From NCBI GenBank assembly GCA_949744505.1, contig CATJXY010000022.1, positions 1 to 32,642 of the forward strand: DNA of 32,642 bases, written 5' to 3'. The translations under genes and the position numbers were made by a program. Source of the stretch: an uncultured Erysipelotrichaceae bacterium. GTDB taxonomy: Bacteria; Bacillota_I; Bacilli_A; Erysipelotrichales; Erysipelotrichaceae. The stretch's first letter is position 1, and the number at the start of each line of letters is the position of its first letter. Below, piece by piece: positions 1 to 32,642 of this stretch. The notes beneath the pieces are model-generated. The model searched no databases. It was not told the DNA's origin and saw nothing but the letters and a program-made list of their open reading frames with translations.

Positions 1-2
1 TC

Positions 3-64
3 CTCCTTTTGTTCTTCTTGCAGTTGCCAGACCGCATTTTTATTCTAACAAAAGGAGTTTTTAT
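3..64 (+). terminator. Hairpin with long loop and T-run at window edge
   Basis: An 11-bp perfect inverted repeat (CTCCTTTTGTT at 3-13, AACAAAAGGAG at 47-57) encloses a 33-base loop and is followed by a T-rich stretch. It may terminate a plus-strand transcript entering from outside the window, or be the 3' end of a small RNA. The transcript it would end is not visible, so the assignment is tentative. Confidence 0.35.
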
Positions 65-95
65 TTTAAACTTTCATCGCTAAAGCTCCCCTTTA

Positions 96-117
96 CCCCA
101 GACTATCTGGGGGTTTT
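96..117 (+). terminator. Compact GC-rich hairpin terminator
   Basis: CCCCAGA (96-102) and TCTGGGG (106-112) pair around a 3-base loop and are followed by GTTTTG. This is a tight intrinsic-terminator shape on the plus strand. The gene it serves would lie left of the window. Confidence 0.45.
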
Positions 118-120
118 GTA

Positions 121-157
121 TAAACAAAAATACCGGAAATTATGCTTCCGGTATTTT
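121..157 (-). terminator. Terminator of the lipoprotein/transglutaminase operon
   Basis: AAAATACCGGAA (127-138) and TTCCGGTATTTT (146-157) form a 12-bp stem with a 7-base loop. On the minus strand it is followed by TTTTTGTTT. It lies about 50 bases after the stop of the lipoprotein gene at 205. The stem ends in T residues on both sides, so it could also work on the plus strand. Confidence 0.8.
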
Positions 158-204
158 ATCAATATTAATAAATAGAAATCATTTATTTCATCACAATTTG
201 TCAC

Positions 205-741
205 TTATAACATATCATCCGACCATTCCATATCCTCTCCGTCTCCTGTTGAAGGTTCGGATACAGGGGGTTCAGGTGTTGGATCAGGGGATGGAGAGGG
301 TGAAGATGGACTCGATGATCCACTATTACCATTCGATCCACCACTACTTCCTCCTTGACTTTCATTGGATGAATTACTTTGTGATTGATTCACATTTGGT
401 TTAGGTCTATCCACCGGTACAATTCCCGATTTAGGATTATTCCACATTTGCTCCATATCAAATTCTTGAATCATCTCTTCCAATTTTTCTTTATTTTCCT
501 CATAAATTGATAGCTCAATTTCATTTCTTTTTTCTTGTGCAATTACAAACGGATCACTTTCCATCAAGTCATCAACAGACTTAACATTCCGCCAACAGCC
601 TTCATCATAATATTGAACGATTCCATTATAAATACGAATACGATCTTCTAATTGAATCTCATTATTCTCCTGTTTAGCACACCCTGTGATAAAAAATAGA
701 GGAATTAAAATACATATGAATCGATATTTGTTCTTTTTCAT
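205..741 (-). CDS. Lipoprotein with Ser/Gly/Pro-rich tail
   Basis: Predicted 178-residue lipoprotein of unknown function. The N-terminus MKKNKYRFICILIPLF has a short basic stretch and hydrophobic core ending in the lipobox-like ITGC, with Cys21 as the probable lipidated residue. About 100 charged residues follow, then a low-complexity tail rich in Ser, Gly, Asn, Pro and Thr that turns acidic at the end. I chose the ATG at 741 because GGGAGGA lies at proper spacing before it; an in-frame ATG at 759 overlaps the previous gene's stop and has no good site. It is last in a three-gene operon after the transglutaminase-like gene and probably acts on the outer face of the membrane. A disordered tail at the free C-terminus of a lipoprotein is unusual, since such linkers normally sit next to the lipid anchor. 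Confidence 0.8.
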   Translation of the reverse strand: MKKNKYRFICILIPLFFITGCAKQENNEIQLEDRIRIYNGIVQYYDEGCWRNVKSVDDLMESDPFVIAQEKRNEIELSIYEENKEKLEEMIQEFDMEQMWNNPKSGIVPVDRPKPNVNQSQSNSSNESQGGSSGGSNGNSGSSSPSSPSPSPDPTPEPPVSEPSTGDGEDMEWSDDML

Positions 742-755
742 TTTATAATCCTCCC

Positions 756-2654
756 TCATTTCTTTTCAACAGTAGTAATTATATTTTCAATGAATTTATA
801 ACCACTACTTCCTTTTTCAAAACTTCCGGTTGCTTTTACTTGTTTGGCAACATGATAAATACTGCGTGAAACCAGTGGTCCATATATTGTTATGGTCGAA
901 GTCCCGTTACTTAAAATAGCATAACTTCTAAAAACCAAATAGGTATTGTAACCGGATGCAGGGATTCCGACAAGAACCGAAGTAAATCGATCCCTTCCAT
1001 CTACAGTTTCAAAAACCTTATCGTTAATCTTCCCGTTCTCTATCCAATAGGCACGTCCTTTTCTGACATAGCTCTTATCTATCGTCAATGGATTTCCTGC
1101 ATCCATTTTTGCTTGAGATACAGAAATAGTTCCGAGTTCTACCAATTTATAACCTTCTACCCCAGTTGAAACCAGAGCTTTTTTCAATGCAACATCTATT
1201 CCGGATTTAAAGCGAATTCCTGCCGGATCTTTAATTCGAATTGAAAAGCCATGATAACTCAATAAATTTTCTAACCCTTTTAATTCCTTAACATTATATT
1301 TATTGTTTTGAAAAGTCAGTTCCCATACAATCATTCCAATTGGAACATTATTGCCATTATAAGAATATGCTACCGCCACTTTAGCATTTCCGTTTTCCAA
1401 TTCAATAACTTTTTGACCGTTTTCTAATACAGAATTCACTTTTACTCCATCTATCCATATTTCATCACTAAACTTAGATGGAACTTTCAATCTGAGAGTA
1501 TAATCCGGAAGATCTACTTTAAAATGTAGATTTCCATTATCCATATATCTTACAGATAATTGTGCCGTTTTATTATTAACTTTCCATGTCTTTTGGGATA
1601 AATCATATGCCACTAAACGATACATAATTGGCCAATAAGCACTTAAAATTGAACTATTTTCAATAGGTAATAAAAAATCAGTCACACCATCGTTTAACTT
1701 TTGTTGTATTTTATCAACAAAAGGATCCGACCACTCCTTAATTTTACCACTATGAATAAAATAATTGTTATCATAGGAATCTGCTTTGTATTCCTCTTTA
1801 ATCACATGCTCATTGTGTGCGATTTGAATCAGTTCATCCGGCAAACCAAAGTACATATGCTGATTAAATGAACCCTCTTTTTGATCCGCATCCCATGTTG
1901 GGTCTATGTGAGTCCATTTTCCATCTATTTTAGCAGCTACCCAAACATGCCCGTTTCCGGTAATTCTAGCCGTCTGTATTCCCACTTTATTTAACAATAC
2001 TACATATGCTTCATAAAAAGCCTCACAAGTTCCGATACCTCTTGCAAAGGCAGAATCAGCACCGCAATACAAATAACTATGATCATACGAACAATTTGTT
2101 ATCAACCAATCATGAAACCACAATGCTTTCTCATATTCTGTCGTATTTCCTTCTCTTTCACATTGTGCTGCCAAATTATTTGCCAACTGATCAATCGACG
2201 GATAATTCGGGTCTTCAATATTTAAAATAACTGTATTTGTGGTATATCCATACTTACCATCACTTCTTTTATATAGCACATTGAAGTCCAGCTTATATTT
2301 TCCAGATGCAACAAATGTAAATTCAATGACATTGGAAGACCCATACGATACTTTTGAAGGGTCAACCACTAATTCATATCCACTGTCAATTCGACCAACA
2401 GATAATCGATACTGATATTCACTGCCATCCCCTGAAACTTCGATTGAAAACGGTGTAGGCACTCCACATTGAATCTGATCCGCATATTTAATCGTTACAT
2501 TGGGCATCTCTTCATTGAGTACACTTTTTTCAGTTGCTTCAATGACATCCTGATTTATTTCTTCATTCTCTTGGGCTGATATAGGAAAAAATATGATTTG
2601 CCCTGTCAAAATTAATAAAAATGAGAGTACAATCTGACAAACCTTTCGTTTCAC
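756..2654 (-). CDS. Secreted transglutaminase-like protein
   Basis: A 632-residue exported protein with a transglutaminase/protease-like core. Residues 1-27 form a signal peptide (basic MKRK, hydrophobic stretch, ISAQ). Residues about 50-145 look like a beta-sandwich. The core at about 155-260 shows the expected triad: Cys210 in GIGTCEAF, His236 in GNGHVWV and Asp251 in HIDPTWD. The C-terminal 370 residues are beta-rich and unrecognised. There is no sorting signal or membrane anchor, so the product may be released or held by its lipoprotein partners. Start is GTG at 2654, preceded by GGAGGAGG. The gene lies 13 bases after the upstream lipoprotein gene, so co-expression is likely. Members of this fold can crosslink, deamidate or cleave peptides; which applies here cannot be read from the sequence. 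Confidence 0.85.
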   Translation of the reverse strand: MKRKVCQIVLSFLLILTGQIIFFPISAQENEEINQDVIEATEKSVLNEEMPNVTIKYADQIQCGVPTPFSIEVSGDGSEYQYRLSVGRIDSGYELVVDPSKVSYGSSNVIEFTFVASGKYKLDFNVLYKRSDGKYGYTTNTVILNIEDPNYPSIDQLANNLAAQCEREGNTTEYEKALWFHDWLITNCSYDHSYLYCGADSAFARGIGTCEAFYEAYVVLLNKVGIQTARITGNGHVWVAAKIDGKWTHIDPTWDADQKEGSFNQHMYFGLPDELIQIAHNEHVIKEEYKADSYDNNYFIHSGKIKEWSDPFVDKIQQKLNDGVTDFLLPIENSSILSAYWPIMYRLVAYDLSQKTWKVNNKTAQLSVRYMDNGNLHFKVDLPDYTLRLKVPSKFSDEIWIDGVKVNSVLENGQKVIELENGNAKVAVAYSYNGNNVPIGMIVWELTFQNNKYNVKELKGLENLLSYHGFSIRIKDPAGIRFKSGIDVALKKALVSTGVEGYKLVELGTISVSQAKMDAGNPLTIDKSYVRKGRAYWIENGKINDKVFETVDGRDRFTSVLVGIPASGYNTYLVFRSYAILSNGTSTITIYGPLVSRSIYHVAKQVKATGSFEKGSSGYKFIENIITTVEKK

Positions 2655-2667
2655 AACATCCTCCTCC

Positions 2668-3648
2668 TTAATTTAAATCCCATATTTCTATTTGCGGAAA
2701 CTTCCAAAACTGAGCATCCATTACAAATTCATTTTGCTTGGCATTTTCAATATACAAATATTTTTTATTTGTACTATCATAAGCATAAATCAAGTGAGGG
2801 ACTTTCTTATTTTGCGAGGTTGTCACATGTCCTTGTTGATCTAAAGTTCCGCTATAGGTAACATCCTTGGTTTTGACAGAAAATTCATCAATTAACAGAT
2901 TATCTTTTATGGTTCCATCTACAGCCAAATAACATGTATCTTCATCACTATAACGATAAAATCTAAATTTCCCATCTACTTTGTTGTTTAAAAAATCTCC
3001 ACTGAACATTTGTCCATTTCCATTTTCCAATATCGAAAAATATAAAAAGGAATGATCATCATAGTAGAAAACATCACATTTTAATTTGCTTTGACTTATC
3101 TGCCAAACTTTATCCCCAACTTTAACAAGAGTGTTTTTATTCAACATCCCTTCCTCAAATTGAAAAAGATCTGTCCATGACTCAGAAAAAACAAGTTCTT
3201 TTAATGGTGTATAACCATTTAAATACTCATCTGCTTTCCCATTTACTTGTTTATAAAAATCATCTAACGGTTCTAAGTTCTCTTCTTCTATCAAAATTAT
3301 ATATTCTTCTATTTGAAAAGCCTTTTCTTTAGTGGGGTATAAACGATATGATTCAACTAAAAGTTCATACTCCAACTCGTTCATGTTAAGTATTGAAGCA
3401 ATTTCTATCATTTCTTCATAATCTTCTTCACTTAATTCTCCCATAGCTCGTAATTGATTGTATGCTTCTAAAACTTCGCTTAGTTTATCTGAATCTAAAG
3501 AATTAATCGATTCCAATTCAGCAATTTTATCTCGATAATTTTGTAAATCATTTTTGTCTTTTATAGAAGCACACCCAAAAAAAGAATTAATAATAAAAAC
3601 TACTAGCACTGTCTTTATACAAAATTGTATATTTTTTTTCATCTTCAT
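2668..3648 (-). CDS. Lipoprotein, MORN-like C-terminal half
   Basis: A 326-residue predicted lipoprotein, first gene of the three-gene envelope operon. The N-terminus has a Lys-rich start, a hydrophobic stretch and INSFFGC, with Cys26 as the likely lipidation site. Residues about 30-140 are acidic and helical, resembling tetratricopeptide-like or coiled helices. The C-terminal part contains stretches such as MFSGDFLNNKVDGKFRFY and VTYSGTLDQQGHVT, which recall MORN-type repeats (G-x-F/Y ... G-x-G/K), but weakly. The start at 3648 is supported by GGAGAG nine bases upstream; a second ATG two codons on is possible. No specific function can be assigned. Its place beside the transglutaminase-like protein suggests a shared role at the cell surface. 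Confidence 0.75.
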   Translation of the reverse strand: MKMKKNIQFCIKTVLVVFIINSFFGCASIKDKNDLQNYRDKIAELESINSLDSDKLSEVLEAYNQLRAMGELSEEDYEEMIEIASILNMNELEYELLVESYRLYPTKEKAFQIEEYIILIEEENLEPLDDFYKQVNGKADEYLNGYTPLKELVFSESWTDLFQFEEGMLNKNTLVKVGDKVWQISQSKLKCDVFYYDDHSFLYFSILENGNGQMFSGDFLNNKVDGKFRFYRYSDEDTCYLAVDGTIKDNLLIDEFSVKTKDVTYSGTLDQQGHVTTSQNKKVPHLIYAYDSTNKKYLYIENAKQNEFVMDAQFWKFPQIEIWDLN

Positions 3649-3669
3649 CGCATTTATCTCTCCATCTTA

Positions 3670-3697
3670 ATTATATTAATTTAACAATTGATGTCAA
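3670..3697 (-). promoter_or_regulatory. Sigma-A promoter of the envelope operon
   Basis: On the minus strand TTGACA (3697-3692), a 16-base spacer and TATAAT (3675-3670) lie just upstream of the first lipoprotein gene. Both boxes match the consensus exactly; the spacer is one base shorter than ideal. Confidence 0.8.
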
Positions 3698-3703
3698 TTA
3701 AAT

Positions 3704-3766
3704 AAAAAGAAATGTAACGAATAAGTTTCATTTACTGAAACTCTTTATTTCGCTACATTTCTTTTT
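3704..3766 (-). terminator. Terminator after the histidine kinase gene
   Basis: AAAAAGAAATGTA (3704-3716) pairs with TACATTTCTTTTT (3754-3766), with an inner hairpin AGTTTCA/TGAAACT (3724-3730, 3736-3742). On the minus strand it is followed by TTTTTATTT. The outer arm overlaps the kinase stop codon. Confidence 0.75.
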
Positions 3767-5091
3767 TACTTCTTTGTAATTCTGAATACAACACCGTTAT
3801 TCAAATTTTCTGCCACCACTCGATATCCATAAGTATTACATACTTTATACACAATTGACATTCCCAGTCCAAATTTACCATCTGAGCCTTTTTCATATGG
3901 TTTAAACATTTTTTCTAAACGCTCCTTAGACATGAGCGGTCCATCATTAGAAATTGCTAAACTATCTTTTCTTAATTCAATCGTAATTTCCGATTTTGCG
4001 TATCGAATCGCATTATCCAAGATATTTTCCACAACGATGCGCCACGGTTCCTCTTCCCCATGGAAAAATTCATATTCCAAATCTGTATTCATTTTCAATT
4101 CCGGACGAATAACTTTTAATGAAAGAATTGCTTTTTCAATGACTTCCACCATATCCAAATTATTTCCTTCTTCTAATGTATCGACAAGATATCCCATTTT
4201 ATTCAATACAATTAAACTATGCACTTTCTTTTCCAAGCGCTCTACATTTTCTAAAATAACATCAACACTCTTCTCAAGCGTATCATATGGGTAAATTCCA
4301 TCCTTAATACTCTCTCCATAAGACTTAATTGTTGCGATTGGAGTTTTTAAATCATGAGAAATATTTTGAATCATCTCTTCTTTTGTTTTGTTTTGATGAG
4401 ATAATTCTTTCTGCATGGCAACCAATACATCTGCAACCTCTCCAATTTCATCTTTTCTATTAATCTTCAATTGAGCATCTTCACCATTTTTTATTTTCAC
4501 CACATAAGCTCGTATTTGATTAAGCGGATGAATTAAGGAACTGATCCATAGCATCAGCATTATAAACAGCATTCCCACAACAACCATATTATAATTTACA
4601 ACGCTGTTTAAAATTGCATTTTTAAATTCAATACGATACATATCAGAGACAATTGAAAGCAAATATGCTCCATCCTTTAGTTCAACAGCAGAATAGTAAT
4701 AAATCTGTTTTCCTTCAGTATAAACCCCTTTCTTATTGACATGTAAAGCACCCGATGCCTCTTGAATGATCATTGAAAAAGTATTTTTGTATACTTCCGA
4801 ACCATTGTTCTGCATAATAATTTGATTATCCTTAAAAACAATATGTGTCAAAGTCAAATCATCTTGTTTCATATATTCTTTAAGTTGAATCGGAGCTTCA
4901 TTATATGCATATGCAATTGTCGGTTGAATCTTATCAAGAATACTGAACATTTGAATCTTAACAAATTCATTAATACTATCCGCAAGAAAAACCATTAAAA
5001 AAATTGAGAAAACAGTGATGACAACACATACAATCGTCAAAAGTTGCTGTAGAAGAGATAATTCACGCAACCATAATTTTAATTTTTTCAT
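3766..5091 (-). CDS. Membrane sensor histidine kinase
   Basis: A 441-residue two-component sensor kinase. Residues about 14-37 and 163-187 are membrane segments flanking an extracytoplasmic sensor region of about 125 residues. A HAMP linker follows at about 188-240. The HisKA domain carries the phosphoacceptor His246 in ISHDLKTPIA. The ATP-binding domain shows the N box (Asn356 and Asn360 in ENILDNAIRYA), G1 box SNDGP (381-385) and G2 box GKFGLGMSI (405-413). It phosphorylates the response regulator encoded just upstream; the two genes overlap by one base (TAATG), so translation is coupled. The sensed signal is unknown. A MAP-free sensor of this size is common in envelope-stress systems, but nothing here fixes the stimulus. 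Confidence 0.95.
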   Translation of the reverse strand: MKKLKLWLRELSLLQQLLTIVCVVITVFSIFLMVFLADSINEFVKIQMFSILDKIQPTIAYAYNEAPIQLKEYMKQDDLTLTHIVFKDNQIIMQNNGSEVYKNTFSMIIQEASGALHVNKKGVYTEGKQIYYYSAVELKDGAYLLSIVSDMYRIEFKNAILNSVVNYNMVVVGMLFIMLMLWISSLIHPLNQIRAYVVKIKNGEDAQLKINRKDEIGEVADVLVAMQKELSHQNKTKEEMIQNISHDLKTPIATIKSYGESIKDGIYPYDTLEKSVDVILENVERLEKKVHSLIVLNKMGYLVDTLEEGNNLDMVEVIEKAILSLKVIRPELKMNTDLEYEFFHGEEEPWRIVVENILDNAIRYAKSEITIELRKDSLAISNDGPLMSKERLEKMFKPYEKGSDGKFGLGMSIVYKVCNTYGYRVVAENLNNGVVFRITKK

Positions 5092-5750
5092 TATCCTAAT
5101 CGATATCCAAATCCATAAATCGTATGAATACTCAGATTTGGCATTTTCTTTCTAAGTCTTCTCAGCGTGTCATCTACAACTCTGTCACTTCCAAAATAAT
5201 TGACATCCCATACATTCTCTAAAATTTGTTCTCTTGAAAAAGCAGTTCCTTTATTCTTAATGAACATCATCAAGAGATCAAATTCCTTTGTAGTCAATTC
5301 AAGCTGAATATCTTTATCATGGACAATTCTCTGCATTTCATCAATTTCATATCCATCCACAATAATTTTTCCGACATCTTCTCGATAAGTACGTTTGATT
5401 ATATTATTTACCCTCAAAACAAGTTCTTTAGGACTGAATGGTTTTGTAATATAATCATCGCTTCCCTTTTCTAATCCGATAATACGATCAAATTCTTTAT
5501 CTCTTGCAGACATAAAAATAACCGGGACTACAGGATTTTTCATACGAATCTCTTCAATAAGATCAAATCCGCTTTTATCATCAAGCATGATATCCAAAAT
5601 CCATAAATGAACATCTTCATCATCAGTATGAGCCATGGCATCTTCAAATGTCAAAAAAGATCTAGCTTCATAACCTTCTTTCTCTAAATATCTTTTTACA
5701 AGTTCATTTAAGTCCTTTTCATCTTCAACAATACAAATTACTTTTTTCAT
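5091..5750 (-). CDS. OmpR/PhoB-family response regulator
   Basis: A 219-residue DNA-binding response regulator. The receiver domain (1-115) has the acidic pair Glu9/Asp10, the phosphoacceptor Asp53 in LWILDIML, Ser81 and Lys103 in TKPF. The C-terminal winged-helix domain (about 128-219) includes the typical LTTKEFDLLMMF, RVVDDTLRRLRKK and TIYGFGYRLG. The length is normal for the family. It is the first gene of the pair with the histidine kinase, and its stop overlaps the kinase start. GAGGAC before the ATG serves as ribosome binding site. The target genes are unknown. The envelope operon immediately downstream has its own promoter and is a reasonable candidate, but no shared direct repeats were found to support this. 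Confidence 0.95.
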   Translation of the reverse strand: MKKVICIVEDEKDLNELVKRYLEKEGYEARSFLTFEDAMAHTDDEDVHLWILDIMLDDKSGFDLIEEIRMKNPVVPVIFMSARDKEFDRIIGLEKGSDDYITKPFSPKELVLRVNNIIKRTYREDVGKIIVDGYEIDEMQRIVHDKDIQLELTTKEFDLLMMFIKNKGTAFSREQILENVWDVNYFGSDRVVDDTLRRLRKKMPNLSIHTIYGFGYRLG

Positions 5751-5857
5751 AAATTGTCCTCATTTACTTTCTAAAATCTAAAAAAAGAGTCTCATTATTT
5801 CTTTATCATCTTATCATATTTAATATTAAAATCCAAGAAATAGCTACGAAACAGAGT

Positions 5858-5891
5858 AAACAAAAACATATTCCTAAACGGAATATGTTTT
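5858..5891 (-). terminator. Terminator of the cdaA-cdaR-glmM operon
   Basis: AAAACATATTCC (5863-5874) and GGAATATGTTTT (5880-5891) form a 12-bp stem with a 5-base loop, followed on the minus strand by TTTTTGTTT. It begins six bases after the glmM stop codon. Confidence 0.85.
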
Positions 5892-5896
5892 CATAA

Positions 5897-7231
5897 TTAA
5901 TAGCCTTTTTCTTTAATTAAATCTAAAATCTTATAAACATAATGATGACAAATTTCTTCTGTCTCTGCTTCTACCATAACACGAATCAAAGGCTCCGTAC
6001 CGGATGGTCTAACTAAAATTCGACCTGAACTTCCAAGTTCTTTCGTCACTTGGTCAATTGCTTGGTTAATCTCTTCATCATTTAATACGACGGTCTTATC
6101 TTTTACCTTTTGGTTTACTAAAAGTTGTGGGAAGATAACAAGTCCTTCTGATAACTCTATAGCTGATTTTCCGGTATTTTTCATTACCTCAATCAACTTC
6201 AACGCTGTCAAAAGTCCATCCCCGGTTGTTGCATGCTTTTTAAAGATGATATGTCCAGATTGTTCCCCACCTAATACATAATCATTTTTTACCATACAAT
6301 CATATACATATTTATCCCCAACTTGTGTTGAAACACTTTTTAATCCACATTTTTCTAGAGCTTTAAAGAAACCAAGATTCGCCATAACTGTAGATACGAC
6401 AACATGATTATTTAACTCATTTTTGGACTCCAGATACTTACCGCAAATGTACAAAATAGTATCTCCATTCATTAAGTTACCCTGTGAATCAACCGCAATT
6501 AATCGATCCGCATCTCCATCAAAAGCTAACCCTAAATCATAGTTTCCATTTCGAACAAGTTCTTGTAAAGACTCAGGATGAGTTGATCCACAGTGTACAT
6601 TAATATTTATGCCACTTGGCTCATTATGAATTGCCTCTACATGGGCTCCCATTTTTTCCAACAATCTCTTTGCGGTAACACTGCTTGAGCCATTAGCGCA
6701 ATCGATTGCTAAATTCATTCCGTTAAGATCTAAATCAAACATGGAATATAACCAACCAAGATATTCTTCCAATCCCGATGAAAAATCAATATTTGTACCG
6801 ATTTTATCTTCTGTAGCATATTCTATTACGGTCTTTCCATCTAAATAATCTTCAATTTCATCTTCGATTGAAGACTCAAGTTTCAATCCATTGCAGTTAA
6901 ATACTTTAATTCCATTATCATAATATGGATTATGCGAAGCACTGATCATGACACCGCAATCAAACTTTTCTTTTAATACAAGATAAGTTACGGCAGGAGT
7001 CGGACAAGTTCCAAGAAAATAAACATCTGCACCTTGTGATGTTGCTCCTGCGGCAACTGCCATTTCATACATCGATGAAGAGATACGAGTATCTTTTCCT
7101 ATTAATATTTTTCCCTTACGCTCTTTGGAAAATATATATCCTAAATACCGCCCCGTCAAAAATGCTCTCTGTGCACTTAACGTTACATTTGCCTTTCCAC
7201 GGATTCCATCTGTTCCAAAATATCTTCCCAT
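5897..7231 (-). CDS. glmM: Phosphoglucosamine mutase GlmM
   Basis: A 444-residue enzyme that interconverts glucosamine-6-phosphate and glucosamine-1-phosphate on the route to UDP-N-acetylglucosamine for peptidoglycan. It starts with the diagnostic MGRYFGTDGIRGKAN. The phosphoserine loop is SASHNP, with Ser99 as the catalytic residue. The metal loop is DGDADR (Asp238, Asp240, Asp242). The substrate motif GEQSGH is in the third domain and RPSGTEPLIRV, the phosphate-binding loop, is near the C-terminus. Length is normal. It is last in the operon after cdaA and cdaR, 14 bases after cdaR, with GGAGGAG before the ATG. In Bacillus, Listeria and Lactococcus the same order is found, and GlmM binds and inhibits CdaA, linking wall precursor supply to c-di-AMP. 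Confidence 0.97.
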   Translation of the reverse strand: MGRYFGTDGIRGKANVTLSAQRAFLTGRYLGYIFSKERKGKILIGKDTRISSSMYEMAVAAGATSQGADVYFLGTCPTPAVTYLVLKEKFDCGVMISASHNPYYDNGIKVFNCNGLKLESSIEDEIEDYLDGKTVIEYATEDKIGTNIDFSSGLEEYLGWLYSMFDLDLNGMNLAIDCANGSSSVTAKRLLEKMGAHVEAIHNEPSGININVHCGSTHPESLQELVRNGNYDLGLAFDGDADRLIAVDSQGNLMNGDTILYICGKYLESKNELNNHVVVSTVMANLGFFKALEKCGLKSVSTQVGDKYVYDCMVKNDYVLGGEQSGHIIFKKHATTGDGLLTALKLIEVMKNTGKSAIELSEGLVIFPQLLVNQKVKDKTVVLNDEEINQAIDQVTKELGSSGRILVRPSGTEPLIRVMVEAETEEICHHYVYKILDLIKEKGY

Positions 7232-7245
7232 ACTCTCCTCCTATC

Positions 7246-8637
7246 TTACTCTTCTGTATAATTTCCAGTCGGGTCATTGTTTGATCCAGCCAAAACGTCT
7301 ACTGTTACCGTATCACTTGGCAGGATATAACGAACTAAATAGTTATCTTGTTGAACATAAATTGGAAGTTGTTGATTCTCTCCCAACTCAGCATTTGCCA
7401 TATCCATGTAAACATAAATATCACTTGCACTGATACGAGATATATTTGCTTCTGATCCAAACACTTGTACAGCGATCGTCGAATCTTCCATATTAACCGC
7501 ATAACCGTTATAGTTATTAACATAACGAAGATTTACACCTTCAATTGTTCTTGACTGTGCATCCACAACTTTAATTTCCATATTCACTTTCGTAACACTT
7601 GGCGATTTAACTCCACTTGGAATTGTCAACTGACAAACTTGTCTTGAAGATTCTGATGTCAAAGATTGAGCATCAATCACGCAAGCCACCGAATCAATTC
7701 TTGATAAGACTGCATCTGTTCCATAAATTTTAACTACTTCCTGATCCGCAGCCACCTCAGAAATTGCTTTTCCTTCCGGCAATGCACCATTTAATTCAAA
7801 AGAAACCGGTACATTTTTATTTGGTGAAGAAACATTTACATTTGCTTTAATTACATTGGGGATAATATCACAATCCACTTTATTTCCGGATTGATCATAA
7901 GCCACTAAAATTGCATCCTGTTCAAAGTTTTCTGTCACTCCACTGACATCAATCAACGCTTTTACCATCGCAATACTTTCAAGCTTTTCGCGAGTAGTAC
8001 GAATACTTACCCTTGTTGCGTCGAATACCGGTTCATCCAAGATATAAATATCATCCATTTTATCTTGGTTAATATAGTCATATGTCACATCATATTGCTG
8101 TGTACTCTTTCTTTTGATTGTAACCGAAATCCTTGAAGGTTCTACATAAGCCGTTACTCGATTTGAGAAATTCTTCGTCAATGTAACCGTATGTGTTCCT
8201 TCTGTCAGACCGGTCAAATCCGCACTAACACTGTAATTTTTAGCACTGACAACAGAAAGAATATCTGCGGCAGCTCCACTAATTTGAGCTTTAACCGTTG
8301 TATAATCCACCTCAATTTCATAATTTTCAGAGTTATAATTAATTGAAATCGGAATATTTTCAATCTGTTGCGACATACTCATCGAAGTTGTATTTGATTC
8401 TCTATCAGTCAAATTAATCATGGAATAAAGGAAACATGCCAAAACTAAAGCCACAATTTTCCCATACTTTGGATTAAATAAAACTTTATCAAACCACGAG
8501 CTAATCCATCTGAAAACTCTCAATACAGCCGTTTCAAATCGATTATATGTGTTTTCCATTCTTTTTCTTTGACGAGTAATCTGCTTAGCAAGTTCTAATT
8601 TTCTACCGGAATCTTTTTCTTTGTTATTTTTTGCCAT
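7246..8637 (-). CDS. cdaR: CdaA regulator CdaR (YbbR-domain protein)
   Basis: A 463-residue membrane-anchored protein built of YbbR repeats. The first 60 residues are basic and cytoplasmic, residues about 61-76 (IVALVLACFLYSMINL) form the single membrane segment, and the rest is a run of about four beta-rich YbbR-like domains outside the cell. Family members modulate the diadenylate cyclase CdaA. The start overlaps the cdaA stop by one base (TGATG), with GGGAGTGA upstream, so synthesis is coupled. The C-terminus ends in a short polar tail. The Lys/Arg-rich cytoplasmic segment before the membrane helix is longer than the few residues seen in many homologues. Confidence 0.9.
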   Translation of the reverse strand: MAKNNKEKDSGRKLELAKQITRQRKRMENTYNRFETAVLRVFRWISSWFDKVLFNPKYGKIVALVLACFLYSMINLTDRESNTTSMSMSQQIENIPISINYNSENYEIEVDYTTVKAQISGAAADILSVVSAKNYSVSADLTGLTEGTHTVTLTKNFSNRVTAYVEPSRISVTIKRKSTQQYDVTYDYINQDKMDDIYILDEPVFDATRVSIRTTREKLESIAMVKALIDVSGVTENFEQDAILVAYDQSGNKVDCDIIPNVIKANVNVSSPNKNVPVSFELNGALPEGKAISEVAADQEVVKIYGTDAVLSRIDSVACVIDAQSLTSESSRQVCQLTIPSGVKSPSVTKVNMEIKVVDAQSRTIEGVNLRYVNNYNGYAVNMEDSTIAVQVFGSEANISRISASDIYVYMDMANAELGENQQLPIYVQQDNYLVRYILPSDTVTVDVLAGSNNDPTGNYTEE

Positions 8638-10286
8638 CAGTCTTCACTCCCTTCTGATTTTTTCTTTTTATCAGGGACATTCAGACGCTTTCCTTGACGC
8701 AAATCATTTAAAAATTGAACACTGAATTCTTCTGATGCAATATCTGTGTGCGGAACAACCTTCATCTTATTTTCTTGCAATTTTGAAGTATTAATTTGTT
8801 CTTTCAACACTTTAATTTCAACTGTTTTATTCAGTTCATCCTTCTTCTGCTGAGCAGCCTTTTTAGCTTGCTCAATTGCTTCAGCCTGATAATCTCTTTC
8901 CACTTCACTATTTTTTGTCAATTGATTAAATACTTCACTATGAGAAATTTCTTTTTTCTTTTGCTTTGGAAGCTTAATATCTTTTGTAGCACTCTTTTCA
9001 AGCATAGCCAGAATATCTTCATTCGTATCTGTGCGTTGCTCTTCTTTTTTCTTAAAGATACTGAAAATCATTGACTTATCTTCTTCTTTTTCTTCTACCG
9101 GAGCTTCCTCTTTATACGGAATTTCGATTTCTACTTGTTCCGGACTTTCTTCTACCGACATTTCAGTTTCGGCATCTAACTCTTTTTCTTTTACCTCATC
9201 AATAGGAGAAGTTTTCACTTCATCCTCTAACTGAATCTCCGGTTGAATTTCCTCATTACCATTTTCAACTACATCTTGTGTAGTTGAAACTTGTTCAGTC
9301 ACACTGTTTTCTACATTGACTTCGGCTTTTACCGGGCTTGCAACAGGCTCTTCTTTCTCCACAACCGATTGCTTTTTAATTGCAAGCATGCTCTTAAGAC
9401 TCTTCTTTTTAGTCGGTGCAACCGGTTCATTTTTTTCTTTCTCGATCACAACTTTAGGTTGCCCGATAAGCAATGCGTTTTTCTTCCCTTTGCCCTTGCC
9501 TTTTACTTCAATTTCTTCATTACAAACAACTCGAAGTAAGTATTCACGCAATTGACGTGTATCTACTTGCATTAATTTCCCTGCTTCGGCAACTGAAATA
9601 TTTCCGGTTTCTTCCGAAACAACGATCGTAATTGAATCTGTAATTTCACTGATTCCAATAGCTGCTCTATGTCTTGCCCCATAACGTGACGGCAATTCAA
9701 GATTTGTAGGTGGAAAATAGGCAGACGCACATGCCAAGCGATCTCCTTGAATGATTACAGCACCATCATGAAGCGGTGTACTCGTAACAAAAATTGCAGT
9801 CAATAACTCTGCTGTTACCACAGAATTCATCTGTGTACCGGTTTTGATATAATCATTCATAGATTGCCCGTGTTCAAGACAAATCAAGGCTCCGGTTTGA
9901 TCCTTAGATAAAATCATTGTTGCTTTAACAAGCTCATCAACTAAAGCTTCTCTTTCATTGCCTGACAATGTAGATATTTTAGAGAACACACTTGATTTTC
10001 CAAGTTTTTCCAGCATCCCTCTGATTTCGGGTTGAAAGATGATGATGACTGCTAAAAATCCCCAGTTTACAATACTGTCTGCAATCCAACTGACTGTTTT
10101 AAAGCCAAAGAAATCCGCAATTCCTTTTACAAATATAACAGTCACAATTCCTTTAAATATCTGTGTTGTCCGTGAATTATTACGAACTATCTTAAGTGCA
10201 TAGTATAAAATGAGCGTCATGATCAGTATATCTACTGCCATTCGCGAAAATGATATGATTCCTGATAGAGTAGTAGTGTTAGGCAT
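8637..10286 (-). CDS. cdaA: Diadenylate cyclase CdaA with long charged tail
   Basis: Membrane-bound enzyme that makes cyclic di-AMP from two ATP. Residues about 17-34, 45-60 and 69-87 are three membrane helices. The DAC domain (about 100-255) shows DGA at 174-176 in PLHDGAVII and RHR at 205-207 in GARHRAAIGISE, the two hallmark catalytic/ATP-binding motifs. Well-studied CdaA proteins have about 270 residues; this one has 549. The extra 280 residues are Glu/Lys-rich, with Val/Pro-rich acidic stretches and predicted helices near the end, and have no recognised domain. ATG at 10286 is preferred over the in-frame TTG at 10289, because AGGAGG is seven bases before the ATG but only four from the TTG. 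First gene of the cdaA-cdaR-glmM operon. Confidence 0.93.
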   Translation of the reverse strand: MPNTTTLSGIISFSRMAVDILIMTLILYYALKIVRNNSRTTQIFKGIVTVIFVKGIADFFGFKTVSWIADSIVNWGFLAVIIIFQPEIRGMLEKLGKSSVFSKISTLSGNEREALVDELVKATMILSKDQTGALICLEHGQSMNDYIKTGTQMNSVVTAELLTAIFVTSTPLHDGAVIIQGDRLACASAYFPPTNLELPSRYGARHRAAIGISEITDSITIVVSEETGNISVAEAGKLMQVDTRQLREYLLRVVCNEEIEVKGKGKGKKNALLIGQPKVVIEKEKNEPVAPTKKKSLKSMLAIKKQSVVEKEEPVASPVKAEVNVENSVTEQVSTTQDVVENGNEEIQPEIQLEDEVKTSPIDEVKEKELDAETEMSVEESPEQVEIEIPYKEEAPVEEKEEDKSMIFSIFKKKEEQRTDTNEDILAMLEKSATKDIKLPKQKKKEISHSEVFNQLTKNSEVERDYQAEAIEQAKKAAQQKKDELNKTVEIKVLKEQINTSKLQENKMKVVPHTDIASEEFSVQFLNDLRQGKRLNVPDKKKKSEGSED

Positions 10287-10310
10287 CAATAGACCTCCTT
10301 ACTTCCATTT

Positions 10311-10338
10311 ATTATAACATAATGATTTTATTGTGCCA
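10311..10338 (-). promoter_or_regulatory. Extended -10 promoter of the cdaA operon
   Basis: On the minus strand TGTTATAAT gives an extended -10 (TATAAT at 10316-10311, TG at 10319-10318). A weak -35, TGGCAC (10338-10333), lies 16 bases upstream. It stands 25 bases before the cdaA start. Confidence 0.65.
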
Positions 10339-10378
10339 CCACTTACCACAAATTTTTCACAGAACCTTTGCCTTTTTT

Positions 10379-10981
10379 TTAATTTTCAAGCCACACATTT
10401 TGTACTTCTTCCGGTACTTCTCCAATTAAAATTATCTGATTTTCCACAAGTGAAAAACTTTTAATATCCATTCCCTCCGTTCTTTTTATTATTTCTTTCA
10501 ATTGGGAAGCCATCATCTGATTCAAAGGCTCAATCAGAAAGTTCGGGATTGAAAATGAATCAATTGTACAATCATGTACAGATATATCAATCTGCGACCC
10601 ATCCAAAATATTTACACTAACTTCAAAACTAATTTCTTTCCCAGATGCCGCTTCAATTAATGTTGAAATTTTTTTCAACATCGGAATCTTAGCACTCGGA
10701 TCTTGTCCGTCTTTCAAAACAAATCCGATCTTCAAAGTTGATTCATTTACTGTTTCAATCTTTAAATCATCCATATAATTTTCCAAATCCTTTTTATATT
10801 TTCCTATCAACTTTTCTAAAGGAATCACGATTTGTTCAGTTTGATTCTCATTTATATTTATTGATGGCTCTTGCTCAGGCACAATCATAGTGCGATTACG
10901 AATTAGTACTACACCAATCGTTATAATCAAACACCAGCAACAAATCAAAAATATTTGACCAATCATCTTTAATATTTTCAT
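10379..10981 (-). CDS. YpmS-like (DUF2140) membrane-anchored protein
   Basis: A 200-residue protein with one N-terminal membrane segment (about residues 5-25, with Cys-Cys-Trp-Cys in it) and an extracytoplasmic domain. The pattern of the domain, FEVSVNILDGSQIDISV followed by FSIPNFLIEPLNQMMASQL, matches what I recall of the YpmS/DUF2140 family of uncharacterised Firmicutes proteins. The start at 10981 is supported by GGGGAGGG five bases upstream; an ATG at 10996 lies inside that site. It stands alone on the minus strand between cdaA and the divergent TraB gene. No clear terminator follows it; there is only an unpaired T-rich stretch. Function is unknown. Confidence 0.6.
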   Translation of the reverse strand: MKILKMIGQIFLICCWCLIITIGVVLIRNRTMIVPEQEPSININENQTEQIVIPLEKLIGKYKKDLENYMDDLKIETVNESTLKIGFVLKDGQDPSAKIPMLKKISTLIEAASGKEISFEVSVNILDGSQIDISVHDCTIDSFSIPNFLIEPLNQMMASQLKEIIKRTEGMDIKSFSLVENQIILIGEVPEEVQNVWLEN

Positions 10982-11020
10982 AATAGCCCTCCCCATTCAA
11001 GTCTTGACGAATGTTTCCAT

Positions 11021-11049
11021 GTTATACATATATTTTGATTTGATTCAAA
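11021..11049 (-). promoter_or_regulatory. Promoter of the YpmS-like gene
   Basis: On the minus strand TTTGAA (11049-11044), a 17-base spacer and TATAAC (11026-11021). It overlaps the opposite-strand promoter of the TraB gene. Confidence 0.5.
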
Positions 11050-11061
11050 CTGTGCTATAAT
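11033..11061 (+). promoter_or_regulatory. Extended -10 promoter of the TraB-family gene
   Basis: TGCTATAAT gives an extended -10 with TATAAT at 11056-11061. The -35 is weak: TTTTGA at 11033 or TTGATT at 11035. It is 25 bases before the TraB start. Confidence 0.6.
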
Positions 11062-11086
11062 TGTTAAAATTAAGAAAGAGGTATTT

Positions 11087-12250
11087 ATGAATAAACCGGT
11101 AACTTTACAAATCGATGACAAAGAAATCATATTTATAGGTACTGCTCACGTTTCAAAAGCATCAGCGGAAGAAGTAAAAGAATGCATTGAACTTTATCAA
11201 CCGGACTGTGTATGTATAGAATTAGATGAAGATCGATATGAAACTTTGCAACAACCGAATAAATGGAAAAATACAGATATCTTACAAGTTATTAAATCCA
11301 ATCGTGCGGGATATCTTTTAGCCAATATCATTTTAAGCTCTTATCAAAGAAAAATAGCTACTAAAATGGATGTCTCAACAGGACAAGAAATGATGCAAGG
11401 AATTGAAAGTGCAAAAGAAATCGATGCTCAAATCGCCCTCGTGGACAGAAAGATCCAAACAACTTTTACACGAATCTGGCGAAAACACTCTTTTTGGCAA
11501 AAATGCAAATTAATCGTGCTTTTAATCAGCGCCATATTTGACGATGAAGAAATAAGCGAAGAGGATTTGGAAAACTTAAAACAATCCGAAACTTTAGAAG
11601 CCGCACTGAGTGAGGTATCAAAGCAATTCCCTGTTGTCTCAGATGTTCTCGTTCATGAACGCGATCAAGTCCTTGCCTATAAAATTAAAAATGCACCGGG
11701 AAAAAGAATTGTCGCAATACTGGGCGCTGCTCATATTCCCGGAGTTAAAGAAGAAATATTTAAAGAACAAGATATTGAAGAATTGGAATCTGTTCCGCAA
11801 CTAAGTTTATTTGACAAGTTAAAAAAATGGTTCATTCCGTTTTTACTGGTAGTTCTTGTCTTATCTACCTTTTCATTGGATAGCGAAACCGGACTCTCCC
11901 AAATTAAATCATGGATCTTATGGAATGGGACATTATCCGCCTTGGGAACATTACTTGTGAAAGGTCATCTATTCTCAATACTTACAGCTTTTATCATGGC
12001 CCCAATCACATCCCTTAGTCCTCTTTTAGCTGCCGGTTGGTTTGCCGGTATAATGGAAGCTTGGATTCGTAAGCCTAAAGTTTCAGACTTTGAAAATATA
12101 TCTGAAGATGTTACTTCATTTAAAGGCTTTTTCAAAAACAAAGTGACACATATTCTTCTTGTTGTTATTGCCGCAAATCTCTTTAGTACCTTAGGAACAA
12201 TTATCGGAGGATTGGATATCGTCAAATCATTTCTCAGCACTTTCTTTTGA
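11087..12250 (+). CDS. TraB/PrgY-family membrane protein
   Basis: A 387-residue TraB-domain protein. The N-terminal domain opens with the family motif IFIGTAHVSKASAEEV (GTAH at 18-21), then CIELDEDRYE at 44-53 and, later, a second histidine motif in ILGAAHIPGV. The C-terminal third has about four membrane segments, from WFIPFLLVVLVLSTF onward. PrgY of enterococcal pheromone plasmids reduces peptide pheromone activity, and the fold is related to TIKI-type metalloproteases, so a membrane metallopeptidase role is plausible but unproven. It has its own promoter; AAGAGG stands before the ATG. mscL follows on the same strand with a separate promoter. Confidence 0.9.
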   Translation: MNKPVTLQIDDKEIIFIGTAHVSKASAEEVKECIELYQPDCVCIELDEDRYETLQQPNKWKNTDILQVIKSNRAGYLLANIILSSYQRKIATKMDVSTGQEMMQGIESAKEIDAQIALVDRKIQTTFTRIWRKHSFWQKCKLIVLLISAIFDDEEISEEDLENLKQSETLEAALSEVSKQFPVVSDVLVHERDQVLAYKIKNAPGKRIVAILGAAHIPGVKEEIFKEQDIEELESVPQLSLFDKLKKWFIPFLLVVLVLSTFSLDSETGLSQIKSWILWNGTLSALGTLLVKGHLFSILTAFIMAPITSLSPLLAAGWFAGIMEAWIRKPKVSDFENISEDVTSFKGFFKNKVTHILLVVIAANLFSTLGTIIGGLDIVKSFLSTFF

Positions 12251-12270
12251 GTATTAATCTGTATAATACA

Positions 12271-12299
12271 TTGAAATTTTATGCTTTATAGGCTAAAAT
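12271..12299 (+). promoter_or_regulatory. Promoter of mscL
   Basis: TTGAAA (12271-12276), a 17-base spacer and TAAAAT (12294-12299), 20 bases before the mscL start. It lies in the gap between the TraB stop and mscL. Confidence 0.7.
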
Positions 12300-12319
12300 A
12301 ATCCTCAAGGAGACCAATT

Positions 12320-12730
12320 ATGAAAAAATTTTTTGAAGAATTTAAAGCATTTGCATTGCGTGGCAATGTCATGGATCTTGCTGTAGGAGTTATCATCGGC
12401 GGAGCTTTTCAAAGCATCGTCACTTCTTTAGTTAACGATATCATTTCCCCTTTGATTGGATCTTTTGCTCAAGCAGACTTTACAAGTCTTACAGTAACAA
12501 TCAATGGTGTAGAACTCGGATATGGTGCATTTATTACTTCTGTAATTAATTTTATCATCATGGCATTCGTGATCTTTACATTAGTAAAAATATTAAATAG
12601 GTTATCACGACCAACCAAAAAAGAACAACAGACAGAAAGCACTCCTACCACGAAGATATGTCCTTATTGTAAAAGTGAAATTGCTTTGGATGCAACACGC
12701 TGTCCGCATTGTACATCAGAATTAAAATAA
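12320..12730 (+). CDS. mscL: Large-conductance mechanosensitive channel MscL
   Basis: A 136-residue channel that opens under membrane tension to release solutes on osmotic downshock. The N-terminus FEEFKAFALRGNVMDLAVGVIIGGAF is the classic MscL first helix and pore-lining start (residues 5-30). A second membrane helix lies at about 70-93. A short external loop joins them, as in typical MscL. The last 23 residues contain four cysteines in two CPxC motifs (114, 117, 128, 131), forming a zinc-ribbon-like tail that some Firmicutes MscL proteins carry in place of the usual C-terminal helical bundle. Start is ATG at 12320 with AAGGAGA upstream. It is monocistronic, with its own promoter and a terminator 20 bases after the stop. 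Confidence 0.95.
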   Translation: MKKFFEEFKAFALRGNVMDLAVGVIIGGAFQSIVTSLVNDIISPLIGSFAQADFTSLTVTINGVELGYGAFITSVINFIIMAFVIFTLVKILNRLSRPTKKEQQTESTPTTKICPYCKSEIALDATRCPHCTSELK

Positions 12731-12749
12731 AGTTAGTATTGACAAATAT

Positions 12750-12782
12750 GGATATTGACTTAGATAGTTGATATCCTTTTTT
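12750..12782 (+). terminator. Terminator of mscL
   Basis: A 10-bp stem (GGATATTGAC paired to GTTGATATCC, with two G-T pairs, 12750-12776) and a 7-base loop, followed by TTTTTT. Confidence 0.8.
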
Positions 12783-12800
12783 AATGATTCAAAAATATTT

Positions 12801-13274
12801 TTATTCTTCTTTTAAATCAAATCCCCAATGTTCAATCATCTGATTTTTTGCAGTTTTTATCATTTGATAATAACGTTTATTAGATAGACATAAGTATTCC
12901 TTTATTTTTTCAACTGAATAATCAAAAATAAAGCGAAATATAAATATTTGCTTTAAATCAAATGGAAGAAGATTAATTTTATAAAGGGAACTCTGAATAA
13001 TTTTTTTATCAACATACTCTTTTTCCAATGCATCTACAATTCGATCGGAATAGGCATTGTTTCTTTCTTTAACATAAATGATTCCTGAGGAGGATTGATT
13101 CATTAGTTTTTCAATATGAACACTTTCTTTATCATAATAATAAAATTTTAATACTTCTTTTTCCCAATAAAAATTCCCGTAATTCGTTGCAATACACCGT
13201 AAAAGAAAACACATCTCTTTCAGCTTTTCATCCGGCTCTTTACTACTTCTATATATTGCCAACATTCTATTCAC
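12801..13274 (-). CDS. Unrecognised protein with sigma-region-4-like C-terminus
   Basis: A 157-residue protein without clear family. The first 95 residues are rich in aromatic and charged residues. Residues about 101-150 (LLPFDLKQIFIFRF then a helix-turn-helix-like VEKIKEYLCLSNKRYYQMI) resemble sigma-70 region 4 or ArpU/RinA-type phage late regulators, which suggests DNA binding. Start is GTG at 13274 with GGAGG six bases before it. The gene overlaps the coiled-coil gene upstream by 8 bases, so the pair is translationally coupled and probably works together. No other phage genes are near. It could be a decayed mobile-element regulator or a host regulator; the sequence alone does not decide. 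Confidence 0.6.
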   Translation of the reverse strand: MNRMLAIYRSSKEPDEKLKEMCFLLRCIATNYGNFYWEKEVLKFYYYDKESVHIEKLMNQSSSGIIYVKERNNAYSDRIVDALEKEYVDKKIIQSSLYKINLLPFDLKQIFIFRFIFDYSVEKIKEYLCLSNKRYYQMIKTAKNQMIEHWGFDLKEE

Positions 13275-13590
13275 AGATTACCTCCCTCAATACCTTTTCA
13301 ATTTCTGATTTTTCCCACAAACCTGATTTTTTCTTCCTTACAAATTCTATCCCATCTATCTTCAAAATTTTGACTATCATCTGTGGATCATACATCAAAA
13401 TGATATCAAAAGTTTCTTTTCTCATCTTCTCTACATACTTCTTTAATTCAGTCAATTCTTTTTGATAATCAACTTGTTCTTTTTTCCATTTTTGTAGTTC
13501 ATGTTTACAAATAATCCAATCTGAAACATCACTCGTATCATAATGATGAATCAAAAAATTCATTTTTTTCTCTATCTGATCTAAATTCAT
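13267..13590 (-). CDS. Small coiled-coil protein, unrecognised
   Basis: A 107-residue, highly charged protein. Residues about 25-60 (KHELQKWKKEQVDYQKELTE and on) form a likely coiled coil. The C-terminal part includes a hydrophobic patch (DIILMYDPQMIVKILKIDG) and a basic end. No known domain was recognised. ATG at 13590 is preceded by GAAGGAGA. It overlaps the sigma-region-4-like gene by 8 bases. No promoter of its own is evident; a terminator-like hairpin stands between it and the upstream gene, so it may depend on read-through or on an unseen promoter. A regulator/partner relationship with the following protein is inference. Confidence 0.55.
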   Translation of the reverse strand: MNLDQIEKKMNFLIHHYDTSDVSDWIICKHELQKWKKEQVDYQKELTELKKYVEKMRKETFDIILMYDPQMIVKILKIDGIEFVRKKKSGLWEKSEIEKVLREVICE

Positions 13591-13615
13591 ATCGTTTCTC
13601 CTTCATTAATTAAAT

Positions 13616-13645
13616 ACGAAAAAAATTGGAATTTCCTTCCAATTT
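13616..13645 (-). terminator. Terminator after the 13681-14064 gene
   Basis: AAATTGGAA (13623-13631) and TTCCAATTT (13637-13645) form a 9-bp stem with a 5-base loop, then TTTTTTTCG on the minus strand. It separates the gene above from the coiled-coil gene. Confidence 0.7.
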
Positions 13646-13680
13646 CCTGCCATCTATTTACTTGTTTCTTTTATTATCTT

Positions 13681-14064
13681 TTAAAGAATCATTGAAATTA
13701 ATTGTCTTGCATCTGAATCAAAATCATACCAACTATATTTATCAAAAGAGAATCTGGAATGAATCGGTTCTTTCTTTTCAATTAAAGAAATTGTAAAATC
13801 CAATGTATATCGAGACAAGATCTTACATACATCTTCCAACATTTCATTTAAAACCCTCTCTCGACTAATTTCAACAGGATACTTTTTCTCAAACTTGAAA
13901 ATTCCTTTATTGATAATTGTCAATTCTTTTTCTTCAGTTGAATAATCAAATTCAAAATTTTCAAGTTTAAACTGAACCTTTGTCCCCAACGGTTCATGGA
14001 AAGCTTTCACATTTTTCCCTAAATATTTTTCGATTATTTTCTCATCTACATTTGTAATTCCCAT
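13681..14064 (-). CDS. Unrecognised 127-residue protein
   Basis: A soluble-looking alpha/beta protein without signal peptide or membrane segment. It alternates beta-like strands (VQFKLENFEFDYS, KELTIINKGIFKF) and ends with a helix-rich, aromatic region (FSFDKYSWYDFDSD). No family was recognised. The ATG at 14064 is preferred over the one at 14079, since GGGAGA lies seven bases before it while the first ATG has no site. It has its own extended -10 promoter at 14092-14100 and a terminator, so it is probably monocistronic. Function unknown. Confidence 0.55.
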   Translation of the reverse strand: MGITNVDEKIIEKYLGKNVKAFHEPLGTKVQFKLENFEFDYSTEEKELTIINKGIFKFEKKYPVEISRERVLNEMLEDVCKILSRYTLDFTISLIEKKEPIHSRFSFDKYSWYDFDSDARQLISMIL

Positions 14065-14091
14065 AAACAATTCTCCCATAAAATTGAGTTT

Positions 14092-14100
14092 ATTATATCA
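14092..14100 (-). promoter_or_regulatory. Extended -10 element
   Basis: On the minus strand TGATATAAT, with TATAAT at 14097-14092, lies 28 bases before the 14064 start. The -35 region (TAGTCA, 17 bases up) is poor, which is usual for extended -10 promoters. Confidence 0.5.
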
Positions 14101-14193
14101 TTCCAGTTTCTCTTTGACTATATTGAATTTCAATCACACAATTTAACATATTTTTTTGATAATTCTGCCATTGAAGTTTAATATACTGTAGTC

Positions 14194-14209
14194 GTGATAG
14201 AAATATCAC
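14194..14209. repeat. Small perfect inverted repeat (GTGATA/TATCAC)
   Basis: GTGATA (14194-14199), GAAA, TATCAC (14204-14209). It lies in the gap upstream of the 13681-14064 gene, about 100 bases before its -10 element. It could be an operator half-site pair or a GNRA-loop hairpin. No T-run follows on either strand. Confidence 0.3.
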
Positions 14210-14238
14210 ACTCTCCCTTTCTTAAATTATATAATAAT

Positions 14239-14266
14239 AAAAAAGCTGGCTTCGGTCAGCTTTTTT
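14239..14266 (-). terminator. Terminator of the DUF378 gene
   Basis: AAAAAAGCTG (14239-14248) and CAGCTTTTTT (14257-14266) form a 10-bp stem with an 8-base loop. It overlaps the stop codon of the DUF378 gene and could act on both strands. Confidence 0.75.
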
Positions 14267-14465
14267 ATATTTCATCTTCATCCCCTAAATATAGAAGATT
14301 AATCAATCCGCTTATTGCAATCAAACAATATAAAATAGCTCTGATTTGCGGAATGTTTGTAAATGTTTTTTTCAACAAATCCAGCTTGAATATCGCCACC
14401 ATTGCATAATTTAAACAAGCTATTGTTGTTATGATCAAACATGCTTTTCTGACTTTTTTCATCAT
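14265..14465 (-). CDS. DUF378 small membrane protein (YuzA-like)
   Basis: A 66-residue protein with two membrane segments (about 8-24 and 42-60) joined by a short loop. The pattern ACLNYAMVAIFKLDLLKKTF followed by LYCLIAISGLINLLYL fits the DUF378 family, where a conserved Asn in the first helix (usually GxxNWG, here CLNYA) is followed by a phenylalanine-rich loop. The tail is acidic (GDEDEI). Two adjacent ATG codons at 14465 and 14462 are possible; a longer reading from 14528 would overlap the divergent gene's leader and lacks a site. The ribosome binding site (GGGTGAT) is weak. Function of the family is unknown. Confidence 0.65.
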   Translation of the reverse strand: MMKKVRKACLIITTIACLNYAMVAIFKLDLLKKTFTNIPQIRAILYCLIAISGLINLLYLGDEDEI

Positions 14466-14558
14466 ATCACCCAATAATAACCTATTTTTTTTAATCCCTA
14501 TTATGCATAAAAGAAGATGAAAACTCATATCTTGATTGTGAAAAGGGAAGGTGGATTC

Positions 14559-15545
14559 ATGAAAAAGAAAATTGCGATTGGAGCAGGCGTTCTCTTAATC
14601 GTACTGGCCTTAGTATTAGTACTTAAACCGGCATCATTCGAAAAAAAAGTCAACAAGATTCGTAGTGGAATGGAAAGCTATCAGCTGCAGGGAACCATGG
14701 AAATAACTAGCGGAGAAGACGTGAAAAGTTACGCAGTTACCACAAGTTGGAAAAAAGACGGTGAAAACGAATATTTCCGTGTCAGTTTACTGGACAAATC
14801 ATTGAATCAACAACAAATCATTTTAAAAAATAATGAGGGAGTCTTCGTAATCACTCCATCATTAAATCAAGTATTCAAGTTTCAAGGGGAATGGCCAATG
14901 AATAGTCCAAAACCTTATCTTTTACAGTCTCTTTATTCATTGATTGACGAAGAACATGAATGCAAAAAAGAATCTGATGGATATCTGCTTAAATCAACCA
15001 CTAATTATCCATCTACAACAAACATTACTTCTCAAGAAATCAAATTCAATAAAGATGTAGAACCAATGTATCTAACCGCATACGATAAAGATCAAAATAT
15101 CGTCATGCAAATGAAATTTGAATCAATTGAATACAATAATGATTTCCCTGATGATACATTTGCTACTCCGACAACAAATGTTGCATCTATCGAACCTGTA
15201 TATTCCTCTGTTGTTGATTTACCCTTATATCCAATGAGTGTTTTCGACAGTAAGCTCGTTTCTACTTCCGTCGCTACCATCAACGGTGAAACTCAGCATG
15301 TCATGGAATTTTCAGGAGAAAAAGAATTCACAATCGTTCAAACAGAAAAACATGCAAGTGATCAATTCAAAATCGTAGATATCAAAGGACAGTTAGTTGA
15401 AAATCTGGGTATTATCGGATATGTTCAAGACAACAAGCTCACAGTTCTAAGCAATCAGGTTGAATATACAGTATATTCCAATGACCTTTCGGCTTCAGAA
15501 ATGTTGGAAGTTGTCGAAAGTATGCAAGTTTCTGTCATGAAATAG
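14559..15545 (+). CDS. LolA/YdcC-like membrane-anchored protein
   Basis: A 328-residue protein with an N-terminal membrane anchor (IAIGAGVLLIVLALVLVL, residues about 5-22) and no lipobox cysteine. The extracytoplasmic part resembles LolA-fold proteins such as Bacillus YdcC: an initial helix (FEKKVNKIRSGMESYQLQG), then strands with polar turns, a DGYLLKST segment, and a helix/loop ending in NNDFPDDTFATP. ATG at 14559 has GGAAGGTGG upstream; an earlier ATG at 14517 lacks one. One base separates it from the MazF-type gene, so the two are coupled. In Bacillus subtilis ydcC lies just before alr and the ndoAI-ndoA toxin-antitoxin genes, so the neighbourhood supports this reading. Confidence 0.65.
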   Translation: MKKKIAIGAGVLLIVLALVLVLKPASFEKKVNKIRSGMESYQLQGTMEITSGEDVKSYAVTTSWKKDGENEYFRVSLLDKSLNQQQIILKNNEGVFVITPSLNQVFKFQGEWPMNSPKPYLLQSLYSLIDEEHECKKESDGYLLKSTTNYPSTTNITSQEIKFNKDVEPMYLTAYDKDQNIVMQMKFESIEYNNDFPDDTFATPTTNVASIEPVYSSVVDLPLYPMSVFDSKLVSTSVATINGETQHVMEFSGEKEFTIVQTEKHASDQFKIVDIKGQLVENLGIIGYVQDNKLTVLSNQVEYTVYSNDLSASEMLEVVESMQVSVMK

Positions 15546-15546
15546 T

Positions 15547-15879
15547 ATGATCAAACGCGGTGATATTTATTATGCCGATCTGCATGGAACCTGCGGTAGT
15601 GAACAAGGAGGATTTCGTCCTGTTGTTGTCATCCAAAATGATAAAGGAAATAGATATTCAAACACATTGATTGTCGCTCCTGTTTCAACACGAATGACAA
15701 AACCTCCGCTTCCGACACATGTTATTCTATCAACTGATTTCCTTCAAAAAACATCAATGGTATTATTAGAGCAAATCAGAACAATTGATAAAAGAAGACT
15801 TGGCCAGTGGATATGTACACTTGATTATGATTTACTTCAAGAAATTGATCAAGCACTCAAAGTAAGCTTAGGTTTATAA
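15547..15879 (+). CDS. MazF/EndoA (PemK)-family mRNA interferase
   Basis: A 110-residue toxin-family endoribonuclease. It begins MIKRGDIYYADLHGTCGSEQ and has the GGFRPVVVIQND loop with Arg24, and Ser47/Thr48 in APVSTR, matching the positions of the catalytic Arg and Thr of Bacillus EndoA, one residue shifted. PTHVIL and LLEQIRTIDKRRLG are also family-typical. It starts one base after the LolA-like gene's stop with no strong ribosome binding site of its own, so it relies on coupling. A MazE/EndoAI-type antitoxin is normally encoded directly upstream; none is present here on either strand nearby. Family EndoA cuts mRNA at UACAU; specificity here is not shown. Confidence 0.9.
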   Translation: MIKRGDIYYADLHGTCGSEQGGFRPVVVIQNDKGNRYSNTLIVAPVSTRMTKPPLPTHVILSTDFLQKTSMVLLEQIRTIDKRRLGQWICTLDYDLLQEIDQALKVSLGL

Positions 15880-15914
15880 GACTACGAAATTCAAAATCGT
15901 AGTCCTTTTATTTT
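15880..15914 (+). terminator. Terminator after the MazF-type gene
   Basis: GACTACGA (15880-15887) and TCGTAGTC (15897-15904) form an 8-bp stem with a 9-base loop, followed by CTTTTATTTT. Confidence 0.7.
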
Positions 15915-15953
15915 CTATATCAAAAAGATTTTCAGTTTTTTTCAAAAAAACTA

Positions 15954-15982
15954 TTGCGAATTCAAAAAGAGTATGTTAATAT
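15954..15982 (+). promoter_or_regulatory. Promoter of the tRNA operon
   Basis: TTGCGA (15954-15959), a 17-base spacer and TAATAT (15977-15982). Transcription would start near 15989, about 30 bases before tRNA-Ser. Confidence 0.7.
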
Positions 15983-15986
15983 ATGT

Positions 15987-16010
15987 AAGCGCAATTGGTA
16001 AGGAGCGCTT
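15987..16010 (+). other. Leader hairpin of the tRNA transcript
   Basis: AAGCGC (15987-15992) and GCGCTT (16005-16010) pair around AATTGGTAAGGA. It lies at the predicted 5' end of the tRNA transcript. The loop AATTGGTAA resembles a tRNA D loop, but no further tRNA structure is present. Confidence 0.4.
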
Positions 16011-16017
16011 CAATAGT

Positions 16018-16108
16018 GAAGCAGTACTCAAGAGGCTGAAGAGGTGCCCCTGCTAAGGGTATAGGTCGGGAAACTGGCGCGAGGGTTCAAATCCCTCCTG
16101 CTTCGCCA
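16018..16108 (+). tRNA. tRNA-Ser (anticodon GCT)
   Basis: A 91-base gene with acceptor arms GAAGCAG (16018-16024) and CTGCTTC (16098-16104), discriminator G and an encoded CCA. The anticodon arm is CCCCTGCTAAGGG, giving GCT, which reads AGC/AGT serine codons. A long variable arm (class II) and GGTTCAAATCC in the T arm support serine. First of three tRNAs in one transcript. Confidence 0.95.
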
Positions 16109-16144
16109 TTTTACTTAAACTTTACCTGTGCAATATAAATTTAC

Positions 16145-16221
16145 GGTCCGTTAGCGAAGTTGGTTATCGCGCCTCCCTGTCACGGAGGAGACCACGGGTT
16201 CGAGTCCCGTACGGACCGCCA
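16145..16221 (+). tRNA. tRNA-Asp (anticodon GTC)
   Basis: A 77-base gene with acceptor arms GGTCCGT (16145-16151) and ACGGACC (16211-16217), discriminator G and encoded CCA. The anticodon arm CTCCCTGTCACGGAG gives GTC. The T arm GGTTCGAGTCC is canonical. Second in the operon. Confidence 0.97.
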
Positions 16222-16231
16222 TTTCTTTTTT

Positions 16232-16305
16232 GCAGGTGTAGTTCAATGGTAGAACACGACCTTGCCAAGGTTGATACGGCAGTTCGATTCTGCTCACCTG
16301 CTCCA
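16232..16305 (+). tRNA. tRNA-Gly (anticodon GCC)
   Basis: A 74-base gene with acceptor arms GCAGGTG (16232-16238) and CACCTGC (16295-16301), discriminator T and encoded CCA. The anticodon arm ACCTTGCCAAGGT gives GCC. The T arm AGTTCGATTCT is canonical. Last in the operon, 24 bases before the terminator hairpin. Confidence 0.97.
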
Positions 16306-16328
16306 TTTATATTAAAATATGAGTAAAT

Positions 16329-16358
16329 AACTGATTCAAAGAATGAATCAGTTTTTTT
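16329..16358 (+). terminator. Terminator of the tRNA operon
   Basis: AACTGATTC and GAATCAGTT form a 9-bp stem (16329-16352), followed by a T-run on the plus strand only. Confidence 0.85.
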
Positions 16359-16375
16359 GTCTTTAAAATATTTTA

Positions 16376-16825
16376 TTATTTCTTGCTTTTCCATACCTGA
16401 TATAAGATATCTTTTAATACTAACATAGCATCAAGATCATTATAATCATATCTCTTTTGTAAACTATCCAATAATTCTCGAATCCGAGTAGCATACTGCT
16501 CAATCTTAACCTCTTTTTGATATGTCAATAATATCGGATATTTTTTCCCCCATGCATTTGTCCAATCGATTTTTTGTTCAACTTCATCCTTTGTTTTTTC
16601 TATAATCTGTTCAATTTCTTTTACATCCATATCAAAATCGATCAGTTCATCCAAAGTTAAATGATATAAATTAGATAATCTTTTGGATTGCTGTATATCA
16701 GGGAGTGTTTCATCAAGCTCCCATTTTGAAATCGTTTGCCTGCTAACACCCAATTTTTCCGCCACTTCTTCTTGTGACATTCCATTCTTTTTTCTTGCAT
16801 TAAAAAGACTATTTCCTAAACTCAT
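16376..16825 (-). CDS. XRE-family transcriptional regulator
   Basis: A 149-residue Cro/CI-type regulator. Residues about 5-60 form the helix-turn-helix (LFNARKKNGMSQEEVAEKLG then VSRQTISKWELDETLPDIQQ), the commonest Firmicutes XRE pattern. The remaining 90 residues are helical and charged, without a recognised effector domain; they may mediate dimerisation. ATG at 16825 has AGGAGGG upstream, and a TATAAT (minus strand, near 16860) may serve as -10. It stands alone, convergent with the tRNA operon and downstream of the aspartate kinase terminator. Target genes unknown. Confidence 0.9.
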   Translation of the reverse strand: MSLGNSLFNARKKNGMSQEEVAEKLGVSRQTISKWELDETLPDIQQSKRLSNLYHLTLDELIDFDMDVKEIEQIIEKTKDEVEQKIDWTNAWGKKYPILLTYQKEVKIEQYATRIRELLDSLQKRYDYNDLDAMLVLKDILYQVWKSKK

Positions 16826-16937
16826 AACTGTTCCCTCCTATACTTTATTTACCATAATTATAGATAATAGCCAAATAAAAATCTATCAATTAAATTTTGC
16901 AATTTCGCACGATTGTTTAACACTTTACAAAACTATA

Positions 16938-16983
16938 TTAAAAAACTTGTTTTATTACATCCTATAAATGCAACCAACAAGTT
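16938..16983 (-). terminator. Probable terminator of the aspartate kinase gene
   Basis: On the minus strand AACTTGT pairs with ACAAGTT (outer stem) and GTTGCAT with ATGTAAT (inner stem, with G-T pairs) around TTATAGG, followed by TTTTTTAAT. It lies about 140 bases after the kinase stop. The rest of the 295-base gap (16826-17120) holds only AT-rich sequence. Confidence 0.55.
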
Positions 16984-17120
16984 ATTCTATCAACTAACAT
17001 TTTATAAAATACAATTATCCTGTATGTAAATAGCTAAAATCATTGGTCAAACCAAATGATATCAACTATTTATATTATTATACAAAAAGAAATTTTCACG
17101 AAATCCCTTTATTATGAACA

Positions 17121-17888
17121 TCACTTGCAAATAAGACATTTTCCATTAAGTTCCTCTTTATTACAAATAAGTGTTCCGACACTGGTACTCCATGTACTTT
17201 TTACCCATGCTTTAATTTGATGCTGCTTTGCCCATAAGATACTTTTTTCATTCATTACTTTAGCACCATAATAAATCAAACCGAGAAGTTCATCATAATC
17301 AATAACAGCATATTTTTTTGCGTCCGGATTTTTCCTTGGATCCTTTGTATAAACACCGTCTACATCAGAATAAATGAAAACTTCATCCAACCCAAGTTCG
17401 GTGGCCACTAGCATCGCAGTTAAATCACTTCCGCCTCTTCCAAGAGTTGTCACTCTTTTTTCACGGTCCATTCCTTGAAAGCCCGGAACAATGACAATAT
17501 CATGTTGCTTATTCATTTCAATAAGATAAGTTGGATCCAATCCGATTACATTTGCCTTTTGCCAAGTTGAATCCGTAATGATTCCACACTGTTCTGCCGT
17601 CAAAATTACTGCATCTAGTCCTTTTTTCTTCAGAAGCGATCCAAGAACAATCGCACTAATCGTTTCTCCAAGAGAAATTAAGCGATCTTTATCTTGTCCA
17701 TCTATATCCTGTGCCAAAGATAATAAAGTATCTGTCGCATACGGACTTGGCGCTCTTCCCATTGCCGAAACAACAACAACCACTTTATTCCCTTGATCAA
17801 GAAATTCCTTTAATCGATAATAAACATACTCTCTGCTTTCTTCATCACTTACAGATGTTCCACCAAACTTTGCAACAATTGTTTTCAA
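17121..17888 (-). CDS. Aspartate kinase lacking ACT domains
   Basis: A 255-residue amino-acid kinase that should phosphorylate aspartate, first step to lysine, threonine, methionine and diaminopimelate. KFGGTSV at the N-terminus binds the phosphate, LGRGGSDLTAML and IYSDVDGVYTKDPR are aspartokinase signatures, and YGAKVMNEKSILWA follows. Ordinary aspartokinases have about 400-450 residues with two C-terminal ACT domains for feedback control; this one stops after the catalytic domain, ending in a Cys-containing tail. I prefer TTG at 17888 (MKTIVAKFGGTSV) with GAGGTGA upstream; a GTG at 17897 is too close to that site. A hairpin covers this start region. It lies 70 bases after gdhA. A related amino-acid kinase with another substrate is possible but less likely given the signatures. 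Confidence 0.85.
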   Translation of the reverse strand: MKTIVAKFGGTSVSDEESREYVYYRLKEFLDQGNKVVVVVSAMGRAPSPYATDTLLSLAQDIDGQDKDRLISLGETISAIVLGSLLKKKGLDAVILTAEQCGIITDSTWQKANVIGLDPTYLIEMNKQHDIVIVPGFQGMDREKRVTTLGRGGSDLTAMLVATELGLDEVFIYSDVDGVYTKDPRKNPDAKKYAVIDYDELLGLIYYGAKVMNEKSILWAKQHQIKAWVKSTWSTSVGTLICNKEELNGKCLICK

Positions 17889-17930
17889 GATGCTCACCTC
17901 TTTATCTAATGTTAAGATATGAGCATCTTG
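17886..17930 (-). promoter_or_regulatory. Hairpin covering the aspartate kinase start
   Basis: A perfect 11-bp inverted repeat: CAAGATGCTCA (minus strand 17930-17920) and TGAGCATCTTG (17896-17886), with a 23-base loop. The 3' arm contains the end of the ribosome binding site region and the proposed TTG start codon. No T-run follows, so it is not a plain terminator for gdhA. It could limit translation of the kinase. Confidence 0.5.
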
Positions 17931-17958
17931 AATTTATTCTTGTTTGATTGCCCAGTTA

Positions 17959-19296
17959 TTAAAAAATTCCTTGTGCGATCATAGCATCTATCACTTTTTG
18001 CATTCCCGCGATATTCGCTGCCGCAACATAATTTTTACGATCCAGTCCATACTCATCCATTGCCTTTTGACATTGTTTATGAATCGAAACCATAATATCA
18101 TGAAGACGCTGATCAACTTCCTCAAAAGACCAACTTAAACGCAGACTGTTTTGACTCATCTCAAGACCGGAAGTAGCCACTCCTCCGGCATTTGCAGCCT
18201 TTCCCGGTGCAAACAGAATTCCATTTTTGAGATATTCTTCAATTGCTTCATTATCATCAGGCATATTCGCTCCTTCTGCAACGGCAATCACACCATTCTT
18301 TATTAATCTTTTCGCGCGTTCACCATTAATCTCATTTTGTGTTCCACATGGCAAAGCAATATCACACTTTACATCTACATCATAAACTGACCCCTCTTTA
18401 TAAAGTCCATGACCACAAAGAGTCGGATATTCTTTTAAAGAGCCTCTTCTATTTTCCTTAATTTCTTTGACCGCTTCTAAATCCAATTCTTCATCTAAAA
18501 TATATCCTTTAGAATCACTCATACCGATAACCTTCATGCCACATTGCATTGCTTTTTCAGCAGCATAAATAGCTACATTTCCACTACCGGAAACTAAAAC
18601 TCTTTTTCCTTCTCTTGCAATATGCTGGGCTTCTAACATTTCATTTAAGAAATAGATCAATCCATATCCTGTTGCTTCTTTTCTTGCTAACGATCCACCA
18701 TAACCGATTCCTTTTCCGGTTAAAACACCTCTTTCCGCACAGTTACGAATACGAAGATACATTCCATATAAATAGCCGATTTCACGACCACCAACACCCA
18801 TATCTCCGGCCGGAACATCCTCATCCGGTCCAATATAGCGATTCAATTCCAACATAAAACTTTGACAGAATCGCATGACTTCCATATCAGATTTTCCTTT
18901 CGGATCAAAGTCACTTCCTCCTTTTGCGCCCCCCATCGGAAGAGTTGTCAAAGCATTTTTAAATACTTGCTCAAATCCCAAAAAACGAAGTGTATCCATA
19001 TTAACGGATGGATGAAAGCGTAATCCCCCTTTATAAGGACCTAATACATGGTTGTATTGAACTCTAAATCCACGATTGACATGTGTCACACCATGATCAT
19101 CTACCCAAGGAACTTTAAATTGAATAATTCGATCCGGTTCAATCAATCGCTCTAAAATACCCATCTTTTCATATTCGGGATGTTTATCAAAAATCATTTG
19201 AGTTGAACCCAATACTTCATGCAGAGCCTGCAAAAATACAGGCATGTCAGAATCTTTCTTCTTTACTTCTTCTTCAATTCTTTCACAATAGTTCAT
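17959..19296 (-). CDS. gdhA: NADP-type glutamate dehydrogenase
   Basis: A 445-residue hexameric-type glutamate dehydrogenase that interconverts 2-oxoglutarate plus ammonia and glutamate. Key stretches: RVQYNHVLGPYKGGLRFHP (substrate-binding Lys), MGGAKGGSDFDPKGKSD (catalytic Lys region), then PAGDMGVGGREIGYL. The nucleotide fold has VLVSGSGNVAIYAAEKA. SDSKGYILD follows the second strand, a pattern found in NADPH-preferring bacterial enzymes. ANAGGVATSGLEMSQNS is close to the C-terminus. Length is normal. GAGGGT stands before the ATG at 19296. The deoD hairpin is immediately upstream; no promoter of its own is certain. Confidence 0.96.
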   Translation of the reverse strand: MNYCERIEEEVKKKDSDMPVFLQALHEVLGSTQMIFDKHPEYEKMGILERLIEPDRIIQFKVPWVDDHGVTHVNRGFRVQYNHVLGPYKGGLRFHPSVNMDTLRFLGFEQVFKNALTTLPMGGAKGGSDFDPKGKSDMEVMRFCQSFMLELNRYIGPDEDVPAGDMGVGGREIGYLYGMYLRIRNCAERGVLTGKGIGYGGSLARKEATGYGLIYFLNEMLEAQHIAREGKRVLVSGSGNVAIYAAEKAMQCGMKVIGMSDSKGYILDEELDLEAVKEIKENRRGSLKEYPTLCGHGLYKEGSVYDVDVKCDIALPCGTQNEINGERAKRLIKNGVIAVAEGANMPDDNEAIEEYLKNGILFAPGKAANAGGVATSGLEMSQNSLRLSWSFEEVDQRLHDIMVSIHKQCQKAMDEYGLDRKNYVAAANIAGMQKVIDAMIAQGIF

Positions 19297-19324
19297 AGTT
19301 TTACCCTCATTTCTATACTATGTC

Positions 19325-19348
19325 AAAAGAGAGCTTTCGCCCTCTTTT
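19325..19348 (-). terminator. GNRA-capped hairpin after deoD
   Basis: A 10-bp stem (AAAAGAGGGC paired to GCTCTCTTTT, one G-T) capped by GAAA, overlapping the deoD stop. Only a short T-run follows (TTTT, then GACA), so some read-through into gdhA is possible. Confidence 0.6.
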
Positions 19349-20055
19349 TAGTATTTTGCATTTAAAGCAACTTCCATCATTTTTGTAAAAGAAGTTTGTC
19401 TTTCTTCAGCTGTAGTAACAGAATCTTCAACAAATGAATCTGAGATTGTCAAAAGACAAGCTGCATTTTTACCTAAAATTTTAGCATAATGGAACAACGC
19501 AAAGCTTTCCATTTCTACGCAGCCACAACCTTTTGCGCGGACTTGATCCAAGTATTCCTCTCCTAAATGATTATAAAAAACATCACTTGAATGAACACGT
19601 GTATGATGAAGTTTAATTCCCAATTCATCAGCAGAAGCCTGAAGTTTTTCTTTCAAAACTTCACTTGGATAAGTTACATCTTTATCATATCCATCAACCA
19701 TTTTTGCGAATGAAGATTCTGAAAATGCACTGTCACAGAACACTACATCATAAATCTTTAAGTCTTTAATGTAACTTCCCGCAGAACCAATTCGAATAAT
19801 ATTTTCAACATCATATTGAGTGAATAACTCATAACTGTAAATACCGATACTCGGCATTCCCATACCTGATCCCATTACTGAAATTTCTCTGCCTTTGTAT
19901 GTTCCTGTAAATCCGAGCATTCCGCGAACAGTATTAAATTGAACCGGATTTTCCAAAAATGTCTCGGCAATAAATTTAGCACGTAGCGGATCTCCCGGCA
20001 TGAGTACTGTTTTTGCAATCATTCCTTTTTCTGCACTATTATGTGGTGTTGCCAT
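19348..20055 (-). CDS. deoD: Purine nucleoside phosphorylase DeoD
   Basis: A 235-residue trimeric/hexameric-type purine nucleoside phosphorylase that splits purine (deoxy)ribonucleosides with phosphate to free base and sugar-1-phosphate. It opens MATPHNSAEKGMIAKTVLMP with the phosphate loop GDPLRAKFIA at 21-30. GSGMGMPSIGIYSYELF and IRIGSAGS are the signature, and EMESFALFHYAK carries the ribose-binding Met/Glu. ISDS near the C-terminus holds the catalytic Asp. Length is exactly typical. GGAGG stands seven bases before the ATG. It has its own promoter right after the second mgtE gene. Confidence 0.97.
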   Translation of the reverse strand: MATPHNSAEKGMIAKTVLMPGDPLRAKFIAETFLENPVQFNTVRGMLGFTGTYKGREISVMGSGMGMPSIGIYSYELFTQYDVENIIRIGSAGSYIKDLKIYDVVFCDSAFSESSFAKMVDGYDKDVTYPSEVLKEKLQASADELGIKLHHTRVHSSDVFYNHLGEEYLDQVRAKGCGCVEMESFALFHYAKILGKNAACLLTISDSFVEDSVTTAEERQTSFTKMMEVALNAKY

Positions 20056-20082
20056 ATCTATACCTCCGTTTTTATAGCATTA

Positions 20083-20112
20083 ATTATATCATAAACAAAT
20101 CTATGCTGCCAA
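20083..20112 (-). promoter_or_regulatory. Promoter of deoD
   Basis: TTGGCA (minus strand 20112-20107), an 18-base spacer and TATAAT (20088-20083), with TG upstream of the -10 giving an extended form. It starts only four bases after the mgtE stop. Confidence 0.75.
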
Positions 20113-20115
20113 GTT

Positions 20116-21468
20116 TTAATGCAACAGAGTTATTGCCAAATTAAAATAAATAACCAGTGTCAACGCATCAGATATCGTTGTAATAACAGGGGAAGCAACC
20201 GCCGCCGGATCTTGTTTGATCAATAAGGTCAAAAGTGGCAATAATCCCCCCACAATCTTTGAAACTATAATCGTAAAAAATAAAGTAATCGATACAATCA
20301 AAGCAACTTGCAATCTGGCTTGAGTAAAAATAAGAATTCGTAGTGTATTTACAATTAATAAAACAGCTCCGCAAAAGCATGCAACTTGTAATTCTTTAAA
20401 GAAGACTTTAAAAAAATCTTTCATCCCCAATCCATCAACTGAAATTCCGCGAATTACCATTGTACTGGCTTGACTTCCCGCGTTTCCGCCACTTCCCATA
20501 AGCATCGGAATAAAGCTTGTCAGAATCGGAGAAACTGCCAAAGCATCTTCGAATCCGGCAATGATTCCACCGGTAAAAGTAGCAGAAATCATCAAAATCA
20601 ATAACCACGGCAAGCGACTCTTAACAATTTCAAGCACACTTGATTCCATGTAAGAACCTTCAATCGGAGCAACCGCATTCATCTTGTGAATATCTTCGGT
20701 AACCTCTTCTTCCATAACATCCAAAATATCATCTACAGTAATAATTCCAACAAGACAATGATCGTCATTCACAACCGGAACAACAGTAATATCATATTTT
20801 TGAATGATTCTTGCAACTTCTTCTTGGTCATCATCTGTCTTAACATAAACCACATCTTCGTCAATAAGATCTGCAATCTTCGCATCACTGTCCTCAAAAA
20901 GAATTTCTTTCAATGCAATCTCACCGATCAATCGACGTTTAGAAGAAACAACGTAACAATGGTTAATGGTTTCTGCCACTTTTCCTTGAGCCTTTATTTT
21001 ATCAATAGCATCCATCACTGTATCAGTTTCATTTAACTCTACATATTCCGTTGTCAAAATGGATCCGGCTGTATTTTCTTTAAAACTTAAAAGGAAATTA
21101 ATATCCTGTCTTGTCTGGGCTGAAGCAGCGCTTAAAACTATTTTAGCAACGTTGCTTGGCATTTCTTCAATAAAGTCCACCATGTCATCATCCATCAAGT
21201 TATCCAATAATTCTCGAATCTGTGGACTTGTCAATGTTTGAATAAGCTTCTCTTGAACATCTGCATCTAAATATGTAAATAAATCCGCAGAACTTTTCTT
21301 TTTCAAAACTTTCATCATCACCACGATCCAATCGATCGGAGCCTCATTGATTACTTCAGCCAAATCAACAATATTATATTCTTCAAAGTATTCTCGTAAC
21401 ATTTTATAGTCTTTTTTATTCAAAACATCCGCTATCATTTCATAGGTAATTTCATCAATTTTTATCAT
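20116..21468 (-). CDS. mgtE: MgtE-type magnesium transporter, second copy
   Basis: A 450-residue magnesium channel/transporter. The N-terminal helical MgtE_N domain (1-130) contains LLDNLMDDDMVDFIEEMPSN. Two CBS domains follow (about 135-255; ILTTEYVELNETDTVMDAID and ITVDDILDVMEEEVTED). The membrane domain (about 285-450) has about five helices, with GSGGNAGSQASTMVIRGI, the pore signature. Cytoplasmic domains of MgtE close the pore when magnesium is high. ATG at 21468 is preferred over TTG at 21474, since AGGAGG lies eight bases before it. It is six bases after the first copy's frame and clearly a paralogue of it (same 450-residue length). Paralogues may differ in ion preference. Confidence 0.93.
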   Translation of the reverse strand: MIKIDEITYEMIADVLNKKDYKMLREYFEEYNIVDLAEVINEAPIDWIVVMMKVLKKKSSADLFTYLDADVQEKLIQTLTSPQIRELLDNLMDDDMVDFIEEMPSNVAKIVLSAASAQTRQDINFLLSFKENTAGSILTTEYVELNETDTVMDAIDKIKAQGKVAETINHCYVVSSKRRLIGEIALKEILFEDSDAKIADLIDEDVVYVKTDDDQEEVARIIQKYDITVVPVVNDDHCLVGIITVDDILDVMEEEVTEDIHKMNAVAPIEGSYMESSVLEIVKSRLPWLLILMISATFTGGIIAGFEDALAVSPILTSFIPMLMGSGGNAGSQASTMVIRGISVDGLGMKDFFKVFFKELQVACFCGAVLLIVNTLRILIFTQARLQVALIVSITLFFTIIVSKIVGGLLPLLTLLIKQDPAAVASPVITTISDALTLVIYFNLAITLLH

Positions 21469-21480
21469 ATTCAAAACCTC

Positions 21481-22833
21481 CTATAAAAGTAAAAGCTTTA
21501 CCAAAGCAAAATATACGGTCAATGACACACCATCTACGATCGTGTTGATCAAAGGTGAAGCCAAAACAGCAGGATCCAGTTTTAAATAAGTTGCAAGAAT
21601 AGGTAATAACCCCCCAACTAATTTAGCACATACGAGAACAATCAAAATCGTTAATGAAGAGACAAAAGCCATCATGAATGAAATATCACTCATGAAAAGA
21701 ATAATTCGAATCATATTAACCAAAAACAAAACCACTCCGCAAAGCAAAGCAATTCTAAATTCTTTATATAAAATCTTAAAAAAGTCTTTCATTCCCAAAT
21801 TATCAACAACAATACCACGAATCACCATAGCAGATGCTTGTGACCCGGCATTTCCGGCTGTATCCATAAGCATGGGTACAAAAATAGATAGAGCCGGTAA
21901 CATCATTAAAATATCTTCATTCGCTGTAAGAATTGCTCCTGAAATCGTAGCAGAAAGCATTAGAATTAAAAGCCACGGCAAACGACTCATTGCGATTTTA
22001 AATGAATTAGTTTTTAAATATGGCTCTTCAATCGGATTGATACCCGCCATCTTATGAATATCTTCTGTTGCTTCATCTTCCAAAACGTCCAAAACATCAT
22101 CCGAAGTAATAACCCCTACCAACTTTTGACTTTCATCCACAACCGGAATCATAGAAAAATCATACTTTTGCATCTCATGAATCGCCTCTTCTTGATCATC
22201 CGTCGTCTTCACATAGATAATATCTTCTTCCATGACATCTTTTAATAAAGAATTTTTCGGTGCAAATAAAATATCACGCATAGACATTGCCCCATGCAAC
22301 TTATTCTTTTGATCGATCATATAACAATATGAGATCGATTCAGCAATCTCCCGTTGTTTTTTAATTGCTTCCATTGCTTGAGTTACCGTTAAATTTTCAT
22401 CAAGCTTTACATAGTTAGTAGTCATAATCGAACCACAAGAATTCTCCTTATAACTCAATAACATATTGATTTCTTTGCGTTGTTGAGCAGAAACAGACTT
22501 TAAAATCTTTGTCACAATTTCTTCCGGCATTTCTTCAACAAAATCAGCAAGGTCATCCGTATATAAATTATCCAAAATCCCTTTTATTTCCGATCCTGTT
22601 AAAATCTCGATCAATCTTTCTTGATGTTCTAAGGAAAGATAAGAAAAAAGTTCACCGGAATACTCTTTTGTGAGCACTCTAAAAACATATACAGCTTCTT
22701 CGATGGATAATTCTTCAACCATTAAGGCTAAATCGACAATATTATGTTCCTCAAATACTTCACGTAGATGCTGAATATTTTTTCCTTCAATGATTCTAGC
22801 AAGTTCTTCAAAATTGAAATCTTTTTGTTCCAT
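21481..22833 (-). CDS. mgtE: MgtE-type magnesium transporter, first copy
   Basis: A 450-residue MgtE, first of a tandem pair. MgtE_N has ILDNLYTDDLADFVEEMPEE, the CBS pair has SIMTTNYVKLDENLTVTQAM and ITSDDVLDVLEDEATEDIHK, and the membrane domain has MDTAGNAGSQASAMVIRGIV. Here the pore signature reads D-T-A-G-N-A-G-S where the partner has G-S-G-G-N-A-G-S, so the two may not be redundant. ATG at 22833 has AAAGGAGA directly upstream; an ATG at 22848 encodes that site and is rejected. The gene is preceded by a promoter with palindrome and a possible leader peptide. The downstream copy's ribosome binding site overlaps this gene's stop. Confidence 0.93.
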   Translation of the reverse strand: MEQKDFNFEELARIIEGKNIQHLREVFEEHNIVDLALMVEELSIEEAVYVFRVLTKEYSGELFSYLSLEHQERLIEILTGSEIKGILDNLYTDDLADFVEEMPEEIVTKILKSVSAQQRKEINMLLSYKENSCGSIMTTNYVKLDENLTVTQAMEAIKKQREIAESISYCYMIDQKNKLHGAMSMRDILFAPKNSLLKDVMEEDIIYVKTTDDQEEAIHEMQKYDFSMIPVVDESQKLVGVITSDDVLDVLEDEATEDIHKMAGINPIEEPYLKTNSFKIAMSRLPWLLILMLSATISGAILTANEDILMMLPALSIFVPMLMDTAGNAGSQASAMVIRGIVVDNLGMKDFFKILYKEFRIALLCGVVLFLVNMIRIILFMSDISFMMAFVSSLTILIVLVCAKLVGGLLPILATYLKLDPAVLASPLINTIVDGVSLTVYFALVKLLLL

Positions 22834-22853
22834 AAGTTCTCCTTTCATAATAT

Positions 22854-22940
22854 TTAATCAGAAGAACACAAAAAAACCTCACTCGTAATAATAGTGTTCA
22901 TCTGACTAGTAATGATTAAACTGTCCGGATGTATATCCAC
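22854..22940 (-). CDS. Possible mgtE leader peptide (28 codons)
   Basis: A short reading frame in the mgtE leader: GTG at 22940, stop TAA at 22856-22854, encoding 28 residues beginning VDIHPDSLIITSQ and ending VFLCSSD. AGAGAGGTGA lies about seven bases before the GTG, a good site, and it would begin within about 20 bases of the predicted transcript start. A weak stem (CACT/AGTG) with a 7-T run falls in its last third. The ATG at 22964 overlaps the -10 and cannot be used. Coding status is not proven. Confidence 0.35.
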   Translation of the reverse strand: MDIHPDSLIITSQMNTIITSEVFLCSSD

Positions 22941-22962
22941 TACTATCACCTCTCTTTTTTTC

Positions 22963-22992
22963 ATTATATCACTTTCTCAAATTGAGAAACAA
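22963..22992 (-). promoter_or_regulatory. Promoter of the mgtE pair
   Basis: On the minus strand TTGTTT (22992-22987), an 18-base spacer and TATAAT (22968-22963), with TG before the -10 (TGATATAAT). A perfect palindrome covers most of the -35/spacer. Confidence 0.65.
22973..22989. promoter_or_regulatory. Palindromic candidate operator in the mgtE promoter
   Basis: TTTCTCAAATTGAGAAA is a perfect 8-bp inverted repeat around a single A. It lies between the -35 and -10 boxes of the mgtE promoter, where a bound protein would block polymerase. The recognising regulator is not known. Confidence 0.5.
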
Positions 22993-23002
22993 GATAAATA
23001 AA

Positions 23003-23036
23003 AAAAGATTTTCCAATCATAATCAGAAAATCTTTT
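23003..23036 (-). terminator. Terminator of the surface protein gene
   Basis: AAAAGATTTTC (23003-23013) and GAAAATCTTTT (23026-23036) form an 11-bp stem with a 12-base loop, with a long T-run on the minus strand. It lies about 85 bases after the stop at 23120. Confidence 0.8.
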
Positions 23037-23119
23037 ATTAAAAGATCTTATTAAGAAATTAATCATTCTTTTTCCACAAATACATAGAATCGAATTCCAC
23101 ATTCTTACTAAGATACTAC

Positions 23120-26100
23120 TTATTTACTGCCATAAAATCTCTTAATTTTAAATAAAACTACCTGAAGCCAAAAAGAAATAATTATCAATGTGAACCATAT
23201 TGTTCTATTCATATTATCTCCTGTTTCAGGGCTGTTCTCCGTTACCTTTGATTCTTCTATTCGTGGATTGACCTTTAATGTAATTTCAATACCCCTTATA
23301 ACATTATAATTATGAATATCTTTTGGTGTATAGGTAACTTTGAATGTCTTTGTTCCAACTTCTTTCACTGGTGTTGTTAACGATTCTTGCCATACAAATC
23401 CTTCCGGAAGACTTATCTCTGCAAGTGTTTGCCCTTCTATCATTGTTAAATTTGTTGGAATTTCATATATTGGATCTGCTTTACCGATTATAAACTTTCT
23501 CCAATCGGTCTCTGCACTTTGATGCGTGTCATTTTCCTCAACAATCGCTTTTACTTGATAGACTCCCGCATTAATTGGTGCAGTCCCAATATTTTCCCAT
23601 TCATTGTCTTTTTTCATTTGGTAAATAAAGCTTACTTTACCTGCTCCCTCTGTTACAATATAATCCTTTTCCGATAAAAAAACCGCATTTCCATCATAGA
23701 TTTTATCCAAATTTAGGTCATCTTTGAAAGAAAGAATTGTTTTCTTTTTTTCAATCCATTTTGCATAATAGATTTTACCTGATTTAGGATTTATTACAGA
23801 TTCCCCACTGAAAGATGCATTCTCATACCAACCGCCAAAGAGATAACCGTTTTTAAAAGGAATTGCAAGTGTATCTTTTATAAACTCTGTGTGTTCAGAG
23901 AATACCCCACCATTGGTAATGGCAAGGATCGTTTTAGCAGGTGAGTAATTTTCAGCACCCGGAACATTTGATAGTAATTTAAGTTGTTGTTCTTGCGAAA
24001 AATACATAGTAAAACTTCCTGACACTTCCTCAATTCGAGTAAATGCGGCGTTTCCAATCTGAGTAACGGATTCAGGTATGAATACAGCTGATAATCCAGT
24101 CTTTTGAAATGCATACTCACCAATACTTGTTACTGTATTAGGTATTAAAATTCTTTTTAAAGATGATGAAAATTGAAACAACTGATTTGATATATTATTC
24201 AAAGTTTTTGGCAAAACCACACTCTCTAGATTCGAACATGAATAGAATACTGCTTTATCGATACTTAAAACAGAGTCAGGGATTTCTATGCTTTTTATTG
24301 CAGTCATTGCAAATGCCTGATTCTCAATCTTTTCAATCCCATCTTTAAGGTCGACTGAATACAAATTCTTACATTCAAAGAAAGCATATGAACCTATTGT
24401 TTTAACATTTCCAGGTATAGAAATTGTTTCTATTGCAGTTCCTTGAAATGCAGATTGCATAATCGTATTAATATTGGAACCTAAACTATTTATTATTTCA
24501 AGGCTTGAGCAATAATGAAATGCTTGATAACCGATAACTTCTAAACTTTCCGGCAAAATAAGCTCCTTAAGATTTTTAGCACATTTTAAGCTTCTTTTAC
24601 CAATATAAGTTACTCCTTCATCAACTATTACTTTAGTAATTTGATTAAGATAATTTTTCCATGGTCTCGTATCTGTTTTCCATTCACTTTGAGGGGTATT
24701 CGCATTGTTGACTCCGGTAACATCTAAGTCCATCATAGCACCTACTCCGGTGAGAGTGAGCGTATAAGTAGGATTTTCATGATCCCCATTGTTTTGTTCC
24801 AGATAAGCAATCACATAATCATTCTCCCCTTTAGCCGAGACATCCCATGGATCATCCTTCGTACCTTGGATTTCCCTCCACTGTGCATAAAGTGTTATAT
24901 CAGAAGAAACTGTAATCATCGCTCTATTCTGATAACGCACTCCGCTTCCATCACGATTTGTATCCCAACCATCAAATACATAACCATCACGATTAAAACT
25001 ATTAGTACGAAGAATCGTTTGTTTATCAAAAGGCACTTGCTGCGTGATAATAGTTTCTTCCCCATCTATATTGTTATTGAAAGTAATTGTGACTCCTTTT
25101 GCCGTTTTTAATTGATTATTTTCTTCATCTAAAATAAGTGCGTATGTTCCTTCACTATCAGTAGAAAAATCAATTTTTTCTAAATCATTTGATGTCAAAT
25201 GATAATTATCTGATCCCTGTACTACTAATACATCTTCCTCTAAAATACCATTTCTGATACAGTAAATATCCAAAACAGACCCTTCCGGTATCGAGTTAGT
25301 GAACACCAATGGTGTATTGCTTGTGATTGCAACTGTTTGTGTTTTATCGGTCTTGTTTCCACTAAAAATTGTAGGACCTTGTAAACGAAATGCAGGTTTT
25401 GAGTTTCCAATAAAAGTACAACTTTCAATTTCACATGAGCCTTTATTATCAGAAGAAAGACCTCCCCATGTCACAGCACCGGCCTGTATATTTTGTTCAA
25501 CCTGATTATTTTGAAATAAAGCTCCTTTAATAAAAAGTGTTGACCCTTTATTTCCATAAATGCCGGCTCGCCAATTGCTACTGTTATTCTCAAGGATACG
25601 AACCGGATCATTAGTATTTTGAGAATCAATCACACAAGTGCTGTTACCTTGATTCCCAATCACACCATAGTCATTTCCGAAATTATTTGAAATTGTACCC
25701 CCCTCAATATATACAGTTCCTCCGGAATTCCAAATCGCACTACCATAATTGGCCGAACTTCCATCAATTGTTCCGCCATACATATTAAAAATACCATCCG
25801 GCCAAATACATAAAGCCCCTCCATTTCCTGTTGCCTTATTTTTCTTTAATATCGCACCGGAATACATATTAACCTTAGCTTGGTTACTCAAATAAACAGC
25901 TCCTCCACCATCTTTTTCAAAATAACCATTTTGAATTGTACAACCACTCAGTAAATTAATTTCTGCTTTTACCGCAAAAATTGCCCGTCCTCTTCCCTTA
26001 AGATCAATCGAGATATTTTTCAAAGAAAGTCCACTGGTAGGAGTCTCCAAAGTTCCTTCATCAGAGGAAGCACCAACATTAAACAAACTGGAATTGGCCA

Positions 26101-26692
26101 TAAATGAATCTTCTACAGAAATTGTAATATCCGGGTTTACACCTTGAATCAGAATAAATTTCTCTGAATATGAAATAGAAGAACTCAATATAATATCTTT
26201 ACTAACCGTAATCACAGCCGGATCATTTTTAGTTCCGGTAACATTTTGAATCGCCATCAATAAATCTGACTCTGTTTCCACATTAGTCTTGTCATTTATA
26301 ATAGTTGTATAGACATCTTCATCATTAGTCAATTCTTCCTTGATAGAGGTTACTTCAATCGATATTTTTTCGTTCTTTGTGCTATTATCCACTATGTAAT
26401 CCACAAGGAATTCATAAGTTCCATTTTCACAGACACTATAACTAATTGATGATAATCCATCACTCTGTTCCTTACCATCTGGTAAAGTCACTTTTTCTAT
26501 TCGTTCTTTTTCAGTTTCTTCAAACGTCAAAATAATGGTAGACATCAATTTATTTTCACTGATTTCTTGTCTAATTTCATAATGAAGTGAACTTGCCTCC
26601 TTTGCTAAAGTAATTTGTACTATTGGATCTAAAATTAAAACTACCGCCAAAAACATAGAGAGTATCCCTGATATCAACTTCCATATCTTCAT
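23120..26692 (-). CDS. Mosaic surface protein: beta-helix, LRR and InlB-type repeats, SPETG signal
   Basis: A 1190-residue wall protein. Residues 1-30 form a signal peptide (MKIWKLISGILSMFLAVVLI). About 190-450 is a right-handed beta-helix-like region with repeated turns such as GGTIDGSSANYGSAIWNSGG. About 535-605 is a Listeria-Bacteroides (InlB B-type) repeat ending TLYAQW, and about 925-980 a second one ending IYYAKW. About 685-900 holds BspA-type leucine-rich repeats (units like LPESLEVIGYQAFHYCSSLE). About 985-1140 has two more beta-domains. The C-terminus is SPETG (1154-1158), a hydrophobic helix and basic RFYGSK, a sorting signal of the xPxTG type. ATG at 26692 has AAGGAGG; an upstream ATG at 26872 lacks one. 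Probably an adhesin; the ligand is unknown. Confidence 0.85.
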   Translation of the reverse strand: MKIWKLISGILSMFLAVVLILDPIVQITLAKEASSLHYEIRQEISENKLMSTIILTFEETEKERIEKVTLPDGKEQSDGLSSISYSVCENGTYEFLVDYIVDNSTKNEKISIEVTSIKEELTNDEDVYTTIINDKTNVETESDLLMAIQNVTGTKNDPAVITVSKDIILSSSISYSEKFILIQGVNPDITISVEDSFMANSSLFNVGASSDEGTLETPTSGLSLKNISIDLKGRGRAIFAVKAEINLLSGCTIQNGYFEKDGGGAVYLSNQAKVNMYSGAILKKNKATGNGGALCIWPDGIFNMYGGTIDGSSANYGSAIWNSGGTVYIEGGTISNNFGNDYGVIGNQGNSTCVIDSQNTNDPVRILENNSSNWRAGIYGNKGSTLFIKGALFQNNQVEQNIQAGAVTWGGLSSDNKGSCEIESCTFIGNSKPAFRLQGPTIFSGNKTDKTQTVAITSNTPLVFTNSIPEGSVLDIYCIRNGILEEDVLVVQGSDNYHLTSNDLEKIDFSTDSEGTYALILDEENNQLKTAKGVTITFNNNIDGEETIITQQVPFDKQTILRTNSFNRDGYVFDGWDTNRDGSGVRYQNRAMITVSSDITLYAQWREIQGTKDDPWDVSAKGENDYVIAYLEQNNGDHENPTYTLTLTGVGAMMDLDVTGVNNANTPQSEWKTDTRPWKNYLNQITKVIVDEGVTYIGKRSLKCAKNLKELILPESLEVIGYQAFHYCSSLEIINSLGSNINTIMQSAFQGTAIETISIPGNVKTIGSYAFFECKNLYSVDLKDGIEKIENQAFAMTAIKSIEIPDSVLSIDKAVFYSCSNLESVVLPKTLNNISNQLFQFSSSLKRILIPNTVTSIGEYAFQKTGLSAVFIPESVTQIGNAAFTRIEEVSGSFTMYFSQEQQLKLLSNVPGAENYSPAKTILAITNGGVFSEHTEFIKDTLAIPFKNGYLFGGWYENASFSGESVINPKSGKIYYAKWIEKKKTILSFKDDLNLDKIYDGNAVFLSEKDYIVTEGAGKVSFIYQMKKDNEWENIGTAPINAGVYQVKAIVEENDTHQSAETDWRKFIIGKADPIYEIPTNLTMIEGQTLAEISLPEGFVWQESLTTPVKEVGTKTFKVTYTPKDIHNYNVIRGIEITLKVNPRIEESKVTENSPETGDNMNRTIWFTLIIISFWLQVVLFKIKRFYGSK

Positions 26693-26737
26693 GCCATTTC
26701 CCTCCTTATTTAAAATCATAAATACAGATTTTGTACT

Positions 26738-26781
26738 ATTATACAAATAATCTTTATTTATTTTTTCCTTTACTAATAAAA
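26738..26781 (-). promoter_or_regulatory. Promoter region of the surface protein gene (shared 5' module)
   Basis: TATAAT on the minus strand (26743-26738) is preceded, at the same distance as at the 27780 gene, by TTTTATTAGTAA (26781-26770). No consensus -35 box is present at 17 bases. The repeated arrangement supports it as a real promoter. Confidence 0.5.
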
Positions 26782-26805
26782 GATTCATTCTATAAATCCT
26801 TATGC

Positions 26806-26840
26806 AATAAAAAAAGTAACAGGATGTCAACCTGTTACTT
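26806..26840 (-). terminator. Terminator of the DUF4352 lipoprotein operon
   Basis: AAGTAACAGG (26814-26823) and CCTGTTACTT (26831-26840) form a 10-bp stem with a 7-base loop, followed by a T-run on the minus strand. It lies about 60 bases after the lipoprotein stop. Confidence 0.8.
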
Positions 26841-26899
26841 CTTGATTGGTTTATTCTATAGAATTTAATCAATATAAACTGTCCTCTCTATTAAATCCA

Positions 26900-27415
26900 T
26901 TATTTTGAAATTGGTAATTTAACTTCACATTTATTAAAAATATCATCGAATTCAACATAGTAATCACCATCCCCATCATAAACCACAGCTAAATATGCAT
27001 CCGCTTCCGCTTGAGGTCTTAAATCACCATTATACCCAAGAATATTATCAAAGTAAAAAGCAACATCTTCCAACTCTGTTCCCTTACTTCCATATAATTT
27101 TATATAAAACATGTTGATATTTCCTGTTTCATCAGAATTATTTTTGATATGAACAGGAATCAATGCGATATCAGCACCGTCTAATTCAGAATACGGATTA
27201 TCTAATGTTGTCCATTCAATACTATCAGAAATAACCATTTCAAATTCATCAAATACAAATGTGTCACCATAAGACAATTCTTTTTTTACTTCAACTTCCT
27301 TTTGCGATTCCTCATTTTGAATTGTTTTTCCTTCTTCATTTGAACTGCTCTCATCACTCCCACAACCTGAAGCAATCAGCATTAAGCTTAATAATAAAAT
27401 TAATGACTTCTTCAT
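26900..27415 (-). CDS. DUF4352-type lipoprotein
   Basis: A 171-residue lipoprotein. The N-terminus MKKSLILLLSLMLIASGC ends with lipidated Cys18, followed by a Ser/Glu-rich linker (about 19-48). The C-terminal domain (about 50-170) has a beta-sandwich pattern: TFVFDEFEMVISDSIEW, ALIPVHIKNNSDETGNINMF and YLAVVYDGDGDYYVEF, which fit DUF4352-like immunoglobulin-fold domains common in Firmicutes lipoproteins. It overlaps the small membrane protein gene by four bases (ATGA), so they are co-translated. Function unknown; the fold is often linked to protein-protein contact outside the membrane. Confidence 0.75.
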   Translation of the reverse strand: MKKSLILLLSLMLIASGCGSDESSSNEEGKTIQNEESQKEVEVKKELSYGDTFVFDEFEMVISDSIEWTTLDNPYSELDGADIALIPVHIKNNSDETGNINMFYIKLYGSKGTELEDVAFYFDNILGYNGDLRPQAEADAYLAVVYDGDGDYYVEFDDIFNKCEVKLPISK

Positions 27416-27780
27416 TTTTCTACCTCCTCATTTTTTGAAATATTCTTTCTCATTGTCACAAAAGAAAGAACAGCACATACCAAACACCAAGTCGCCCATA
27501 TATATAAATCTCCAAAATTGCCTGCCATCAGATAACCGCATACCGCTCCGATTCCATATAAAACCATAGTCGCAATACATCCACCTTTAGAACCATTTCT
27601 TGTCACCACAGATGTAATTCCACCTGTCAATAGCATAATGGATACGACCATTCCGGCACTCCCGCTCACTTGACCATTCTCTTCAATGGAATTTACCACT
27701 CCGGCTGCACAGGATTGTAAAGATACTAATGCAAACAAGATAATCGATAAAATTCCTGATACTAATCTCCATATTTTCAT
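27412..27780 (-). CDS. Small multi-pass membrane protein (MKIW-type start)
   Basis: A 122-residue protein with about four membrane segments (about 8-28, 43-60, 66-86, 90-108) and a charged tail. It starts MKIWRLVSGILSIILF, nearly the same as the surface protein's first 12 residues. The pattern MKIWRLVSGILSxxLF...QSCAAG recurs in small Firmicutes membrane proteins, often beside a DUF4352 lipoprotein, as here. ATAAGGAGG precedes the ATG at the same spacing as in the surface protein gene. It is the first gene of a two-gene operon. Function unknown. Confidence 0.75.
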   Translation of the reverse strand: MKIWRLVSGILSIILFALVSLQSCAAGVVNSIEENGQVSGSAGMVVSIMLLTGGITSVVTRNGSKGGCIATMVLYGIGAVCGYLMAGNFGDLYIWATWCLVCAVLSFVTMRKNISKNEEVEK

Positions 27781-27821
27781 CCTATTTTCCTCCTTATAAA
27801 AATATATTGAATATCGAATAT

Positions 27822-27865
27822 ATTATATAAAGAAAAAAACATTTATTTTTTTGTTACTAATAAAA
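27822..27865 (-). promoter_or_regulatory. Promoter of the small membrane protein/lipoprotein operon (shared 5' module)
   Basis: TATAAT on the minus strand (27827-27822) and TTTTATTAGTAA (27865-27854) stand 26 bases apart, as in the surface protein promoter region. No consensus -35 box is visible. An AT-rich partly symmetric stretch follows the -10. Confidence 0.5.
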
Positions 27866-27902
27866 ACCATTTATTGAAATGATTCTACTCAATAAATGGT
27901 TT
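27859..27902 (-). terminator. Terminator of the chromate-transporter operon
   Basis: AAACCATTTATTGA (27864-27877) and TCAATAAATGGTTT (27889-27902) form a 14-bp perfect stem with an 11-base loop, followed by TTTTTATT on the minus strand. Confidence 0.85.
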
Positions 27903-27911
27903 CTAAATAAT

Positions 27912-28466
27912 TTATATAAAACTAACGGCTGTATTGACGATCCCACATAATATCATGACTTTAATCGGATCTATTTTAAACTTTTCCAACAAAATCAGTG
28001 CAAATCCAAATACACCCGCTGCTATCCAATTGATTTCATTGGCACTGAATCCATTTTCTCCAAACAAAGCGTATACAAATATTGTAAATCCTGCTGATGC
28101 AATTAAGGCAATAACTGCGGGATGCAAACTCTTAAGCACTTCCTTAACAACTACCATATCTTTAAAATGAAAATAAACAAAAGCTAAGATTGAAACAATG
28201 AGAATTGAGGGTGCAATACATCCCAACGTTGCTGTCAAGGCACCCCAAAATCCGGCAATGCGTGTACCTACAAAAGTAGCACTATTAATGGAAATCGGTC
28301 CCGGTGTCATTTCCGCTATTGTAACGAGATCTGTAAATTCTGTCATTTCAAGCCAATGATGAAGTTCTACAACTTGCGCTTGGATAAACGGCATTGCCGC
28401 ATACCCACCGCCGATACTGAATAAACCAATTTGAAAAAAACTCCAAAATAACTGTAAATAAATCAT
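27912..28466 (-). CDS. Chromate transporter (CHR) subunit, second half
   Basis: A 184-residue half-size CHR-family protein, one of a split pair. It shows the family motif FFQIGLFSIGGGYAAMPFIQ (about 9-28) and MTEFTDLVTIAEMTPGPISI (about 41-60), the conserved TPGP, with six or so membrane segments in total. Full-length ChrA fuses two such halves of about 190 residues; many Firmicutes encode them as two genes whose products likely form heterodimers. The start, ATG at 28466, is one base after the first half's stop and uses a GGAGGG inside that gene's end, so translation is coupled. Chromate efflux is shown for some members only; the natural substrate here is unknown. Confidence 0.92.
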   Translation of the reverse strand: MIYLQLFWSFFQIGLFSIGGGYAAMPFIQAQVVELHHWLEMTEFTDLVTIAEMTPGPISINSATFVGTRIAGFWGALTATLGCIAPSILIVSILAFVYFHFKDMVVVKEVLKSLHPAVIALIASAGFTIFVYALFGENGFSANEINWIAAGVFGFALILLEKFKIDPIKVMILCGIVNTAVSFI

Positions 28467-28467
28467 A

Positions 28468-29034
28468 TTAAACCCTCCTCAACTTCCATAGTTTCCACAT
28501 TGTTTTACCAATTCCTGCCACGATACAACAAGCCAGTACCAAAACCGCATTGACTTCAAAAATATAGGTTGCAACAAATGCACAAAACATAATAATGATA
28601 TAGAATATTTTTCTTTTTTGAAATAAACCTTTAGCCATGGACCATACGACATCTAAAATAATAGCTGCCACCGCAATTCTCATCCCATTCAAAATAACCT
28701 GAACTATGACATTGTCTTTAAACAATGAATAAAACATAGAGATAATGGATATTATCGTCAAAGGCGGAATAATCGTTCCTAAAATTGATACGATTGCTCC
28801 CGGAATCTTTGCAATTTTATAACCAACCAAAATAGCTGAATTAATCGATACCGAACCGGGTGAAGATTGAGCCAAAGCAGTAATATCAAGCATTTCTTTT
28901 TCATCGATCCAATGATGTTGATCGACCATTTTCTTTTTCATCAATGTTACGATTACAAACCCACCACCAAATGTAAAAGTACTGAGATATAAAGTTGAAA
29001 TAAAAAGTTCCCAAAGCATTTTTCTCTTACTCAT
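28468..29034 (-). CDS. Chromate transporter (CHR) subunit, first half
   Basis: A 188-residue half-size CHR protein and first gene of the pair. It carries STFTFGGGFVIVTLMKKKMV (about 16-35) and ALAQSSPGSVSINSAILVGY, the SPGS variant of the family's PGP motif. About five membrane segments follow. ATG at 29034 has AAGGAGA upstream with a 9-base gap; an in-frame TTG at 29043 is too close to it. It diverges from the LysR regulator, so the LysR protein may control it, as is usual for LysR/divergent-gene pairs. Confidence 0.92.
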   Translation of the reverse strand: MSKRKMLWELFISTLYLSTFTFGGGFVIVTLMKKKMVDQHHWIDEKEMLDITALAQSSPGSVSINSAILVGYKIAKIPGAIVSILGTIIPPLTIISIISMFYSLFKDNVIVQVILNGMRIAVAAIILDVVWSMAKGLFQKRKIFYIIIMFCAFVATYIFEVNAVLVLACCIVAGIGKTMWKLWKLRRV

Positions 29035-29061
29035 TTGTATCAATCTCCTTCACAAGACATT

Positions 29062-29090
29062 ATTTTACTCTTTGACATTTCATATGTAAA
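29062..29090 (-). promoter_or_regulatory. Promoter of the CHR transporter pair
   Basis: TTTACA (minus strand 29090-29085), a 17-base spacer and TAAAAT (29067-29062). It is interleaved with the LysR promoter on the other strand. Confidence 0.65.
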
Positions 29091-29100
29091 ATAGTATTAT
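29072..29100 (+). promoter_or_regulatory. Promoter of the LysR-type gene
   Basis: TTGACA (29072-29077), a 17-base spacer and TATTAT (29095-29100). It overlaps the transporter promoter, so the two may compete for polymerase. Confidence 0.75.
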
Positions 29101-29112
29101 TAAATGATATTC

Positions 29113-29128
29113 ATAATAAATTTATTAT
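29113..29128. promoter_or_regulatory. Perfect AT palindrome before the LysR-type gene
   Basis: ATAATAAATTTATTAT is a 16-bp perfect palindrome located just after the LysR promoter and before its ribosome binding site. It may be a LysR autoregulatory site; AT-rich palindromes also arise by chance in such sequence. Confidence 0.4.
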
Positions 29129-29140
29129 AAGGAGGTTTTC

Positions 29141-30043
29141 ATGACGATTCGACACTTAAAAATATTCATCGCTGTGGTAGAAAATAAAAGTATCACAAAA
29201 GCAGCACGTGAATTGCATTTAGCACAGCCCTCCGTCACTTTAGCAATACAAGAAATAGAACAATACTATGGTATTTTATTATTTGATCGTATCGGAAAAA
29301 GATTATATATTACTGACAGTGGTAATCAATTTTACGACTATGCTTCTCATATCATTTCTTTGTTTGATGAAATGGAAAAGAAATTCAAAGATGGTGATAT
29401 CTTAAAAGAGCTTCATATCGGAGCTAGTATTACAATCGGAAATTTCTATCTTCCGGAATTAATAAACCGTTATAAAGAAAAACATCCCGATATTACTATC
29501 CATGCAATCATTCAAAACACGGAAAGCATTGAAGAAAGTTTGATCCAAAACTCAATTGACTTTGCCTTAATAGAAGGCGGAACAGTCAAAGATGCTCGTC
29601 TCAAACAAATTCCTTTTATGGAAGACCAATTATTGCTAGTATGTGGCAAAACTCATGAATTAAGTGAAAAGGAATCCATTACTCTTCATGAACTTGCCCA
29701 TTGTGATTTTATCTTGCGAGAAAAAGGAAGCTCTACAAGAGAAAGTTTAGAAAAGTTGTTAGCTGATAATCACCTCACGATTACCCCGATATGGGAATCC
29801 GTTTCTACCCAGGCCATTATTCGTGCTGTAGAAGCCGGATTAGGTGTTTCTGTTGTCCCAAGTTCTCTTGCCAAAAGAGAAATCAGAAAAAAAAGACTGC
29901 ATGTTATCGAAATCGAAAACAACAGCCTTTCCCGGCATTTCAGTATTCTTTATCACAGAAATAAATATCTATCTCAATCTGCCAAAGATTTTATTGAATT
30001 ATGTAAAAAATCCGCAGAAAAAATCTCACATGAAATTTATTAA
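29141..30043 (+). CDS. LysR-family transcriptional regulator
   Basis: A 300-residue LysR-type regulator. Residues 1-60 are the winged helix-turn-helix (LKIFIAVVENKSITKAAREL, then LAQPSVTLAIQEIEQYYGIL, then LFDRIGKRLYIT). The remainder (about 88-295) is the periplasmic-binding-protein-like effector domain, with LHIGASITIGNFYLPELINR at its start and VEAGLGVSVVPSSLAKRE. ATG at 29141 has AAGGAGG. It diverges from the CHR transporter pair with interleaved promoters, so it probably controls that pair and itself. Its ligand is unknown. Its stop overlaps the malQ stop by three bases on the opposite strand. Confidence 0.95.
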   Translation: MTIRHLKIFIAVVENKSITKAARELHLAQPSVTLAIQEIEQYYGILLFDRIGKRLYITDSGNQFYDYASHIISLFDEMEKKFKDGDILKELHIGASITIGNFYLPELINRYKEKHPDITIHAIIQNTESIEESLIQNSIDFALIEGGTVKDARLKQIPFMEDQLLLVCGKTHELSEKESITLHELAHCDFILREKGSSTRESLEKLLADNHLTITPIWESVSTQAIIRAVEAGLGVSVVPSSLAKREIRKKRLHVIEIENNSLSRHFSILYHRNKYLSQSAKDFIELCKKSAEKISHEIY

Positions 30044-31485
30044 ATTATTCTATCCGTTTTTTCATTTAATTTCTTCAAAAACGACTTTTCTTTTTTGAAT
30101 GAATCAAAATCAATCATTTTCCATCGCCAATTTGAACCACCAATGGTTCCCGGAACATTCATTCTTGAATTATTATCCAAGCCTAGAATATCCCACATCG
30201 GAACAATTGCAAGTTCGGCAATACTACTTAAACAATAGGAAATAAAGGAATGATTGATTTTTTTATTTTTTATCCCTTTTGATTTGAAGAAATCAAGTGT
30301 TCTTTTTTGATCTTCTTCATTCATGTGATCAAACCATCCGACAATCGTTTCATTATCATGAGTTCCTGTATAGATAATCATTTCTTTTCTATCATCAAAG
30401 GTTTGATCAAATCCCTCAAACGCAAATTGAATAATCTTCATTCCTTTAAAATGATAAGCATCTCTTAATTCCAACACTTCTCTTCTCAATTCTCCCAAAT
30501 CCTCTGCAACCAAATGAATATCAGGAAGTTTCTCAAATAGAGTATCAAAGAAAAGTTTCCCCGGAGCTTCAACCCATTCTCCCTCTTGAGCGGTTGGACA
30601 ACTGCTCGGAATCTTCCAATAAGTATCAAAAGCTCTAAAATGATCAATTCTCAAAATATCAAATACTTCCGAATTATACTTTAAACGATCAATCCAAAAC
30701 TTAAACTCGGTCTTTTTCAAATACTCCCAATCATAAATCGGATTGCCCCATCTTTGTCCTGTTTCGCTGAAATAATCAGGTGGTACACCGGCAATAAAAG
30801 AAGGTCTTGACTTATCATCTAATAAAAAATTTTCTTTTGACGAATACACATCTTCACTATCATAGCCAACATAAAACGGAAGATCTCCCATGATTTCAAT
30901 CCCCTTTGAATTCGCATATGCTTTCAATTCATTCCATTGTTTTTTTAGCTCATATTGAATAAATATCTCTTTTTGAGCCGACTTTTTTAATACTTCATCT
31001 TTTAAAAGATCTTCTGAACCACCTTGTTCTTCCTCACTCCACAAAGACCACTCTTTCAAACCATTTTTCTTTTTCAATGCTGAAAATAAACCATATCGTT
31101 TCACCCACGGTATCTCAACGAATCGATTGAATTCTTCATCTTCACAAAAATTTTCAAAAGCTTCTTGTAGATATGTTGCTTTAAACTTTCGAACCTCTTC
31201 ATAATTCACTTGTTCTGCATTTTCATCGAATGAATCAAAAGAAGAAATCAACCCCTCTTCCTGAAGTTTCTTTAAAGAAATATAACACTCATCCATCGCA
31301 TAAGAAGAATACGGTTGATACGGGCTATTTCCAAACCCTAAAGGATTTAACGGCAAAATTTGCCAAATTTTAAACCCCATTGCTTCAATTAAATCAACAA
31401 ACTTCTTCGCATTATCTCCAAAATCTCCCACTCCCGTATTGGATGGAAGGGATGAAATCGGCATCAAAATTCCACTTTTTCTCAT
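30040..31485 (-). CDS. malQ: 4-alpha-glucanotransferase MalQ
   Basis: A 481-residue GH77 amylomaltase that transfers alpha-1,4-glucan segments between maltodextrins. The N-terminus RKSGILMPISSLPSNTGVGD is diagnostic. The catalytic nucleophile Asp281 is in LRIDHFRAFDTYW, the acid/base Glu328 in LVAEDLGEL, and the third acidic residue Asp377 in GTHDNET. PFYVGYDSEDVYSS and GVPPDYFSETGQRWGNP are family motifs. ATG at 31485 has GGAGAGAG upstream; an ATG at 31509 lacks such a site. It has its own promoter. No other maltodextrin genes are seen. Its 3' end overlaps that of the LysR gene. Confidence 0.96.
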   Translation of the reverse strand: MRKSGILMPISSLPSNTGVGDFGDNAKKFVDLIEAMGFKIWQILPLNPLGFGNSPYQPYSSYAMDECYISLKKLQEEGLISSFDSFDENAEQVNYEEVRKFKATYLQEAFENFCEDEEFNRFVEIPWVKRYGLFSALKKKNGLKEWSLWSEEEQGGSEDLLKDEVLKKSAQKEIFIQYELKKQWNELKAYANSKGIEIMGDLPFYVGYDSEDVYSSKENFLLDDKSRPSFIAGVPPDYFSETGQRWGNPIYDWEYLKKTEFKFWIDRLKYNSEVFDILRIDHFRAFDTYWKIPSSCPTAQEGEWVEAPGKLFFDTLFEKLPDIHLVAEDLGELRREVLELRDAYHFKGMKIIQFAFEGFDQTFDDRKEMIIYTGTHDNETIVGWFDHMNEEDQKRTLDFFKSKGIKNKKINHSFISYCLSSIAELAIVPMWDILGLDNNSRMNVPGTIGGSNWRWKMIDFDSFKKEKSFLKKLNEKTDRII

Positions 31486-31511
31486 AAACTCTCTCCAAAC
31501 AATCTGCAACT

Positions 31512-31540
31512 ATTATACTTTCTTTTAGACTTTATGCCAA
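31512..31540 (-). promoter_or_regulatory. Promoter of malQ
   Basis: TTGGCA (minus strand 31540-31535), a 17-base spacer and TATAAT (31517-31512), 27 bases before the malQ start. Confidence 0.75.
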
Positions 31541-31588
31541 GTATATTAAAATTTGTAACTTTAAACCAAAAAATAATTATTCCGCTCT

Positions 31589-32404
31589 TTATTCACAAAA
31601 ATACGGTAAAACATACCTTTCTTCATCTCTGCTTAAGAAAATGATATGCGTTCCGATTTCATTTGAAAACTCAGTAATTTCATGCTCATTCTCAAATGCA
31701 GTATATCCTTCTTTTATAAAATTAAAATCTTTAATTGATTCGTAGTTGAAAAGAGTATACATATCCTTTCCCATTGTATCCATGCTACAGCTTACGAGTA
31801 CATCTTCGGTTTCAACATAAACAGGATAGCTCCATCCATAATCATCTGTTTCTCTATTGTAATAAATTTTATGAGGATTCGTTGCTTCTAAATATGGATT
31901 AAAAACATAATTCAGATAAGTAGAATATAAATATTGAACTAATTCACTTGACTTGGTATCTTTCGGGTAATATCCATAAGAATCATCAGAAAATTTTTGT
32001 CCGTTCACAGAAATATCAAGTGTATAGATGAATTCATTGAATTTTACTTCTTTCCCATCACCTTTAACAGTCAAAGCTGTTGCAGGAATTCCAACCCCCA
32101 TTTCCCATAAATAGTCTTTAACCAATTCAATGTTTTCAATTGCTTGTATAATCTTATTTCTTACTTCTTCTGATTTGATTTCAAAGTGAAGGATTCCATA
32201 ATCAATTCCCATTTCTTCTATCTGCTTCGGAAGAAAACTTCCTAAACAAATAGGATCAGGAGGCAAAATCTCTTTGCAAGCCAAATTGATTTTTTCTTTT
32301 ATATTTGAAAATTTAGTCAACAAACCAAATTTCTCATTTTGCATTATTTTATCATTATTACAAAAATAAAATATAGGAAAAATTATAAATACACTAGCAA
32401 TCAT
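31589..32404 (-). CDS. Unrecognised membrane-anchored protein
   Basis: A protein of at least 271 residues. The N-terminus MIASVFIIFPIFYFCNN is a membrane segment, probably an uncleaved anchor or signal. The outer part has alternating helices and strands, including a CKEILPPDPICLGSF stretch with two cysteines and a Tyr/Asp-rich centre (YGYYPKDTKSSELVQYLYST). No family was recognised. The start is uncertain: the ATG at 32404 has no ribosome binding site. The frame upstream reads KTKKKYIW, which would make a normal basic start, but an ATG that would open it lies in another frame one base off. No terminator was seen between it and malQ. Function unknown. Confidence 0.55.
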   Translation of the reverse strand: MIASVFIIFPIFYFCNNDKIMQNEKFGLLTKFSNIKEKINLACKEILPPDPICLGSFLPKQIEEMGIDYGILHFEIKSEEVRNKIIQAIENIELVKDYLWEMGVGIPATALTVKGDGKEVKFNEFIYTLDISVNGQKFSDDSYGYYPKDTKSSELVQYLYSTYLNYVFNPYLEATNPHKIYYNRETDDYGWSYPVYVETEDVLVSCSMDTMGKDMYTLFNYESIKDFNFIKEGYTAFENEHEITEFSNEIGTHIIFLSRDEERYVLPYFCE

Positions 32405-32642
32405 CCATATATATTTCTTTTTCGTTTTTCATCACTCCATCTCAATTTAACTGTGTAACCATTAAAATTTTGAAATAAATTCATTTCTTTCATTTTATTT
32501 TTACCAAAATAATCTGATAATTAAATTATAATTGTTTCCCTTTTCGTCCACAGACATGTTTTTAGTTTAAGGATACACATCGATAACTCACTTTTACGGA
32601 TTATCATACCATATCAACTTAATAAACTTATGGGGAGAACAA

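Follow-up and report, generated by a model that had tools for sequence, protein, structure and literature searches.

We analyzed a window of 32,642 nucleotides (contig CATJXY010000022.1) from an uncultured Erysipelotrichaceae bacterium, in which two neighboring genes have similar 5' ends. One encodes a large surface protein and the other a small membrane protein. The features are as follows:

23120..26692 (-), surface-protein gene, 1190 aa, probable recipient of the 5' module; start codon 26690..26692
26633..26692 (-), first 20 codons of the surface gene, forming the leader that it has in common with the small-protein family
26701..26707 (-), surface-gene ribosome binding site (RBS), AAGGAGG, with 8 nt between it and ATG
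26738..26743 (-), TATAAT, putative -10 of the surface gene
26770..26781 (-), TTTTATTAGTAA element, copy A, 5' of the surface gene
26811..26843 (-), terminator-like hairpin immediately 5' of copy A, at the end of the unit formed by the small membrane protein and the lipoprotein
26900..27415 (-), DUF4352/DUF5067-like lipoprotein gene, overlapping the small membrane-protein gene; probable operon partner
27412..27780 (-), small membrane-protein gene, 122 aa, phrog_9418 family; start codon 27778..27780
27789..27795 (-), AAGGAGG RBS, copy B, likewise with 8 nt between it and the ATG of the small membrane-protein gene
27822..27827 (-), TATAAT, putative -10 of the small gene (copy B)
27854..27865 (-), TTTTATTAGTAA element, copy B, 5' of the small gene; starts in the T-run of a hairpin (27861-27905)

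In order of transcription, the small membrane protein comes first, followed by the overlapping lipoprotein gene, the terminator-like hairpin, the second module and finally the surface gene. Four hydrophobic segments are seen in the small protein, which matches the phrog_9418 profile over its full length (E = 1.5e-35, residues 1-117). The surface protein gave no full-length match to phrog_9418, and a PHROG scan returned other families only. It carries BspA-type LRR and Flg_new repeats and a SPETG sortase-like C-terminus. The match of the lipoprotein to DUF4352/DUF5067 falls below the Pfam cut-off, and the protein is also phrog_806-like. We observe that the small membrane protein repeatedly adjoins a lipoprotein gene (26900-27415 here; loci L010, L011, L014 and L016), suggesting that the two form a functional pair. 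Elsewhere in the window, judged from sequence only, two adjacent genes at 27912-29043 resemble chromate-transporter halves, and a LysR-like regulator lies on the opposite strand to them at 29141-30043.

Both 5' modules consist of TTTTATTAGTAA-N26-TATAAT, AAGGAGG, 8 bases and ATG. The original prediction had given the distance from RBS to ATG as nine bases; it is indeed equal in the two genes, at 8. The prediction had also placed the same TTTTATTAGTAA-N26-TATAAT arrangement before both genes, and the window holds exactly two sites without mismatch, at 26738-26781(-) and 27822-27865(-). When up to 3 mismatches are allowed, 0.36 sites per window are expected by chance. TATAAT lies 45 nt from the ATG of the surface gene versus 41 nt for the small gene, and in both copies the TTTTATTAGTAA element starts in the T-run of a hairpin. 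Neither putative promoter has a recognizable -35 hexamer, and therefore an upstream element or activator may be needed. The proteins begin MKIWKLISGILS (surface protein) and MKIWRLVSGILS (small membrane protein), and these starts and the length of 1190 residues are as first described. A structured leader RNA was rejected as a candidate, with the best Rfam match at E 1.8 (a microRNA family) and leaders that fold no better than shuffles.

Local alignment of the two 5' ends (130 nt upstream plus 90 nt coding) gave a score of 71, compared with a maximum of 43 in 3000 dinucleotide shuffles. The similarity thus exceeds that of random AT-rich sequence, which was the check proposed with the original prediction. 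The alignment extends from the TTTTATTAGTAA element through the leader and RBS into the codons. The bodies of the two proteins show no similarity (36 versus a shuffle mean of 35.9), in agreement with the earlier view that shared ancestry of the whole genes is unlikely. Homology farther upstream of the TTTTATTAGTAA element is not significant (0.29).

We then compared 5' ends (-110 to +45) across the whole genome, using 1,845,169 bases in 70 contigs and 1730 ORFs called by a simple script. Among 1,442,451 pairs of 5' ends, the surface and small genes score 71 with each other, and their next-best partners reach 44 for the surface gene and 41 for the small gene. The search for further copies of the module suggested at the outset found none elsewhere in the genome. 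Thirty-three pairs score at least 60. Many of these involve eight genes with T-box leaders (8/8 confirmed by Rfam); most of the others are paralogues, paralogous neighbors, or pairs that have sequence in common at contig ends or through upstream genes, a classification judged from the alignments rather than pair by pair. One of the 33 pairs, outside the window, consists of a ComGA-like gene (C34:160423-161397(-)) and a 131-aa gene of unknown function (C34:42217-42612(-)), which share a 61-nt promoter/leader with TATCGTANATAAG (score 72). TATCGTANATA occurs within 150 nt before a gene only at these two genes, and their shared promoter is possibly competence-type. Near-matches to the TTTTATTAGTAA element do exist upstream of genes, with no clear excess over spacing and permutation controls, and a wider regulon defined by the element has no good support.

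The shared leader belongs to a conserved N-terminal signature of the small-protein family. Relatives of the small protein from the same bacterial family begin MK[IT]WKLVSGI, with the one exception of MKTTKLVIGI. Conservation in the protein family peaks at residues 1-12 (0.89 versus a mean of 0.66), and M1, K2, W4, L6, V7, S8, G9 and I10, 8 of the first 10 residues, are invariant in a 17-member alignment. We searched genomes with a DNA pattern for MK[IT]W[KR]L.SGI, which demands exact codon classes and so misses divergent starts. Besides the two genes here, it matched four times in 268 genomes of the bacterial family, once in 392 genomes of the phylum and 19 times in 2.9 million viral contigs, and every match was a member of the small-protein family. 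The surface protein is the sole carrier from outside the protein family in the sampled bacterial-family and phylum genomes and the viral contigs. The start that had been described as MKIW-type is therefore confined, in these searches, to the small-protein family and this one surface gene.

A profile of the 26 N-terminal residues (own genome excluded) ranked the surface protein second to the small protein, with E = 4e-6 over residues 1-19; the third-ranked protein had E = 1.4. The shared leader is clear over codons 1-12, the profile match extends to residue 19, and the surface leader is unique among the 1730 ORFs of the genome. Relatives of the small protein were not found in plasmids, nor in viral contigs by peptide search, where the N-terminal pattern then found the 19. 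Solved structures yielded no significant relative, and defense-system models gave no match.

Relatives of the surface protein, collected through its N-terminal domain, have other signal peptides, among them MRMNLTKRITAWFLTL, MQKKLFIALLV, MRMNLTKRITAWFLTLVMVLGLIPQTMFA and MQKKLFIALLVIFMAVGC. A strongly hydrophobic stretch covers about residues 3-30 of the surface leader, and TLA/KEA, read by eye, is a plausible candidate cleavage site. Direct reading of the leader, MKIWKLISGILSMFLAVVLILDPIVQITLA, finds no YSIRK/GxxS motif.

Together, the unrelated bodies, the 5' match that is unique genome-wide, the family-specific N-terminus and the different signal peptides of the surface protein's relatives support the original proposal that a 5' cassette was duplicated or exchanged. 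The coding leader supports this reading, and the promoter region does so fairly well. The co-expression and shared membrane targeting suggested along with it may or may not follow. We consider it probable that the surface gene has a chimeric 5' end, in which a module from a family of small four-helix membrane proteins is joined to an unrelated sortase-type surface protein.

The promoter half of the module is open to another explanation, namely that the coding leader is homologous while the upstream similarity arose independently, from a site for the same regulator or from similar AT-rich DNA. The segment upstream of the RBS alone scores 36 versus a shuffle mean of 23, with 29 of 3000 shuffles as good (about 0.01). 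It is joint-best, with one or two ties, among 1698 genes, and aligning the two copies requires small indels; by itself, in AT-rich DNA, this similarity is only moderately significant, in keeping with independent origin. Four sites in the genome have at most one mismatch to TTTTATTAGTAA-N26-TATAAT and all lie 25-45 nt before a start codon, which also suits a regulator's site. However, at most two mismatches with the spacing of 26 give six sites, similar to the numbers from control spacings and from permuted motifs; nor are intergenic regions enriched in TTAGTAA. The extension of the alignment into the codons also speaks against an independent promoter, and we regard it as unlikely. Upstream similarity is 47 within the pair versus 14-22 against relatives' upstream DNA, as would fit a promoter region that descends from a common ancestor or has stayed under selection.

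Chance or convergence, with nothing exchanged at all, would draw on the facts that AT-rich promoters look alike, that signal peptides with lysine, tryptophan and hydrophobic residues are common, and that both N-termini must be positively charged and hydrophobic. This explanation is largely refuted by the score of 71 against a shuffle maximum of 43, by a leader unique in the genome with a profile E of 4e-6, and by the lack of any other non-family carrier in the sampled bacterial-family and phylum genomes or the 2.9 million viral contigs; we think it very improbable. A transfer in the opposite direction, from the surface gene to the small membrane-protein gene, has scarcely any probability in our estimate. 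Taken alone, the local DNA gives the transfer no direction, but the N-terminus is conserved across the small-protein family, including phage members and one Bacteroidota record, and is absent from the relatives of the surface protein. The reverse direction is refuted for the codons and possible for the promoter part alone. Because relatives of the surface protein have other signal peptides, the small-protein family is the source of the codons and the surface gene their recipient. We infer the same direction for the promoter region only from its linkage to the codons.

Under the chimeric reading, the captured stretch would span about 120-150 bp, comprising the promoter region, leader, RBS and first 12-20 codons. 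Its source may be the neighboring small gene itself or a former tandem copy. The donor-family and recipient genes are neighbors on the same strand, with the lipoprotein gene and terminator-like hairpin between them, and the simplest route would be for the unit to have been duplicated in tandem and a deletion or fusion to have followed. Given the hydrophobic leader and the four-segment small protein, the start of helix 1 could act as a signal peptide with its orientation unchanged. The module's positively charged N-terminus would then form the n-region of a Sec signal peptide, with the first half of helix 1 as its h-region. A single step can thereby give a surface gene both expression and secretion, with a promoter, an RBS and the start of a membrane helix reused, and we infer that the two units are transcribed similarly.

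The codons carry some information on the age of the event. Codons 1-12 of the two genes differ by six synonymous changes and two conservative replacements. Their identity is 26/36, and the surface gene reaches up to 27/36 with several family members from other genera, in comparisons where its own genus is represented by a single genome. Since these codons are no closer to the neighbor than to members from other genera, the neighbor may not be the direct donor. Divergence at synonymous sites as great as that between genera suggests that the event is old and the peptide conserved. Retention of the peptide despite heavy synonymous change has two possible readings: selection acting on the leader within the surface protein, or origin of the module from a paralogue that had already diverged under selection when the fusion took place.

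A more specific role for the leader is conceivable, although we hold it to be rather doubtful. MKxWKLVSGI could be more than a helix start and act as a signal that a phage-associated membrane-protein family uses specifically for targeting or insertion; by capturing this signal together with the promoter, the surface protein would have come to share the family's membrane site and expression state. If so, conservation of the peptide despite synonymous change would reflect selection in both genes. A near-invariant N-terminus in a lysogeny-associated family of membrane proteins raises a specific and testable question about its role.

Members of phrog_9418 are common in the lysogeny regions of temperate phages, often near repressor, ImmA-like, lipoprotein or integrase genes; the names of phage neighbor genes are our reading of the translations. 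In Lacticaseibacillus phage R3.3, a member follows repressor-like, ImmA-like and membrane-anchored proteins and precedes the integrase. Another lies beside Xre-type repressors in MT835477, and members in several viral contigs adjoin integrase-like genes or lipoproteins. A phrog_9418-like member with a zinc-ribbon-like extension occurs in a record labeled Segatella copri (Bacteroidota; L009:3001-3375), which could be a cross-phylum transfer or contamination.

The two genes relate differently to phrog_9418: the neighbor is a clear member and supplies the leader signature, whereas in the surface protein the resemblance is limited to some 12-19 residues at the N-terminus. Ltp-type superinfection exclusion lipoproteins sit in lysogeny modules (PMC3952083). 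Some phrog_9418 members occupy the same kind of place, flanked by repressor and integrase and adjoining a lipoprotein gene. The likeness is one of gene position and we claim no sequence relation; a role of phrog_9418 in superinfection exclusion would be a guess. The YSIRK/G-S signal peptides (PMC11898559) offer another parallel: there too, a surface protein anchored to the cell wall carries a signal peptide of conserved sequence, which may do more than generic export. Unlike those, the leader here is without YSIRK and is common to a membrane-protein family rather than to many surface proteins.

The closest precedent may be the terminal reassortment of type III effectors, in which a promoter and N-terminal export signal become fused to an unrelated coding body (Stavrinides et al. 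2006, as cited in PMC9963460 and PMC5895054). As these citing papers summarize it, the product is expressed and exported at once. Likewise, the surface and small genes share a promoter region and an N-terminal export segment on unrelated bodies, the source family of the 5' end is identifiable, and relatives of the recipient carry a different 5' end. The differences are that here the cell is Gram-positive, the signal is probably Sec-type and the case is a single one. In addition, the donor segment comes from helix 1 of a membrane protein with several passes and the recipient is sortase-type, neither being a type III effector. The surface gene may thus represent a 5' module capture that resembles terminal reassortment in another export pathway and another type of cell.
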